Origin: a bacterium
GTDB lineage: Bacteria > Electryoneota > RPQS01
DNA: 64,000 nucleotides
Assembly (NCBI GenBank): GCA_036504735.1
Contig: DASXUQ010000019.1
Coordinates: forward strand, 1 to 64,000
Reading direction: 5' to 3'
Shown: positions 1-64,000 of the stretch, piece by piece
Position numbering within the stretch: position 1 is the stretch's first letter
Layout of the letters: every line of letters begins with the position of its first letter
Position numbers and translations under genes: made by a program
Notes under the pieces: generated by a model
Databases searched by the model: none
Told to the model about the DNA's origin: nothing
The model's input: only the letters and a program-made list of their open reading frames with translations

Positions 1-4
1 CTCC

Positions 5-631
5 ATGAAACGCACAGTTGCTGTCATCGCTGCCCTCGCCGTCATTGGCCTCTTGCTTGGCGGTTGTGCTTCTCCGGAACAACGCGCCCAGAAGCTGTTT
101 GACCAAGGGAAGTACGAAGAAGTGCTGGCAAAGTATCCGACAACTCCCGTTGCCACGCAGGCAAAGGATAAGGTGGCGGAAAGGCTCTTCAATGAAGGCA
201 AGTATGACGACGTCGTGAAGACCTATGGCCAGACATCCTTCGGACCCAAGGCTCAGACCGCAATGGACGATGCTGCGGCCAAGAAGATGCTCGATGCCAA
301 GGATTTCAACGGTGTCCTCACCCGCTACCCGAATTCCCAGGCCGCCGCTCAGGCGCGCAACGCTCTGGCAGACCAGCTCTATGCAGACAAGAAGAACTGG
401 GACGAACTGATCAACAAGTACCCGAATACCCCGGCAGCCATGAAGGCGAAAAACGAGTTGGCGAAGACCCAGTTTGATAAGATCATGAAGATGCACACGA
501 AGAACACTGTCAAAGCTAAGGCGCTTAGCGATTTCGTAGGAAACCCGAAGTTCACTGGTACGCAGTCCGTTGTTGACGCGCAGGCTGAAATCGCGCGGAT
601 CAACGCTAAGGCACCCGCTAAGAAGAAGTAA
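5..631 (+). CDS. Lipoprotein with TPR-like helical repeats
   Basis: 208 aa. The N-terminus is a lipoprotein signal with the lipobox L-G-G-C near residue 21, so the mature protein should be lipid-anchored in the cell envelope. The body repeats a short unit of the type 'A..LF..GKYEEVL..YP.T..A..A' at least four times (about residues 28-150), which resembles TPR/BamD or YbgF-type helical repeats used for protein contacts. The tail is lysine/alanine rich. The start is only four bases inside the window, so its ribosome binding site cannot be seen, but the signal peptide fits this start. The exact family is not recognised. Confidence 0.8.
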   Translation: MKRTVAVIAALAVIGLLLGGCASPEQRAQKLFDQGKYEEVLAKYPTTPVATQAKDKVAERLFNEGKYDDVVKTYGQTSFGPKAQTAMDDAAAKKMLDAKDFNGVLTRYPNSQAAAQARNALADQLYADKKNWDELINKYPNTPAAMKAKNELAKTQFDKIMKMHTKNTVKAKALSDFVGNPKFTGTQSVVDAQAEIARINAKAPAKKK

Positions 632-715
632 GACAAACTCTTCAGATTGAGGCACGGCGGTCCTGCTGAGCCGCAACCGGGGGTATCTTCTCGCCATGAC
701 CGATTGCCCAACGCA

Positions 716-999
716 TTTGTGCCATGCGCACCGGCCTTCTTCCTGACCGTTATCCTCGGCGCGACAGATTCCGTCGCGCCGAGGGCTTTGCTCCCACCGC
801 GATTGGTCTAGCCTTAACTCTGATCCATCTGATCGACATCCCGGTAACGAATGCCTCAGTAAATCCTGCACGCAGCACGGCAACCGCGTTGTTTGTAGGA
901 GACTGGGCACTGAGTCAGTTATGGCTGTTCTGGCTGGCACCAATTGTCGGTGCGATTCTGGCCGGCGCTCTTTATCGTTGGTTTAGCGCAGAGAAATAG
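716..999 (+). pseudogene. aqpZ: Aquaporin Z C-terminal remnant, frameshifted
   Basis: The stretch from about 770 encodes [16 protein letters not shown], then SVNPARST (the second aquaporin NPA box), then [21 protein letters not shown], a clear match to the last third of AqpZ-type water channels. Upstream, in another frame from 734, the sequence reads [16 protein letters not shown], which is the preceding aquaporin segment; the join needs a frameshift around 778-786. The first two thirds, including the first NPA box, are absent because the lipoprotein gene ends only 90 bp upstream. No functional channel can be made from this. Any start codon in the open frame is fortuitous. Confidence 0.85.
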
Positions 1000-1059
1000 G
1001 CAAGTCTCAATGGGCAGTTCCACGTCAGCAGTCTCCCCAAAATAGGATCGGTTTTCAGT

Positions 1060-3930
1060 ATGCACCGCAGATCACTCCGTATAGCCCTCATCATCGTGCT
1101 CTTAGTAGCGTCATATGCGGTTATCGGCTTCTTCGTGACGCCCGGAATTGTCAAGTCAAAGGCCATAGAGATGTTGTCGCAGTATACAGGGCAGCGGGTG
1201 GCGATTCACGAGGTGAAGATTAATCCGTTTGCCTTGTCGGTGACTATTCGAGGTTTCTCTGTTCCTGATTCCAGCGGTGCACGTTGCCTGGGATTCGAAG
1301 AAATGTACCTCAACTTCAAGGCATCTTCACTCGTGCGTCGGGCGTATACCTTTGGCGAGTTCCGAGTTACTAAGCCATTTGTCCGCTTTGCCATCCGCAA
1401 AGGTGGACAAGCGAATCTGAGTGAGCTGATGCCGCGGACCCAGCCACCCGATACGATCAAGTCAACACCGAAGCGGGAGTTGCCTCGACTGATTCTGGAG
1501 AATCTTGCCATTGAGAAGGGACAGGCCGTATTTGAAGACGACAATCGGGCGGTTCCGTTCGTGGCGCAATTTGATTCGCTCGGTTTCTCGCTACGGGATT
1601 TTACGACGCTGCCGCGTAAAGAAGGGCTCTATGAATTTGAAGCCAGTACGAATCACGGCGAGGTCATGCACTGGCGCGGCAACGTAGCCGTTTCGCCGCT
1701 GCGCTCCGCCGGTCATCTCGCATTGTCCGGGATTGAAGCGCATACCCTCTGGTCTTATGTGCAGGACCGACTTAAGTTTGATGTCCCGAGCGGCAAGATC
1801 GGTCTTTCCGCCGACTACGTTGTGGATTACTCTTCGGATTCGCTGGCATACCAGGTCCATAACGGCGAGTTCTCGTTATCGGATCTGACGATTGCCGACA
1901 AGGCCTCGCGATCCACGCCGTTTCAAATGGGCAGTTTCGACATAAAGAACGTGGACGTTGATCCACAACACCGGCTTGTGCAAATCGGGCTGATTCATTC
2001 CGAGAAATGCGCCGTGCAGACTACGGTAGATTCACTGGGCAATACCAGTCTGGCAGATTTGCTCACGCTCAAAGGAGCGGAGACCACACCGGCCGCTCCG
2101 ACGGATTCTACCGCTCCGTGGGTCGTGGATATTCAGCGCATCGAAGTCAAGGATTACTCTGCTCACATCACCGACCTTTCCACAGATCCATCGGCAAACT
2201 GGGTGATCGAACCTATCGCCCTCACAGTGGACAGCGTGAGTATCGGCCGTCCGTCTCAGGTGGCGCTGTCTCTACAGGCCGGAATCAATCATTCGGGAAA
2301 TGTCACCCTCGCGGGTACCTTGGGATTGAATCCAATCACAGCGGACTTGACATTGTCCGCGGAGACCATTCCGCTTGCCGATTGTCAGCCATATTTGAGT
2401 CGCTATGCGAAACTGGATCTGAAGAGTGGCACACTTTCTTCATCCGGTCAGATTCACTATTTGCGTCGTGATACCGTCAACGTGATAGACTTCACGGGCG
2501 ATGTCTCATCGGCGTCATTGCGAACGATAGATCGTGTGGCACAGCAGGATTTCCTGAGGTGGTCGAAACTCGAACTGAAGCAAGTGGATTATCACAGCGA
2601 GCCGCCGTCGCTGCATATCCGTGAGATTGCGTTGCAAAGCCCCTATGTCCGCTATGCGATCGCGGCCGACCGCTCTACGAATCTTCAGAGTATTATGACA
2701 GCCCCCGCCGATAGCGACACAGTTCAGACGCAGCCCAGTACAAGCGTAACCGTAGGATCGGTACAAGTTTCGAACGGCTCGCTCAATTTTACCGATCTGA
2801 CGCTTACGCCGGGATTTACCATCAGCATTGAGAGTTTGAACGGTGCCATCAAGGGACTCTCATCGGAACAATTGGCGCGGGCGGATGTTGCCTTGCAGGG
2901 CAAGGTGGACAAGTACGCACCCGTGGAAATCGAGGGACAAGTCAATCCGCTCAGCGGGGAGGCCTTTACCGACATCACGATGAAGTTCCACGGCATCGAG
3001 TTGACCACGTTCACACCCTACGCGGGCAAGTATGCCGGTTATCGCATCGACAAGGGAAAGCTGTCCCTTGACTTGCACTACAAGCTGTCCAAGAGTTCTT
3101 TGGATGCGACGAACCATGTGGTCATGGATCAACTCACGCTCGGCGAGCGGGTGGACGGACCCGATGTTACCAAGTTGCCGGTCAGGCTGGCTATCGCCCT
3201 GCTCAAAGATCGTCATGGCGTGATTGATCTCGACATACCGGTGTCGGGCGATCTGAACGATCCGAAATTCAAGGTTATGCCGCTGATTGTGAAAATCCTT
3301 CTCAACCTGGCGACGAAAGCGGTGACGGCGCCGTTTGCATTGATCGGCAGCCTGTTCGGCGGAGGCGAGGACCTCAGTTCGGTCAACTTCTTACCGGGTG
3401 TGGACTCCCTCGATGCGACCCAATTGCCGAAGCTTGCGAGTGTTGCCAAAGCGCTGACGGAGCGGCCGCAACTGCTTCTGGATATTCGCGGGACGGCTTC
3501 CGATTCCGCCGACCGCCGCGCCATCGCCGTCAGCTCCATTTTGAAACAGGTGCGTGGCGAAGAAACATCTGTGGAAGAGAAACCGCTCTCCGTTTTGGAG
3601 CAGTCGAAAGTGAAAGCGCTTTATGTGGATCGTTTCAAGATGTCGCCCGACAGTCTCATTGCGCCCTTGGATTCATCCGGAAAGAAACGCGACAAACAGG
3701 AATACAAGTTGGCGGTAACGATTGCGGCTTTGCAGAGAATCATTGCCGAATACGACGTTCCCGAAGATAATCTTCGCGATCTGGCGCGCCGTCGCGCTTC
3801 GGCCATCAAGGGGTATTTGATCCACCAGGGGAGCATCGAGGATGCGCGCCTGATGCTTCAGGATGTAGAAATCAAGGCGCAAGCACAGGACGGACGAATT
3901 TCTCTGCCGCTGGTGCTGAATGCGCGGTGA
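1060..3930 (+). CDS. DUF748/AsmA-like envelope protein
   Basis: 956 aa. One N-terminal membrane helix (about residues 7-28, ALIIVLLVASYAVIGFF) is followed by a long, beta-rich periplasmic region. The start 'F-V-T-P-x-I-V-K ... G-R/Q-V-A-I-H-E-V-K-I-N-P-F' with 'G-F-S-V-P-D' is characteristic of DUF748 proteins, distant relatives of AsmA/TamB/YhdP that span the periplasm and are linked to lipid or outer-membrane protein transport. The C-terminal quarter (VNFLPGVDSL... LLLDIRGTASDSADRRAIA) carries the OmpA-like segment usual in DUF748 proteins. Full length for the family. An AGGA 11 bases upstream may serve as ribosome binding site. It stands alone, with no obvious operon partner. Confidence 0.85.
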   Translation: MHRRSLRIALIIVLLVASYAVIGFFVTPGIVKSKAIEMLSQYTGQRVAIHEVKINPFALSVTIRGFSVPDSSGARCLGFEEMYLNFKASSLVRRAYTFGEFRVTKPFVRFAIRKGGQANLSELMPRTQPPDTIKSTPKRELPRLILENLAIEKGQAVFEDDNRAVPFVAQFDSLGFSLRDFTTLPRKEGLYEFEASTNHGEVMHWRGNVAVSPLRSAGHLALSGIEAHTLWSYVQDRLKFDVPSGKIGLSADYVVDYSSDSLAYQVHNGEFSLSDLTIADKASRSTPFQMGSFDIKNVDVDPQHRLVQIGLIHSEKCAVQTTVDSLGNTSLADLLTLKGAETTPAAPTDSTAPWVVDIQRIEVKDYSAHITDLSTDPSANWVIEPIALTVDSVSIGRPSQVALSLQAGINHSGNVTLAGTLGLNPITADLTLSAETIPLADCQPYLSRYAKLDLKSGTLSSSGQIHYLRRDTVNVIDFTGDVSSASLRTIDRVAQQDFLRWSKLELKQVDYHSEPPSLHIREIALQSPYVRYAIAADRSTNLQSIMTAPADSDTVQTQPSTSVTVGSVQVSNGSLNFTDLTLTPGFTISIESLNGAIKGLSSEQLARADVALQGKVDKYAPVEIEGQVNPLSGEAFTDITMKFHGIELTTFTPYAGKYAGYRIDKGKLSLDLHYKLSKSSLDATNHVVMDQLTLGERVDGPDVTKLPVRLAIALLKDRHGVIDLDIPVSGDLNDPKFKVMPLIVKILLNLATKAVTAPFALIGSLFGGGEDLSSVNFLPGVDSLDATQLPKLASVAKALTERPQLLLDIRGTASDSADRRAIAVSSILKQVRGEETSVEEKPLSVLEQSKVKALYVDRFKMSPDSLIAPLDSSGKKRDKQEYKLAVTIAALQRIIAEYDVPEDNLRDLARRRASAIKGYLIHQGSIEDARLMLQDVEIKAQAQDGRISLPLVLNAR

Positions 3931-4225
3931 GTTGCTGACCGCGAGTCATGCTCTTGACATTGTCAGGTGATTTGTGTAGTTTGAAAACGCACAGTGCGCA
4001 GGGTTTCCCTTCGATCTGCATCATAGAAAAGCGAGTCTTGGCCCCGTGATTAGTGCCCTGATTCGCTTTCTCGTTTTGGAGGTCCATTTGCATCGCTGCG
4101 CGTTCAAAGTTAATGCAATCAATTAGTTCCAAAGTCCGGCCGGTTCGAATCCCGCATCGGGTGAACCGGGGTCATGGTAAGTTGGTTCACGGGCGCGGGC
4201 GAAAAATCCATAGAGGAGCAAACGC
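3931..4225. other. Intergenic region upstream of the OmpA gene
   Basis: No gene is supported here. The notable element is a perfect 7-bp inverted repeat (4140-4146 with 4163-4169) enclosing a second 4-bp stem with a 3-base loop. The motif GGTTCGAATCC inside it resembles a tRNA T-arm, but no other tRNA arms can be folded around it. It would lie in the 5' leader of the OmpA-family gene. Confidence 0.5.
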
Positions 4226-5668
4226 ATGAAAGCAAGTTTACGTGTTCTGTTCGGTCTGGCGCTGGTGCTGGCCACGGTATTGCCTGCTACTGCTCAGTAC
4301 AAGGACATGGGATTCATGGGAGGAGTAGAGGGCGGCATAGTGTACGATAACAACAGCGACGCGGACGCAAGACCCGGATTACACGAGCGCGCCAGTATAG
4401 CCTGTCCGCTTTCGAATCCGTTTCAACTTGAACTCGGTTGGGGACTCGGAGCGCTGCTCGGCAAGGACATGCGCACGGAGTTGATTCCGATCGACCTGCG
4501 GCTGCGCTTCTGTCCGGTTCATTCCGCGCGGATGATCCCTTTCCTCTATGGCGGCTTTGGCGCGCTACACTTTGATAACTCTAAGTCTCCGGCTGTGACG
4601 CGCGCCGGGACCAAATATCGCGGTTGGACCGGCGTGGCGCCGGCGGGCTTAGGTTTGGAATACCTGATTGACAAAGACTGGTCTCTCGAAGTGCGTGGGG
4701 GCTTCAATCAATCCCTGAGCAAGGATCTTAATACCAATACAAAGACGACGACGCAGGACAGCTACTTCAGCGGTGTACTGGGGCTGCGCATACGATTGGG
4801 CGCGCCAAATCCTGATCCTGACGGTGATGGGTTGAACAACAAACTGGAAAAGCAACTGGGAACGAATCCGAAGAACCCCGACACGGACGGCGACGGACTT
4901 ACGGATGGTGATGAGTACCTGAAATATCACACCGACCCGCTGATCAAGGACACGGACACTGACGGCTTGACAGACGGCGATGAAGTGCTGAAGTACCACA
5001 CCGATCCCTTGAAGAAGGACACGGACGGAGACGGGCTGACGGATGGCGATGAAGTCCTGCAGTACAAGACAGATCCTCTGAAGGCTGACACCGACGGTGA
5101 CGGGCTGACCGACGGCGATGAAGTGCTGAAGTATCACACGGACCCGCTGAACAAGGATAGTGACGGCGACAAGTTGACCGACGGGGATGAGGTCTTAAAG
5201 TACCATACGGATCCGTTGAAGAAGGACACTGATGGTGGCACTGTAGACGACGGCACCGAAGTGGCGCGTGGGACCGATCCGCTGAATCCCGCCGATGACG
5301 TTCCGAAGATCGCGATCACCGAAGTCGGCAAGCCCATCGTGCTGGAAGGCATTGTCTTCAGAACCAACAGTGCGGAGATCCTCCCCGCCTCAGAGAAGAT
5401 CCTGAACGACGCCTATGAGACGCTGCGTGACAATCCCAAGATCGAAGTGGCGATCAACGGGTATACCGATGCCACGGGCAGCCGGGACAGGAATCTGAAG
5501 CTATCCGAGGCTCGCGCCAATTCCGTAAAGCAGTGGCTGGTTAAGAAAGGCATTGACGAAAAACGGATGACCACCAGGGGCTTCGGACCGGAGAATCCCA
5601 TAGGTGATAACAAGACTACCGAAGGCAAACAGAAGAATCGCCGCATCGAATTCGTGCGCACAAAATGA
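4226..5668 (+). CDS. OmpA-family protein with TSP3 calcium-binding repeats
   Basis: 480 aa. Signal peptide to about residue 23 (...VLPATAQ), then an outer-membrane beta-barrel-like domain to about residue 190. About residues 195-350 hold seven or so 18-residue thrombospondin-type-3 repeats (DTDGDGLTDGDEVLKYHTDP), which bind calcium in other proteins. The C-terminal OmpA peptidoglycan-binding domain spans about residues 360-478 and contains the NLKLSEARANSVKQWLVKKG and NRRIEF signatures. The protein should tie the outer membrane to the cell wall with a stiff, calcium-dependent linker. The start is supported by GAGGAG eight bases upstream. The repeats are also near-identical at DNA level (about 4870-5240). 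Confidence 0.93.
   Translation: MKASLRVLFGLALVLATVLPATAQYKDMGFMGGVEGGIVYDNNSDADARPGLHERASIACPLSNPFQLELGWGLGALLGKDMRTELIPIDLRLRFCPVHSARMIPFLYGGFGALHFDNSKSPAVTRAGTKYRGWTGVAPAGLGLEYLIDKDWSLEVRGGFNQSLSKDLNTNTKTTTQDSYFSGVLGLRIRLGAPNPDPDGDGLNNKLEKQLGTNPKNPDTDGDGLTDGDEYLKYHTDPLIKDTDTDGLTDGDEVLKYHTDPLKKDTDGDGLTDGDEVLQYKTDPLKADTDGDGLTDGDEVLKYHTDPLNKDSDGDKLTDGDEVLKYHTDPLKKDTDGGTVDDGTEVARGTDPLNPADDVPKIAITEVGKPIVLEGIVFRTNSAEILPASEKILNDAYETLRDNPKIEVAINGYTDATGSRDRNLKLSEARANSVKQWLVKKGIDEKRMTTRGFGPENPIGDNKTTEGKQKNRRIEFVRTK
4870..5240 (+). repeat. 54-bp tandem repeats encoding TSP3 units
   Basis: Within the OmpA-family gene the unit encoding D-T-D-G-D-G-L-T-D-G-D-E-V-L-K-Y-H-T-D-P-L-K-K recurs six to seven times with strong nucleotide identity. 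This is the kind of tract that changes copy number by slippage or recombination. Confidence 0.8.
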
Positions 5669-6013
5669 TTCGGGCACATTACAGGTAGCGGTTTCTTGCC
5701 ATTGTGTCAAGGATAAGCTATAGGGCATTTCGTTAGCAAGCAGGCTCTTCAGTAATGGGGAGCCTGCTACTTAGATAGTCCATCGTTCGGGGCGAGAGTT
5801 TGGTTGGATGATCGGTTCACTTCTGCTCGGCCCTATTCAGCGCCGAGCCGCAAGGCCACAGGCATTCGCATTGCCCAGTAATCACGTTGGCTATAGCTTG
5901 ATGGTGGCAGTACGGCACCTTCCGACGGCGCGAAGGCGTTTTGTCGAAATTGTCGCTAAACCGTCTCTCGCAGTCAGTAACATCTTGTTTTTCAATATGA
6001 TACAAATTTCTCT

Positions 6014-6054
6014 TAATCAGCGGGTTGTAGGTTCGAGTCCTACTGGGGGCACCA
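6014..6054 (+). repeat. tRNA-Thr-like 3' fragment (copy A)
   Basis: 41 bases reading as the 3' side of an anticodon stem, a variable region, a full T-arm (GTAGG TTCGAGT CCTAC) and a 3' acceptor strand ending in CCA. It matches copy B at 19727-19767 in 38 of 41 positions. No D-arm, anticodon loop or 5' acceptor strand able to pair lies upstream, so it is not a complete tRNA. Such partial tRNA 3' ends are typical scars of elements that integrate at tRNA genes, though no integrase is seen here. Confidence 0.7.
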
Positions 6055-6059
6055 ACCGT

Positions 6060-6092
6060 AAACGCCTGCAAGTCACAGACTTACAGGCGTTT
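6060..6092. terminator. Hairpin, terminator-family copy A
   Basis: 14-base arms (6060-6073 and 6079-6092) around CACAG, with one mismatch; arms begin AAACGCCTG. It follows the tRNA-like CCA end by five bases. Related hairpins lie at 19771, 24924 and 36370. Probably bidirectional because of A and T runs on its two sides. Confidence 0.7.
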
Positions 6093-6346
6093 CTGTTTAT
6101 GTGCATGGGAATGCACCAGTCGCTAATGAGAATAATCATTATCATGTCACCCAACTAAACACCTGCCTGTTTTAAACGATTTATTTTTATGGAACTTCCG
6201 AATTTCACACGGGTATCGTACGCGGATGCCGAACGCCTCCTTTCACTTTGAGCGCAAGCAGTTACGGGCTCCTTCTTGATGCAACTCACAGAAATTCTTC
6301 GCATATTGATGGTGAAAATCCCCTGCTTCTTTCTCTGGTTGCCTCT

Positions 6347-7024
6347 ATGCGCATTTTGCTGATCGAAGATGACAAAAAGATTGCTGCCACCGTGTCCAAG
6401 AGTCTGCGGGCAGAGAGTTTTGCTGTGGATGTGGCGGAAGATGGACTGCATGGCGAAGAGTTGGCGGCCAGCAGCGACTATGATGTCCTTATTCTGGACG
6501 TGATGATGCCACGGCAGGATGGCTGGCAGACATGCCGCAACCTTAGACGGGCGGGTGTGTTGACGCCGATCCTGATGCTCACCGCACTCGATGACGTCAG
6601 TGATAAGATCAAGGGACTGGATACGGGCGCCGATGACTATTTGACCAAGCCATTTCACTTCGGAGAATTGGTGGCGAGGCTGCGGTCACTGGTGCGTCGC
6701 AACAGCGCCACGAAAACGTCCGTGATCGAACTGTATGGCTTGAGTCTCGATCAGCAAAGACATTGTGCCCGCCGGGAAGGCACTGAGATACGGCTCTCCG
6801 CCAAAGAATTTGCCTTGTTGGAGTACTTTATGCTCCATCCGGATACGGTGCTTTCCCGTGAGCAGATCTCCGAGCATATATGGGACATGAACTTTGAGCC
6901 GCGCAGCAACGTCATCGAAGCTGCGGTGAAATTCCTCCGGCAGAAGATAGACAAAGGGTTTGACAAGCCGCTGATCCACACCGTGCGCGGCAGCGGCTAC
7001 ATCTTTGCGGAGCGCGAGCCATGA
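6347..7024 (+). CDS. OmpR/PhoB-family response regulator
   Basis: 225 aa. The receiver domain (1-115) has the acidic pocket E7-D8-D9, phospho-acceptor D51 (LILDVMMP), T79 and K101 (the K of TKPF). The C-terminal winged helix (about 128-222) has the transactivation and recognition features of the OmpR class, ending in VRGSGYIF. Closest in style to CusR/QseB regulators. I chose the ATG at 6347 because MRILLIEDD is the usual family start; the frame is open to 6248 but that extension has no family character. The gene overlaps the kinase by four bases (ATGA). The tripartite efflux genes downstream are plausible targets, but this is inference. Confidence 0.93.
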   Translation: MRILLIEDDKKIAATVSKSLRAESFAVDVAEDGLHGEELAASSDYDVLILDVMMPRQDGWQTCRNLRRAGVLTPILMLTALDDVSDKIKGLDTGADDYLTKPFHFGELVARLRSLVRRNSATKTSVIELYGLSLDQQRHCARREGTEIRLSAKEFALLEYFMLHPDTVLSREQISEHIWDMNFEPRSNVIEAAVKFLRQKIDKGFDKPLIHTVRGSGYIFAEREP

Positions 7025-8430
7025 ACGTTCATCTGCCAGCCCTTACGATCAAGGCCAAGCTGGTCATCGCCTACACGCTAGTATTCGGCCTGCTGATTTC
7101 CATCTTTGCTTTTGCCGTCTACCGCAGCACACGTGACGCCCGTTTGGCAAAACTGGACGCGCTGCTTCAGGCTCATGCCGGTAAACTCCTGACAGAGATT
7201 GAAGAAGACGTCAACGATCAGGAAGATCCGAAAGGGGCGTGGCTCAGAAGCCTTACTACGGAAGGTCTTGCGGGCGCACGTTTGCAATTATTACTGCCTT
7301 CCGGTCAGTTAGTGATGGCAGATAGTCTGTTGCAGCAGTCGCCGGACGATGCAGGGCCAAGGGCCTTTCACGGAGCGGTACAACGTGCCACGCTGCTGGT
7401 AGGCGGGCGGTATTACCGCGCCTTATGGCAGCCGGTGGAGATCGACGAAAAGGTGCCGTATGTGCTGGAACTGGCGGCTCCCATGCATGACCTGCTTGAG
7501 GAACTGGAGCATCTGCGGCTGCTTTTTGAGATCGCAATCCCTGTGGTCCTCCTGCTGACCGGACTGGCCGCGTATGGGATAACCCATGCGGCGTTCCGAC
7601 CCATTACCGAGATGACTGAGGCCGCTCGTCGGATCTCCGCCCAGAATCTGGATGCGAGGCTGGATCTGCCGCGAGCGCAGGATGAAGTTCGCCGGCTGGG
7701 CGAAACGCTGAATGACCTCATAGAGCGCCTTGAGTCCGCGTTTCACAGTCAGCGCCAATTTGTGGCGGATGCGTCTCATGAGATCCGCTCTCCACTGGCC
7801 GTGATCCGAACCGAACTCGAGCTTGCGCTGCGTGAAACGGAGAGCCCATCCATCCGCGAGAGCATTCGGATATCCTTAGGAGAGATTGACCGTCTGACCC
7901 GCATGTCGAGCCAGCTTCTCATGTTAGCGAGGCTGGACGCGAACCCTTCTGATCTACGAACAGAACCGGTGAGACTGGACGAACTGCTGGTGGAGTGCGT
8001 ACAGCGCACTATCTTCCTTGCAGAGCCGAAAGGTACGAAGATTGAAGTGTATGTTGAAGACGCCATCGAGATACGCGCGGACGGGGAGAAACTGAAGAGC
8101 GTCTTTCTGAACCTGCTGGACAACGCCGTGAAATATTCTACCGATCACGGTATGGTGAAGGTCTCGCTCCGGCTGGCTGGAATCCCATCAGGAACCGTTG
8201 AGGTCAGTGTGGACGACAACGGTCCGGGGATCGCCCACGCGGATCAGCCACGAATCTTTCAGCGCTTCTACCGCTGTGAGGCCCATCGCGGTCAGGGGGG
8301 CGGGTGCGGTCTCGGCCTGGCAATCGCTGCGCAGATCGTTCAGATGCATCGCGGCACGTTGACGGTCAAGAGTGAAGAGGGACGGGGTGCAACTTTCACC
8401 GTGACGCTGCCTGTTGATCCGCTGACCTGA
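7021..8430 (+). CDS. Sensor histidine kinase (CusS/QseC-like)
   Basis: 469 aa. First transmembrane helix about 14-34, periplasmic sensor about 35-167, second helix about 168-190, HAMP about 190-242, dimerisation and phosphotransfer domain with H253 in ADASHEIRSPL, then the ATPase domain with N-box NLLDNAVKYS, DDNGPGI and GGGCGLGLAI. It should autophosphorylate at H253 and pass phosphate to the regulator encoded just upstream. The periplasmic segment lacks an obvious His/Cys-rich metal site, so the stimulus is unknown. Stop is followed by a strong hairpin at 8455-8485. Confidence 0.94.
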   Translation: MNVHLPALTIKAKLVIAYTLVFGLLISIFAFAVYRSTRDARLAKLDALLQAHAGKLLTEIEEDVNDQEDPKGAWLRSLTTEGLAGARLQLLLPSGQLVMADSLLQQSPDDAGPRAFHGAVQRATLLVGGRYYRALWQPVEIDEKVPYVLELAAPMHDLLEELEHLRLLFEIAIPVVLLLTGLAAYGITHAAFRPITEMTEAARRISAQNLDARLDLPRAQDEVRRLGETLNDLIERLESAFHSQRQFVADASHEIRSPLAVIRTELELALRETESPSIRESIRISLGEIDRLTRMSSQLLMLARLDANPSDLRTEPVRLDELLVECVQRTIFLAEPKGTKIEVYVEDAIEIRADGEKLKSVFLNLLDNAVKYSTDHGMVKVSLRLAGIPSGTVEVSVDDNGPGIAHADQPRIFQRFYRCEAHRGQGGGCGLGLAIAAQIVQMHRGTLTVKSEEGRGATFTVTLPVDPLT

Positions 8431-8454
8431 CTTCTCTTTACCTGACTATGCACG

Positions 8455-8485
8455 ACGCCCGGTACTCTCCAGAGATCCCGGGCGT
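8455..8485 (+). terminator. Rho-independent terminator after the two-component pair
   Basis: Perfect 8-bp arms (8455-8462 and 8478-8485) followed by a short T run, 25 bases after the kinase stop codon. Confidence 0.8.
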
Positions 8486-8574
8486 TTTCACGTTCATTTC
8501 ATCTTAGAAGGCTATATTGAATCTTCTGGTGTGTTCGGCGGCATGCTCTACGTGAACCCCTCGGAAGGAAGTCT

Positions 8575-9987
8575 ATGAAACTGACTCGAACGCTTTTCAT
8601 AGGCATGTTACTGTTGATCGTTGTGGAACAGGCGCTTGCAGTGATGCGCAAGGCTCCCTATGTCATTTACGGCGGCACGAATACTGAAATGGAAATTCTC
8701 TGGCAGTTGACAACAACCGCGCTGTGTACTTTCGACTGGGGTCGCGACACGACGTATTCACTGGGAACAGAGCAAACCGTGGAATACGGCAGCGATCATC
8801 AGCACCGTTACACCATCATCGGTCTGGTACCCGGCAACGAGTATGATTACCGGGGCACATCGGGCACACAGGTCTTCAGCGGATCCTTCCGGGCGGCGCT
8901 GGCCGATAGTATTACAAGGCTGAAATTTCTGGCCTACGGCGACACGCGGAGCAACCCGGCGACGCACGATGCGGTTGCCAATGGCATGTTTAGCACGGAC
9001 GGGAGCGATTCGGACTATCACTCCTTGGTGATTTCTGTCGGCGACCTGGTGGCGGACGGCAATACGGAATCCTATTGGGACAGCGAGTTCTTCAGTTCCG
9101 CCTATCCCCATATCCGGTCTTTGCTGGCAAATCTGCCTTACCAATCCTGCATGGGGAATCATGAAGGGACAGGCATCCTGTTTGCCAAGTATTTCCCGTA
9201 TCCCTATGTTGCTCATCATTACTGGTCCTTTGATTTCGGTCCCGCGCACTTTGCTGTGCTGGACCAGTATACAAGCTACGGTGCGGGTTCGGCGGAGTTG
9301 GCCTGGCTTGCCCATGATCTTGCGACGGCATCCAAGCCCTGGAAGTTTATTGTTCTGCATGAACCCGGATGGTCAGCCGGGGGTGACCACGAAAACAATG
9401 TGACGGTGCAAACATCTATTCAGCCGTTGTGTGAGCAGTATGGCGTATCTATCGTGTTCGGCGGGCATAATCACTACTATGCCCGGGCGGTGGTAAACGG
9501 CGTGCAGCACATCACGACCGGAGGCGGCGGCGCGCCTTTGTATGACCCAAACCCCGGCTATCCTCATATCGTTGTCACCAGCCGGTCTAACCATTTCTGC
9601 AAAGTAGAGATTGCCAGCAGCCGGCTGTATTTTGCCGCTATCACTTCAGCGGGAACTGTCATTGACACGTTTTCCGTGGTGCGTGCCGTGTCTGCGAGTC
9701 CCGGGCAACCCGCGCCGCGACCTGCCGGATTCGAGTTATGGCCGGTGTATCCCAATCCGTTCAATGCCAGTGCCGTGATTCGCTTCTCTCTGCCGGCGGC
9801 CGAACACGCACGGCTGACGGTTTATGATGTCAACGGAAGATTGGTGGAAGTGTTGACGGATGCCATGCTGAGTGCAGGCGACCATCGCGTGACGCTTGAT
9901 GGTTCAACCTTCTCATCAGGCCTTTACTTCGCGCGGCTGGAAGCCGGGGAAACCATCCAAACCGAGAAAATGCTGCTTCTCAAATAA
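8575..9987 (+). CDS. Secreted metallophosphoesterase with sorting domain
   Basis: 470 aa. Signal peptide to about residue 22, then an Ig/fibronectin-like N-terminal domain of the purple acid phosphatase type, then a calcineurin-like phosphoesterase core with metal-ligand blocks YGDTRSN, GDLVADG, GNHEG and FGGHNHYYAR. The last 80 residues form a Por-type sorting domain: YPNPFNASAVIRFSLP, then SSGLYFARLEAGE and a KMLLLK end. It is expected to be exported across the outer membrane and anchored or released there, with phosphatase or nuclease activity on an unknown substrate. AAGGAAG sits seven bases before the start. The TonB-like gene starts 12 bases after its stop, so the two are probably co-transcribed. 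Confidence 0.9.
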   Translation: MKLTRTLFIGMLLLIVVEQALAVMRKAPYVIYGGTNTEMEILWQLTTTALCTFDWGRDTTYSLGTEQTVEYGSDHQHRYTIIGLVPGNEYDYRGTSGTQVFSGSFRAALADSITRLKFLAYGDTRSNPATHDAVANGMFSTDGSDSDYHSLVISVGDLVADGNTESYWDSEFFSSAYPHIRSLLANLPYQSCMGNHEGTGILFAKYFPYPYVAHHYWSFDFGPAHFAVLDQYTSYGAGSAELAWLAHDLATASKPWKFIVLHEPGWSAGGDHENNVTVQTSIQPLCEQYGVSIVFGGHNHYYARAVVNGVQHITTGGGGAPLYDPNPGYPHIVVTSRSNHFCKVEIASSRLYFAAITSAGTVIDTFSVVRAVSASPGQPAPRPAGFELWPVYPNPFNASAVIRFSLPAAEHARLTVYDVNGRLVEVLTDAMLSAGDHRVTLDGSTFSSGLYFARLEAGETIQTEKMLLLK

Positions 9988-9999
9988 CCTCATTGCCTT

Positions 10000-11814
10000 G
10001 TGAAATCACATCTCCTTGTGCTCATCAGAGTTGCGGCGGCGCTGGCGGCAGTTTTGCCCGCGTATGCCCAGTTTCCGCTGTTCACGCAAGAGGACTTGCG
10101 CACGCTGCCGTATGAGGAATTGGGAGACGTCCTGCGCAAATACCCCGGCATGTACCCGCTGGATTACGGCACACCCGGCGCGCCCATGCTGTTTCGGCCG
10201 TGGAGTCTGCTGCCGTGGGAATGCCGTGCCGAAATGGACGGCATTCCGCAGAACCGTCTGGGCGATGGGCTCTATGACAGCAATCAACAGCCGGTCTCAG
10301 AATTGGGGGCGATGGGGTTTGATTTTCTGAACGGGGGCGCAGCGGGAATGTTCGCGCTGAGCAGCCGGACGTTTCCGGTGGGCAGTCAGTATGCCGAGTT
10401 GCATGTGCGGCGTGGCTACTACAATTACACCGATGGTGATTTTACATACAGCCGGAAAATAGTCCGGCGTCTGACGCTGGAAATTGACGGGCGGATGGCG
10501 GTTTACAGTACGGTGAACCGTTACGCGCACCCCTGGAAACAGGAAAACGGGAGTTGGTCGCGGCGAATCCGGTCGCAACTCGGCTTTGATGCGGGCCGGA
10601 CATGGCGGGGAACGTTTACCTATGCCGCTTCATCGTATCAGGCGCGGTCTTCAGTAAGTCCGTTTCATCCCTACTATGAGCGGCGGGACGGGATTCTGAA
10701 GCTGGCACAGCAAGACGCTCAGCGCGGCAGCTTTGCGCCGTCGCTCAGTTTCTATCTGCGCCAGGACCGCGAAGAATGGGGGAATCCCTTGGCGCTGCGG
10801 GAGATGGATCGCGGTTGGATACTCGAGGGCCATGCGCGGCTGCCGCATCAGCGATTTACATTCGAGCAGTCCGGCGTTGTCGCCACCATGGATTATCCCG
10901 GCATCAAGCAAACCTATGAACTGGCGGCCAGTCTTGCTGTGCGCGACTTGATCAGTCTACGATGGGTGAGCGGACGTGCCTTTGCCTCGCTGCGCAAGGA
11001 ATCCTATTGGCGGCAAGACAGCCCATACGAAGCAAGCCTGCTGCCGGATATTGGTTTCGCGGGCCACTCTCGCTCCTACCACAATCTCTACCTGTTGGGC
11101 GGTACGGAGTATGTGGAAGAGATGGTGCCACTGGCCTGGCGGTATGGCTCCTTCCGCATTGGCGGCCGTCCGTTGCTCATCGCGCCGGAGTTTGCCGATC
11201 TTCAGGATCGTTATGCCGGAGTGTTGCCCGGCCATCTTCCCGGATTGGACCGGTATCTGAAGTCTGAACTGGGTTTGGGCTGGCAGCGCCAGGCGGCGTC
11301 TATCAATGTGGAACTGCTGCGAATAGACCGGCCGGGGCGCTTTGCCAACCACTTCCTGGTGGACAGCGATCGAGTCTATCTCTGGAACAGGCCGCAGCCG
11401 GGGGGCGACGTAAAGTGGGGGATAAGTGGTGCCGCTTCGGTGCCGCTAGGCTATGGATTCCGACTGGATTCCTGGTGGTTCGCACAGGCGAAAGGGGTCC
11501 GCCAACGGCGTGCGGAGGACAGCCGCGGATATTCGCGGCTCTACTACGAAGAGAGTTTCTTCAAATGTCCGCTCGTGCTTCGCAGCCATGTCAGCTATGA
11601 ACGGCTGGGGACACGCAACGCCTTTTCGGAACACGAGGCCGTCCATCTGCACGCGGCCAATCTTGTGGGATTGCGGCTCTCGGCGACCGTGCGCGGTTTT
11701 TCCTTGATTTGGGGTGTGGACAACATTTTCAAGCAACGCTACTCGATTCTGCCCGGATACCCGATTGTAGCACGGGAAGAGTTTCTTGGGCTGCTGTGGT
11801 CGGCGTGGTTATGA
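10000..11814 (+). CDS. TonB-dependent-receptor-like outer membrane barrel
   Basis: 604 aa from a GTG start. Signal peptide (about 1-24, ...LPAYAQ), a short plug-like region (FTQEDLRTLPYEELGDVLRKYPG...), then a long series of amphipathic strands, ending with the receptor-like block GVDNIFKQRYSILPGYP and a hydrophobic-aromatic tail (LGLLWSAWL). At 604 residues it is shorter than a typical siderophore receptor and I see no clear TonB box, so it may be a related porin. It follows the phosphoesterase by 12 bases, hinting that it imports the product that enzyme releases; this is inference. No strong ribosome binding site precedes the GTG. Confidence 0.75.
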   Translation: MKSHLLVLIRVAAALAAVLPAYAQFPLFTQEDLRTLPYEELGDVLRKYPGMYPLDYGTPGAPMLFRPWSLLPWECRAEMDGIPQNRLGDGLYDSNQQPVSELGAMGFDFLNGGAAGMFALSSRTFPVGSQYAELHVRRGYYNYTDGDFTYSRKIVRRLTLEIDGRMAVYSTVNRYAHPWKQENGSWSRRIRSQLGFDAGRTWRGTFTYAASSYQARSSVSPFHPYYERRDGILKLAQQDAQRGSFAPSLSFYLRQDREEWGNPLALREMDRGWILEGHARLPHQRFTFEQSGVVATMDYPGIKQTYELAASLAVRDLISLRWVSGRAFASLRKESYWRQDSPYEASLLPDIGFAGHSRSYHNLYLLGGTEYVEEMVPLAWRYGSFRIGGRPLLIAPEFADLQDRYAGVLPGHLPGLDRYLKSELGLGWQRQAASINVELLRIDRPGRFANHFLVDSDRVYLWNRPQPGGDVKWGISGAASVPLGYGFRLDSWWFAQAKGVRQRRAEDSRGYSRLYYEESFFKCPLVLRSHVSYERLGTRNAFSEHEAVHLHAANLVGLRLSATVRGFSLIWGVDNIFKQRYSILPGYPIVAREEFLGLLWSAWL

Positions 11815-11895
11815 AGGCGGCCTGCCCGCCGGCTCATCGTTCTGTTCTGGTCCGTCTTTCCAACTATTCAATTCTTCTTCAGAAAGGAATTTGTC

Positions 11896-12438
11896 ATGAT
11901 GAACGTACGTCACACGGCGCGCTATGCGCTTGCTGCCATTCTTGCTCTTGGAATCTTCGGTTTCGCAATGGCTGCTGAAGGCAAGAAGGAGGAAGGCCCG
12001 GAAAAGAAGATTGCTAAAAAGGACCTCCCCGCCGCGGTCTTTTCGTCATTCCAGAAGGCGTATCCCGCAGCCAAGATTGTGGGGACCAGTCAGGAGACCG
12101 AGGACAGCACGACCTATTTTGAAATTGAGAGCCGCGATGGCAAAGTCAAGCGCGATATTCTGTACAAGGCGGATGGCACGGTTAAGGAGATCGAGGAAGG
12201 CGTGGCCAAGGCATCGCTGCCTGTGGCGGTGAAGGATGCGATTGCCAAAGAGTATCCCAAGGGGATCATCCAGAAGGGCGAAAAGACCACACGCGACAAC
12301 GTCGTCAGCTACGAGGTCATCCTCAAGAACGGCAAGGACCGAATGGAAGTGGTGGTGGATGAGACTGGGAAGGTTCTCAAGACCGAGAAGATGACCAGGC
12401 AAGAGGAAAAGGAAGAAAAAGCTGAAGGGAAGAAGTAG
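11896..12438 (+). CDS. Periplasmic PepSY-like protein
   Basis: 180 aa. Signal peptide to about residue 27 (...GFAMA), a lysine/glutamate-rich segment, then two similar PepSY-like units: 'LPAAVFSSFQKAYPAAKI... YFEIESRDGKVKRDILYKADGTVKEIE' and 'LPVAVKDAIAKEYPKGII... SYEVILKNGKDRMEVVVDETGKVLK'. Such tandem PepSY-like proteins are common in envelope-stress and efflux neighbourhoods, and their ligand is usually unknown. The tail is charged (KEEKAEGKK). AAAGGAA lies upstream of the double ATG; the second ATG (11899) is an equally good start. The propeller gene begins eight bases downstream. Confidence 0.82.
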   Translation: MMNVRHTARYALAAILALGIFGFAMAAEGKKEEGPEKKIAKKDLPAAVFSSFQKAYPAAKIVGTSQETEDSTTYFEIESRDGKVKRDILYKADGTVKEIEEGVAKASLPVAVKDAIAKEYPKGIIQKGEKTTRDNVVSYEVILKNGKDRMEVVVDETGKVLKTEKMTRQEEKEEKAEGKK

Positions 12439-12445
12439 ACATTAA

Positions 12446-13459
12446 ATGCACCTAACAACTCCTACAATGATCCATCGAGCGGGGCTTGCTGTCCTTCTGT
12501 GCGCCGCAATGTTCGCGGTCGCCTTCGGCCAGACAACTCTTCCTTCTCTGGTTACTACGCTGCCCATCGGCGGCGAAGCGCGCTGGGACTTGCTGACCGT
12601 GGACAGCATTGCGCAGCGGCTGTATGTCTCCCATGGGACACGCACGGAAGTGATCGACCTCAAGACCGACAAAGTGCTCTCGCCGATCCTGAACACGCCG
12701 CGCGTGCATGGCATTGCGCTGGTGCCGGAGTTTCAGCGCGGGTTCATCAGTTGCGGCGGGGATTCCTCGGTTGTGGTGTTTGATCTGAAGACCGACAGCG
12801 TAATCACCAGAGTGGACGTGCAGGGCAAAAACCCGGACGTCATCATTTATGAGCCGCTAACGAAGAACATCTTTTGCTTCAATGGCCGGAGCAACGATGC
12901 TTCGGTGATTGATCCGCAGACCCTGAAGGTCGTCGGCCATGTGCCGCTCAGCGGTAAACCGGAGTTTGCGATTTCCGACGGTGCGGGCCGGGTGTACGTA
13001 AACCTTGAGGACAAGAGCAAGGTCATGGTGTTCGATCCGAAGACGTACAAAGCCATTGCCGAGTGGCCGCTTGCGCCCGGAGAAGAGCCGACCGGAATTG
13101 CGCTGGACGGAAAGAATCACCGTCTGTTTTCGGCTTGCGGGAATCAACTTATGGCCGTGAGCAACACGGAAAGTGGCAAGGTAATCGCTACGCTGCCTAT
13201 CGGCAAAGGATCGGACGGAGCCGCCTTCGATCCGGTGACGCACCGCGCCTTTTCGTCGAACCGGGAAGGGACGTTGACCGTGATTCGGGAGGAAAGCCCC
13301 AACAAGTTCTCGGTGGAAGGGAATGTCACCACGATGCCGAGTGCGCGGACCGTTGCGCTTGACGAGAGCACGCATCGGCTGTTCCTCCCCACCAAAGCTG
13401 CGGGAGACAGTGTGACGGTGGCGAAGGAAGGGCTGAAGCTGCTGATTTGCAAGCAGTGA
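12446..13459 (+). CDS. Exported YncE/YVTN-like beta-propeller
   Basis: 337 aa. Signal peptide (hydrophobic core AGLAVLLCAAMFAVAFG, cleavage after about residue 28), followed by repeats of about 42-45 residues such as 'ARWDLLTVDSIAQRLYVSHG..TEVIDLKTDKV' and 'GVALDGKNHRLFSACGN..MAVSNTESGKVIATLPIG', the YncE/YVTN seven-bladed propeller pattern. Probably a periplasmic binding protein without catalysis. An in-frame ATG at 12467 is an alternative start. It lies between the PepSY-like gene and the efflux genes, all on one strand with short gaps, suggesting one transcription unit. Confidence 0.85.
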   Translation: MHLTTPTMIHRAGLAVLLCAAMFAVAFGQTTLPSLVTTLPIGGEARWDLLTVDSIAQRLYVSHGTRTEVIDLKTDKVLSPILNTPRVHGIALVPEFQRGFISCGGDSSVVVFDLKTDSVITRVDVQGKNPDVIIYEPLTKNIFCFNGRSNDASVIDPQTLKVVGHVPLSGKPEFAISDGAGRVYVNLEDKSKVMVFDPKTYKAIAEWPLAPGEEPTGIALDGKNHRLFSACGNQLMAVSNTESGKVIATLPIGKGSDGAAFDPVTHRAFSSNREGTLTVIREESPNKFSVEGNVTTMPSARTVALDESTHRLFLPTKAAGDSVTVAKEGLKLLICKQ

Positions 13460-13535
13460 TAAAGATACCGGAATGCGTACGGTGGCATTCTGCGAGCAAC
13501 CGGGCGGTTCTTCTTTCGGAGCCGCCCTTACTCAC

Positions 13536-14873
13536 ATGGGCTTGTCTATGAGGCGGAATGTGATACCTACTCTTGTATGCGGTGTTCTCCTCCTGGGGGC
13601 TGGACGGGCTATCGCGCAGGCCACACCGGCGTTGACTCTGGAGCAAGCCGTTGTTTTGGCCAAACAGAACAGCCTGAAGCTGCATGTGTCGGAGAATGAA
13701 CTGCGCCGCAGCACATTGGCACACTCGGAACTCGGGGCGACTGCGCTGCCACAGGTGAGCGTGAAGGCGGGAGCATCCTACGCGCCGGATTCACGCTCCT
13801 TTGGGTATGATCCAGCCATTACCGATGGCGGACAACTGAATGGGCAGCTTGCCGTTGAGCAGAATCTCTATGATGGCGGTGTGCGCCGTTTGAAAAGTGC
13901 ACAACTGGGCATTGATCTGGAGCGGCTGCAGGCAGAACACCGGCTGACCGAGCGGGATTTGGTTGCGGAGGTCAAGCAACAGTTCATTGCTCTCTTGCAA
14001 GCGGATCGCGAGCTGGTGTTGCAGCGCCAAAGCGCCGGGCAATTGCAGGGCTATTTCGATCTGGTGCGCAGTATGAACGCAGGCGGCGTGGTCCCATATA
14101 CGGATGTGCTGAAGACTCAGGTGGATCTTGCAGGAGCGGAAGTCGCACAGCAAAAAGCACATGCGGCGCGCCTGGGTACGATGCTGACTCTCGAATCGCT
14201 CATGGGAGTGCCTGCCGACACGAATCTTACGGTCCGTGGCTCGCTGGATTCGCTGGTCATCAGCTATGGCGATTCCCTGCTGCGTGTCCTGCCGGGCTAT
14301 CCCGCTTCTACGCTTGAGCTTCACAATGCCACACTCGATGTTCGGCGCAGTGAATTAGATGTGCAGATTGCACGCCGGGAACGCCGCCCCTTGATTGATC
14401 TGACGGTGGATGCGGGCTATTTGTCCTCGCAGGACAATCTGGCACTTCCAGCAGGCGAGCGCTACACGGGACTGGGATTTTCTGCGGGCATCACCGCCGC
14501 TCTGCCGCTTTACAACGGGGGCGCAACGAGGATACGGATTCAGCAGGCGGAAATCGCCGCCGAGAATCTGCGGCTTCAGCGACAAATCGTGGAGCGCAGC
14601 TTGAACAGTCAGGCGCAGACGCTGCGACTACAGATTCAAAGCGGGCTTCAAACGCTTGGCACCCTGCGACAGACTATCCGGACCGCCGAGCAAAATTATC
14701 TTCTGGTTCGTTCCACCTATGCCGGTGGGGGCACCACCGCCACCGAAGTGCTGTCAGCACAGCAAATGCTGCGGGATGCGAATCTGGCGGACCTGGAAGC
14801 CATCTCTGCCATCGTGCAGCTCCGGATCCAACTGGAACAGACTTTGACTCCCATCGGAGGAACCCAACCATGA
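13536..14873 (+). CDS. TolC-family outer membrane efflux channel
   Basis: 445 aa from the ATG at 13536 (alternatives: 13548, or 13473, where the open frame begins). Signal peptide ends around ...GRAIAQ. The protein has the two-fold TolC structural repeat: LTLEQAVVLAKQNSLKL opens the first half, and the motif around LPLYNGGATRIRIQQAE, about 14500, opens the second. It forms the outer membrane exit duct of the pump encoded by the next two genes. The frame ends in a 4-bp overlap with the adaptor gene (ATGA), so coupled translation is likely. Confidence 0.92.
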   Translation: MGLSMRRNVIPTLVCGVLLLGAGRAIAQATPALTLEQAVVLAKQNSLKLHVSENELRRSTLAHSELGATALPQVSVKAGASYAPDSRSFGYDPAITDGGQLNGQLAVEQNLYDGGVRRLKSAQLGIDLERLQAEHRLTERDLVAEVKQQFIALLQADRELVLQRQSAGQLQGYFDLVRSMNAGGVVPYTDVLKTQVDLAGAEVAQQKAHAARLGTMLTLESLMGVPADTNLTVRGSLDSLVISYGDSLLRVLPGYPASTLELHNATLDVRRSELDVQIARRERRPLIDLTVDAGYLSSQDNLALPAGERYTGLGFSAGITAALPLYNGGATRIRIQQAEIAAENLRLQRQIVERSLNSQAQTLRLQIQSGLQTLGTLRQTIRTAEQNYLLVRSTYAGGGTTATEVLSAQQMLRDANLADLEAISAIVQLRIQLEQTLTPIGGTQP

Positions 14874-15868
14874 AACTGAGGATTGTCGCATTCCTGCTGA
14901 TGTTGTTAATTGTCAACGCGGGATGCAAGAAGGCTCGCACCGAAGAGCGAGGGGAATCGACCCCGAAGGCTGTGGTCGCGGTGAAAACAGTTCCCGTAAT
15001 CACCGGCGTGGCAAATATGGAGGTGCATGCGGCCGGGCGAACCGATGCGCTGCGTAAACAGGATCTGCTCGCTGCCGTCGGAGGACGGTTGGCGTCGTTG
15101 AAGGTTCAGGATGGAGAAGCAGTGAAGGCCGGGCAGACACTGGCATGGATTGAGCCGCGCGAGTCTCGGGCGGCGGTGGAAGGGGCGCGGGCGCTGTTGT
15201 CGCGAGCGCGAACGGAGGCCGAGCGAGCCGAGGCGGAGCGGATGGTGGCCTTGGCAGAATCCACGCAAACACGGGTGGCAGTGAAGGCTCCCTTCAGCGG
15301 CGCGGTTGCGGCACGCACGGCGACGGAAGGACAGACCTTGTCCGAAGGCAATGCGCTATTGACGCTGGTGGACTTGAGTACATTGGTCTTTGTAGCAGAT
15401 ATTCCGGCGCGGGAGTTAGCGCGAGTTCGTATCGGACAGAAGGCGCGCGTCCACATTGAGGCTTTGCCGGAAGTGGGATACGATGCCACAGTAGACGCCA
15501 TAAACCCACAAAGCGACAGCGCCAGCCAATCTATCCGCGTGCGATTGCATTTGACGTCTCAAGGCAGTCCGCTCTTGAAAGCCGGCATGGCCGGCACCGC
15601 GGACATTGTGATTGGCATGCATCCTGACGCACTTCTGGTTCCCAAATCGGCGGTGCTGAGAAACGATGAGACCAATCAGCATTCCATTGTAATCGTCGGG
15701 CCGGACTCGCTGTCGCACACCCTTCCCATAGATCTGGGCGCGACCTCAGATTCGCTCGATGAAGTGATGAGTGACAGGCTGAAGCCGGGGATGCCTGTTG
15801 TGGTCGAGGGGCAATATGCCTTGGCGGATTCCACAAAAGTATCTGCCACGCCGCGAGAGGCCCGATGA
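14870..15868 (+). CDS. RND efflux periplasmic adaptor lipoprotein
   Basis: 332 aa. N-terminal lipoprotein signal with lipobox near LLIVNAGC. The biotinyl-lipoyl-like half-motifs (LAAVGGRLASLKVQDGEAVKAGQTLAWI and VKAPFSGAVAARTATEGQTL) flank a very short alpha-hairpin of about 45 residues (residues ~100-140), followed by the beta-barrel and membrane-proximal domains. It bridges the inner-membrane pump and the TolC-like channel. The short hairpin is smaller than in AcrA and resembles minimal adaptors. Overlaps both neighbours by 4 bp. Confidence 0.93.
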   Translation: MKLRIVAFLLMLLIVNAGCKKARTEERGESTPKAVVAVKTVPVITGVANMEVHAAGRTDALRKQDLLAAVGGRLASLKVQDGEAVKAGQTLAWIEPRESRAAVEGARALLSRARTEAERAEAERMVALAESTQTRVAVKAPFSGAVAARTATEGQTLSEGNALLTLVDLSTLVFVADIPARELARVRIGQKARVHIEALPEVGYDATVDAINPQSDSASQSIRVRLHLTSQGSPLLKAGMAGTADIVIGMHPDALLVPKSAVLRNDETNQHSIVIVGPDSLSHTLPIDLGATSDSLDEVMSDRLKPGMPVVVEGQYALADSTKVSATPREAR

Positions 15869-18800
15869 GTCCTTTCGAGTATGCGCTGCGGCATCGCAAA
15901 GCCGTCCTGTTCCTGCTCATTGCGCTGGTAAGTTGCGGCGCGGCAGTGACGTTGAAAATGCCGGTTTCGCTGTTTCCGGACATTACGTTTCCGCGGATTG
16001 TGATTTTGGCAGATAACGGCGAGCAACCCGCCGAGCGGATGATGACCGAAGTCACCAAGCCGCTCGAAGAGGTCGCCAGTTCTCTGCCGGGCGTGAATGT
16101 GGTGCGCTCGATCACCAGCCGGGGCTCAAGCGAGATTTCCATCCTGCTCACGTGGAAGGCCAATGTGCAGCAGACGCTGCAACTGCTGCAAGGCCGTATT
16201 TCCAATATCCGCAATCAGCTTCCCGCCACGGCGGCGATCCAGGCCGAGCAAATGAGCGTTGCAGTGTTTCCAATTCAGGGCTACAGCTTGACCTCGGACA
16301 CGCTAAGCCTTGTGGAATTGCGGGATCTGGCGCTCTATCAGATCCGTCCCGCGCTGATGCGCGTTTCTGGCGCGGCAAGAATCGAAGTCACGGGCGGGGA
16401 CACGCGAGAGTTCACGGTGGTGCTTGCGCCGGATCGCATGGCCGCTTACCATATTAGCGCGCCGCAGGTTACGGATGCCATCAACAAGGCGAATTCGGTT
16501 GTCTCTGCTGGCCTGGTGGATAACAACCATCAGCTTTACCTGTCGCTGGTATCCGGGCTTCTGAAGACGACCGATGATGTCGCCAGCGTGGTGGTATCGG
16601 CGCAGAACGGTGTGCCGATTCTGGTGCGGGATGTGGCAGACGTACAAATTGCTGTGGCGGACAATTATATCCGCACCACGGCGCATGGCCACAACGCGGT
16701 GCTGATCAACATTATCAAGCAGCCTACCGGCAGCACGGTGCAGATCGGCAAAGACGTCACCAACCGGCTGAAGACACTCAATCTGCCCGCCGGGGTGCAC
16801 TTCGAGAACTTCTATGATCAGAGTGACTTTATCAGCGGTTCCATCACGAGCACACGGGATGCCATCCTGATCGGTATCCTGCTGGCGATGGCGGTGATGT
16901 TCCTCTTCCTGCGCAGCAGCCGAATTATGCTGGTGATTGTGCTGTTTGTGCCGTCGGTGATCTCGGTGAGTCTGGTGGTGCTGTATCTTCTGGGTGAGAC
17001 GATCAACATCATGACGCTGGGCGGAATCGCCGCAGCGGTGGGGCTGATTATTGACGATGCGATTGTTGTCATCGAGCATGCCTTCGCCCGCTATCCGCGA
17101 GAAGGCAACGTCAAAGAGGCCCGGCGGACTTTTCGGGAGACATCCGCTTCCGCAACTCGCGAATTGATGCCGGCGATTATCGGCTCGACTCTGTGCACGA
17201 TTGTGATCTTCATTCCGCTGGGCTTTCTTTCCGGCATCACCGGTGCGTTCTTCAAATCGCTCTCGATCACCATGGTGATTGCGCTGGCGGTTTCTTTCCT
17301 CTTCTCTATTTCACTGGCTCCATTGTTCGCGTCGCTGTTTGTGCGGGAGAAAGACATTCGGCATGAGGTGGCCAAAGGCAGCCATGCGAGCCGGATCTCG
17401 GGGTGGTATGAGCGCAGTCTCAATCGTCTGCTACGCTTCCGCTGGACGGTATTGGCTGGAGCCGTACTCATCGCCGCGGCAACCTACTTTCTATACAAGG
17501 GCATCGGCAGCGATTTCATGCCAGAGATGGATGAAGGCTCCTTTGTGCTGGATTACTCCTCGCCGCCCGGAACATCACTCGATGAAACCAACCGGATGCT
17601 GACAAGTGTGGAACATATCTTGATGGCGATTCCGGAGGTCGCGGCGTATTCCCGCCGCACGGGCACGCAACTCGGCTTCTTCATCACGGAGCCTAACACG
17701 GGTGACTTTCTGGTTAAGTTGAAGAAGAAGCGCAACCGTGATATCAATACAATTATTGATGAAGCTCGCGAGAAGATCGAGTCGTCGCAGCCGGCGCTGC
17801 GGATAGACATCTTTCAGCTTATGGCGGATGTGATCGGCGACCTGACCAACAGCCCCTCGCCCATCGAGATCAAACTCTTCGGGGGCAGTCCGCAGATTAT
17901 GCAGCAGATGGCCGAGCAAATCACGCAACAGATCGAAACCGTGCCGGGTGTGGTGGATGCGTTCAATGGCATTGTCATCTCCGGACCTTCTATGATCGTG
18001 AGAGTAGATCCAATCAAGGCGGCGCGCTACGGTTTCAATGCGACCGATATCGGGGACCAGATCGAAACTATCATGCAAGGCACCACCGAAAGCACGATTC
18101 AGAGCGGTGAGAAACTCATCGGCATTCATGTCCGCTATCCGTCTGCCTATCGCACAGACATGGAGAGCATCGAATCGCTTTCTCTGATCAATCCCAACGG
18201 TATTGCCGTTCCTTTAAAGAATATCGCCAGTGTGGAACGCACGGCAGGGCAGGCGGAACTGGATCGCGAAGGACTGCGGCAGGTAGTGGCCGTAACCGCA
18301 CGGGTTTCCGGTCGCGATTTGGGAGGCACGATTCGTGACATTCAGGCGAAACTGCAAAGCAATCTGGTGCTACCGAAAGGCGTGACGCTGGAGTACGGCG
18401 GCGTTTACCAGACCCAGCAGGAATCGTTCCGCGGCTTGCTTATCGTGGCCGCTGCGGCGATTCTTCTTGTGTTCATGGTACTGCTGTTTGAATTCGGCGA
18501 ATTTGCTGTGCCACTTTCCATTTTGCCGATCACCCTGCTGGCTCTATTCGGCTCGTTCGCAGCGCTGCGGCTCACCGGCGTAACCTTCAACATCTCCAGT
18601 TTCGTGGGCGTGATCATGATTGTCGGCATCGTCGCGGAAAACGCTGTTTTCGTGATGCACACGATCAAACAACGGCAGGCGCAAGGCGACGATTTGGACA
18701 CTGCGATTGTTCGGGCCAGCCTTGTCCGTACCCGGCCAATCCTGATGACCACGCTGGCTGCAATTCTGGCATTGCTCCCGCTGGCTCTTGGCCTTGGCAG

Positions 18801-18915
18801 CGGCTCGCAGATGCAGCAACCCTTGGCCATTGCCGTCATCGGAGGGTTCTCGGTTTCCAGTTTGCTGCTCTTTTTCGGTTTACCCATGCTCTACCGACTG
18901 TCCAAGAGGTCGTAG
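15865..18915 (+). CDS. RND-family inner membrane efflux pump
   Basis: 1016 aa, the usual size. Begins with the first membrane helix (KAVLFLLIALVSCGAAVTL) and the PVSLFPDITFP motif, has two large periplasmic loops and twelve predicted helices; helix 4 carries the proton-relay pair in GLIIDDAIVVIEH. Sequence character is hydrophobe/amphiphile exporter-like (AcrB/MexB and its shorter relatives) rather than CusA, since the methionine-rich metal-binding pattern is not evident. It is the last gene of the tolC-adaptor-pump operon. Substrate unknown; the two-component pair 8 kb upstream may control it. Confidence 0.94.
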   Translation: MSPFEYALRHRKAVLFLLIALVSCGAAVTLKMPVSLFPDITFPRIVILADNGEQPAERMMTEVTKPLEEVASSLPGVNVVRSITSRGSSEISILLTWKANVQQTLQLLQGRISNIRNQLPATAAIQAEQMSVAVFPIQGYSLTSDTLSLVELRDLALYQIRPALMRVSGAARIEVTGGDTREFTVVLAPDRMAAYHISAPQVTDAINKANSVVSAGLVDNNHQLYLSLVSGLLKTTDDVASVVVSAQNGVPILVRDVADVQIAVADNYIRTTAHGHNAVLINIIKQPTGSTVQIGKDVTNRLKTLNLPAGVHFENFYDQSDFISGSITSTRDAILIGILLAMAVMFLFLRSSRIMLVIVLFVPSVISVSLVVLYLLGETINIMTLGGIAAAVGLIIDDAIVVIEHAFARYPREGNVKEARRTFRETSASATRELMPAIIGSTLCTIVIFIPLGFLSGITGAFFKSLSITMVIALAVSFLFSISLAPLFASLFVREKDIRHEVAKGSHASRISGWYERSLNRLLRFRWTVLAGAVLIAAATYFLYKGIGSDFMPEMDEGSFVLDYSSPPGTSLDETNRMLTSVEHILMAIPEVAAYSRRTGTQLGFFITEPNTGDFLVKLKKKRNRDINTIIDEAREKIESSQPALRIDIFQLMADVIGDLTNSPSPIEIKLFGGSPQIMQQMAEQITQQIETVPGVVDAFNGIVISGPSMIVRVDPIKAARYGFNATDIGDQIETIMQGTTESTIQSGEKLIGIHVRYPSAYRTDMESIESLSLINPNGIAVPLKNIASVERTAGQAELDREGLRQVVAVTARVSGRDLGGTIRDIQAKLQSNLVLPKGVTLEYGGVYQTQQESFRGLLIVAAAAILLVFMVLLFEFGEFAVPLSILPITLLALFGSFAALRLTGVTFNISSFVGVIMIVGIVAENAVFVMHTIKQRQAQGDDLDTAIVRASLVRTRPILMTTLAAILALLPLALGLGSGSQMQQPLAIAVIGGFSVSSLLLFFGLPMLYRLSKRS

Positions 18916-19108
18916 ATTCACGCCGCAAAATGCTGAACATAACCGGCGGCCGAGTCGTCGGTCATGGTCACGACGACCAACGAACTCATCCTGCTCCAAG
19001 TCGGCACCCCGTCGTGTCGCGCGGCGAGAATTAACTTGCAGCCATCCGTTCCGTGGCTTGTCCCATCAATGCAGCCTGCTGAATAATTGTTAGACTGGAG
19101 ATCCGCTA

Positions 19109-19672
19109 TTGAATTTCCGGCGGCAAATCAAGAGAGTCCTGGTCACGACGATTGTCCTAATCGGCGTTCTCGGCGTAGGAGGCGGTGGATTCTACGAGTA
19201 CTTGCACTTATCGGGGAACATTGGAGTCGTCGAAACGGGAGTCTGTTACCGCTCGGGACAATTAACTGCTCGGCAACTCAATGGGGTGGTGATGACTGAC
19301 GGAATCCGCTCCATTCTGAATTTGCGGGGAGCAAGCCCCGGAACGGAATGGTATGACGATGAGGTCGCCACGGCGGATTCAAGACACGTGGTTCATTATG
19401 ACTACGGCATTTCGGCCACTCGGTTTGTGACTCCGGCTCAGTCGGCGGAGATTCTTCAAATCCTCCACGATGCCCCCAAACCGATTTTGATTCACTGTCA
19501 AGCTGGAGCAGATCGAACGGGACTTGTTTCGGCCCTCTACCTTCTCGCCCATGGTATGCCCACAGAGGACGCGAAGCGAGAATTGTCCCTATCTGTCGTA
19601 ACGTTGGTGAAAAAGGCAGGGAATACGGCACTCTGTGTACGCAAAATACATGAAAGGCGAGCCTGTCCCTAA
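19109..19672 (+). CDS. Membrane-anchored dual-specificity/tyrosine phosphatase
   Basis: 187 aa from a TTG start with GGAG nine bases upstream. One N-terminal membrane helix (about 9-28), then the phosphatase fold with 'YRSGQL' and the P-loop HCQAGADRTG (C130 nucleophile, R136), a signature of PTP/DSP-like phosphatases found in envelope-associated bacterial members. After the P-loop, only about 50 residues remain and the last 30 (from about SVVTLVKKAG) do not look like the usual C-terminal helices of the family; the gene ends 54 bases before a tRNA-like fragment. The C-terminus may therefore have been altered by insertion or frameshift. Confidence 0.85.
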   Translation: MNFRRQIKRVLVTTIVLIGVLGVGGGGFYEYLHLSGNIGVVETGVCYRSGQLTARQLNGVVMTDGIRSILNLRGASPGTEWYDDEVATADSRHVVHYDYGISATRFVTPAQSAEILQILHDAPKPILIHCQAGADRTGLVSALYLLAHGMPTEDAKRELSLSVVTLVKKAGNTALCVRKIHERRACP

Positions 19673-19726
19673 ACCGTCTTTTACGTTTTGTAAAATATTG
19701 TAAAACATTAATTTTCTGCTGACTCG

Positions 19727-19767
19727 TAATCAGCGGGTTGTAGGGTCGAGTCCTACGGGGTGCACCA
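19727..19767 (+). repeat. tRNA-Thr-like 3' fragment (copy B)
   Basis: Same 41-base element as 6014-6054 (38/41 identical), ending in CCA. Here the preceding bases 19719-19726 extend the match backwards through an anticodon arm CTGA CTCGTAA TCAG, i.e. threonine anticodon CGT. The 5' half of a tRNA (acceptor strand and D-arm) is absent: the 60 bases upstream are AT-rich and do not pair. Confidence 0.75.
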
Positions 19768-19770
19768 GAG

Positions 19771-19803
19771 AAAAGCCTGTAAGTATTATGCTTACGGGCT
19801 TTT
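19771..19803. terminator. Hairpin, terminator-family copy B
   Basis: Arms AAAAGCCTGTAAG and CTTACGGGCTTTT with one G-T type mismatch, three bases after the tRNA-like CCA. A and T tails on both sides suit bidirectional termination between the phosphatase gene (plus) and the LVIVD gene (minus). Confidence 0.75.
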
Positions 19804-20046
19804 GTTGGCTATCGGGGGTATGATATGATTTTAGTGAATCTGCCTGATGTACACGCACCAGCAGCCAGGATATTCCGGCATATTCCTGCAGCATTTCATT
19901 AGACGTGCCACACCGGAGAAATCCCGCCAGCAAAAAGAATCCCTGCCAATGGTTATGGCAGGGACCGGGTTGTTCTCGTTGCCGGCGTCAAGCGATCTTG
20001 TCGGAATTGCTCTTCGCCACGACAGGCACGACGCATCACGTCTTCG

Positions 20047-21255
20047 CTAATTCGCTACGGCCCGAACCTGATAGAAGCCGCGGTCGCCCCCGACGTAGGG
20101 ATCCGTGTAGTGGATAGAATCGGCTGGAAGCGCCACACCGATGGAATCCCACTGGCCGTCCGGCGCGACGCTGCGAAAGATCGTATAACGGTATGGCCAA
20201 ATCGGCGCACCATCCGTATCCTGCGTGACGGCAGGCCAAGTCAGGCGCACCTGATTTTCCAACGGCTCGATGACCAATTGCTCGGGCGCGCGCGGCACCG
20301 GGCACGGGGCATACGTAGAAATGTTGTAGAGGCGAAAGGTCGTGTTGTCGGCCACGTAGGCTGTGCAGCCTGCCGTTACGATGCCGTAGCACGTACCGGG
20401 AGTATCACTGTACTCAATGTATGTGGGAGACGCCGGATTGCTGATGTCAAAGATCGAGAATCCGGCATCCTGGTAGGCTACAAAGAGATAGTTGCCACTG
20501 ACATACACATCATAATCTCCTGAAGCAACAGGATTGATCCAGCGGGAAGCGAGGGTGGGTGCGTCGGGATTATCGAAGTTGTAGATCTCGAAGCCGTAGT
20601 TAACGGCTGCGTAGACATAATTGTCGCGAGCCACCATCCCGACCACGCCGGAGTAGGTGTACAACCATCCGCGAAACACGGGGTGGACAGGATCGGTGAC
20701 GTCAATGCAACAGATCCGAGGGCCGAGTGGGACGTAGCAAAAATGGCCCACCACAGCCACGTCAAAGGCGCCGACATACGGAGTTGCCGAAACGGAGCTG
20801 ACCTCGAACGGTGCGGCGGGGTCGGTGACATCTATGATACGCAGACTACCTGAGTAGCCGTCCGCGACATATGCATAATTGCCACTAACGGCAACGTTGA
20901 GCGCCAAGCTTGGGGTATCGTAGAATCCGACTTCCGTGGGAGCGGCAGGATTGCTGACATTGACAATCCGCAGCCCACTGGTACCGTCCGCCACGTATGC
21001 GAGACCATTTTGGACGGCCACACCGGTCGCCGACCCGGGCGAGTCAAAAACGCCAACTTGCACGGGAGCGGCGGAATTGCCAATATCGAAGATCCGTAAC
21101 CCAGCGTCGGTCGAGGCTACATAGGCGTAATGACCCTGCACACAGAGGTCGTGGGCTCCGGCTGCCGCGACAAACGAACGCAACGGTGCCAGCGCGAACA
21201 CCGGCCCAACATAGCTTGCCAGCACGGCGACTGCTAAAACCTTTAATAGCGTCAT
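20047..21255 (-). CDS. Secreted LVIVD-repeat protein
   Basis: 402 aa from the ATG at 21255, supported by GGAG eight bases upstream; the frame is open to 21318 but only this ATG gives a signal peptide (MTLLKVLAVAVLASYVGPVFA). The mature part consists of about seven LVIVD repeats of roughly 42 residues (G.YAYVADG.SGLRI.DVSNPAAP.EVG..DTP), which fold as a beta-propeller, then a fibronectin-III-like tail (QLVIEPLENQVRLTWPAV...). No sorting domain follows. Likely an exported binding protein of unknown ligand. It shares architecture and the same tail with the divergently transcribed gene at 21843. Confidence 0.88.
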   Translation of the reverse strand: MTLLKVLAVAVLASYVGPVFALAPLRSFVAAAGAHDLCVQGHYAYVASTDAGLRIFDIGNSAAPVQVGVFDSPGSATGVAVQNGLAYVADGTSGLRIVNVSNPAAPTEVGFYDTPSLALNVAVSGNYAYVADGYSGSLRIIDVTDPAAPFEVSSVSATPYVGAFDVAVVGHFCYVPLGPRICCIDVTDPVHPVFRGWLYTYSGVVGMVARDNYVYAAVNYGFEIYNFDNPDAPTLASRWINPVASGDYDVYVSGNYLFVAYQDAGFSIFDISNPASPTYIEYSDTPGTCYGIVTAGCTAYVADNTTFRLYNISTYAPCPVPRAPEQLVIEPLENQVRLTWPAVTQDTDGAPIWPYRYTIFRSVAPDGQWDSIGVALPADSIHYTDPYVGGDRGFYQVRAVAN

Positions 21256-21842
21256 CGTTGGATCTCCAATGTAGATTCCCGAAGAATTCGCATTTGCAAT
21301 TACTCGAGCAATAATCAATATAGTTCAATGAATCCCGAAAAACAAGGCGAACCGAGCACCTTTTGATAACATCGCCTTGAATGGGATCCGTGAGTGCATT
21401 GGAGCCGGCAACTTCCACAGGCATTCTCCCGATCAATTTTTTGACGAGGATTTAAACGAATGGCTAAGATAGAAGAACGCTGGCGACAACAATGGACGAG
21501 GATATCGAAATTATGATTACATCTCCTCTCTTGACCAGCAGAATGGGAAAATTTTTCATTGGATTAGGCTTACGAATTGATCCCTAATGAGATAAAGATT
21601 ATTCAGAGTGTCTGGAAATTATCGGTTCTCGGTTGACCAGAGCGCAGCGGTTCTTTACCTTGTAGTGTTCAGTACTTTGCAAGAGATTTCACCGGAAAGA
21701 CGCCTTCTGCCGAGCGAGTCCTCCGCGTGGCGCGGCTGGGTTCGCTCCATTTGTATTTGTGCAAGGGATTGCCACCACATCGCGGAACCGGCATCCCCGT
21801 AATTCTTTATATCTCACTTCGGCACATGCCGGGAGAGTCGGT
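21256..21842. other. Divergent intergenic region between LVIVD genes
   Basis: 587 bases between two divergently transcribed LVIVD genes. It must contain both promoters. The 21440-21610 part is AT-rich; I see no conserved gene, strong hairpin or clear repeat. Confidence 0.5.
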
Positions 21843-24800
21843 ATGAACATGCGAACATTTTTAGTGATCGCCACGCTCTGCTGTGTGGCTGCGGCACCTG
21901 TCGTCGCGCAGGACAGTATGCGCGTGTCGCGGATCGGACAAGTCATGGAGTGGAACACGGCGATGGATGTAGCCGTGCAGGGTAATTACGCGTATATTTC
22001 GGCACGAGTACCCAGCGCTATGTACCCGTCTGCCACTGGCTTACTGATCTACTCGCTCAGCAACCCATCGGCCATGGTGCAAACCGGGGCTTTCGTGACC
22101 CAGTTCGTCAATAGCGAAGCCGCCGGGGTCGAGGTTCGCGGGAACTACGCGTATCAGGCCGACGGGGCGTACGGTCTGCGAATTATTGACGTCAGCAATC
22201 CGGTTGGGCCGTTTCAGGCCGGGCTTTACGATACTCCGGGCACGGCGTACGGCGTAGCCGTCCGTGGGAATTATGCATACGTGGCGGACGGCAGCAGTGG
22301 TCTGCGCATTATCACTATCAGCAATCCCAATGCGCCTGTACAGGCGGGGTTCTATGATACTCCGGGCACCGCGTATGGTGTGGCGGTCAGCGGAAACTAC
22401 GCGTATGTCGCCGATGACGCGAGCGGGCTGCGAGTGGTGGATATCAGCAATCCGGCAGCGCCGGTATCCGTCGGTGTGTACGATACGCCCGGTAATGCAC
22501 GGGGCGTGGCCGTACAAGGGAACTACGCGTATGTTGCGGACGGCGGCAGCGGCTTGCGCGTGGTGGACATCAGCAATCCGGCGTCACCAGTCTCGGCCGG
22601 GGTGTATGATACGCCGGGCACAGCCACGGAGATCGCGCTGGACTGGCCACGTGCTTATGTGGCAGATGGCAGCGGTGGGGTGCAGATTATTGACGTCAAT
22701 TATCCTCCCGTGCCCGTGTTGCTGGGAAGCCGTACGGTTACCGGCAACGCACGCAGTGTGGCGGTTGGCGGCGACAAGGTCTGCGTTGCGGCGGAGACCG
22801 GCGGCCTGCAAATCGTGAACGCGCATCTTGCTATGACTACCGGCGCGACCTATTCCAACTGGGCGAAGGGGGCGGTCGTGCGCGGCAACTATCTCTACTG
22901 TGCGGCCAGCTTCTACACAATGATGGTGCTGAGCCTCACCAATCCCATGGCGCCGACGATGGTCGGGTGGTACACGGCGGGTGGATCTACCAACGGGATT
23001 GCGCTAAGCGGCAACTACGCGTACCTGGCCGGAAACACTTCGAGCCTGCGGATCATGAACATCACCAACCCGGCTTCGCCGATCCCTGTCGGCTTTCTGG
23101 ATACTCCCGGCACGTCATCGTATGGCGTGGTCGTGGTGGGCAATTACGCCTATCTGTGCGCAGACGACGCGGGTCTGATGATCATCAACATCAGCAATCC
23201 GGCTGCCCCCACACTGACGGGCACGTTCAATACTCCCGGCAATGCCCATAACGTGGTGGTGAGCGGCACCTATGCCTTTGTCGCGGACTACGGACGCGGA
23301 CTGCGGGTTATTGACATCAGCAATCCGGCGTCGCCAACGGAAGTCGGCTTTGTGGATACCGGTGGCTGGTCCACAGGCATTACCATGAGGGGCAACTATG
23401 TGTACCTCGCAGATGGTTACCTGACGGGATTGCTGGTGTTTGACGTCAGCAATCCGGCAACGCCGGTACAGGTGGGAATCTACGACCCAAACACAGGATC
23501 GCCATGCGAGGTGATGCTCAGCGGCACCTATGCATGTGTCGCCAACGACCACAGCGTGCGAATCGTGGACATCAGCACTCCCACAGCGCCGGTAGAAGTT
23601 GCGTCCGCCAGTGGCGGGACGATAAGTTGGATTGCAGCCGGCGGCGGTTATATTTACGCCGGAGATATCTACGGCGAGACAAACGTCGTTGCGTATTCCA
23701 TGGCGGATTGGGCCGCGCTGCCTATGGCTGGGGCTGCACGGCCTATGGGAGTCACAAGACATGTGGCGGCAAATGACAGTCTCGCCTTTGTGAGTCATGA
23801 TAACAGCGCGATCGAGATTTTCCGCATTACGAATCCGGCAGTGCCGGTTCCGGTTAGCGTCTTCCCTACGCCGGGTTCTGTAGCGGCAGTCACCTTAAGC
23901 GGTCATTACGCCTACATCGCCAACGGCTATTCGGGACTGCGAGTGTTTGATTTCGCCAATCCGGCCGCGCCGGCAGAGACGGGATTCTGCGGCGAAGGAG
24001 CCTATGCAAGCGGCGTAGCCGTGCGGGAGAATTTCGCCTATGTGGCGAGCGCTGAGACCGGAGTGCAGGTGGTGGATATCAGCAATCCCGCGGCCCCGTC
24101 CGTAACCGGGGTTTGGGACACTCCGGACTTTGCCGTCAACGTCGCCGTAAGCGGTAACTATGCATACGTGGCAGACAACTTAGCCGGACTGCGGATACTT
24201 GACGTCAGCAATCCGGCGGCACCCACTGAAGTCGGTTTCCTCCAGTCGCCCGGCGGCATCGCTTTCGATGTGGCCGTCAGCGGCAACTATGTTTGCCTGA
24301 CGGACAATGTCGTGGGTCTGCGGATTATTGACGTCACCAATCCTACTGCGCCGGTGCAACGGAGCGTGTTCGATGTGCCCGGCGGAGGAATGGGTCTCGA
24401 CGTGCGGGGCCGCTATGCGTACCTCGCGATTTTCGGCGGCGGGATTGTGGTTGCGGATTTTCACGATCCGGCAGCGCCCGTGCAGGCCGGTTACTACCAG
24501 ACCCTTAGCTTCACATGGGACGTGGCGCTCACGGGCAATATCTTGTGCGCGGCGGCGTTCGATCACTTCGTCCTGTACGATATTTCGGCGCTTGGGCGAG
24601 GCGTGCCGCGCGCACCGCAGCAGCTTGTGGTTCAGCCGGCGGGCAACCGCATGCAGCTCAACTGGCTGCCGGTAACGCAGGATACCAGCGGGGCAGCGGT
24701 TACCGTAAGCCGTTATACTATCCGGCGCGGCGCAGGCTGGCTGGCGCTGCCGGACTCCATCGGGTCCGTGTCGAGCGGCGATTCGCTGATGTTTTTCGAT

Positions 24801-24851
24801 TCCACTATTTCCGACAGAGCCTACTACGACGTAAAGGCCGTGGTGGAATAG
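21843..24851 (+). CDS. Large secreted LVIVD-repeat protein
   Basis: 1002 aa from the ATG at 21843 (GGGAGAG upstream; signal peptide MNMRTFLVIATLCCVAAAPVVAQ minus its first residues). Nearly the whole protein is LVIVD repeats: around twenty units of about 42 residues with the core GNYAYVAD..SGLRVVDISNPA.P..VG.YDTPG. The 3' end encodes a fibronectin-III-like tail (QLVVQPAGNRMQLNWLPV) shared with the minus-strand neighbour. The repeats are close at DNA level (for example 22200-22620), so copy number may vary. Function unknown; presumably a chain of propellers at the cell surface. Confidence 0.88.
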   Translation: MNMRTFLVIATLCCVAAAPVVAQDSMRVSRIGQVMEWNTAMDVAVQGNYAYISARVPSAMYPSATGLLIYSLSNPSAMVQTGAFVTQFVNSEAAGVEVRGNYAYQADGAYGLRIIDVSNPVGPFQAGLYDTPGTAYGVAVRGNYAYVADGSSGLRIITISNPNAPVQAGFYDTPGTAYGVAVSGNYAYVADDASGLRVVDISNPAAPVSVGVYDTPGNARGVAVQGNYAYVADGGSGLRVVDISNPASPVSAGVYDTPGTATEIALDWPRAYVADGSGGVQIIDVNYPPVPVLLGSRTVTGNARSVAVGGDKVCVAAETGGLQIVNAHLAMTTGATYSNWAKGAVVRGNYLYCAASFYTMMVLSLTNPMAPTMVGWYTAGGSTNGIALSGNYAYLAGNTSSLRIMNITNPASPIPVGFLDTPGTSSYGVVVVGNYAYLCADDAGLMIINISNPAAPTLTGTFNTPGNAHNVVVSGTYAFVADYGRGLRVIDISNPASPTEVGFVDTGGWSTGITMRGNYVYLADGYLTGLLVFDVSNPATPVQVGIYDPNTGSPCEVMLSGTYACVANDHSVRIVDISTPTAPVEVASASGGTISWIAAGGGYIYAGDIYGETNVVAYSMADWAALPMAGAARPMGVTRHVAANDSLAFVSHDNSAIEIFRITNPAVPVPVSVFPTPGSVAAVTLSGHYAYIANGYSGLRVFDFANPAAPAETGFCGEGAYASGVAVRENFAYVASAETGVQVVDISNPAAPSVTGVWDTPDFAVNVAVSGNYAYVADNLAGLRILDVSNPAAPTEVGFLQSPGGIAFDVAVSGNYVCLTDNVVGLRIIDVTNPTAPVQRSVFDVPGGGMGLDVRGRYAYLAIFGGGIVVADFHDPAAPVQAGYYQTLSFTWDVALTGNILCAAAFDHFVLYDISALGRGVPRAPQQLVVQPAGNRMQLNWLPVTQDTSGAAVTVSRYTIRRGAGWLALPDSIGSVSSGDSLMFFDSTISDRAYYDVKAVVE
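22200..22630 (+). repeat. 126-bp tandem LVIVD-coding repeats
   Basis: Four consecutive units in the large LVIVD gene share long identical stretches (GATACTCCGGGCAC, AACTACGCGTATGT, ATCAGCAATCCGGC) at a spacing of about 126 bases. They are more alike than units elsewhere in the gene, indicating recent duplication. Confidence 0.7.
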
Positions 24852-24923
24852 ATTGCACCACGCGCTGTGATGCCCTGGCTGAGATTCGGGGATCACCGTC
24901 CCCGATCTTGCGCGGTGCACCAT

Positions 24924-24962
24924 ACAAAAAGCCTGCGAGTTAATGACTTGCAGGCTTCTTGT
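24924..24962. terminator. Hairpin, terminator-family copy C
   Basis: Arms from ACAAAAAGCCTGCGAGT and ACTTGCAGGCTTCTTGT around TAATG, located between the convergent LVIVD gene and ppx. Just upstream (24854-24922) an outer imperfect pairing (TGCACC..CGCGC with GCGCGGTGCA), an inner 8-bp stem and a CCA end imitate a tRNA-like fold, but no proper T-loop is present. Confidence 0.75.
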
Positions 24963-25034
24963 ATGGCGAAAATTTGAACGACTATTTCATACGATTGTGA
25001 CCACCGAATTCTCAGGTTCTGCGCCCGATATCGG

Positions 25035-26609
25035 TCATGATACTCGAGCATGCGTGGGCATCACACGGATTTCGAGCGCCTGTTCAAACGTTTTTTTGAA
25101 GGCGTCGAGATGGTGGCGAACACCCCACACTTCCAGTTCGCAATCCTGCGGAGCTTCCATGGTGAGAAGGATCCCGTCCTGAGGAACGCGCTCGAACGAA
25201 ACGCGGGTTATCTTGCCGGCATGGCTTCTGTCCAGGCTCTCGGCCATGCGCAGGAGCATCGAAAGGGCCGGTACGGCACGCTTGGAGCGGGAATCGAGCG
25301 GTTCGAACAGCGGATGTTTCCGGCGGGCGAGGGTGCGGCGATGAAAATAGGCGGTAGCGGCCATGCAGGCCAATTCCTGCTGATCGAATCCGAGCAGATC
25401 GGCATTGCGAATCAAGTAATGGCTGTGCGCATGGTGATTTTCATAGGACACGAAGGTGCCGATGTCGTGCAGCAGAGCGGCGTATTCCAGCAACTCGCGC
25501 TCCGCCGCACCCAGCCAGTGCAGCCCAAGCTCCTTCGCGCTATCGAAGAGCATGAGAGCCAAATCCGCGACCTGCCGCGCGTGCTTCTCCTCGAAATGGC
25601 AGGCGCGTCCCAGTTGCATGACGCTGCGCATCCGCACCGGCATCTGGGTAAGCGCCCGGGTGGGATCGATGCGGGCGAGATAATCCATCAACAGGCCATC
25701 CCGCAAACCGCGTTCGCTGATGTGGATTGCGGAGAGGCGGGTTTCCTGGAGAATAGTCTCGATAATCGCCGCGCCCGCGAGGATGATGTCGGCGCGCTCG
25801 GGATTGATCCCCGGCACCTCTTTGCGCTTATCCTGAGTCAAGGGGCGGAGGAGCGCGACCACTCCCTGAAGCTGTTCCAGAGTGAGGACGTCGTCACGCT
25901 CGCGACGCCGTTTGAGGTAAATTCGAGCGGCGATATCGGCGAGGTTGGCGATGCTGCCGCTGCTGCCGACCGCCATAACGGCGGCGGACAGCCGGACGCG
26001 CTGAAACGTGCGCACGGCCACGCTGCGGATGTGTTCACGCATGGCGTCGTAGCGTTCACGGGATAACGGCTTTTCCGGATGCGGAATATACAGCGAGGTC
26101 AGGCGGATGGCGCCGAGCTTCAGCGACTCGAGCCATTGGAACTGCTGCTGGTCGCCGACGGATATTTCGGTGCTGCCGCCGCCGATGTCCACAAAGAGGG
26201 CGGTTCGTTTGTCAAGGTGAATTCCGCTGGCCACACCGAGATAGATGAGCCGGGCTTCCTCAATGCCGGAAATGACGTGGACGGTCAGCCCGGCCTCCGC
26301 TTCGAGTCGCCGGACGAACTCCTGCTGATTGCGCGCCTCCCGTGTCGCGGAGGTGGCGACCGCGACAATTTCCTTGGCGGCATGCGAACGTGCCAGATCG
26401 GCGAACTTGCGGCACACGAGAAGGGCGCGCTCCATCGCGTCGGCCTGCAGCATTTGGTTACGGAATTCCCCTTCGCCGAGGCGCACCGCTTCGCGCTGCT
26501 GCATGAGCACTTTATAGCTGTGGGCAGGAGTGACGCGCACCAGCAGCAGGCGCACGGCATTGGTGCCGATATCGATAAAGGCTACGACGTGACTGGCGTC
26601 TTCGGTCAT
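25035..26609 (-). CDS. ppx: Exopolyphosphatase/GppA-family phosphatase with HD domain
   Basis: 524 aa, Ppx length. Domain I starts FIDIGTNAVRLLLV, then SGIEEARLIYLG with the catalytic glutamate (about residue 117-118), then the phosphate loop DIGGGSTE (141-148). The second actin-like domain continues to about residue 312, and the C-terminal HD domain has H381-D382 (AALLHDIGTF). It hydrolyses terminal phosphates from polyphosphate or removes phosphate from pppGpp. It is the last gene of a four-gene operon; its ATG overlaps the upstream stop codon (ATGA). Opposing function to ppk in the same transcript suggests tight control of polyphosphate turnover. Confidence 0.93.
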   Translation of the reverse strand: MTEDASHVVAFIDIGTNAVRLLLVRVTPAHSYKVLMQQREAVRLGEGEFRNQMLQADAMERALLVCRKFADLARSHAAKEIVAVATSATREARNQQEFVRRLEAEAGLTVHVISGIEEARLIYLGVASGIHLDKRTALFVDIGGGSTEISVGDQQQFQWLESLKLGAIRLTSLYIPHPEKPLSRERYDAMREHIRSVAVRTFQRVRLSAAVMAVGSSGSIANLADIAARIYLKRRRERDDVLTLEQLQGVVALLRPLTQDKRKEVPGINPERADIILAGAAIIETILQETRLSAIHISERGLRDGLLMDYLARIDPTRALTQMPVRMRSVMQLGRACHFEEKHARQVADLALMLFDSAKELGLHWLGAAERELLEYAALLHDIGTFVSYENHHAHSHYLIRNADLLGFDQQELACMAATAYFHRRTLARRKHPLFEPLDSRSKRAVPALSMLLRMAESLDRSHAGKITRVSFERVPQDGILLTMEAPQDCELEVWGVRHHLDAFKKTFEQALEIRVMPTHARVS

Positions 26610-27973
26610 GGCGCCATGACTTCGATCTTCAACTTGCGATTCAGCGCCTGTTCCAGCAGTTTGCCCTTTTCGAGAGCATACTCGCGCTCAGGCTGGGCAT
26701 CCCCTTCCGTGCTGAGGCGGAGGTGGACATACTTCCTGGTGGCGCGGCAAATGACGGACAAGACCCTCTTCTGATGCGTTCGATCCAGACCGTCGGCGAG
26801 ACGCAGAAAGCCGGCGAGCAGCAACACGGCGTCCCGATCCTTGCGCTTAAGGTCGGCGAAATGCTCGTGACTTTTGCTGGGCAGTGCGCGGCGGTGATAG
26901 CGCGCAATCGAACCGACGATCAAGCGTTCGCGATCATCCAGCGGCAGCGTTTGATCTTCGAGAATCATCTTGAGCGCGGTTTTGTGGTGCGCCTGACGCC
27001 CCTGCACCCACCCGATATCGTGGAGCAGGGCGGCGCACTCCAGCCAGAACCGCTCTTTGCGACCGAGTTCGGTGGCATCTTCCATCTGATCGAACAGGGA
27101 CAGGGCAAGTTCGGTCACATGGTCCACGTGCTCCTGCTCGTGATTGAAGACACTGGCCGCGGTGGCTACATCCTTGACGCGGGCGGCATACTTTGCCGTC
27201 TTGGCCGCATCGTCTTCGGCTTCCTTGCGGCGATGCTTCAGCACCCATTTCAGACTGCGCCCTTCGAGCAGAACTTCCGCGAGGGCCTCCGGCAGGCCTC
27301 GCTCGCGCACGGCGTCAGCGGCCTCCTGCACCGGGTACTCCACGCGGTGATGTTTCAGCTTGAACGGCGCCTGCTCGGACGTGCGAATATCGAACACGGC
27401 GTAACAGGCGCGGGGATCGCCGTCATCGGGCCGGCCCACACTGCCGGTGTTGATGAACTTGACACCGGCGACATCCTTTACAAACGGCTGATGGGAATGA
27501 CCGAAGATTACGATCTCGGCATCCGCCATTTGGGCGAGTTCCTCAAACCGCTTGTCCGGAGTGTCCGCATACAAGTGCTCATCCTGAGACGCAGGGCTGC
27601 CATGGCAGAGCAGGACCTTCCGGCCGTCGACTTCGAGGCGGCGGGTCGCGGGCAGCGCTGCGAGATATTCGCGGCTCGCGGGCGAGAGATGCTCGTAGGC
27701 AAATTTGAAGGCTGCAAGCTCCTCGGGCTCTTGGGCAGCCGCCCATTCTTCCGTCTTCCGGGGAAAATTGAGCGCTTCCACATCAACGTTTCCGGCGATG
27801 CTGACCGCCTTTTTGTCAATCAATAGCTGAACGACTTCATCCGGGAACGCACCGATGCCGACGAAGTCTCCCGTGTTCCAAATCATGTCGGCGTGGCGCG
27901 CGGCGGCATCCGCCAGGACGCTTTCCAGCGCGTGCACGTTGGCATGCACATCCCCGATCAAAGCAATTCTCAT
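26606..27973 (-). CDS. Metallophosphoesterase fused to a Ppx-like HD domain
   Basis: 455 aa from the ATG at 27973, preceded by AAAGGAAGAAG and overlapping the CHAD gene stop. Residues 1-205 are a YfcE/MJ0936-type phosphoesterase with D8, H10 (GDVH), D36, N62 (GN), H124 (CHG) and H159/H161 (GHSH). Residues about 270-455 are an HD domain (H318-D319, CAALLHDIGW) plus a C-terminal domain that look like the C-terminal half of Ppx encoded next door (both share LLHDIG, the YHRR element and the ending LEQAL..K.EVMAP / FEQALEIRVM). So this gene swaps the actin-like catalytic part of Ppx for a phosphodiesterase. Likely acts on polyphosphate, a nucleotide or a related phosphoester; substrate is not known. 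Confidence 0.85.
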   Translation of the reverse strand: MRIALIGDVHANVHALESVLADAAARHADMIWNTGDFVGIGAFPDEVVQLLIDKKAVSIAGNVDVEALNFPRKTEEWAAAQEPEELAAFKFAYEHLSPASREYLAALPATRRLEVDGRKVLLCHGSPASQDEHLYADTPDKRFEELAQMADAEIVIFGHSHQPFVKDVAGVKFINTGSVGRPDDGDPRACYAVFDIRTSEQAPFKLKHHRVEYPVQEAADAVRERGLPEALAEVLLEGRSLKWVLKHRRKEAEDDAAKTAKYAARVKDVATAASVFNHEQEHVDHVTELALSLFDQMEDATELGRKERFWLECAALLHDIGWVQGRQAHHKTALKMILEDQTLPLDDRERLIVGSIARYHRRALPSKSHEHFADLKRKDRDAVLLLAGFLRLADGLDRTHQKRVLSVICRATRKYVHLRLSTEGDAQPEREYALEKGKLLEQALNRKLKIEVMAP

Positions 27974-28953
27974 GTTCTTCTTCCTTTCGGTTGACCGTGC
28001 GCTTCCATAGCATCCCGAAGCACTTGCCATACCCATTCAGCCTCAAGGTTCTTCCAGTACGCCTCGAAGCGGGTGTGCTGAACTGTACGTGTCCCGGCGC
28101 GGTCCTGACGTACTGCTTCCAGTCCGGGAATCAGTTCCGAGAAGGTATCGAGATGACCAAAGTATTCCATCGTCCGAAGCCGCTCGGCAGCCTCGAACTC
28201 CCGTATACAATCCACCCAAACGTCGCAATCGTGGATATCCCCAAGTTGCTCCTGCACGTCTTTGGCCGCTGTGAGCGCAGAACGCAGCGCATCCCCGAAG
28301 ACCGGTTCAAAGACTTCCATCGTATAGCGGAACCGCTTGGCGGCAATGCGCATGGCGTGATGCTCCGCCACAGCGCTCGCATCCACCACGTACGGTTCGT
28401 ATCGCAAGAGATGATCGAGACACGCGCTGATGCGCGCCGCCGCAAGGCGGCGGATACTCCCTTCCGGCTCAATCGCCGCCGGCACTTTTCCATCCGGCGC
28501 CAGATCGGAAAGCGCGTCCTTCATAGCCGCGGCGACATCGCTTTCCTCGAAGCGGTCTATAGCGCGGATGACCTTCGCCTGCAGCATCGAGCGATTTTGC
28601 GTCAGGCGAAGCCGCAGCCGTTCGACTCCGGGGCGAAGGAGCGGATCGCGCAGGCCGCTCGCGAACCCGGCAAGAAACGCAAGCTGAACATCGCAGTCCC
28701 GGGCTGCGCCAAGCGCCCTGGTCAGTTGGCGAACCGATTTGCGCCATGCGGCGAATTGCTTTTTCGGAAAACAGTCTTCGAAGAGATCGAGGGCCGCGCG
28801 CACCCGGCGGGCCGCGACCCGCATGCGATGAATGTGTTCACTGCCCTCCGCCGCTCTGACGCCTTCGCGTTCCTTGAGCAGGGCGCGCAGTTTCCTGCGG
28901 AGCACATCCGCCGCGAAACGGCACACGGACGGATCCGAAACGCGTCCGCTCAT
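27970..28953 (-). CDS. CHAD-domain protein
   Basis: 327 aa from the ATG at 28953, which overlaps the ppk stop codon by 4 bp; an in-frame ATG at 28992 is inside ppk and less likely. The helical CHAD domain is recognisable by basic repeats HIHRMRVAARRVRAALDLFE and EHHAMRIAAKRFRYTMEVF, i.e. two copies of the H-x-x-R-x-x-x-R-R-x-R motif. CHAD proteins bind polyphosphate through these conserved basic residues and localise to polyphosphate granules. The position between ppk and two phosphatases supports that role. Confidence 0.92.
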   Translation of the reverse strand: MSGRVSDPSVCRFAADVLRRKLRALLKEREGVRAAEGSEHIHRMRVAARRVRAALDLFEDCFPKKQFAAWRKSVRQLTRALGAARDCDVQLAFLAGFASGLRDPLLRPGVERLRLRLTQNRSMLQAKVIRAIDRFEESDVAAAMKDALSDLAPDGKVPAAIEPEGSIRRLAAARISACLDHLLRYEPYVVDASAVAEHHAMRIAAKRFRYTMEVFEPVFGDALRSALTAAKDVQEQLGDIHDCDVWVDCIREFEAAERLRTMEYFGHLDTFSELIPGLEAVRQDRAGTRTVQHTRFEAYWKNLEAEWVWQVLRDAMEAHGQPKGRRT

Positions 28954-31154
28954 GAGGATGGGCCCAGCGCGCGGAAATGTTCCAGCATCCATGCCTGCGA
29001 GTCCAGCGGAGTATCCTCCGCCGCGGGAGTTACGCGCCGGTAAGATCCGTCGGGCAGGAGGCGGCGCGCCTTCACATTATCGCCAAGATGCGTGCGCAGG
29101 ATCGTGTTAAGCACAAGACTCTTAAGGGCCGGGTCCTGCACCGGGAAAAGGACTTCAATGCGGCGTTCGAGGTTGCGTGGCATGAGATCGGCGCTGCCGG
29201 TCAGGATTTCGTCGCTGCCGCCGTTAGCGAAATAGTAGATGCGGACATGCTCCAGAAAGCGTCCGACGATGGATGTGACGGTGATGGTTTCGCTAACCCC
29301 GGGAATGCCGGGCCGGAGGCAGCAGATGCCCCGCACTTGAAGGTCAATGCGGACACCGGCCTGCGATGCGCGATAGAGAGCCTGAATGCAGCGGCGGTCC
29401 ACCAGCGCATTCATCTTGAAGGCAAGGTATCCTCCGCCCTGCGCCTGATGCACGGCGATTTCGCGTTCGATGCGGGCGATAAGTTCCTTGCGCATTTTCC
29501 CGGGGGCCACCAGTAATTTGCCGTAGGTCTCTTTGCGGGAATAGCCGGTGAGGGCGTTGAAGAGGTCCGTCATTTCCTCGCCGAATTCTTCATCGGCGGT
29601 GAGAAGCCCCAAGTCGGTATACACGCGGCTGGTCGAGGTGTTGTAATTGCCGGTGCTCATGTGAACATAGCGGCGGATGCCATCGTCCTCGCGCCTGACC
29701 ACGAGGCACATTTTGGCGTGCGTTTTAAGTCCGATTACGCCATAGACCACATGTACGCCCGCCTGTTCCAGCGCCCGCGCCCAGGCGATATTATTCTCTT
29801 CGTCGAAGCGCGCCTTCAGTTCCACCAGCACGGCGACCTGCTTGCCGTTTTCCCGGGCTTCCATCAGGGCGTCCACGATGGGCGATTTAGGTCCGACGCG
29901 GTAAAGGGTTAACTTGATGGCAAGAACCTGGGGGTCGCGCGCGGCTTCGCGAACAAAATCCACGACCGGAGTGAAGCTGTTGTACGGATGATAGAACAAA
30001 ACATCCTGGCTTCGCACCGCATCGAAAATATTTCCGTCATCACTCAGGGGCAGGGGCAGAGACGGCACAAACGGCGTATCCTTCAACTCAGGGCGTTCGA
30101 GCTTCATGAGCTGCATGAGGTCGGACATGCCGATCAGGCCTTTCACGGTGTAGACCTGCATCTCTTCGATCTCGAGGTTTTCGACGAGGATTTTGCGGAT
30201 GCGGTCGGGCGTGGCGATATCCAGTTCGAGCCGCACTTCAGGACCGAAGGTCCGTTGATCCACGCTTTCTTCGATGGTGGTAAGCAGATCCTCCGCGTCA
30301 TCTTCCACGATTTCGAAATCGGCGTCGCGCGTGATGCGAAAAGAGAACGTGTCGACAACATCCAGGCCCGGGAAGAGACCGTCGAGATTGGCGGCAATCA
30401 GGTCCTCGAGCCAAATGAAATCGGCGGTTGCCGTAACATCGGATTCATCATCCTTCGGAATCGGCACGAGACGGGGAAATGTGTCCGGGACCTTCAGGCG
30501 GGCGAAGCGCTCTCCCCGTTCGGGATCATTGACCACCACGGCAAGATTCAGACTCAAATTGGAGATGTGCGGAAACGGATGTCCGGGATCGAATGCCAGA
30601 GGAGTCAGAACCGGATAGATTTCTTCCTGAAAGTAGTGTTTCAGCCGATGGCGTTGAGCCGGTGAAAGCTCATGGTCATGCAGGACGCGAATTCCTCTGC
30701 CGTTCAACTTCGGCAGCAAGTCGTCGTACCAGCAGTTGGCCTGCCGTTCATACATCACTTCAACCGTCTGGCGAATCGCCGCCAGTTGTTCGGCGGGCGT
30801 CATACCGTCGGAGGAGAGTTCAACGATCCGCGCGGCAAGTTGCCGTCGTAAGCCCGACACCCTCACCATGAAGAACTCATCGAGATTGTTGGCGAAGATC
30901 GCCAGAAACTTCACACGCTCGAGCAGCGGGTGAGACATGTCCATCGCTTCTTCGAACACGCGCCAATTGAACTGGAGCCAGCTCAACTCGCGGTTGATGA
31001 ATAGCTTGGGATCGTCAAGATTGCGGGCCGGAGACGAAACCGCAGTCGACGCATGCGAAGGGTCAGAGCCATTGCCGGCGGCCTGGGCAGACTTCGACGC
31101 AGGGGTATCGGTTCGGGCGACATCCGAAGGAAGGTCGTAGATCGAGGGGTCCAA
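28950..31154 (-). CDS. ppk: Polyphosphate kinase 1
   Basis: 734 aa including an extra 45-residue Ser/Ala-rich N-terminal segment before the conserved start LFINRELSWLQFNWRV. All four PPK1 domains are present; the phosphorylated histidine is H479 in LKTHAKMCLVV, followed by YVHMSTGNYN. It makes polyphosphate reversibly from ATP. The start codon is TTG (31152-31154), preceded in frame by TAA six bases upstream, and no good ribosome binding site is visible; I found no better in-frame start before the conserved region. First gene of the ppk-CHAD-MPE/HD-ppx operon. Confidence 0.95.
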   Translation of the reverse strand: MDPSIYDLPSDVARTDTPASKSAQAAGNGSDPSHASTAVSSPARNLDDPKLFINRELSWLQFNWRVFEEAMDMSHPLLERVKFLAIFANNLDEFFMVRVSGLRRQLAARIVELSSDGMTPAEQLAAIRQTVEVMYERQANCWYDDLLPKLNGRGIRVLHDHELSPAQRHRLKHYFQEEIYPVLTPLAFDPGHPFPHISNLSLNLAVVVNDPERGERFARLKVPDTFPRLVPIPKDDESDVTATADFIWLEDLIAANLDGLFPGLDVVDTFSFRITRDADFEIVEDDAEDLLTTIEESVDQRTFGPEVRLELDIATPDRIRKILVENLEIEEMQVYTVKGLIGMSDLMQLMKLERPELKDTPFVPSLPLPLSDDGNIFDAVRSQDVLFYHPYNSFTPVVDFVREAARDPQVLAIKLTLYRVGPKSPIVDALMEARENGKQVAVLVELKARFDEENNIAWARALEQAGVHVVYGVIGLKTHAKMCLVVRREDDGIRRYVHMSTGNYNTSTSRVYTDLGLLTADEEFGEEMTDLFNALTGYSRKETYGKLLVAPGKMRKELIARIEREIAVHQAQGGGYLAFKMNALVDRRCIQALYRASQAGVRIDLQVRGICCLRPGIPGVSETITVTSIVGRFLEHVRIYYFANGGSDEILTGSADLMPRNLERRIEVLFPVQDPALKSLVLNTILRTHLGDNVKARRLLPDGSYRRVTPAAEDTPLDSQAWMLEHFRALGPSS

Positions 31155-31522
31155 TTGTTACGATTGTGTTAAGACAAATGCATATTCAGACATCGCATAA
31201 GGTAATATCTGCAAGGGGAAAAATCAAGATCATTGGAGCAATAGCCAATCATCCGATCCGAAATCGTCCCGAAACATGGTCTCCGAATAGATCTAAATGT
31301 ACGTTAAGGTGACGGCTGTAATAAGCATGCCTCTGATGCAGATTCGGCTGGGAGGCTACAGCAGGCGATCATGGCGAGCGGTGTGCCTCTGGGAAGCACG
31401 CTAACGGACGTCTCTATCCGAATGCGACCACGACGTGGGTCACACCAGAATTGTCCCGAAGAAGCAGGGGCCGGCCCCACGTTCCGGAGCCGGCCCCTTG
31501 TGCTACTGCTCAACAGGTCAAG
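31155..31522. other. Intergenic region upstream of ppk
   Basis: Contains the ppk promoter region and, at 31156-31173, two near-identical 7-mers (TGTTACG and TGTTAAG) four bases apart, an 11-bp direct-repeat spacing like that of a Pho box. The far end holds the hairpin at 31467-31497. No gene is supported. Confidence 0.5.
31467..31497. terminator. GC-rich terminator hairpin
   Basis: Perfect 9-bp arms (31467-31475, 31489-31497) around a 13-base loop, lying 26 bases beyond the stop of the large minus-strand gene that ends at 31523. Confidence 0.75.
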
Positions 31523-34500
31523 TTATCGCAGAAGAACGACGCGCTTGATCTGGTTCATCTTTCCGTCCACCTTCGCGGAAATGAAGTACATACCGCTGGA
31601 CAACATGTGGGCATCAAACCCAACGTTGTGATAACCGGCGGCCATGCGGCCATTGACGAGGGTCATGACCTGCTCACCGAGGGTATTGAACACGACCACT
31701 TTCAGCGTCGAGGCTTCGGGCAGTCCGATGCGAATCGTCGTTGTCGGGTTGAACGGATTCGGATACGAACTGACGATTGAGTACTCGGACGGAAGTGCCG
31801 GGTCCTGGCCATGCGTACCCAGCGCGCCGAATACGGCGGAGATATGGACGACCGTGGGGGCGTCCACCGCGTAGTCGAACGTAATGGTGTGGTTCTGGAC
31901 CAGGTCGAACGTCTCGCCGTTCACAGACGCCGTGGCGCGGAATCCCGCGGGTACGGAGTATTGCGCCAACGCCTCCACGTCGAACGTCATGGTAACGGTG
32001 CCGCTTTCAGAGGCATTCACGACGAAGTCCCACGAGTCGGACATCCGGTCAGGAGTATACGGCGCACGGATATCCGTGACGAAGTAGCGGCCGAAGGGCG
32101 AACCCCAATTCTGTCCATCCACCACCGCACGAACGAAGTTTCCGGACGGCGGCAGCGGAGGCTCGGTGACGTCGATGCCGTTGTCCCAGAGGGACGTCGC
32201 ACCGTTCCGGCAACCGAAGCCGGAGAGGGTGTTGTGCATTGAACCCAGCGACATCGTGATCGGAACCATCCAGTCGCCATTGAAGTCGTCGAGATGGGTA
32301 ACGGGGCGGCCATCGGCATTGGGCAAACGATGAGGACGGAAGCCGTCTACCGCGGTCGAGTCACGGCGGGTCCGCATCTTCAGAGTTCCGGTATAGGCGC
32401 TTCCGGTCACGAGGACGTAGCCCTTACCCGGTTCGAGGTTATCGGTCGGCGAAATCGTCGTGGTGAAATCACCGGATGCATTGTCGAATCCTACGAAGGA
32501 CGTCGGATCGATCCAGATGCTGGCGTCGCCGCCCTTATCCGCGGTCGTGGTGACATCCGCCCACGTGTACGTGGTGGTGAAATTGTCCACGGAGAACATC
32601 CAGTCATCGGCCTGCAGATGATTGCCGCCGAGGTCTTCGTTACGCACGGAGGAACCGATCAGGTTCGGCGCACCGGCATCGAAGGTGAGGTCCACATCGG
32701 CTGTGGCATCGGCGATTGTGCCCTTGACTTTGCCGAGACCGGAGTTGCCGGCGGCAGCGGTATTATCTTCGTACAGTACGAGGAAGTAACCCTTGGCAAT
32801 CGTCATCGAGGACGGCTGGGTGTAGCCGTTGCCCAAGGAGTAACCGAATACGGTGAAGCCACCGGCGATACCGCTGTCGTTACCCGTATGGGTGGTGAAG
32901 ACTTCCGCGGGAAGGCTGGCGACAGGACTCAGGGGAAGCGAAATCAGGTTCCAACCCGCCGGATAGTCGCCGGTGAAGTTGAAGACGTCGGGAACCAGCT
33001 TGAAGTTGACATACATCGTATCGATGTTGCCCGCCCAGTCTTCCGTAATATAGCGTAACTGCGCGTTGTTCAGAATCGCATTCGGGCTGCCGGAGAACAG
33101 GGCCCAATCGTCCGTGTAGGGCACCCAGTCGTGGGTCAGGTTCGCGTTGGCGATTCCATTGGTCGGATTGTCCGGCGTCGCAGGCATGACCGGCATGTTG
33201 TTCAGCGTCGTAAAATTCTCACGCGGATTGTTCGCCACAGGGCCGGTTGAATCCGGCAGGGGTGAGAAGGCGATGATGGTGCGGCGAACGGGACAGGTAT
33301 TGTCCACAGAGACCGTCAGCGTCGTCTTGCTGTTGCGTGAGATTTCGGAGGTGCTATCCGCGGCCGGCATCAGGGGGGTTACGACGGGCGGAGTCTTGTC
33401 GCCGATCAGCAGGGCAAAGGTCCGGGTCTGGGGAGCGCCCGTCGTACCCGTGGAGAGGTATTTGAACTCCTTGTTGGCCGTGGAAGCGCCCAGCACGTTC
33501 TGGTAATCCGTTCCATTCCAGAAGATGACCGGCCAGACATCGGGGTTGTGCGTCGAGTCATCGAATGAGAACGTCACAGAGTCGGATTGATCGGTTTTCG
33601 TCTGAATGGTGAACACGTATGAAGCCGAGTCGAGGCTCTTGCCTTCGTAGTTACGGAAATCCGCGGACAGTTTCTTACGGAAACCGGAGAGGCCGCTCTC
33701 GTAGAAATAGGTCTGGATGTAGTTGTTACCCAGCACCGGCGGTTCGGGGACGTCGAACGCATCGAAGGTATCGCAGGCGGCCGCATTGAAGCCGGCGACG
33801 TTGCCATTGTCATAGTACGGAGTTGTCGAGGCCACGTTGCTGTTCAACATGATGTAGAACGCATCCGGGGGCATCGGCGGGCTGAGAAATCTCCAGCCAC
33901 CGGGGGCTTGATTGCAGGATCTCTCGTAGGTCGTGTCGACCTGCGCCTTCACCTTCCAGTAGTACATCGTCCCGAGGGGCAGAGCGGTGCCGAAGGTGTA
34001 GGCGTTGGTTGCGATATTGGACACCACGGTGGGCGTTGTGAAGCTTGCGTCCGTGGCATAGGTCAATTCATAATGAACAGTCCCGCCGAATACGGCATCC
34101 GTCGAGGCTTGCCAATGCAAGGTCGGGGTCGTGGTGTTGACGGTGCTGCTGTCCGCGGGCGATGTTAAGTCAAAGGCGGTCGGCGGAGCAGGCGGCGTAA
34201 TGAATCTCCATCCATTGGGGGACTGGGTACAGGCCTGTTCATACCCTGTGCCGTCCTGAGCCTTCACCTTCCAATAGTACATCGTGGCAAACGGCAAATC
34301 CGCGCCGAAGGTGTAGGAGTTGGTCGCGATATTGGACACCACGGTGGGCGTTGTGAAGCTTGCGTCCGTAGCATAGGTCAATTCGTAATGAACCGTATAG
34401 CCCAGCAGCGTATCCGTGGACGCTTCCCAGTTCAGGGTCGGCGTCACACTGGTAAGCAGTGCGCTGTCCGCCGGCGCGGTCAGATTGAAGGCCGTAGGAT

Positions 34501-35740
34501 TGGGGTTGGTCTGCAATTGCGGAACGTTGAAGAGCCAGAAGACGGCGTCGATGGATGCACTGGCATCGTTGCCAACGCCCGCGACGAGAATCGTCGAGTC
34601 GGCCTGGACTCTCACGAAGTTGCCGATGTCGCCGGTGCGACCGGAATCGTATGTATTTACCCAATCCATAACAAAGGCATGACCGTTATCCTGAATTTCC
34701 GTCAGATAAAGATCGTTTCCTTTACGGCCAGTCACCACTATGTTGCCGTTCGCCATAATATCAGCATCAAAGAATTCGACGTCGGTGTCGGCGGTGGTGA
34801 ATTCATAGCCGTCGACCAACGTGCCTGTCGTAGCCGAGATCTTTGCGATATAGCCTCTGCGTCCGGTACCGGTGCCACACGCACCGATCAGGATGAGTTT
34901 TCCGCTCGCATCCTTGCGGATAACGCGGATAACATCGTCGTTACCCGTTCCGGCGGCACCGGAGAGAGTAAAACCGGCGACCGAGGATCCGTCGACAATT
35001 TTGATCAGTCTGACGTAGATGTCGTTGTTCGCGCCGGACTTGGTGCGACCGCCGATGGCGACGATGGAGTCGTTGACCTGGCAAATCGCGTAGCCTTCGT
35101 CCTCATTCGCGGACCCGATCATGACCATTCGATCCGCAGCGATCACGGAGCTGCCGATGGTCGCGCGTACATAGTACATATCGCCGGCGCCGGCGTTCCC
35201 CGCTTGAGCGCTGAAGCCGACCATAGCCAGTTTGCCGTTGTACGCGGAGCCGGTGAGTTCGATCACATTATTCAGTCGCGTAAGCGTGCTGGTCGAGCCC
35301 AGAGTCTGCAAGTTGGCCACGGCAGTGCCGATGGCCGTACGCACAAAAATCGAACCGCGCGTTTCTATTCCACTGATCGTCTTTTGACCGACCAGCACGG
35401 AGTTGCCGTTGGTAAGGAAGCGGCCGCCGTTCATGTCAAAGTGCGCCGTGGTGCCATCGGAGAACGTTGTGGCACTGGTGGCGCCCGATGAGGGGACAAG
35501 GGCAAAGAATGCTCCGGCCCGCTGAGACGCGATGACGCTTTGACCAAGGAAATTGTAGCTGTTGGCATTGATCCTGGTCCCGAAGACAGCCGTCTGTTTG
35601 GTGCCTGCGGCACCGTGCAATCGCGGCCAGTTTGTTGCCACCGTCGGGGCAACGCGATTATCCGCCTTTGCAATTCCGACCACAAAAAATAGAGAACTCA
35701 TGAGCACAAGTGCCAATGACTTCACCGATTGTCTTAACAT
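31523..35740 (-). CDS. Large secreted protein, FnIII-like repeats, sorting domain
   Basis: 1405 aa. Signal peptide (about 1-26, ...FVVGIAKA), an N-terminal propeller-like region of short repeats (about 40-400), then two fibronectin-III-like domains of the type 'F.LTSPADSS.V....PTLHWQASTD....VHYELTYATD' (about residues 415-620) that are almost identical in DNA too (33960-34080 and 34270-34395). A long middle region has no clear family. The C-terminus is a Por-type sorting domain: SSYPNPFNPTTTIRIGLP, then SSGMYFISAKVDGK and a VVLLR end. Expected to be exported and attached to the cell surface. Function unknown; the architecture resembles adhesins or surface-layer-associated proteins. Confidence 0.82.
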   Translation of the reverse strand: MLRQSVKSLALVLMSSLFFVVGIAKADNRVAPTVATNWPRLHGAAGTKQTAVFGTRINANSYNFLGQSVIASQRAGAFFALVPSSGATSATTFSDGTTAHFDMNGGRFLTNGNSVLVGQKTISGIETRGSIFVRTAIGTAVANLQTLGSTSTLTRLNNVIELTGSAYNGKLAMVGFSAQAGNAGAGDMYYVRATIGSSVIAADRMVMIGSANEDEGYAICQVNDSIVAIGGRTKSGANNDIYVRLIKIVDGSSVAGFTLSGAAGTGNDDVIRVIRKDASGKLILIGACGTGTGRRGYIAKISATTGTLVDGYEFTTADTDVEFFDADIMANGNIVVTGRKGNDLYLTEIQDNGHAFVMDWVNTYDSGRTGDIGNFVRVQADSTILVAGVGNDASASIDAVFWLFNVPQLQTNPNPTAFNLTAPADSALLTSVTPTLNWEASTDTLLGYTVHYELTYATDASFTTPTVVSNIATNSYTFGADLPFATMYYWKVKAQDGTGYEQACTQSPNGWRFITPPAPPTAFDLTSPADSSTVNTTTPTLHWQASTDAVFGGTVHYELTYATDASFTTPTVVSNIATNAYTFGTALPLGTMYYWKVKAQVDTTYERSCNQAPGGWRFLSPPMPPDAFYIMLNSNVASTTPYYDNGNVAGFNAAACDTFDAFDVPEPPVLGNNYIQTYFYESGLSGFRKKLSADFRNYEGKSLDSASYVFTIQTKTDQSDSVTFSFDDSTHNPDVWPVIFWNGTDYQNVLGASTANKEFKYLSTGTTGAPQTRTFALLIGDKTPPVVTPLMPAADSTSEISRNSKTTLTVSVDNTCPVRRTIIAFSPLPDSTGPVANNPRENFTTLNNMPVMPATPDNPTNGIANANLTHDWVPYTDDWALFSGSPNAILNNAQLRYITEDWAGNIDTMYVNFKLVPDVFNFTGDYPAGWNLISLPLSPVASLPAEVFTTHTGNDSGIAGGFTVFGYSLGNGYTQPSSMTIAKGYFLVLYEDNTAAAGNSGLGKVKGTIADATADVDLTFDAGAPNLIGSSVRNEDLGGNHLQADDWMFSVDNFTTTYTWADVTTTADKGGDASIWIDPTSFVGFDNASGDFTTTISPTDNLEPGKGYVLVTGSAYTGTLKMRTRRDSTAVDGFRPHRLPNADGRPVTHLDDFNGDWMVPITMSLGSMHNTLSGFGCRNGATSLWDNGIDVTEPPLPPSGNFVRAVVDGQNWGSPFGRYFVTDIRAPYTPDRMSDSWDFVVNASESGTVTMTFDVEALAQYSVPAGFRATASVNGETFDLVQNHTITFDYAVDAPTVVHISAVFGALGTHGQDPALPSEYSIVSSYPNPFNPTTTIRIGLPEASTLKVVVFNTLGEQVMTLVNGRMAAGYHNVGFDAHMLSSGMYFISAKVDGKMNQIKRVVLLR
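33955..34400 (-). repeat. Near-identical FnIII-coding direct repeat
   Basis: Two segments about 309 bases apart share long identity (GCGATATTGGACACCACGGT and the following GTGAAGCTTGCGTCCGT are the same in both). They encode the paired FnIII-like domains of the 1405-aa protein and reflect recent duplication or gene conversion. Confidence 0.75.
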
Positions 35741-36452
35741 CTTGACCTCTTTCCATTGGTTCGATTAGGTTGCCCCACGGATTGACAATTTCCCTTGGGC
35801 AATTTGTTCAGGTGATCATTTCAAGCTGAAAATGGTTGTCGGATACGAAAAACACCTGTCACCCGGGGGGGGGAAGCCCGCATTGGTCTTCCCATGCGTT
35901 GGAGCAGAAGAAATGACCGTGGAATGGGATGTTCTTTTCGCCATGCTCAGAGTCTGAGCATGGCAAGTGTATCACGTCGCTTATAGCGTGGCGATGTTCG
36001 GTCTTATAGGTGAGCTATAGTTTCCGAACAACGGGGTGCGCGTTTGTCTGATACCCTTTCCTGTCCGCACCTTGTTATAGATTTGGACAATGCAGGTCGA
36101 CGTGCGCGCGGGCAGACACAAAAAAAGACACAGCAATGAATCCAGAGGACTCAGCACTGTGCCTTGAACTCGCAGTTCTGTCTCACACTGCGCGGAAAGG
36201 CCCCCCGCCTCAAATCCGGGAACTCTTGGTTAGTTATCGGCTCACCATGTTGATACTTTAGTTGTCGCTGGGGATGGCGTGGATACAGGCACAGTGCCGG
36301 TTCGGCAATTCAAGTTCTATTCCTCGCCGCCACACCGCGTGGGTTTCGGCCCACCAACTCGCACAAAGTAAAAGCCTGCAAGTCATTAACTTACAGGCTT
36401 CTTTCTTGCTTGAACGACTGCCTTAGGTTGAGATACACATCCAAGGCTCAGG
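35741..36452. other. 712-base intergenic region with inverted repeat and hairpin
   Basis: No protein gene is supported. It contains an uninterrupted G9 tract (35865-35873), a perfect 11-bp inverted repeat 36154-36164/36287-36297 enclosing about 120 bases, smaller hairpins (for example GTGGG/CCCAC near 36340), and the terminator-family hairpin at 36370-36404. The long-range pairing could mark a structured RNA, but I cannot match it to tmRNA, RNase P RNA or 6S RNA. Confidence 0.5.
36370..36404. terminator. Hairpin, terminator-family copy D
   Basis: Arms AAAGCCTGCAAGT and ACTTACAGGCTT around CATTA, 48 bases downstream of the minus-strand C25-like gene. Nearly identical in sequence to copy C at 24924. 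Confidence 0.75.
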
Positions 36453-39400
36453 TCATTTCATGAGGATCATCTTGGCGCTTTGGGTGAAGTTACCGCTTGT
36501 AAGGCGGTAGAAGTAGACACCCGAGGGCAAAGCCGAGGCATCGAAGGAGATGTCGTAGAAGCCGGCGGACTGTTTGGCATTGACCAGATCGGCGACCTTC
36601 TCCCCCAGCACGTTGAACACCGACAGGCGCGTCAGACCATCGGTCTTCAGCTCATAGCGGATGTTGGTGGTGGGGTTGAAAGGATTCGGATAGTTCTGGT
36701 GCAGGGCATAGCGAGCCGGCAACGCTTCCGGAGACGGATCTGCTGAGACGGCATGGCGCACCTCCACCGTGATGGGCAGCGCCACCGTGGAGTCATAGAT
36801 TGCACTGGTCACACGCAGGTTCACATGGTAGGTGGCGTTGCGGAGGTGCGTGCCATAGAGTGTGAGGGCAATACTCCGGGATCTCCCCGCAGCAACATAG
36901 CCCGTCACGGGAGCGATATGTATCCAGGACGTGTCGAACGCCATTTCATGAATGGCTAAACGCGCACTGTGAGCGTTCCGCACCACTCCGCCGAATACCA
37001 GCATCAGGTTGTTCCAGTCCGCTGTAACGGTGCAGCCTGCGGCAAGTTCGCCCGCAGAGTCGGGAAGGTCGCGGACGGTACGGAATGAGCCGGACAGCGG
37101 ATTGTACTTGGAAACCCGCCGTTGGCCGGCGCCATCCCGGCCAAAGATATACAACTGGCCCGTATCCGGGTCGGCGGAATACCATCCCAGACCGGTGATG
37201 ATCAATCCGGGATTGGGAACGTGTGCAACCTGAGTGCCCTGTCTGCCAAGGGCGTAAATGTCGGATGTGTAATCTGCCACCCAAAAATTCCGACCAACGG
37301 AATCATAGGCAAGGGCGCGGGATGGATTGAGAGGACTTGGAAGGCTGTCACGCACTGTGCCGCCGGCGTCAATCCCGTAGATCATTTGGTTGTCCGCGCC
37401 GTACAGCAGAGTGCCATCGGTTGCCAAATCAAACCAGCCGAGAGCGGTTGTAGAGGGCTGCGGAACGGATCCGAGGAGTTGACCATCCAAATCGAAACGG
37501 TAAAGCACGGGCGTTCCATTGGGGCCGTTCGAATCCGTCACCCACCATTCATTATTGAAGAGTTCACAGCCCCACGCCTCACTGTTGCCGACCTGGCCCG
37601 AGAGATCCACCGTTCCCACGGAATCCCAGGGGGCTGGGTGGTCATTTCCGGCCGGGGACACCTGAATGGAGTAATCCAGCAGGCCATTGCCGGGATTGGA
37701 GATGGTGAAGGCGTCCGCCACCGGCATGTCACTCAGGGTATCCTGAAGCGATTCCGGAGTCAAGGTCATCTCCGGGTGGCGCAGCGCAAAGTTGACAATC
37801 GTTGTGCTGTCAAGGGCGACCCGCACGCTGTTCACCGAGTCGTTGTCGAAGCGATAGTACGCTGTGTGCATGTTGTAGGCGCCGATAAGCACATCGGGAA
37901 TCGCATAATGACCGGCGGCGTCCGTGATGGCATGGTATGTCTGACCATTCATGAGAACGTTGACACCGGCCATCGGCTGATTGTCGGCCATATTGACCAC
38001 CGTTCCTTCGATCTGGCCGAACAACATGCGCGCATCTGTGGTAAACAGGATCGCCCGCCCGTCGGACACGGTGGCCGCACCGGCAGCATAGATGTCCTGA
38101 TAGGCATAGCTCAAGCCTACCGTATTGCCGGGCATCTGGATACCGATGGTGGAGCCGGGAGCGTCGTCGTCGTACTGCGAATTCATGTTCATGACGACGT
38201 GGTTGTACTGGACCACGACGTTGCCGTTGCCGCTGACTGTCGGCTGAAAGGTGGTGTCATACAGCACAACTTCAAAGTCGAGGTTGAATGTCCCGTGATT
38301 GAAAGTGGCCTTCCACTGAATGATGTAGCGGTGGTTGGTGGAGTCGTTCTTCACCCACACGCCGTGTCCGGTGCCTGTGGTCTGCAGATCATCCCAGTAA
38401 GGGGCGATCATGGCATCCGGGGCGCGCATCGCCGGGATCTGGAAGTTGCGGAAACCGTCATACCAGCTTTGATCCCCGAAAGCGCACCAGCCGTTGGAAC
38501 AGACGGTGATCGAGTCATACACTTGCCCATAGAATTTGAAACCGAAGGGCAACCGACGCACCGCTGACCAGATGGGATTTATAGTTGTCTTTTCGCCGGT
38601 GTCATTGAGATTCAGATTTTGACCCGAGCTGCTGATATCCACATAGGAAAACACAGGGTGCATCGCACTGGTTGTGTCAGTGTTATCCAGGGCAACGTAA
38701 CCAAACGCATCCGGTCCGGTGGGATCGGTGCTTTGGGCCGTGCCCAGACTGATAGTAAACTCCGTGGTGTCGACAAAACCTGATGACGTGGTTAGAATCA
38801 GGCGCATTGGCGCTTGCAGGCCGCGATAGGCCAATGGACTGGCGGTGATGGAAAATGGCACCGCTGAATTGGAATCCAGCGCACCCATGGCTATGTCACC
38901 GAACGATGCTGTGGCCGTATTTGTCTGAACGAGCGGCGTGAGCGGTTCCAGTTCTCCGGTGACGCCGGTCATCGGAACGCTGCCCACATTTCTCACAACG
39001 ACGGTCAGGTTAACCGTTGCCCCCGGATCGAACACGCCGCTGAGCTGGTGCCGTTGGTACTGCGCGTTGCCCGCATGAGAAAGCATGGGGATCGCGCCGA
39101 CCGTCTGGCCGGCAGATGAGGTGATGGTCAGCGGGAGCATGACCTGTACGTTGTCCTGTAAGGATGGGCTGATATGAATTCGAAACGGCGTGGCCGCCAA
39201 TGCCGAATCACCGGGGGCGATGCCAGCAAAAGCGGAAGCGCCGGACACAACGGTGATCAACGGATTGCCGCTGGTGAGGGTGGCGGAAACGTTTGTCACG
39301 GTCGTTTCGTTGCCAAAGTTACGGACGTAGACCGGCAGGTCAATCGTTTCGCCGGGGTTCATTAGATGATCGCCGTTGCCTGAACTGCCGCCGGTGTTGT

Positions 39401-41492
39401 CATCATCGAGGACTACGGAACTGAACAACGGCGCTGCAGCCGCCTGAATACAGGGAATGGTGTAAAGATACGGCTTGATATTGTGCTTGGTGATGGTTAG
39501 AGCCATGCTGCCGGCGGCATTTACGCTGACGGGCAGTGTAATGTGTCCAACGGCGTCGGTGAGACCTGTCACCCATGTGGAATCGGGGCTGCGTTTCCAG
39601 AGACAGACGAGAGCGTTTTCCACCGCCACGCTATCGGCAGAGCGACGCACGGTGATCTCCACCGAACTTGCGCCGATGTCCAAAGAGTCCGGATGAGTGA
39701 CGATGAGGCGCTGCGGCACATCGGTCCACATCGAAAGGCTGGGATCGCCGAGAAGGTTGAATAGCCGGACATGTCTGGCGACAAGCCCACGCGGGTCGCC
39801 ATAGGGATCCGGCCAGTCCGGCGGAAAGGAATAGTAGAGTTGGGCTTTGGCACCGGCCATAGCCGTGCCGAGGTGCTCAACCTGCAGATCGGTGATGGTG
39901 TAGAGCAAGCCGCTGGTGAGGTAGACATTGGTGTTGTATGAAACTCCGGAGGTAGAGGTTCCAATGCCGCAGACGCCGCCGCGCGGGTTGCTGGGCGTTC
40001 CTGTACACAGGAAGTTCTCAGCCGGACCGTCCGGAGCCGCAGAATACACATAATCACCGGCGGATTCCGCCATGGTGACGCAGATCGGTAACCGCCAAAC
40101 GGTGTTGCAGTTGTCGGGAGTAGAGGTGGGCATGCCGCCGATCCATGTTCCCTGCCAGAAGAAGAAGCCAACGCCTGCGTTCAAGCGTGTTAGGACATCG
40201 GTTGGGACAATCGCATCAGACGGGTGGGTTAGCACGGTCACACTGTCTACGGCGGTATTGGCGATAAACTGCTGCCGGCCCCAGCGCATCATCAGGTAAT
40301 TGTCAGGGCTGCTCCTGCCCACACCGGCGTAGAGGAAGGCTTTGTGGAACCACATGGTATCTGCCACGCCGGGGGAGCTTTCCACACGCGGATTGCGCTC
40401 GTAGCCCATGATCTTGGCGTTGATGGTGGCCAGCGCGGTGGCGGTGCCACCCGACAGGCGGCCAACACCAATGTCTTCGAGATCATCGCCGGTATTGCCT
40501 AAGGCATAACTATGATCATAGTTTCCAGTGTTGGATCCGTCCACGGGAATGCCCCAAGCAGCTCCCGGGTCACCCATCAGGACCACGAACTCCAAGGGCG
40601 CATCTATGGGCGCGTTGGCATAAGCTGCGCGGATAACCGTCAGTGCTTGAGTGGACGTCCAGGATGCGCGGGCATCAACGGTCACCCTGTATCCCATGCG
40701 TGTTTTCCACTGGGCAAGACTGTCGGCCCAGGGACGGGGAGTGGCATTGCTGGACGTCAGAATCAGCAGGCTGCCCGGCGTCGTGGTCATGTCATCCAAG
40801 GCATTGGCATCGAGGTTGGCAATCGTTCCCCGGTAGATGGACGCCCATTCGCGGGAGGGCCGATGGGGATTCAGCAGTTCGTTGACGCCGGGATGATTAT
40901 TGGCGACCACATCGACGCTGAGATTACGGTAGATGCGGGCCTGATGGGTGACCGGATTGACCTGCACGGGGTAGAGCGTGACCGTGACCACGCGGAAGTC
41001 GCGCATGATCATGGGATCGCTCATCACCGCCACATTCTCCGGATACCAGCCATCCTTGCTGTACACCGCCTCATTGCGCACGAGGGCATTGAATCCCGTA
41101 TCTCTGAGTTGGAGCGGCAGCGGATTGACATCGTTTACCACGTCGTATTCGGCGCCGGTGATGATCATGTCGGCGCTGCCGGTATGGGGAATTTGATAGA
41201 AGCGGGTGACCTGCGGGACAGCCGGACTGCCTTCGGCCAACACGGACTGCTCTCCGGCAATTCCGAATTGCTGATAGGTTTGGTAGTCCACGGTCACATC
41301 CTGTGTGACGATCACCGGTGAAACGAGCGCGATGGTTGTCTGCTCCGGAGACGTACGGGTCACGTTTAGATGCGCTGCGGAATGGGCAAAGTCGCGCACG
41401 CCAAGAGGTGCCATCGCGCTTTCCATGCCCGATGCGGTGAAAGAGGCCCACAACACGCCCGTACAAAATAGCAGCTTAGCAAGATGTCGCAT
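36453..41492 (-). CDS. Gingipain-like (C25) secreted protein with sorting domain
   Basis: 1679 aa from the ATG at 41492 (AGGAGAG six bases upstream, signal peptide MRHLAKLLFCTGVLWASFTA); the frame is open to 41855 but that extension has no signal character. The N-terminal 130 residues resemble a gingipain propeptide (VTVDYQTYQQFGIAGEQ...GSPAVPQVTRFYQIP). The C25-like domain follows (LLILTSSN..PWADSLAQWKTRMGYRVTV ... FVVLMGDPGAAWGIP ... FNLLGDPSLSMW). At the expected catalytic positions the sequence reads FFFWQGTW, not Y-x-G-H-G, and LPICVTMAESAGDY, with Glu where the nucleophilic Cys should be. The rest has CARDB-like, carboxypeptidase-regulatory-like and propeller-like segments, ending in YPNPFNPTTNIRYEL and KMILMK. 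Probably a surface protein without protease activity. Confidence 0.82.
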   Translation of the reverse strand: MRHLAKLLFCTGVLWASFTASGMESAMAPLGVRDFAHSAAHLNVTRTSPEQTTIALVSPVIVTQDVTVDYQTYQQFGIAGEQSVLAEGSPAVPQVTRFYQIPHTGSADMIITGAEYDVVNDVNPLPLQLRDTGFNALVRNEAVYSKDGWYPENVAVMSDPMIMRDFRVVTVTLYPVQVNPVTHQARIYRNLSVDVVANNHPGVNELLNPHRPSREWASIYRGTIANLDANALDDMTTTPGSLLILTSSNATPRPWADSLAQWKTRMGYRVTVDARASWTSTQALTVIRAAYANAPIDAPLEFVVLMGDPGAAWGIPVDGSNTGNYDHSYALGNTGDDLEDIGVGRLSGGTATALATINAKIMGYERNPRVESSPGVADTMWFHKAFLYAGVGRSSPDNYLMMRWGRQQFIANTAVDSVTVLTHPSDAIVPTDVLTRLNAGVGFFFWQGTWIGGMPTSTPDNCNTVWRLPICVTMAESAGDYVYSAAPDGPAENFLCTGTPSNPRGGVCGIGTSTSGVSYNTNVYLTSGLLYTITDLQVEHLGTAMAGAKAQLYYSFPPDWPDPYGDPRGLVARHVRLFNLLGDPSLSMWTDVPQRLIVTHPDSLDIGASSVEITVRRSADSVAVENALVCLWKRSPDSTWVTGLTDAVGHITLPVSVNAAGSMALTITKHNIKPYLYTIPCIQAAAAPLFSSVVLDDDNTGGSSGNGDHLMNPGETIDLPVYVRNFGNETTVTNVSATLTSGNPLITVVSGASAFAGIAPGDSALAATPFRIHISPSLQDNVQVMLPLTITSSAGQTVGAIPMLSHAGNAQYQRHQLSGVFDPGATVNLTVVVRNVGSVPMTGVTGELEPLTPLVQTNTATASFGDIAMGALDSNSAVPFSITASPLAYRGLQAPMRLILTTSSGFVDTTEFTISLGTAQSTDPTGPDAFGYVALDNTDTTSAMHPVFSYVDISSSGQNLNLNDTGEKTTINPIWSAVRRLPFGFKFYGQVYDSITVCSNGWCAFGDQSWYDGFRNFQIPAMRAPDAMIAPYWDDLQTTGTGHGVWVKNDSTNHRYIIQWKATFNHGTFNLDFEVVLYDTTFQPTVSGNGNVVVQYNHVVMNMNSQYDDDAPGSTIGIQMPGNTVGLSYAYQDIYAAGAATVSDGRAILFTTDARMLFGQIEGTVVNMADNQPMAGVNVLMNGQTYHAITDAAGHYAIPDVLIGAYNMHTAYYRFDNDSVNSVRVALDSTTIVNFALRHPEMTLTPESLQDTLSDMPVADAFTISNPGNGLLDYSIQVSPAGNDHPAPWDSVGTVDLSGQVGNSEAWGCELFNNEWWVTDSNGPNGTPVLYRFDLDGQLLGSVPQPSTTALGWFDLATDGTLLYGADNQMIYGIDAGGTVRDSLPSPLNPSRALAYDSVGRNFWVADYTSDIYALGRQGTQVAHVPNPGLIITGLGWYSADPDTGQLYIFGRDGAGQRRVSKYNPLSGSFRTVRDLPDSAGELAAGCTVTADWNNLMLVFGGVVRNAHSARLAIHEMAFDTSWIHIAPVTGYVAAGRSRSIALTLYGTHLRNATYHVNLRVTSAIYDSTVALPITVEVRHAVSADPSPEALPARYALHQNYPNPFNPTTNIRYELKTDGLTRLSVFNVLGEKVADLVNAKQSAGFYDISFDASALPSGVYFYRLTSGNFTQSAKMILMK

Positions 41493-42310
41493 GGAACTCT
41501 CCTTGGTCCGTGAATGATGTGTCGAGTCAGAAAACCCACTATTCATTCTCAATTCTAAATTTTGGATTGTGTGCGCCATCATCAAAAGACTATGAGACCC
41601 AGTTTCATGACCTTGTCCTCCATGAAGTCGGCTTGTTGAGCAGCAGACAAGAATCCGTCGTGTGGAACGGTCTTTTCCAGACATGTCAGGAATATAGTCA
41701 CGCAATTGGTTAACTGCAATAATGGAGACCAAGAAATTGCAATTCCCATGACAGGTTAAACGGTCCGATTCTGAACAGTGCACAGAAGCATCGGCTTGCG
41801 GAGGGTGCCCGCAGGATTCTACTATCGCATCTACTTGTATTTGTGGTGTTTTCACCGACCCAATATAAATTCGCCTATCATTTCATAATATGCATGTGTT
41901 TATACGCGATAAATATTTGCGATTATGATAATTCTCTTGACTCTCAGAGAGTCCTTACGTAGATTAACCACTTGCTACCCACATCCGGCATAGTGTGATA
42001 ACTTGCCACGTGAGGCCGGCACCGATGAGCTGTTAACCCTTGCTGGTTCACGGATAATCGGATCGATCTTACCCTGCGAGCACATTGATACTGTGCGCAT
42101 ACCCACCATCGTCCTTTCGCCTTCGCACCGCCCAGATCCCGCAAGCCCGTCGTCACGTTCAGATATTCCCTCTCGCGATCCGTCTGTGCTACGGCCATCG
42201 ATTTGGCCTACGTCCCGCCTCTGTGACAACGCTGCTGCCGCGCCCGAGATGCGTTTGGCCGCTGAAATCGTGTTGCTTCTACATGTTGTGATCACGCAGG
42301 AGACTTCGCT
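41493..42310. other. 818-base region upstream of the five-gene cassette
   Basis: AT-rich in its middle (41860-41935). It must hold the promoter of the minus-strand C25-like gene and that of the plus-strand cassette. A promoter-like element with a palindrome is listed at 41937-41965. Short open frames on both strands (for example around 42003-42341) have no recognisable character and are not called. Confidence 0.5.
41937..41965 (+). promoter_or_regulatory. Promoter-like element over a perfect palindrome
   Basis: TTGACT (41937-41942), a 17-base spacer and TAGATT (41960-41965) match a sigma-70 promoter moderately well. A perfect inverted repeat, GACTCTC-A-GAGAGTC (41939-41953), overlaps the -35 box and the spacer, the position expected for a repressor operator. 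It reads toward the five-gene cassette, 345 bases ahead of the first start codon. Confidence 0.45.
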
Positions 42311-43414
42311 ATGGGTGACAAGAAGCTGTTGCCGTCGGTGACCTACGGAAATCGACATGGCATTCGAAATCTATCCCGCTGGACCGGCCTGTGCTCGCAT
42401 CTCAGCAAGATGCCCGGATACTCCGCTCACTGGATAGCGTCGCATATGGTGGGCCGGGAAATCTCCCGTAACATCTGCATGCCCAATTTGCTGTTTGAAC
42501 ATTTAGAGATTTGGTCCAAGATATGGGCGGGCTCGGTGAATTCTCATATGCGGCCGGTCATGAGCCCTGCGCATAGCCGCGCTCCATCCGCGCAATCGGG
42601 AAATCATACCGCACAAAAGAGAATTCTTGATGTCTACACCGTGGAGTTGGAGCGCTATTACACGGAAGCATTTCAGCGACCGGGCCAAAGGCCGCCGGGG
42701 GGAGTGGTGGATCAACGGGGCATCGAGTGGTTCTGCCATGTCTGTACCGCTTACGATTTCATGAAGTACGTCTGCCAGCAGAGCACGGATGCAAGGCACT
42801 GGCTCGGCTTAGACTCCACGCTCGATCCCAATGAGGCACAGCTTACGATCCTTACGGAGCAATTGGAAGAGGATCCGCAGACGCTTTCCGACCTCCTCAG
42901 CCAGAAGCCCGTCAGTCTCTATCACCACGATGGAGTGCACCATACGGGTCCCTTAGGTTTCTGGGTCTTTCCGCAGGACGTCTTTGCCGAGGACCTGATT
43001 CAACGAAGCGCCCAGCGTAAGCACGTCGCTGATGACCATATCGCAGATGACGTCGTCGACAAGTTGGGGCTATTTTCAGTCAATCCGTTGCCGAACCCCG
43101 CCAGCAACTTCTTTCTGTTAATCCGGATTCCCACCAAGGCTTTGGCGGGCGCAGATATCCGCTGCCCGACCATTTTTCACGGAAAGGGCAAGCTGTACTG
43201 GTGTGCGTCACTGGAAGCCGCGGGTCCGGACGCGGGGTGGAACCGAACGCGCGGGCTGTCGACCCTGACGGCCCAAATTCGAGAGGCTTATAGTTCGAAT
43301 ATCCCATGGAATACTCGCATGGAAATTATCCCCTTGGGTGCGATTTCCGGACCTCCGGACAAGCTCCTGACGGACACGACTGATGGCTATGACCTGTATC
43401 GGCAATTACTGTAG
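42311..43414 (+). CDS. Unrecognised cassette protein A
   Basis: 367 aa, no signal peptide and no membrane helix. AGGAGA eight bases before the ATG supports the start. I do not recognise a family. The N-terminal 100 residues are basic and look weakly conserved; the middle (about 110-200) is helical and acidic (ELERYYTEAF, EWFCHVCTAYDFMKYVCQQ); the C-terminal 150 residues are mixed alpha/beta (FFLLIRIPTKALAGADIRCPTIF, KLYWCASLEAAG). First gene of the five-gene cassette; the next gene starts 19 bases later. No catalytic motif is evident. Confidence 0.7.
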   Translation: MGDKKLLPSVTYGNRHGIRNLSRWTGLCSHLSKMPGYSAHWIASHMVGREISRNICMPNLLFEHLEIWSKIWAGSVNSHMRPVMSPAHSRAPSAQSGNHTAQKRILDVYTVELERYYTEAFQRPGQRPPGGVVDQRGIEWFCHVCTAYDFMKYVCQQSTDARHWLGLDSTLDPNEAQLTILTEQLEEDPQTLSDLLSQKPVSLYHHDGVHHTGPLGFWVFPQDVFAEDLIQRSAQRKHVADDHIADDVVDKLGLFSVNPLPNPASNFFLLIRIPTKALAGADIRCPTIFHGKGKLYWCASLEAAGPDAGWNRTRGLSTLTAQIREAYSSNIPWNTRMEIIPLGAISGPPDKLLTDTTDGYDLYRQLL

Positions 43415-43433
43415 TCTTTGTGGAGATTGACTC

Positions 43434-44525
43434 ATGAACATTACGGATTCCTATGAGGATCGCCTACTTTGGCTTGCCGGTCTTCACGAGACCGAGTTGC
43501 AGGCGTGGATGAAAGGCATCCTGCAATTCGGCTATTCCTACCCCTTTCCGGACAAGATCAGCACGGGAGCCCCTCACGCATCGCTCAATCTCCTGCGCGA
43601 AGATCTGGAACGCAACCTGGGAGAGCGTGGATACGGGCTTCGAGCGTCGGTGAACACGGCCTTAAGCGGCGCCGTCCGCACTCTGCTCGGCCAGTTTGAC
43701 CAGGGTAATCGGGATGACACGCCATTGTATCTGGACAGGCTGCTGAATCTAGCCATCCTCTGGCACGTTCGCGATGTGATCTCCATAATGGTCGGCGGCA
43801 TGCTGGCCGAGCAGTTCGAGCGGGTTCAGGCTTCCGATGCGATGATGACCCCGAAGCTGCTTTTAGCCTTGAGGACCATCTACCGCACGCTGCAACCCGC
43901 AGAGAAACACCCGTACAGCGCCGATATGGAACGTCTGTACATGAGCCTGATGAGCCATCCGCGGTTTTGCGTCCAAGGATGGAGGGGATTAGTCGAACTC
44001 CATCGCGAGCGCGGATTGTCTTATATCTTGAATATATTGGGACGCGCGACCTATCATGGTTTGCATCGCGAGTTCATCCAGACGGTTCTGGATCCGAAAT
44101 TGGATTTGGCGCCGCCATTCGCCGATCATGCCGCAGCGGTCGCGCTATTTCATGGATGGAGATATGAGAGGCAATCCTCAAACATCGATTTCGAAGAGTA
44201 CGCCACACGGACGCTGCCAGACGACTATCAGTTCGAGGTAGGGGTGTCACTGCAGAAGCACGGGGCTTCCCTCTTCCGGGCGGACGAATCGGCGGAGTGG
44301 GAACGGGCCCATATTCAGCAGGAAAACGAGATGGGCGATGAGTCTGAGGCGGTCTTCTCTATTCAGTCGTTCGATCCGGGCAGCGGTGTGCGGCTGCTCA
44401 GCCTCTTGAGGTTTGACACTGAAAGCCAGAAATGGAAGATCGTACTGCTCAGTTGGAGCGGTGAAACGAGCCAGCAAATCCTCAAAATGACCGGAAAGCC
44501 GCTTGCACAGGAGATGGAGCTATGA
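43434..44525 (+). CDS. Unrecognised cassette protein B
   Basis: 363 aa, soluble, without a signal peptide. The first 260 residues are predicted mainly helical (LLWLAGLHETELQAWMKGIL, LNLAILWHVRDVISIMVGGM). The last 65 are probably a small beta-rich domain with alternating hydrophobics (VRLLSLLRFDTESQKWKIVLLSW). It has no recognised family or active-site motif. The stop overlaps the start of the next gene (ATGA), so translation with gene C is probably coupled, which suggests the two products act together. Confidence 0.72.
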   Translation: MNITDSYEDRLLWLAGLHETELQAWMKGILQFGYSYPFPDKISTGAPHASLNLLREDLERNLGERGYGLRASVNTALSGAVRTLLGQFDQGNRDDTPLYLDRLLNLAILWHVRDVISIMVGGMLAEQFERVQASDAMMTPKLLLALRTIYRTLQPAEKHPYSADMERLYMSLMSHPRFCVQGWRGLVELHRERGLSYILNILGRATYHGLHREFIQTVLDPKLDLAPPFADHAAAVALFHGWRYERQSSNIDFEEYATRTLPDDYQFEVGVSLQKHGASLFRADESAEWERAHIQQENEMGDESEAVFSIQSFDPGSGVRLLSLLRFDTESQKWKIVLLSWSGETSQQILKMTGKPLAQEMEL

Positions 44526-47368
44526 ACCCGATTGACAATATTCCCCCGGACATCGTCCAAGCCTGCCAGTCTATTGCTCAGTGCCATCGTGAGGTGACGG
44601 CGTGGGGCAACGAGATCGAAAAAGTGTTGCGGCGCATGGAGCAGGACCAGCGGTTAATTCTGGGCGGGGATTATGTGGATCATGGCTCACCGCAACCCGC
44701 CGCCCGGCTGCACATCGCGGTGGATTTCGCCGAGTTGATCCGGTTGGCGTTTCCGACACTGGACAAAGAGCGCGGCGCCGGCGCAGGAGTGGACAAAGTC
44801 AGCGAGCGCCACGGTCAGATGGTGCTGTTCTTCGGGCTCTCCGCAGAGTTTTATCCCTTGGTCATGCTGCCACCCCACGCCGAAGAATACCGCCATTTTG
44901 TGAAGGATTTGCCGAATTTCGTCCAGCGGCGGGTCAACGTTGAGTTCGAGCTGTTGCGTCATCAGTTGAATGACCTTTTCCGATCAGCGGCGCTGCCGGA
45001 GGATGCCGGACCGCAGGGTGGCCAGATCAACGATCAAGACTTCCAGGCGATCGTCCGCAAATTGGAGCAAGAGTATCCGAACCTGGCGATGTTGATGTCA
45101 GGCACATTCTCCGCCGGGGTGCATCTTCTCCAGTCCTTGTTCGGCACGAGCTTTCTGACCCCGCGCGTTACGACGCGATTGGAAGACCGTCTGCCTTCGG
45201 AGGTAATCCGCACCGTAACGTGTCATTTCCCCCCTCCTAAGACTACCGCGGACGAAGAGGTCAGCAGACAAGCACCGTCCATTCCGAAAAAATCCCGCCT
45301 CTTGCCGTCGGGTCGTCCTGCCCCAGTCGATTTGCCGGGGCCGGCGGATGTCGGCAGTGACCCTTTCTGGTACACACGCTGCGTGGACGAGCGGAGGCGC
45401 GAGTTTCGCGACCGATCCGACGCCAACGACGCCGTTGCGTTGACGTGGGTAGAGCGTCTGAACCATGATCTCTATCGACGCACCCAGAGTGAGCAGCCGG
45501 AAGCGCCGCGTGACATCCTCCTATTCCTTTCCAATTCGCCCGCTCTTGTCAGGGCGCTAACCCGGGCTGAATCCATCTCCGCGGATACCAGCCACGTCTG
45601 CGTTCCCGGGCTGCAAGTCAACGTCGCATCCATTGACGCGTTGAAAGCCCTCGTGGTGGACCTGCGTCACCCGCAGGACAGTACGAATCCCATGGTGTAC
45701 TTCTTCCGGCAATTGGATACCTTTCGTTTGTTCACGACGATCCGCAACCAGAACATTCTTTCCCTGACGGCAAGAGCACTGGATCCGCAGAAACGCGGCG
45801 ATGTTTTGGCCAAGGTCATTCAGTTGCGCCAGGATTACGCCGTGTTTTCGGAGAACAGCAAATTGATGGCAGAGATAGCGCGAGACTTCGGTGCGGGCGG
45901 ATCCCTGGACGAGAACGCATCGTATTATTCGATGTCCGCCAGCGAGGAAGGCCGGAATGCCATTCATGCTCTGAGCCGCGCGGTAGAACGGCTTGACCAC
46001 CGGCGGAAGCAGATGAAAGCCGGTTTCGACTTCGCAGGCTCACTTGCACCCAGCGATATGGCGCCGCTCTTTCCCGATCTATCATTCGGGAAGGAGCGTA
46101 AAGAAGAGCGACGGTTTGCCGAGCTGATCGCATTTCTCCGCGACCGCAAGCGGGGTTTCGATCAGTTCCAGCGGTTTGTGCAGGGTGAACTCGCCGATTT
46201 TCGCTTTCGGTGGACAGCCCTGCGGCTCCAGTCGGAAGCTATCGAAACGATAGAATCGGGAAAGCCGGATTACGTGCTGCGTTTCGGCTCCCTGCCATAT
46301 TATGTGACCTTGCGGGATTGCAGTCTCGGTTTGGCTAAGGATCTGGTCCAGGTCATCGATCTCTGTAATCGGGATGTTCTCCCGGGACAGGTATCATCCA
46401 TAGGCCGACTACTCCTCGACTTTTCCAAGCGGCTGCATGATGACTGCTCCGAATTCTACTGGCTTGACCAAGCGGCTCCTGCGGCGGCGCAACTCGAACG
46501 CAAGTTGATCTTCCTGCAGTTGATGTTCGTGGACGAGAATTACCGGGACATTGTAAGGATCGTTGACGCCATGGACATCAGTTATCTGGGCAATGAAGTG
46601 ACGGAGGCGTCGCGCGATGACATCGATCTTCTGCTGCGCGAGTTGTGCCTCCTCCGGATTGAAGCCGCGGTGCTCGATTACAGCAAAACCATGGATGCGC
46701 CGGATGTTCATCCGAAAGTCCGTGCCAAGGCCGCGAGGAACATGCGAAAGACCGTGGACGAGGCCGTTGACTTCTACGATCTTCATGCGCGGATCGCTCC
46801 TGATTTCCGTCCCTATCGGTTTCTGCACGCTGCCGTGGTCGGGACTCTTCAGTTGCTTGACCTGGCTCCCGGCGAATACTTTCATGGTGAACTCGAACGG
46901 TCCATCCTGACCAACAGATGCCGGATCGTGGCCGAAGGCGCGACAGCGGACCTTCGCCTCAGCGATACTCAGGATCTGCCGGCGACCCGATTGATCGGAC
47001 AGCGTCCTCTGTGGGAGGCCGCGACCAATAATCTCATCTATTGGCTGGCGAAGAGTGGAACTCGAGACAACGTGTTTGAGGCACACCGTATTATGCAGGA
47101 GCACATTGAGCGCAACGGCAACGAGTATCCGCGCCGGGAATCTTTTAAGCACACGTGCGGTCTTGTGCATTATGAGATGTGGATGATGCTGCGTCATGAT
47201 GCGTCACAGACCGACGTGGCGGCGCTTCACCGGCAAGCCGCCACGGACCTGCTCGACAAGGTGGTGCAGATCACCAAGCCGGGCAGTTTTGTCCACGTGG
47301 ATTGCATAACGCGACTCGCAAAGCTGAGGCCAGGCACCCCTGCCCCAGTGAAGGGGAGCGCCGCGTGA
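44522..47368 (+). CDS. Unrecognised 948-aa cassette protein C
   Basis: 948 aa, soluble, no family recognised. The N-terminal 450 residues are alpha/beta: the strand-helix blocks LHIAVDFAELIRLAF, PLVMLPPHAEEYRHF and RDILLFLSNSPALVRAL occur in the order and spacing of a large PIN-like nuclease fold, but the acidic residues are not clearly all present, so this is only a hint. The C-terminal 500 residues are almost all helical, with TPR-like pairs (RKTVDEAVDFYDLHARIAPD, EAHRIMQEHIERNG). It is the largest cassette protein, and a scaffold or effector role is plausible. Gene D follows after 146 bases that lack an obvious gene. Confidence 0.72.
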   Translation: MNPIDNIPPDIVQACQSIAQCHREVTAWGNEIEKVLRRMEQDQRLILGGDYVDHGSPQPAARLHIAVDFAELIRLAFPTLDKERGAGAGVDKVSERHGQMVLFFGLSAEFYPLVMLPPHAEEYRHFVKDLPNFVQRRVNVEFELLRHQLNDLFRSAALPEDAGPQGGQINDQDFQAIVRKLEQEYPNLAMLMSGTFSAGVHLLQSLFGTSFLTPRVTTRLEDRLPSEVIRTVTCHFPPPKTTADEEVSRQAPSIPKKSRLLPSGRPAPVDLPGPADVGSDPFWYTRCVDERRREFRDRSDANDAVALTWVERLNHDLYRRTQSEQPEAPRDILLFLSNSPALVRALTRAESISADTSHVCVPGLQVNVASIDALKALVVDLRHPQDSTNPMVYFFRQLDTFRLFTTIRNQNILSLTARALDPQKRGDVLAKVIQLRQDYAVFSENSKLMAEIARDFGAGGSLDENASYYSMSASEEGRNAIHALSRAVERLDHRRKQMKAGFDFAGSLAPSDMAPLFPDLSFGKERKEERRFAELIAFLRDRKRGFDQFQRFVQGELADFRFRWTALRLQSEAIETIESGKPDYVLRFGSLPYYVTLRDCSLGLAKDLVQVIDLCNRDVLPGQVSSIGRLLLDFSKRLHDDCSEFYWLDQAAPAAAQLERKLIFLQLMFVDENYRDIVRIVDAMDISYLGNEVTEASRDDIDLLLRELCLLRIEAAVLDYSKTMDAPDVHPKVRAKAARNMRKTVDEAVDFYDLHARIAPDFRPYRFLHAAVVGTLQLLDLAPGEYFHGELERSILTNRCRIVAEGATADLRLSDTQDLPATRLIGQRPLWEAATNNLIYWLAKSGTRDNVFEAHRIMQEHIERNGNEYPRRESFKHTCGLVHYEMWMMLRHDASQTDVAALHRQAATDLLDKVVQITKPGSFVHVDCITRLAKLRPGTPAPVKGSAA

Positions 47369-47514
47369 TTCACGCTTCTGCGCCCTATCCCCCAGCTTCG
47401 TGGGCGCGTAGACCTTGATGGAGAAGCGCGTCTGTATCCGCGTGGGCTTCCGGCCCATGGGTATGCAGGCGCTTTCGAATACGAACAGACGTACCCCTCA
47501 TTATTTACCGCCCT

Positions 47515-49554
47515 ATGGACAACAAACAGCCCCCGTTTCGCAAGCTCCGAGGCTATGCGTTCGACCCCTCGCTGTCGCTTCAGGCCTCGACCGTCGACAT
47601 CAACGAAGTCATCTACAAGGTGGATTGGGAGTCCAAACTGGATCCGGGCCCGATCGGAGAATACGTTGAGGTCGTCGACTACGATCCGACGATCGACGAG
47701 ATTTACCGTCCCGTGGATCTGAACGCCATATACCTGCTGGCGACCGAGGGACTGGAGCCGAGCGACAGCAATCCGCAGTTTCACCAGCAGATGGTGTATG
47801 CCGTGGCGATGACGACGATTCGCAATTTCGAACTGGCATTGGGCCGGAAAGCCATCTGGAATCCGAGGTGGGTGAGAACGGGCCGCACGCTGATGCGGGA
47901 ATACGTCGGCAAGTTGCGCATCTACCCGCACGCCATGCGGGAAGCCAACGCGTATTACAGTCCACAGAAGAAAGCCCTGCTGTTCGGCTATTTTCTCGCC
48001 GCGCCCGATGATATCAGCCTGCATATGCCGGGCGGACTGGTGTTTACCTGTTTGAGTCATGACATCATCGCTCACGAGACGACCCATGCTCTGCTGGACG
48101 GGATGCACAGCGGATATTCCACACCCACCAACCCGGACGTTTTGGCCTTTCATGAAGCGTTCGCCGATATCGTAGCGTTGTTTCAGCATTTTACCTTTCC
48201 GGAAGTATTAAAGCATCAGATCGCCCGGACTCGAGGAGATCTGGAACAACAGAACCTTCTGGGAGAATTGGCGCAGGAGTTTGGGCAGGCTACCGGTCTG
48301 TACGGCTCGCTGCGGGAGGCCATCGGCGAACGTAACCCGGTCACCGGCAAATGGCAGAGGAAGAAGCCTAAGCCGACAGACTATGAGCAGGCGACGGAAC
48401 CGCATGTGCGCGGCAGCATTCTGGTAGCGGCGGTGTTCGACGCATTCTTAAGCATCTATAAGCGGCGTGTGGCGGATCTATTGCGCATCGCCACCGGCGG
48501 CACGGGAGTCCTGCCCGAAGGGGAGCTGCATCCCGACCTGGTGAACCGTCTGGCACAGGAAGCCTCCAAGGCTGCCGGTCACGTTCTGCGCATGTGCGTC
48601 CGCGCCCTGGATTACTGTCCGACCTCGGACATTACCTTTGGCGACTATCTGCGGGCGATTATCACAGCCGATTTTGACCTGGTTGAAGATGACGCGCGCG
48701 ATTACCGTCTGGCCTTCATCGAAGGCTTTCGCCAGCGGGGCATCTATCCGGACGGAATGAGGACGCTGTCCGTAGAGAGCCTTTTGTATACGCCCAACGG
48801 CGTCGGCTCGGACCTCGAAGAGAAGTTCAAGTTCCTTTCCCAGTATTTGCGCGCTTTCCGGAACCGGATCTATTATGTCACCCGGCGCAGGGAGATCTAC
48901 AACATCACCAGCGCCTATATGTCCGGCAGCCGCGCATCGGGGACCGAAGACGGCGCCAAAGTGACCAGCCATAAGGTTCGCAGCCTCCAAGACCGGATCG
49001 GCCGGAAGTTTGCGCACTCGGAAGAATTCGAGGTTCTGACCGGTCTTGTGCTTTCCGAAGGATGGAAGAAGCTGGGGTTGGGGCAACTCGGCAGTAAGGA
49101 ACGCGGCGCCCTCGACTTTCAGGTCCACTCCCTGCGGCTCGCCAACCGGGTCTCGCCACAAGGGAAAATTCAAAACCACATCCAGCTGACGCTGGTGCAG
49201 CGGGTGGGGATGCGCTACGATCCGGAGGCCGATGCCGCCTCGCGCAACCCCTTCACTCCGTTTGTCCCGAAGGATGATACCCCGTTGAAAAAGGACGAGT
49301 TCATCTATGAAGGATGCTGTACTCTGATCTTTGACCTGGATGACCTGACGTTGAAATATGTGATCCGGAAACCCCTTCTGGATATCGAGCGTCTGCACGC
49401 AGAGCACACGTATCAATTCAACCTCGAGCGCATGCGCCGGCAACATGGCTATCTGTTCGGCGAGTACTGCCGCAACGAATTCGTGGCGTATTTCGGCGGT
49501 GCGGAGGACAATGCCGTGAATGAGCCGTTCTCTTTTCTGCACAGAACATACTAA
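47515..49554 (+). CDS. Cytoplasmic M4-like zinc metallopeptidase (cassette D)
   Basis: 679 aa without a signal peptide. The zinc site is H187-E-T-T-H191 in IIAHETTHALLDGMH, with the third ligand E214 in AFHEAFADIV. A later block, EPHVRGSILVAAVFDAF (about residues 312-328), matches in position the M4/thermolysin segment that supplies the second catalytic histidine (V-H-x-N-S-G-I-x-x-x-A). A conserved-looking stretch FHQQMVYAVAMTTIRNFE precedes the core. About 300 extra C-terminal residues are of unknown fold. Being intracellular is unusual for an M4-type enzyme, which normally is secreted. It sits nine bases upstream of the metallo-beta-lactamase-fold gene. No clear ribosome binding site before the ATG. 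Confidence 0.85.
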   Translation: MDNKQPPFRKLRGYAFDPSLSLQASTVDINEVIYKVDWESKLDPGPIGEYVEVVDYDPTIDEIYRPVDLNAIYLLATEGLEPSDSNPQFHQQMVYAVAMTTIRNFELALGRKAIWNPRWVRTGRTLMREYVGKLRIYPHAMREANAYYSPQKKALLFGYFLAAPDDISLHMPGGLVFTCLSHDIIAHETTHALLDGMHSGYSTPTNPDVLAFHEAFADIVALFQHFTFPEVLKHQIARTRGDLEQQNLLGELAQEFGQATGLYGSLREAIGERNPVTGKWQRKKPKPTDYEQATEPHVRGSILVAAVFDAFLSIYKRRVADLLRIATGGTGVLPEGELHPDLVNRLAQEASKAAGHVLRMCVRALDYCPTSDITFGDYLRAIITADFDLVEDDARDYRLAFIEGFRQRGIYPDGMRTLSVESLLYTPNGVGSDLEEKFKFLSQYLRAFRNRIYYVTRRREIYNITSAYMSGSRASGTEDGAKVTSHKVRSLQDRIGRKFAHSEEFEVLTGLVLSEGWKKLGLGQLGSKERGALDFQVHSLRLANRVSPQGKIQNHIQLTLVQRVGMRYDPEADAASRNPFTPFVPKDDTPLKKDEFIYEGCCTLIFDLDDLTLKYVIRKPLLDIERLHAEHTYQFNLERMRRQHGYLFGEYCRNEFVAYFGGAEDNAVNEPFSFLHRTY

Positions 49555-49563
49555 GGGCGTCCC

Positions 49564-51033
49564 ATGAGTAAGAATCGCGTTGCGAAGGTGACCATCCGAA
49601 TGTACAGGATCGGAACGGGGGACTGTTTCGTGCTGCAGTTCCACCGGGCCGATCAGACGGTGTGCTCGATGCTCATCGACTTCGGAAGCTGCATGGGCAC
49701 TAAGGCAGACTTTGACCGCTTTGCGACAGAAATACGTGACCATGTCAACGGGCGAATCGATGTGCTGGTCGTCACGCACGAACATTTGGACCATATCATC
49801 GGGTTTGAGCGTGGCAGCGACGTGTTCCAGACAATCGAGATCGGCCAGGTGTGGGTGGCGTGGACAGAAGACCCGACGGATAAGCTGGCCAAACGGTTGA
49901 AAAGCTCATATGGTAAAGACCGGCAGGCGCTGGCCGCCGCGGTGGCGAAGATGGAGATGATGGTCAACGACCCGAATTACCGGGCAATGGTTGCCGCCGA
50001 ATGGGACGCCTCCGCCCGCTTGAAACGGCAGGAAGCATTTGTCGCCGGGCTTCAGGACTTGCTGTTTCACTATACGGGTACAGCCAATGCCGCTGCGGCA
50101 ATGACCAGCCAGACCCAACGGGCCATGGAGTATGTGCTGCACAAGATCAGCAAGCAGACGAAGGAGCCGCCCTTCTACTGTGTGCCGGGGCGGCAGGAGC
50201 CCAAGGTGAAGGGGCTGGACGGCGTCCGGTTCTATGTCCTGGGGCCGCCGCGGGATGAGAGCTATTTGAAGCAGGAAGAAAGCAGCGACGAGGTGTACAC
50301 CCGCAAGCGCGGTTTCGCCGACGATCCGGCATTTTCGGACGCCTTGCACGACGACGCAGCGAAGCTCGAGAAGATCCGACCCTTCGAAAAGTCATTTTCC
50401 TTTGAGGAGAAGGAAGCGGTGAAAATCCGCAGCGAGCAGCTCGCCGGGCGGAACGCCTGGCGCAACATTTCGCTGGACTGGCTCACGAGCGCGGGGCACT
50501 TAGCCCTTCGGCTTGACCGGTACATGAACAACATGAGTCTGGCACTGGCCATCGAACTCGAAGACTCCGGCAAAGTGCTGTTGTTTCCCGGAGACGCGCA
50601 ATCGGGCAATTGGCGCAGTTGGCATGACGATGATTTGCGGTGGACCGTTGGGAGCGGGAAAGACAGCCAGACGATTTGCGCCCGGGATCTTCTCGAGCGA
50701 ACGGTCTTCTACAAGGTCGGGCATCATCTGAGCCATAACGGGACCGCATCGAGGAGCGGATTGGAACTGATGAATAGTGATGACCTTGTGGCCTTCGCCC
50801 CGCTGGACGAGAACAAGATTAGCGCGGGATGGGGACGCACGATGCCCTCGCCGGGGGTTCTGGAGGAGTTGATTCGACGCACGAAGGGCCGGATCTTCCG
50901 CATAGACACAAAACTTGAGAGCGATCCACGCGCCAAGGCTGAACGTCGCAAGTTCAGCCGGAGTGACGATGAGCTGTTCAAAGGCGCGTATGAGATTACC
51001 GACTCCTATATCGAGTACACGATCACCTTGTAG
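49564..51033 (+). CDS. ComEC-type metallo-beta-lactamase-fold hydrolase (cassette E)
   Basis: 489 aa, no signal peptide or membrane helix. It opens with the strand-rich IRMYRIGTGDCFVLQFH typical of ComEC/Rec2-related MBL proteins; metal ligands are seen in VTHEHLDHIIGF (H-x-H-x-D-H), FPGDAQSG (Asp) and YKVGHHLSHNG (His). A helical insert of about 200 residues separates the first and later motifs. Members of this fold cleave phosphodiesters, nucleotides or other esters; the substrate here cannot be read off. It is the last gene of the cassette and is followed at 51095 by a fragment of an unrelated secreted protein. Confidence 0.87.
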   Translation: MSKNRVAKVTIRMYRIGTGDCFVLQFHRADQTVCSMLIDFGSCMGTKADFDRFATEIRDHVNGRIDVLVVTHEHLDHIIGFERGSDVFQTIEIGQVWVAWTEDPTDKLAKRLKSSYGKDRQALAAAVAKMEMMVNDPNYRAMVAAEWDASARLKRQEAFVAGLQDLLFHYTGTANAAAAMTSQTQRAMEYVLHKISKQTKEPPFYCVPGRQEPKVKGLDGVRFYVLGPPRDESYLKQEESSDEVYTRKRGFADDPAFSDALHDDAAKLEKIRPFEKSFSFEEKEAVKIRSEQLAGRNAWRNISLDWLTSAGHLALRLDRYMNNMSLALAIELEDSGKVLLFPGDAQSGNWRSWHDDDLRWTVGSGKDSQTICARDLLERTVFYKVGHHLSHNGTASRSGLELMNSDDLVAFAPLDENKISAGWGRTMPSPGVLEELIRRTKGRIFRIDTKLESDPRAKAERRKFSRSDDELFKGAYEITDSYIEYTITL

Positions 51034-51094
51034 AGCGAGACCGAGCGAATCGAATCGATGGGCAACGGGCGGCGACACAGGACTACCCTTGCGT

Positions 51095-51178
51095 CGCGTC
51101 GCCTCCTCCGGTTTGTATCTCTGCCGGATGAAGGCGGGCAACTTCACCGCTACTCAGAAGATGTTGCTGATGAAGTAG
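51095..51178 (+). pseudogene. Orphan end of a Por-type sorting domain
   Basis: 27 codons plus stop reading RVASSGLYLCRMKAGNFTAT followed by QKMLLMK, the exact pattern of the C-terminal strands of sorting domains (compare VAAGMYICQIRAGNF and KMLLLK of the gene at 51311). There is no matching YPNPFN segment or any upstream coding sequence: the preceding 60 bases and the MBL-fold gene are in other frames. It is therefore the broken 3' end of a lost secreted-protein gene. Confidence 0.8.
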
Positions 51179-51199
51179 CGTACCTTTGCTTCGATGCCA

Positions 51200-51238
51200 C
51201 AGGGGCCGACTCAGAATGACTGGGTCGGCCCCTGTTTT
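51200..51238 (+). terminator. Rho-independent terminator after the cassette
   Basis: Perfect 11-bp arms (51200-51210, 51224-51234) followed by TTTT. It probably belonged to the lost secreted-protein gene and now ends the cassette transcript. Confidence 0.85.
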
Positions 51239-51253
51239 GTTATTCGGAAAAGC

Positions 51254-51285
51254 AAAACAGGCTCCCCGATTGCGCGAGGAGCCTG
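51254..51285 (-). terminator. Terminator of the minus-strand surface-protein operon
   Basis: 8-bp arms (51258-51265, 51278-51285) with the T run on the minus strand, 25 bases past the stop codon of the 192-aa gene. Confidence 0.8.
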
Positions 51286-51310
51286 TATCTGATTGACAGG
51301 TGTTGCTGAA

Positions 51311-51889
51311 TTACTTCAGGAGCAACATCTTTTGAGAACTGACAAAGTTGCCAGCTCTGATTTGACAGATATACATACCCGCAGCCACGCTGCTGGCATT
51401 CCACGTCACATTGTACGTTCCTGCGTCCCGTGCCTCATCCACGAGGTTGGCCACTTCCTGACCCAAGGCATTGTACACTTTCAGACGTACATGCTCGGCT
51501 TTGGGCAGATCGAAGCGGATTTCGGTAACCGGGTTAAACGGGTTGGGATAGTTCTGGTGCAGGGCATACTCGGTAATGACGGGTTTCGCCGGCTTGGCGT
51601 CCATCGGGGCCATCGGAGTCACCATGACGACCGGGAGATTAATGGCACCGATCAGGGAATGTGAGCCCTTGGCGGACATCTCGAGTACCGTGATCACTCC
51701 CGTGTTCATCTTCATGGAATAGGACTCGGAATTTGCCGTTGGTCCGGGCAACGCGAGGCTCGGTTTTTCCGCAGCGCGCTCGTGAGACTTCGCGGCGTTA
51801 CCCGATGTGGTTGCTATCGGCTCGTGGTTGCCGGCAAGCAGCAGCGACGGCAGTAGGAGCAAGACGGCGAACGTTAGTTTCTTGCTCAT
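51311..51889 (-). CDS. Small secreted protein with Por-type sorting domain
   Basis: 192 aa. Signal peptide (MSKKLTFAVLLLLPSLLLAG), about 85 residues of unknown, low-complexity character, then a full sorting domain: HQNYPNPFNPVTEIRFDLP, VRLKVYNALGQEVANLVDE, VAAGMYICQIRAGNF and QKMLLLK. It starts one base after the upstream gene's stop, with GGAGG overlapping that gene's end, so the two are co-transcribed. With so little cargo, it may act as a small surface protein or a partner of the repeat protein upstream. Confidence 0.88.
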   Translation of the reverse strand: MSKKLTFAVLLLLPSLLLAGNHEPIATTSGNAAKSHERAAEKPSLALPGPTANSESYSMKMNTGVITVLEMSAKGSHSLIGAINLPVVMVTPMAPMDAKPAKPVITEYALHQNYPNPFNPVTEIRFDLPKAEHVRLKVYNALGQEVANLVDEARDAGTYNVTWNASSVAAGMYICQIRAGNFVSSQKMLLLK

Positions 51890-51890
51890 G

Positions 51891-54332
51891 TTAGCGGCCC
51901 TCCGAGCCTCTTACCGGGGTGTTCGAGGTGAATTTTGCCTTCTGAACCGATTCTTCGCGGGCGGCAAGCGTCTCAACCGTCTTGGTCAAACGCGAAACTT
52001 CCGCCGCCATGTTTTGGTTCTGGCTTTCCAGTTCGCGGACGCGCTTGCTGAGTTCCTGAATGGCGGCAAGAGCGATGCCGGAAGGATCAATGGTGGAGAT
52101 CGTCGTGTCATTGTCACCCAGACCGAACAGAGCGTAGAAATCCTGCGCCATGGGGCCGACGTGCTTGACGGAGGCGTTCTGCGCCTTGTAATTCCACTGC
52201 TGCACCGGGAGCTTGTCAACCTTGTCCAGAATCTCCCTGGTGTTCAGCGTGCGGAAATTCTCTTTCTTGGTGCGGTCCGAGAGATTGGACCACGCACCGG
52301 CACCCGGCAGCAGAGCGACGCCTGCCGTGAGGCCGGTATTCGAGAAGAACCGGACGCCGCCGGAGGCCCGGAACGTCATCTGGTCATTGGCACTTGATGT
52401 GACATCGCCGTCATAAGAATCGCCCCAGACGAAGGAACCTTGGTTGTTGGCCTTGGCACGGCGCCCCGCCGCAAACGCATAACTGCCAGCGGTCTCATTG
52501 CGGAGCCCACCGGGAATGACTGACCAGTTACCGCGGGCGCTGTTGGAGTCTGCCGCGCCCGATCCACCGCCACCACCAATAACAGAACTGTATCCGCGGG
52601 CAAAATTGTGATGGCCACCCGCCACTACGGAATTGTCGCCGAGCGCACTATTGGTATCCGCAGCTTCCCATGTTCCACCGCCGCCTACAACCGAGTACTG
52701 CCCACGTGCGTAGTTACCCGTACCTCCGCCAATCGTACCCGCAAACCCTGTTACGATGTTATACTTGCCGCCTCCGATTGATCCGTAATTCACGAGGGCG
52801 TGATTGAACGCTCCACCCGAAATTACAGCACCGTAACCGTTGGTTTCGTTGTACCAGCCGTTCGCGATAGTTGAATAGTCGCCGAATGCGACATTGTCAG
52901 ACCCGCCGCCGATCACGGGATAGTAATAGCCACTGGCCGTGTTGCCGCTGCCGCCGGCAATCACGCTGCCATAACCGGTGGCATGATTCCAACGCCCGCC
53001 CGAGACGGTGCTATAGGTGTTGGATGCATAGTTACTGACACCGCCACCGACGACGCTCTGAGTACCCACGGTGCTGTTGGAATCCGACTCCGCAGGTCCG
53101 CCACCGCCAGCGATAACGGAGTAGGCACCGCGCGCATAATTATGCAGTCCACCACCCACGACCGCATGGTCTCCATTCGCGCTGTTGGAGTCCGCCACAT
53201 CGGCATTGCCACCGCCGCCGCCGATGAAGGAAAACGCTCCACGCGCGTAGTTACGGCTTCCCCCACCGATGACAGCGTGATCTCCTGAGGCGCTGTTCGA
53301 ATCAGCCGCCGTGCTGCCGCCACCGCCGCCGATGAACGCGAATTGGCTACGGACCTTGTTGTACGATCCTCCGCCTACCGTGCCGTAGATTCCGGAGACG
53401 CTGTTCCAGGCGCCGCCGCCAATCGTTCCAACGGCTCCATCGCCCCCCGTGGCCCCGGGACCATCCACCTTGTTTTGAGTACCACCCCCGACAAAGGAGT
53501 AGTCCTTCATCGCGTTGTTTCCGGCGCCGGCACAGACGACGGAGCGGAAACCTGACGAGGTGTTCTGATAGCCACCGCCTACATAAGCGTAGGGGTAGTT
53601 GGCAATGTTCAACCATCCGCCGCCGATACCAGTATAGATGGCCGAGGCTGTATTGTTCAGACCACCGCCGATGACGCTCTGTACACCGGACGCGGTATTG
53701 CCTGAGCCTCCGGCGACGGAACTATTCGTTCCCGACGCCTGGCAGTTGTTACCCACCGCAAGGGAATAGGCACCGCTGGCCCGCGAACCGGTCAGGAAGC
53801 CACCAGTGATCGAGCTGTCGACGACGAGTTCACCAGTGACACGGAGAAAGTCCAAGCTTCCGTCATGACCACGCCGTCCCGTGGATCCGATTGCGCTGGC
53901 GCATTCATCGGCGTTTGTTGTCGAGATCTTTGCTCGCGGGCTCAGAACTTCCGCGTTGTCCGTGTTCGGGTTGACTGTGACATTCAGCCACAATTCACCC
54001 GTCTCGAACATTCGACGTTCGAGAGCGGTACTCGCGCCCAAGGTGGTCGTCAAGCGGCCGTCCGTAATCGAGACACTGTTTTGAATTTCCGTCCACAGCA
54101 AGGTACCGCCTTCGGCCGCATCGTAGAGTTCAAACTTCAACTCTCGCATACCGGTGACCGGTGTGCCGTCCTTTTCCGTCAGATAACCCCAGAACGGCAC
54201 CTGCAAGCCCGTGACGTTTGCAGGTTGTACCGCCACTGGCTTTGACGTCGTACCCTTTGTTCCCGCCGCCTGAGCCATTGCCGCCAGCGCGAAACATAGC
54301 AGTAATAAACCCAACAATCTCGCGTGTCTCAT
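51891..54332 (-). CDS. YadA-head-like repeat protein with S74-like chaperone tail
   Basis: 813 aa from the ATG at 54332, supported by AAGGAGAG eight bases upstream; the frame is open to 54494. Signal peptide (MRHARLLGLLLLCFALAAMA). After a beta-rich N-terminal domain (about 40-150), residues about 165-650 are 14-residue-type repeats (N-x-A-S-G-x-Y-S-x-V-x-G-G) like YadA/Hep_Hag heads, which form trimeric left-handed beta-rolls. The end has an intramolecular chaperone of the endosialidase/S74 type (LSDRTKKENFRTLNTREILD, then HVGPMAQDFYALFGLG) and a final coiled coil. Presumably a trimeric surface adhesin or fibre. First gene of a two-gene operon with the 192-aa protein. Confidence 0.85.
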   Translation of the reverse strand: MRHARLLGLLLLCFALAAMAQAAGTKGTTSKPVAVQPANVTGLQVPFWGYLTEKDGTPVTGMRELKFELYDAAEGGTLLWTEIQNSVSITDGRLTTTLGASTALERRMFETGELWLNVTVNPNTDNAEVLSPRAKISTTNADECASAIGSTGRRGHDGSLDFLRVTGELVVDSSITGGFLTGSRASGAYSLAVGNNCQASGTNSSVAGGSGNTASGVQSVIGGGLNNTASAIYTGIGGGWLNIANYPYAYVGGGYQNTSSGFRSVVCAGAGNNAMKDYSFVGGGTQNKVDGPGATGGDGAVGTIGGGAWNSVSGIYGTVGGGSYNKVRSQFAFIGGGGGSTAADSNSASGDHAVIGGGSRNYARGAFSFIGGGGGNADVADSNSANGDHAVVGGGLHNYARGAYSVIAGGGGPAESDSNSTVGTQSVVGGGVSNYASNTYSTVSGGRWNHATGYGSVIAGGSGNTASGYYYPVIGGGSDNVAFGDYSTIANGWYNETNGYGAVISGGAFNHALVNYGSIGGGKYNIVTGFAGTIGGGTGNYARGQYSVVGGGGTWEAADTNSALGDNSVVAGGHHNFARGYSSVIGGGGGSGAADSNSARGNWSVIPGGLRNETAGSYAFAAGRRAKANNQGSFVWGDSYDGDVTSSANDQMTFRASGGVRFFSNTGLTAGVALLPGAGAWSNLSDRTKKENFRTLNTREILDKVDKLPVQQWNYKAQNASVKHVGPMAQDFYALFGLGDNDTTISTIDPSGIALAAIQELSKRVRELESQNQNMAAEVSRLTKTVETLAAREESVQKAKFTSNTPVRGSEGR

Positions 54333-55480
54333 CTGTCTCTCCTTAACAGTTGTTTTCCGACAACCTTTTAATATGTCCTGATGTGGACGGCCCCTGAGTC
54401 GGTATTGGGGGTGTATGTGGAAATTTTGAGGAAGGGGGAAGGGTGGGTGCGCATCAAAGCAAGCCGCATGCAGCGCGTCCCGAGCAGAGCACATGTAACG
54501 GTCCCTGATGCAGCGCGAAACACAATCTCACAGGCTGCATTCCACCAAGCAACAGTGGCGATATACCTCCCTATTAATATGACTTAATCAATCTCTCTTG
54601 TCAAGCAAATTCGAATTTTACCATTTTGAATCATGACATAACAGTATTGTATGAATTGGCTTGGCAATTTATACAAATATTCTTGCAAATATTAGTCTTG
54701 CCTAAACATAGATACTTGATATTCCGTGAAGACTCGGCTTCTTCGGAATACGATATGGGAAACCTCTGTAGCTCGGAGACGGGAGATTAGAGGACACACG
54801 GATGTAGACCTCCTTGCTCATATTACAAAGAGGATGCTACAGCATATGCTATCCAGATTGACTGGGCGGCTGTTATGCTGATTCGGCCCGTCAATGTACG
54901 GCCTGTGTCCGGTTCCTCCTTGACTCCGGCATGGCGGGAAAGCCAGGCTGTCCTCAGCGCTTTGCCGCGAGCAGGAATGACGCGGATGTGGCTGTGTACG
55001 ACATCTCCGATTTCAACCCCTGCGTGATGGCGCGCGTGTGCCGCAGCAAACCAGTAAAGACGGTCGCACCGTGATAGATGCAACGAAGCGGGCTCTTCAA
55101 GAATGAAGAGCCCGCTTCGTTTGCACTCACCTATTGCAGCATCAGAGCAGGTGCGACCGTCGGCTGCATCCGCGACATTTGCGTACGCGTATCGGGCAAT
55201 GGTTGCCTCTTTTTTTCCATCGTTCAATGCGGCATTTTTCACGATCTTCAAACCGCGGTGCCTTTTGTCCCGCGCTCCAATTGGCGACGGTAACCGTGTC
55301 CTTTGATAGTGGCGTGCTGCGGCGCGACGCTTCATCACGCAGCACTTGCGCCGCAATTGGGCAACCTCATCGAAGACCCTACAAGGCATGTTTCTTGCGC
55401 TAACGCCGCGAAACTCGTCGCAGGAATTTTCGCGCAGGTAGATGGACTCGGTGCGTTGCCAAGGTCAAGAAAGGGACATT
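54333..55480. other. 1.15-kb intergenic region before the hydrogenase operon
   Basis: The first 250 bases are the upstream region of the S74-like gene; 54585-54730 is AT-rich. Between 54862 and 55074 a 70-codon open stretch ending NDADVAVYDISDFNP...TVAP has codon-like texture but no start codon or known family. The minus-strand frame 54823-55389 is not convincing. A strong nested inverted repeat is listed at 55059-55161. The last 300 bases should include the hydrogenase promoter. Confidence 0.45.
55059..55161. repeat. Nested perfect inverted repeats
   Basis: An outer 12-bp perfect pair (55059-55070 with 55150-55161) encloses a 17-bp perfect hairpin with a 6-base loop (55082-55098 with 55105-55121). 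The inner hairpin is followed by no clear T run on the plus strand. It may be a terminator, a structured RNA or the core of a small repeat element. Confidence 0.75.
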
Positions 55481-55975
55481 ATGCACGATTGCTGCGAAAA
55501 GCGTCAGATACTGCAGGAAGCCATGACCTTCCTCGGCGCCGTGTCCGGTGGAATGGAAGAAGCACTGGGTGATCCGGCGAACAGTCTGGCGTATCTGGCA
55601 GGAGAAAAATTAGGGCGCACGTTCTCAGAACAGGTTCACAAGACGGACAATATTATCGAGGCGCTGGACGAACTGCACCGCGTCCTCGAAGAGAACCGCT
55701 GCCTGTGGTGCTTCGAATCCTTTAAGCCCAAGGCGCAGGACACGCTGGTGCAGCGGACGGAAGGCGGTGAAGAGATCATGCTGGTGTTCCGCGATTGCAT
55801 GATCCGGCAGACGCTGTTCAGGTTCGGCCACCCCCAGAAAGGCTCACTCTGCAATCTGATGAACGGTTTTTTCGCCTCCTCCCTGCAGACGATCATGGAG
55901 CGGAAGTCCCGGTTGGAAATTGTCCACGCGGGACAGAACGCCTGTTACAAGAAACTGATCATCGAGCAGAAGTAA
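55481..55975 (+). CDS. V4R-like sensor protein, hydrogenase operon
   Basis: 164 aa from the ATG at 55481, with AAAGGG five to six bases upstream; the frame is open to 55442. No signal peptide. The C-terminal part has a cysteine pattern RDCMIRQTLF, GSLCNLMNGFFASSLQTIM and VHAGQNACYKKLI that resembles V4R/methanogen-output-type small-molecule-binding domains. The N-terminal half is helical with C-L-W-C near residue 80. The gene at 58630 is a paralogue with the same cysteine layout. Position at the head of the hydrogenase operon suggests a redox- or ligand-sensing or assembly role; function is not known. Confidence 0.7.
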   Translation: MHDCCEKRQILQEAMTFLGAVSGGMEEALGDPANSLAYLAGEKLGRTFSEQVHKTDNIIEALDELHRVLEENRCLWCFESFKPKAQDTLVQRTEGGEEIMLVFRDCMIRQTLFRFGHPQKGSLCNLMNGFFASSLQTIMERKSRLEIVHAGQNACYKKLIIEQK

Positions 55976-56029
55976 CGGCATCCCGGCACGTGTTGTTGCG
56001 GTGAATCTAATCATAAGGTTGTCGCCTCC

Positions 56030-56968
56030 ATGGGCAATCCCAAAATCACGCTGAATCTTGAATGGCTCAGCGCCTGCGCAGGCTGCGAAGTCGGAATCGT
56101 TGACTTGCATGAGAAAATCCTGGATGTGCTGGGGCTGGCGGAGATCCAACGCTGCCCGGTGCTGACCGACATTAAGGACTATCCCCCTGCCGATATCGGG
56201 ATTATCAGCGGCGCGATCCGCACCGAGCATGATCGCCACGCCGCCGAAGAGATGCGCAAGAGCTGCGGCAAGATTATTGCGTTCGGCACCTGCGCGGTGT
56301 ATGGCGGAATCCCCGGCGCGGGCATGGTCCACTCCCGCGAGGATATCCTCGATCACGTCTTCATTCACAACAAGACCACCGAAACGCATACCGTACCGCT
56401 CGCCCGGATCGCACCGTTGGAACATCAGATCACTCCCCTGGACGAGGTGATCGACGTGGACCTGTATCTTCCCGGCTGCCCGCCGCACGCGGCGTTTATT
56501 CTGGACGCCCTGCTGGCGCTGGTGGAAGGCCGCGCGCCCAAGGCCAATCAGGAGGCCATCTGCGGGCGCTGCAAGCGTGAGATGAAACAGACGGACGTGA
56601 GCACCATCAAGGGGCACCACGAAGGGCTGCCGGAAGATGGCGTCTGTTTTCTCAGCCAGGGTTACGTCTGTCTGGGCTCGGTGACGCTTGACCGCTGCCT
56701 TGCCCCCTGCCCCACCAACGGCGTGGAGTGCACGGGCTGTGCGGGGCCCACGATGCAGATCCTTACCGAACCCAATATGGATATCCGTACACATGTGGCG
56801 GACCGTATGTCCCACGTGACGGCGATTCCCCGCGCGGACATCATCCGCCGCATCGAACGTGAGTCTAAGAATTTCTACTCCTACGCCATGGCGTCCAAAA
56901 TGATCGGGCTGAAACCGACGTTCCTGATCCGAAAGTGGATCGCCGAAGTCGAGGAGGAACATGAGTGA
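56030..56968 (+). CDS. [NiFe] hydrogenase small subunit
   Basis: 312 aa with no twin-arginine signal, so cytoplasmic. N-terminal NLEWLSACAGCEVGIVD supplies C16 and C19 of the proximal cluster, with further ligands in GTCAVYGG and PGCPP. Extra cysteines (ICGRCKRE and CLAPCPTNGVECTGCAG) can hold further Fe-S clusters for electron transfer. The style is that of group 3 soluble hydrogenases (MvhG/HoxY-like). The stop overlaps the GTG start of the large subunit. No diaphorase subunit is encoded nearby; the ferredoxin gene downstream is the likely electron partner. Confidence 0.92.
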   Translation: MGNPKITLNLEWLSACAGCEVGIVDLHEKILDVLGLAEIQRCPVLTDIKDYPPADIGIISGAIRTEHDRHAAEEMRKSCGKIIAFGTCAVYGGIPGAGMVHSREDILDHVFIHNKTTETHTVPLARIAPLEHQITPLDEVIDVDLYLPGCPPHAAFILDALLALVEGRAPKANQEAICGRCKREMKQTDVSTIKGHHEGLPEDGVCFLSQGYVCLGSVTLDRCLAPCPTNGVECTGCAGPTMQILTEPNMDIRTHVADRMSHVTAIPRADIIRRIERESKNFYSYAMASKMIGLKPTFLIRKWIAEVEEEHE

Positions 56969-58377
56969 AACGCACCATTGCAATTGATCCGGTGACCCGG
57001 ATTGAAGGCCATGCAAAAGTCTTTCTGGACATCGCCGACGACGGATCGCTGGAGTCGGCGGGGTTGGTGGTCAATGAACTGCGCGGCTTCGAGAGGATTC
57101 TGGTGGGGATGTCCGCCGACCAGATGCCGCTGCTCACGGCGCGGATTTGCGGCGTTTGTCCATCGGCCCACCATCTGGCCGCCTGCAAAGCGCTCGACCA
57201 TGCGGCCGGAGTCACTCCGCCGCCTGCCGCCGTGCTGCTGCGCGAACTGCTCTACATGGGCCACATTATCCATTCGCATACCCTCTCGCTGTTTGTTCTG
57301 CAGGGTCCGGATCTGGTCCTTGGCCTCGATGCGGATCCGGCGGTGCGCAATATTGTAGGGGTCGTGCAGGCGGCACCCGAAGCTGCAAAGAAAGCGCTGC
57401 GGCTGCGCAGCCTGGGGCAGAAGATCAATGAAATGGTGGGCGGGCGAGGTGTGCATCCGGTTACGGGGGTTGCCGGCGGAATCACCTTCGTCCTGGACAA
57501 AGAGAAGCACAAGGTCCTTGAAGAGTGGACCGGCGAGAGCCTCGGGCTTGTCACTGAATTGGCCGGCCTCGCCAAGGGCCTGTTCATGCGACTCCTCGAG
57601 AAGACTCCTCAGTTGCTCACCCAATGGGATTTGCCCACGTGGTACATGGGCACGGTGAAGGACGGTGCCCATGCCTTCTACGACGGCACACTCCGGGTGA
57701 TGGACAGCGAAGGCAAAATTCAAACAGAGTTTGAAGCCGCTGAATACGACCGGCACCTCGCCGAAGCCGCGTTGGACTGGTCCTATATGAAACCGGTTTA
57801 TCTGCGCCGGGGAACTGAACGTGTGGCATACAGGGTGAACACGCTGGGCCGCATCAACTGCGCCGACCGCATGGCCACTCCGCTGGCCGACCAGGAACTG
57901 CAGAACTTCTGTCAGCAGTTCGGCAGACCGTGCCACAACACCCTGATGCACATTTATGCCCGCGTCATTGAGCTGGTATCTGCGTGTGAACGGGCGAAGA
58001 TGATCGTGGACGACAGGGCGATCTGGGGCGAAACGCGCGTGCCCATTCGCTTCAAGGGAGGACGGGGTGTAGGTCACATTGAAGCTGCCCGCGGTTCGCT
58101 GTTCCATGACTATGAGATCGATGAGCAGGGGATCGTGCGGCGGGCAAACCTTATTGTGGCCACGCAGCAGAATTACCACGCCATTAACCGCTCCATCGCC
58201 CAGGCCGCCGAGAGCCACGTGCTCCATAGGAATGGCGATGCCCTGCTGAACGCGGTGGAATTTGCGATTCGCTGCTACGATCCGTGCCTGTCCTGTGCGA
58301 CGCATGCGGTCGGTCATATGCCGCTGGATATCGAGATCCGGCGGAACGGCGACATCGTGCGCAACATAAGGAGGTAA
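56965..58377 (+). CDS. [NiFe] hydrogenase large subunit
   Basis: 470 aa from a GTG start behind GAGGAGG. The L1 motif RICGVCPSAHH (C62, C65) and the L2 motif DPCLSCATH (C441, C444) provide the four cysteine ligands of the Ni-Fe centre. After H447 a 23-residue C-terminal extension remains, which the maturation protease encoded at 59085 would be expected to remove once nickel is inserted. The overall pattern (RELLYMGHIIHSHTL, GGRGVHPVTGVAGG) is MvhA/HoxH-like, group 3. Catalyses reversible H2 oxidation in the cytoplasm. Confidence 0.94.
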   Translation: MKRTIAIDPVTRIEGHAKVFLDIADDGSLESAGLVVNELRGFERILVGMSADQMPLLTARICGVCPSAHHLAACKALDHAAGVTPPPAAVLLRELLYMGHIIHSHTLSLFVLQGPDLVLGLDADPAVRNIVGVVQAAPEAAKKALRLRSLGQKINEMVGGRGVHPVTGVAGGITFVLDKEKHKVLEEWTGESLGLVTELAGLAKGLFMRLLEKTPQLLTQWDLPTWYMGTVKDGAHAFYDGTLRVMDSEGKIQTEFEAAEYDRHLAEAALDWSYMKPVYLRRGTERVAYRVNTLGRINCADRMATPLADQELQNFCQQFGRPCHNTLMHIYARVIELVSACERAKMIVDDRAIWGETRVPIRFKGGRGVGHIEAARGSLFHDYEIDEQGIVRRANLIVATQQNYHAINRSIAQAAESHVLHRNGDALLNAVEFAIRCYDPCLSCATHAVGHMPLDIEIRRNGDIVRNIRR

Positions 58378-58381
58378 CGGA

Positions 58382-58633
58382 ATGGTTCAAATCGCTATTC
58401 ATGACACCGCCTGCCGGGGCTGCCGCGAGTGCGTGGACCTCTGTCCTACGGACGTGCTGGTGTTTGACGAACAGACGCGCCGCGCCCGAGTCGGTGAGGC
58501 GGACGACTGCATCGCCTGTCTGAGCTGCGCGTACGCCTGCCCATCCGGCGCGTTCAGCCACGCCGATTATCACGTGGTCAAGAATTTCTACCGGGATCTC
58601 GACTTCTGCCGCACGATGGAGAAATACCTATGA
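58382..58633 (+). CDS. 2[4Fe-4S] ferredoxin
   Basis: 83 aa. Two full cluster motifs, CRGCRECVDLCP and CIACLSCAYACP, in the usual two-cluster ferredoxin arrangement. It follows the large subunit by four bases with GGAGG upstream (inside the previous stop region) and overlaps the next gene by 4 bp. It most likely carries electrons between the hydrogenase and a partner that is not encoded in this window. Confidence 0.93.
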   Translation: MVQIAIHDTACRGCRECVDLCPTDVLVFDEQTRRARVGEADDCIACLSCAYACPSGAFSHADYHVVKNFYRDLDFCRTMEKYL

Positions 58634-59088
58634 CCGGCCCCGCTCCCGCCGCCCCCAGTGCTGAAGATCATGAAAAGGCCATGGCCGAAGTCTCGTTTCT
58701 CCTTGGCATGTTCGCGGCTACAATCGACGATTTGATGGGAGGCGCCACCAGCTCGGTGAGCCGCATCGCGGGACGGCACATGGCCCGCAAGCTCCCGATT
58801 CATCTGGAGGCTCATGATCTCGAAAGCGTGCTTCAGGCCGTCACCCATCATTTCCGGGGTGGCTTTGACATTACGTGCGCTTGCCGTGAAGGATCGGCGG
58901 ACCTGACCATTGCCCAGTGCGCCATTCGCGACGTATGCCATAACCGCGGTCTTAAGCCGGGCGGCCCCTTGTGTACATTATTCCACAGCTATTTCGACGG
59001 AGTGATCAACGAACTCCACTACCGTCCGACAAAGTCCGAAATCCGCTCGGCCGGCGATGTGTGCACAGCGCATATGGTGCATCGATGA
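58630..59088 (+). CDS. V4R-like protein, paralogue of the 55481 gene
   Basis: 152 aa, soluble. The C-terminal half reads AQCAIRDVCHNRGLKPGGPL, then CTLFHSYFDGVINEL and RSAGDVCTAHM, aligning cysteine for cysteine with the protein at 55481 (DCMIRQ..., GSLCNLMNGFFASSL, AGQNAC). N-terminal half is helical (EVSFLLGMFAATIDDLMGG). Overlaps both the ferredoxin and the protease gene by 4 bp, so it is an integral part of the operon. Role unknown: cluster or ligand sensing, or an assembly factor, are possible. Confidence 0.7.
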   Translation: MTGPAPAAPSAEDHEKAMAEVSFLLGMFAATIDDLMGGATSSVSRIAGRHMARKLPIHLEAHDLESVLQAVTHHFRGGFDITCACREGSADLTIAQCAIRDVCHNRGLKPGGPLCTLFHSYFDGVINELHYRPTKSEIRSAGDVCTAHMVHR

Positions 59089-59576
59089 GTGAAACGGGCG
59101 GCGGTTTGATTGTGTGCGTGGGAAACAGTCTGGCCGGCGATGACCGCGCCGGATGCGCGGTCCACGATATGCTTTCGCGTGCAAACCTGCCCGGCAGTGT
59201 CACCCTGCTTCGGCTGGATTTGGCCGGGTTGGGGCTCCTGGACCATTTGAAAGGCCAGCACCTCCTCTTGATCGTGGACGCCGTTCAGCTGGGAAAACCG
59301 CCCGGTACGGTTCATGTGCTGGATTGGGATGAGATTCCCCCCTCTTCCGGAGCGGTATCGATTCACGGCATTGGAATCCGTGAGGCCATGGGAATTGCCG
59401 GAGAACTATTCGCCGATCAGTTGCCGCAATGCACGCGACTGATCGGAATTGAAGGACGCAGCTTCAGCGAATTGGGGGCGGAGATGACTGCGCCGGTCGC
59501 AGCGGCCATTCCGCGAGCCGTCGAGGAAATTGAGAAGCAACTTAAGCTGGCTGGCTTACACGACGAGGCCTTATGA
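59085..59576 (+). CDS. Hydrogenase maturation protease
   Basis: 163 aa. The start IVCVGNSLAGDDRAGCAVHD has the conserved G-N-x-L-x-x-D-D pattern whose aspartate binds nickel; a second acidic residue lies in LLLIVDAVQLG and the histidine in SIHGIGIREAM. HyaD/HoxW/HybD family endopeptidases cleave the large-subunit C-terminus after metal insertion. The ATG at 59085 overlaps the preceding stop; the longer frame from 58971 lies inside the previous gene. The tail overlaps the chemoreceptor start by 4 bp. Confidence 0.92.
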   Translation: MSETGGGLIVCVGNSLAGDDRAGCAVHDMLSRANLPGSVTLLRLDLAGLGLLDHLKGQHLLLIVDAVQLGKPPGTVHVLDWDEIPPSSGAVSIHGIGIREAMGIAGELFADQLPQCTRLIGIEGRSFSELGAEMTAPVAAAIPRAVEEIEKQLKLAGLHDEAL

Positions 59577-61603
59577 GCAAACCCGAACATCCCAAAGACT
59601 CCGAGCGCAATTCCTCCAAATGTCCGCCACGGCCGCCAAAGGAGGGAGCTACACATCCTGCCCCGAGTGGTGAGTTGGACCCGCGCATGCTGGCTTCGCT
59701 GCCGGTGGCGCTGTGCGGCACGAATCGCGCGGGCACGATTGTGTTCTGGAGTACAGCCATGCGCGCCCTCACGGCACAGGACACCCACGATGTTCTCGGG
59801 CAGCCCTTGTGCTCTGTGGTCAACAACGCAGATGCGCTGGAGGTTCTCGAACAGGCTCTGGACAGCGGGCAGGTGGCGACCACCGAGACCTTTGCGCTTT
59901 CCAACCGGGAATCGGGGCAGTCGACCGATGTAAAAGTCACGGTAACACCCGTCGTTGCCGAGGACGGCGGTACGCTGGGCTGCTGGCTGGAAGTGCGCCG
60001 CCATCAGACAGGGCTCTCCAGTTCCGACACGCGCGAGGCTGCGGCGGAGATTCTGCGGCTGGCCGAGGAGATGATGAACGGCGAACTCTCCGCACGGGGG
60101 CGGGAAGCCGACTTCAGCGGCGCCGCCGCCGAAGTGATTTGCGCGGTGAACCAGATGCTGGACGCGCTAATCACTCCGCTGCGGGTTGCGGCCGAATCGA
60201 TCCGCCAGATGGCTCACGGCTCTATTCCGGACTTCATCATCACCGAATACAAGGGTGAGTTTAACGAAATCAAGCGCAACCTGAACACGTTTCTGGCGGT
60301 GCTCTACGGGATGCACCACGAAACCCAGAATTTGATCCGTGCGATCAAAGAGGGCAAGCTGGACACGCGCGGCAACGATTGGGACTTCGAAGGGAACTGG
60401 AAGGCACTGATCGCGGGGGTCAACGACGTGCTTGACGCCACCATCAATCCGGTGCAGGAAGCCAGCGGTGTCCTGAGCAAGCTGTCGACCTACGATTTAA
60501 CGGCCCGTATGAGCGGCAAGTATCGCGGCGATCACGCTCGCATCAAGAAGGTGCTGAACACGTCGCTGCACTCCCTGTGTGAAGCCTTCCTGCAGGTTTC
60601 CGGAGCGGTCTCCAAGGTGTCCGCCGCCGCGCAAGAGATTTCCCGCAGCAGCGACGCCGTGGCGGCGGGCGCCTCCGAACAGGCATCATCGCTCCGCGAG
60701 ATTTCGGGCAGCATGACCCAGATTGCGCAACACTCCAAGCAGACCGCCGAGAATACGAAGCAGGCGCGGGAAATCACCGTGACGGCTCAGCAATCAGTGG
60801 AGGACGGGCGGTCGGGCATGATGGAACTGCTTGACGCCGTCGGACAGATCCGCGCCGCAGCGGAGAATACACAGACGATTCTGCAGGAGATCAACGCCAT
60901 TTCATCGCAGACGGACGAGCTGGCCAAGAATGCCGCCCGCGAGGCCGCGCGGGTCGGAGCCTCGGCACGGGGTTTTGCAGTGGTGGCGGAGGAAGTGCGG
61001 AAGTTGTCGAAACGATCCAAAGATGTTGCCGTGAATATTGAACAGATTGCGGAGGTCACTGTCGGCGCGGGAGACGGCGAGGCCGGTGCGGAATTGTCTC
61101 AAGACGGCATGGAGAAGGTGGTGAAGGAACTCCACACCATGGCGCTGCAAACGAATTACCTTGCGCTGAACGCGGCGGTGGAGGCGGCCTATGTAGACCA
61201 GGCAGGCGCGGGGTTTGAAGCCGTCACGGCCAAAGTGCAGGATCTTGCCGGGCGGTCCAAGGAGTCGGCGGTGAAAACCGAAGGGCTCTTAAATGACTCC
61301 GTCGCGCTCTCCCGCAACGGCGAGGAACTGTCGCGCAGCGTCAATTCCGAACTGGTCTCGATCATTGACTCGGTGGGGCGCGTGACGGAACTGGTGAACA
61401 AGATTTCCGGAGCCAGTGACCGGCAGGCCGCGGAAGTAGACGGCGTGAACCAGATGATCGCCCAGATCAACCGGGTGACGCAGGAAAACAGCGAGAGTGC
61501 CAACCGCAGCACACAGGCTGCCGCCGAGCTGACCAGCCAAACCGAGACGCTCTCCGAGTCGGTGCACCGGTTCAAACTGCCAACGGGGTGCGTGGCGCCA
61601 TAG
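59573..61603 (+). CDS. Soluble chemoreceptor with duplicated signalling tip
   Basis: 676 aa with no membrane segment. A Pro-rich N-terminus, a PAS-like domain (about 38-145), HAMP-like helical repeats (about 155-345), then the coiled-coil signalling domain. The highly conserved hairpin-tip consensus is present twice: residues ~441-490 (INAISSQTDELAKNAAREAA, GFAVVAEEVRKLS) and ~521-570 (LHTMALQTNYLALNAAVEAA, GFEAVTAKVQDLA). Each copy departs from consensus in different residues. Co-transcribed by 4-bp overlap with the hydrogenase maturation gene, it may sense redox or hydrogenase state and steer motility or another Che output; no che genes are in the window. A hairpin terminator follows at 61637. 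Confidence 0.9.
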   Translation: MSKPEHPKDSERNSSKCPPRPPKEGATHPAPSGELDPRMLASLPVALCGTNRAGTIVFWSTAMRALTAQDTHDVLGQPLCSVVNNADALEVLEQALDSGQVATTETFALSNRESGQSTDVKVTVTPVVAEDGGTLGCWLEVRRHQTGLSSSDTREAAAEILRLAEEMMNGELSARGREADFSGAAAEVICAVNQMLDALITPLRVAAESIRQMAHGSIPDFIITEYKGEFNEIKRNLNTFLAVLYGMHHETQNLIRAIKEGKLDTRGNDWDFEGNWKALIAGVNDVLDATINPVQEASGVLSKLSTYDLTARMSGKYRGDHARIKKVLNTSLHSLCEAFLQVSGAVSKVSAAAQEISRSSDAVAAGASEQASSLREISGSMTQIAQHSKQTAENTKQAREITVTAQQSVEDGRSGMMELLDAVGQIRAAAENTQTILQEINAISSQTDELAKNAAREAARVGASARGFAVVAEEVRKLSKRSKDVAVNIEQIAEVTVGAGDGEAGAELSQDGMEKVVKELHTMALQTNYLALNAAVEAAYVDQAGAGFEAVTAKVQDLAGRSKESAVKTEGLLNDSVALSRNGEELSRSVNSELVSIIDSVGRVTELVNKISGASDRQAAEVDGVNQMIAQINRVTQENSESANRSTQAAAELTSQTETLSESVHRFKLPTGCVAP

Positions 61604-61958
61604 CAGAATCACGGTACGCGTTCAGGCATGGAAAATCCGATGATGATCTCATCGGCTTTTCTGATTTTCGGAGACGCGGCAAGTATCGCCGTCCTGTTGG
61701 CCGGAGACACGCGATGGAGCGGAGACGCCCGTGACGGCCCTTTTGGGGATCGGCGATCCTGTTCCACAGGTTAGAGAAGCGGAGATGTCTTGGAATTGCT
61801 ATATTGCGGGAAAGTGGTTATTCCTACTCAAAGACTGAACAAATGATCATGACGGAATGCCTGCAACCTCGCCGACGTCTAATGGGCGGAGGGAGGAACG
61901 AAGCGGTCAGTGATCACATTGGGCGCATCGGCCGTGTCATCCGAGATCCTTACGTACG
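61604..61958. other. Intergenic region before the ECF sigma gene
   Basis: Besides the terminator at 61637, nothing convincing. The small frame at 61804-61986 has no family character. The promoter of the sigma factor gene is expected here. Confidence 0.4.
61637..61660 (+). terminator. Terminator of the hydrogenase-chemoreceptor operon
   Basis: Perfect 7-bp arms (61637-61643, 61649-61655) with a short loop, then CTTTT. It lies 34 bases after the chemoreceptor stop. Confidence 0.75.
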
Positions 61959-62623
61959 TTGTTGGAGAGTCCTCTGCTACGGGTAGAACAGACAAGCGAT
62001 TATGGCTCCAAGCCCGGCAGTCAGAGTGATGCGGGATCGGATGCAGACCTCATCGGACGCACCCTAAGCGGCGATGAGTCGGCCTTTCGCGTGCTTGTTG
62101 AACGCTATCAGGCGCAAGTGGCGGCGACCGTGATTGGAATATTGGGGTCCGGAACAGAGGCGGAGGACGCAGGCCAGGAGACGTTTATCCGCCTGTTCCG
62201 GTCACTCAGCAGGATTCGCGGCGAATCGTCACTGGGGACGTATGTGACGCGGATTGCCATTAATCTGAGTCTGGATGCGGCGCGGAGGCGGCACAGGCGA
62301 CGATTCTGGCTGCGAATCGATGACGAAGATGAAGCGCTGCCGGAAGCGTTAATCGTGGAAAGCGGTCAGAATGCCGAGAGCAACGAACGGCGGGAGCGAG
62401 TGCAGCGGGCGGTGCGGGCACTCGATCCCAAGCACCGCGCGGTGGTGGTGCTGCGCATGATTCGCGGCTTCTCGACGAAAGAGACAGCGGTGTTGCTGGG
62501 AATTCCCGCAGGGACAGTATTGTCACGACTGCCCGGGCACAAGAGAAGCTGCGGCCTATGCTGCAGTCCCTGATGGACGATGAACGGATTGACGGAGGAG
62601 AGCGGATTGAAATCAAAGGTTAA
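61959..62623 (+). CDS. ECF sigma factor, 3' end frameshifted
   Basis: Region sigma-2 (DADLIGRTLSGDESAFRVLV, GQETFIRLFRSLSRIRGESS) and region sigma-4 (AVRALDPKHRAVVVLRMIRG, TKETAVLLGIPAGTVLSRL) are clear. In the uncorrected frame the protein ends at 62573 with a foreign tail (PGHKRSCGLCCSP). One missing base around 62529-62535 explains this: the other frame continues ARAQEKLRPMLQSLMDDERI and stops at 62621-62623, giving a normal family end and overlap with the next gene's TTG start. Either an assembly error or a real truncation of the last helix of sigma-4. The start is uncertain: TTG at 61959 or 61962, or a codon just after GGAGAG at 61964. Confidence 0.82.
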
Positions 62624-62951
62624 CATTTCGGAGAAGGCGCGGAACGCCGGCGAGGAGCGCAGGCTTTGGATGCTGCTGGCCGGGAGTGCGGGAACGTTTG
62701 ATACGTACTTTCCGGCGCGGGTGATGGCACGGCTCCACTCCCGGCAACCGGAGGACGAATGGATTGCCGGGCTGCTTGTCGCCTTCCGCCGGGTGGCGCT
62801 GGTGGCAACGATTCTCACAGGTTTGCTGGTCAGCTACAATATCGTCACGCAATGGGAAGCACGGCGGGATTTGAATGCGGTGGAAATTACTCTGGCGATA
62901 CCTCCGGCCACGATTCAAAGCTCCCTTGACCACATGGACTTCGGCTTATGA
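62607..62951 (+). CDS. One-helix membrane protein, probable anti-sigma factor
   Basis: 114 aa from the TTG at 62607, chosen because GGAGGAGAG lies directly upstream; the frame is open to an ATG at 62580. A cytosolic N-terminal part of about 65 residues, one membrane helix (VALVATILTGLLVSYNIV) and a short periplasmic tail. The position between an ECF sigma factor and a CnrX-like sensor, with 4-bp overlap to the latter, fits an anti-sigma factor such as CnrY, but there is no sequence signature to prove it. Confidence 0.65.
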   Translation: MKSKVNISEKARNAGEERRLWMLLAGSAGTFDTYFPARVMARLHSRQPEDEWIAGLLVAFRRVALVATILTGLLVSYNIVTQWEARRDLNAVEITLAIPPATIQSSLDHMDFGL

Positions 62952-63403
62952 AACTGGAACCCAAACCTGCGCTAGTGGTGATCGGTACGCTGTTGATCGG
63001 CATGGCACTCGGCGCGCTGCTGCTTTCGGTGGTGATGCGGTTCCGGATGGAGCGTCTGCACCACATGATGGGGCATGGCGGCTTTCAGCAGAGTTTAATC
63101 GAAGCCATCGGGCCGATGAACGATACGCAGCGCACGGCGGTTGAAGAAGAAATCCGGCAGTCTTCGGTGCGGATCGACTCCACGATGAACGCAAGCCGCG
63201 GGCAAATCGACGCGATGATCGATTCGATGAATGTGCGCCTCGATTCGCTGCTGACGCCGGAGCAAAGAACGCGGCTGCACCAGGAGATAGGCCGCCGCCC
63301 GCACGGGCGTGGTGGTCCCCCTTTCGGCGGGCCCCGTTTCGGAGGTCTTCCCCCACCCGATGGCCGCCACAACGGTTCGCCGCATGAGCATGACGAACGA
63401 TAG
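62948..63403 (+). CDS. Membrane-anchored CpxP/CnrX-like periplasmic sensor
   Basis: 151 aa. One N-terminal helix (about 8-30, ALVVIGTLLIGMALGALLL), then a helical periplasmic domain with LTPEQRTRLHQEI, the Spy/CpxP/ZraP LTxxQ-type motif, and a His/Met-rich stretch just after the helix (MERLHHMMGHGG) plus a Gly/Pro/His-rich tail ending PHEHDER. These histidines and methionines could bind metal. In CnrYXH-type modules the equivalent protein senses metal and triggers release of the sigma factor. Metal specificity cannot be inferred. Confidence 0.78.
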   Translation: MKLEPKPALVVIGTLLIGMALGALLLSVVMRFRMERLHHMMGHGGFQQSLIEAIGPMNDTQRTAVEEEIRQSSVRIDSTMNASRGQIDAMIDSMNVRLDSLLTPEQRTRLHQEIGRRPHGRGGPPFGGPRFGGLPPPDGRHNGSPHEHDER

Positions 63404-63438
63404 CGTTGTCAGGTTGAAATGATCATAGAATTTCCAGC

Positions 63439-64000
63439 GTGAAAATGAACCGAAACATGAGAGTCCCGGTAGCAGCCGCACTGGCGCTGCTGGCGATACT
63501 GAGTATTATGGTATTGACCGGCTGCAAAGGCGAACGCATTGCGGCCACGTGGCGGAGCGATAGTATTCGGGTTGACGGACGGTCCGGCGACTGGGACAAG
63601 TACCCGCGCACCGTGTTCAAGAATCCCCACCTCGCCCTGGCGGCATGCAACGATTCGCAACGCGTCTTCCTGCTGTTCCACGTCAATGATCCGGATCTGG
63701 TGCTGGCTGCCCAGCGCCGTGGAGCGACCGTGTGGTTCTCCACCGGCGGCCAGAAGAAGACGTTCGGCGTCACCCTCAGGGGAAACGGTCCCGACTGGCG
63801 CGGTGAACGGCCACCGAATAGAGGAAACGACGATGCGATGCCGCCGGACTCCGAGCCAACAGATTTCGCGCCGCCGGCGCTGCCGGGTCTGGCTGTGCTG
63901 TACGGAACAGAGCGGAAGCGAATTCCCGTTCGTGATCAGGACGTGGGAATGCCCGCGGGAGAATCATCTCAGGAAGGCGGTGGAATCACCTTCGAATTCT
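63439..64000 (+). CDS. Lipoprotein, CBM9/DOMON-like domain, cut by window end
   Basis: At least 187 aa, open at the right edge. Start candidates are GTG 63439, ATG 63445 and ATG 63457; no strong ribosome binding site distinguishes them. Signal peptide with lipobox SIMVLTGC. The mature part begins SDSIRVDGRSGDWDKYP, followed by NPHLALAACNDSQRVFLLFH and ATVWFSTGG, the pattern of CBM9/DOMON-like sugar- or haem-binding domains common in surface lipoproteins. It starts 35 bases after the CnrX-like gene and may belong to the same transcript. Confidence 0.75.
   Translation, partial: MKMNRNMRVPVAAALALLAILSIMVLTGCKGERIAATWRSDSIRVDGRSGDWDKYPRTVFKNPHLALAACNDSQRVFLLFHVNDPDLVLAAQRRGATVWFSTGGQKKTFGVTLRGNGPDWRGERPPNRGNDDAMPPDSEPTDFAPPALPGLAVLYGTERKRIPVRDQDVGMPAGESSQEGGGITFEF

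Follow-up and report, generated by a model that had tools for sequence, protein, structure and literature searches.

A seven-gene operon in a genome of the bacterial phylum Electryoneota places a [NiFe] hydrogenase, a ferredoxin, and two paralogous V4R-like proteins beside a soluble chemoreceptor. The reading favored here, at a probability of roughly 0.55, is that the hydrogenase/ferredoxin/V4R complex serves as the cytoplasmic H2 or redox input of that receptor, which is the best reading of the anatomy of the predicted proteins. New here is the architecture of the hydrogenase-linked receptors: the signaling tip is duplicated and degenerate in 35/35 chains, the arms are near-invariant in length, and 34/35 chains start without a recognizable sensor.

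Organization of the operon and its catalytic proteins

A reading-frame check of the window, i.e., the whole 64,000-nucleotide stretch analyzed, identified seven open reading frames at 55481-61603, all on the plus strand and all where an earlier sequence-only reading had placed them. In order, they encode V4R-like protein 1 (V4R1, 164 aa; 55481..55975), an MvhG/VhuG-like hydrogenase small subunit (312 aa; 56030..56968), an MvhA/VhuA-like large subunit with a C-terminal extension past its DPCxxCxxH motif (56965..58377), a 2[4Fe-4S] ferredoxin (83 aa; 58382..58633; Fer4_7, 8.6e-11), V4R-like protein 2 (V4R2, 152 aa; 58630..59088), a HycI/HupD-type hydrogenase maturation protease (59085..59576; TIGR00072, 1.7e-32, above the cut-off), and the soluble chemoreceptor (676 aa; 59573..61603). 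The 4-base overlaps described earlier hold for four of the six junctions (small/large subunit, ferredoxin/V4R2, V4R2/protease, and protease/receptor) but not for large subunit/ferredoxin and V4R1/small subunit, which are separated by gaps of 4 and 54 bases, respectively. Neither the operon nor the neighboring frames showed a gene for a diaphorase, MvhD, or Hdr, in agreement with the earlier statement that a diaphorase is missing. Directly downstream, at 61959-63403, lie a sigma factor gene, which we take to be RpoE-like, and then small genes, one of them presumably Spy/CpxP-like. On the minus strand at 51891-54494, an 867-aa repeat protein carries many GGG-type repeats and a C-terminal DRTKKENF... 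segment, which we take to resemble the peptidase S74-type intramolecular chaperone of surface and tail-fibre proteins.

Judged from sequence, group 3c (Mvh/Vhu) contains the nearest relatives of the hydrogenase. The small subunit matched the NCBIfam model NF045875 (VhuG) at 2.7e-65 and 220.5 bits, below the curated cut-off of 450, and MvhG of PDB 5odc_E at 2.9e-65, while the large subunit matched NF041785 (VhuA) at 5.9e-117 and 390.7 bits, below the curated cut-off of 800, and PDB 5odc_F at 1e-111. Among solved structures and curated families, both subunits are thus nearest to the MvhAGD-HdrABC complex of methanogens; however, that system has MvhD and Hdr, whereas the present operon has neither and scores at about half the curated cut-offs. 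In a sequence tree, the hydrogenase clade of the operon is separate from the Mvh-Hdr/group 3c-like enzymes of its own phylum (support 100/100). The same genome holds a separate cluster of the Mvh-Hdr type at approximately C19:307882-315000, where adjacent frames resemble HdrA, HdrB, HdrC, and hyp genes (hypF-, hypD-, and hypE-like), names assigned by the look of the sequences. The operon hydrogenase is therefore an additional enzyme without those partners.

All the hallmarks of a catalytic [NiFe] hydrogenase are present, namely RxCGxC, DPCxxCxxH, the C-terminal extension, and the protease. The RxCGxC and DPCxxCxxH ligands are invariant in every aligned row covering those positions, as are large-subunit residues R60, C62, V64, C65, C441, C444, and H447 among the relatives; 13 of the 14 small-subunit cysteines are invariant across relatives, and the remaining one is kept in 22/23 rows. 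In the ferredoxin, all eight cluster cysteines are invariant (20 sequences), and a C-terminal tail, VKNFYRDLEFC.RMEKFL, is conserved. With extension and protease both kept, the hydrogenase looks like a working enzyme. The H2-sensing regulatory hydrogenases of group 2b are not known to have a C-terminal extension or a protease. The histidine kinase-linked members of that group in HydDB (HupUV/HoxBC) resemble the proposed system in using a [NiFe] enzyme as an H2 sensor; in contrast, their output is a kinase, and the operon described here has the protease, the extension, and V64 of the catalytic type.

The V4R-like pair

V4R1 and V4R2 are paralogous, as established by hhalign comparison of the two family alignments (probability 97.7, E 1.4e-12). 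C105, C123, and C154 of V4R1 (numbered as in P0001, which begins one codon after the ATG) are invariant in 21/21 family members, and C97, C115, and C145 of V4R2, together with C103, are kept in 23-24 of 24 members. Three family-invariant cysteines are common to both proteins, bearing out the cysteine layout that the sequence-only reading had described as shared. An AlphaFold2 model of V4R1 (pTM 0.75) gave Foldseek matches to YslB, the V4R sensor domains of MopR/PoxR, TRAPP Bet3/TPC6, MJ1460, and H-NOX, and V4R1 is accordingly modeled as having the V4R/TRAPP/H-NOX fold. Membership of the V4R family by sequence failed: the gathering score of PF02830 was not reached (6/21 V4R1 and 2/24 V4R2 family members match, best 0.0043), and hhalign to five V4R proteins gave probabilities of 21 and 0.2. 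The label "V4R-like" thus holds for the fold, from the V4R1 model, and not for the sequence family. Pfam ATC_hydrolase (PF14196) is matched by 23 of the 24 V4R2 family members, with a best E of 2.2e-7 in a relative; V4R2 of the window scored 19.9 bits, under the gathering score of 28.1. V4R1 is present in 19/19 searched genomes holding the operon and in 0/5 genomes without it. In a receptor-less genome, a V4R1-like domain (G055:C487:9604-10032; E 5.9e-26) lies inside a 389-aa open frame, possibly a fusion protein.

A chemoreceptor with two tips

The window receptor has a PAS domain (aa 38-136; 59684..59980; PF00989, 2.9e-12), HAMP_2 domains (PF18947, 9.5e-39), and an MCP signaling region (PF00015, 3e-38); all 17 members scanned match the MCP signaling family. 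By alignment, supported by the PF00015 model positions covered, the signaling region contains two copies of the hairpin tip, at approximately aa 434-475 (60872..60997; model positions 3-99) and aa 514-555 (61112..61237; model positions 34-172). The same duplication was found in every one of 35 hydrogenase-linked receptors, comprising the window, 16 from cross-phylum relatives, one from the relative G019, and 17 further Geobacterales sequences; the single canonical hairpin tip of an MCP was found in 0/35, with two degenerate copies instead. Among the 34 rows measured (G019 left out), 123 residues separate the end of the HAMP region from the first tip, 134 residues lie between the second tip and a conserved KF near the C-terminus (except for L043, at 108, which ends at a contig end), and the inter-tip stretch, at 71-82 residues, is the sole variable length. 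Such near-invariant arm lengths argue for a constrained signaling hairpin. The PAS domain was seen in the window receptor alone, and the other 34 chains begin with the first HAMP domain or slightly upstream of it.

Matches to canonical variants averaged 0.40 and 0.51 for the two halves of tip 1 and 0.49 and 0.49 for those of tip 2. A complementary degeneration, with tip 1 keeping its C half and tip 2 its N half, was suggested by inspection of the sequences by eye; the means bear it out weakly and just for tip 1, and we do not claim it. In an AlphaFold2 model of the signaling region (pTM 0.42, shallow alignment), two long straight helices meet at a single turn within the linker joining the tips, and the tips could form either two hairpins or one elongated hairpin. 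Since the tip is both duplicated and degenerate, it probably contacts CheA/CheW in a nonstandard manner.

Other receptors in the same genomes match the double-tip family profile over one half only. Exactly one full-length double-tip receptor is encoded in each of this genome, G019, and Geobacter sp. OR-1: in the first and third it lies within the operon, and in G019 it adjoins the protease where a contig ends. The same profile search found none genome-wide in six receptor-less genomes that hold the other six genes, discounting a receptor encoded elsewhere in them. Aer2-type soluble poly-HAMP receptors are similar in their HAMP_2 domains, and Aer2 is the best NCBIfam match (6.8e-70, far under the cut-off); they differ in that the tip is duplicated here and a PAS domain occurs in the window copy alone. 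The Geobacter receptor class "40+24H" might overlap with the double-tip receptors.

Che genes, for which the sequence-only reading had suggested a search, are indeed present elsewhere in this genome: CheA and CheW genes, FliG, and a cluster of canonical receptors were found, as well as open reading frames resembling CheR, CheB, CheD, and CheY. In a comparison of few and related genomes, a clear CheA was found in 18/18 receptor-bearing versus 3/6 receptor-less genomes, and FliG in 16/18 versus 3/6; two genomes with the receptor-less core (G057 and G059) nevertheless have both FliG and CheA. Two tandem CheW genes at C18:21763-23700 (L070:8749-10740) each contain ~100 extra residues within the CheW domain, presumably a CZB-type zinc domain. 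An MCP-domain remnant at C12:85323-85585, split over two frames, was rejected as a receptor gene, as it contains no intact gene.

Distribution of the operon and its proposed sensory role

A large-subunit scan of the GTDB contig set identified at least 22 relatives (56-71% identity), a lower bound given that the scan requires exact 7-residue matches, from Eisenbacteria, Latescibacterota, Ignavibacteriota, Desulfuromonadales, Myxococcota, Pseudomonadota, Actinomycetota, and Desulfobulbales. The complete seven-gene order occurs in 14 of these 22; L047 and L057 have the receptor in loci cut by contig ends, with L047 also lacking the protease, and the remaining six, which have no receptor, carry genes one to six as far as their contigs reach. 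The sole relative from the phylum of the window (G019) has V4R1 to V4R2 on one contig, with protease and receptor ending another. Within Geobacterales, the hydrogenase was found in 32/141 genomes; among 30 loci read, six of them repeating genomes from the cross-phylum scan, all 29 that are untruncated or nearly so have the seven genes, the receptor being recognized by its first part. Within Desulfobulbales, it was found in 27/258 genomes, four of them repeats from the cross-phylum scan; the six-gene core is fixed in 27/27, and the receptor is absent from all of these within the 245-313 bases searched after the protease. No kinase, cyclase, or other substitute output gene recurs downstream of the six receptor-less loci or upstream of four of them.

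No relative lacks either V4R-like gene where its contig extends far enough to show it. Receptor-bearing operons form one hydrogenase clade in the sequence tree (support 99/97) that spans several phyla, with no receptor loss seen inside it in this sample. The sequence-only reading had named homologous operons lacking receptor and V4R-like genes throughout as the pattern that would make the association accidental; instead, the V4R pair is universal as far as the contigs reach and the receptor clade-wide. As the six-gene core is equally fixed without a receptor, it is the stable unit; the V4R pair goes with the hydrogenase, and the receptor is restricted to a single lineage, in which it was probably added. 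A single gain is the simplest account of the receptor, and its loss at the base of the tree is a possible alternative.

In the proposed mechanism, H2 would be split at the NiFe site, predicted to be intact from its active-site and cluster ligands, and electrons would pass through the small-subunit FeS clusters to the 2[4Fe-4S] ferredoxin. Given an operon that lacks genes for MvhD, Hdr, and a diaphorase, the V4R-fold pair may use its invariant cysteines to read either the electrons or the complex's redox state. In the window's lineage, the complex would dock on the soluble poly-HAMP receptor, sensorless outside the window, and docking would shift receptor control of CheA, giving attractant or repellent taxis in response to H2 or a redox state; the PAS domain of the window receptor would be a second possible input. 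The lack of a recognizable sensor in 34/35 receptors is what one would predict for an input provided by the hydrogenase complex. The most economical account of these sequences would have one redox unit (hydrogenase, ferredoxin, and V4R pair) used alone in some lineages and as a sensory head elsewhere. That this unit is a detachable head, for a receptor that lacks a sensor of its own, by loss or from the outset, and signals via its doubled tip, is held more tentatively, at slightly less than even odds. Caution is called for chiefly by two findings, the core without a receptor and the degeneracy of the tips: the core must serve some receptor-free function, its V4R pair cannot count as evidence of chemotaxis, and a duplicated tip that is degenerate at canonical positions may fail to activate CheA normally. 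The earlier suggestion of a hydrogenase wired to sensing is partly supported by the single receptor clade and the sensorless receptors, but does not extend to the 27/27 Desulfobulbales and other receptor-less loci.

Several competing readings bear on this role. A soluble hydrogenase of metabolic function, either bidirectional or evolving H2 and partnered by ferredoxin, that acquired a receptor for ordinary energy taxis, sensing being secondary, would account for the fixed six-gene core of Desulfobulbales and for ligands, extension, and protease of the working-enzyme type, and would fit the H2 production suggested for Mvh of Geobacter sulfurreducens (PMC7894505). We regard it as rather unlikely, in that the operon encodes no electron acceptor past ferredoxin, two paralogous V4R-fold proteins are retained in every relative, and the receptor clade shows no receptor loss in the sample. 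Less probable still is a receptor-like protein acting outside chemotaxis, as a hydrogenase scaffold, a coiled-coil regulator, or a feed into a non-motility Che-like pathway, several Che-like pathways being present in Geobacter (PMC2577667). Both tips depart from the canonical one (40-51% of positions per half matching on average), and the low-confidence model with its straight helices and one turn in the linker points the same way; the MCP family matches in 17/17 members, the CheA of these genomes, and the near-invariant arms argue against it. An accidental neighborhood of receptor and V4R-like genes with the hydrogenase has in its favor a patchy distribution (2/39 genomes of the window's phylum and 1/47 in the phylum of the Eisenbacteria relative) and nothing else; it has a negligible probability and is ruled out by a gene order that is conserved across phyla, including 29/29 Geobacterales loci, while the genes flanking the seven on both sides differ between relatives.

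The Mvh cluster of G. sulfurreducens (GSU2416-2423) includes a methyl-accepting chemotaxis transducer, MvhV, which was annotated with no role given (PMC7894505, PMC8691401), and a part in producing H2, and not in taking it up, was proposed for the hydrogenase of this cluster (PMC7894505). The likeness lies in the joint presence of an Mvh hydrogenase and a receptor; the seven-gene order recurs in Geobacter sp. OR-1 and 29/29 Geobacterales loci, and the operon of these loci is likely this Mvh cluster. In the HydDB classification, "chemotactic" hydrogenases are named only for the putative [FeFe] group C2, proposed to signal through an MCP (PMC5037454); the proposed output is comparable, and the [FeFe] family is unrelated to the [NiFe] enzyme described here. 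The mainly open-access literature searched yielded no account of the double tip, the absence of a sensor, the cross-phylum operon, or the function of the receptor, and earlier descriptions are possible, e.g., in surveys of Geobacter hydrogenases.

To our knowledge, how bacteria sense H2 in order to steer their movement is poorly known. The operon, carried by 32/141 Geobacterales genomes, is a genetically accessible candidate for such sensing and, if the detachable-head reading is true, would represent the first [NiFe] chemotactic hydrogenase, along with a new receptor architecture. A sensorless receptor with a double tip also prompts a wider question, namely by what means an enzyme complex could control an array of receptors. 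If the enzyme is the "nose", the hydrogenase itself may report H2 or redox state to swimming bacteria.
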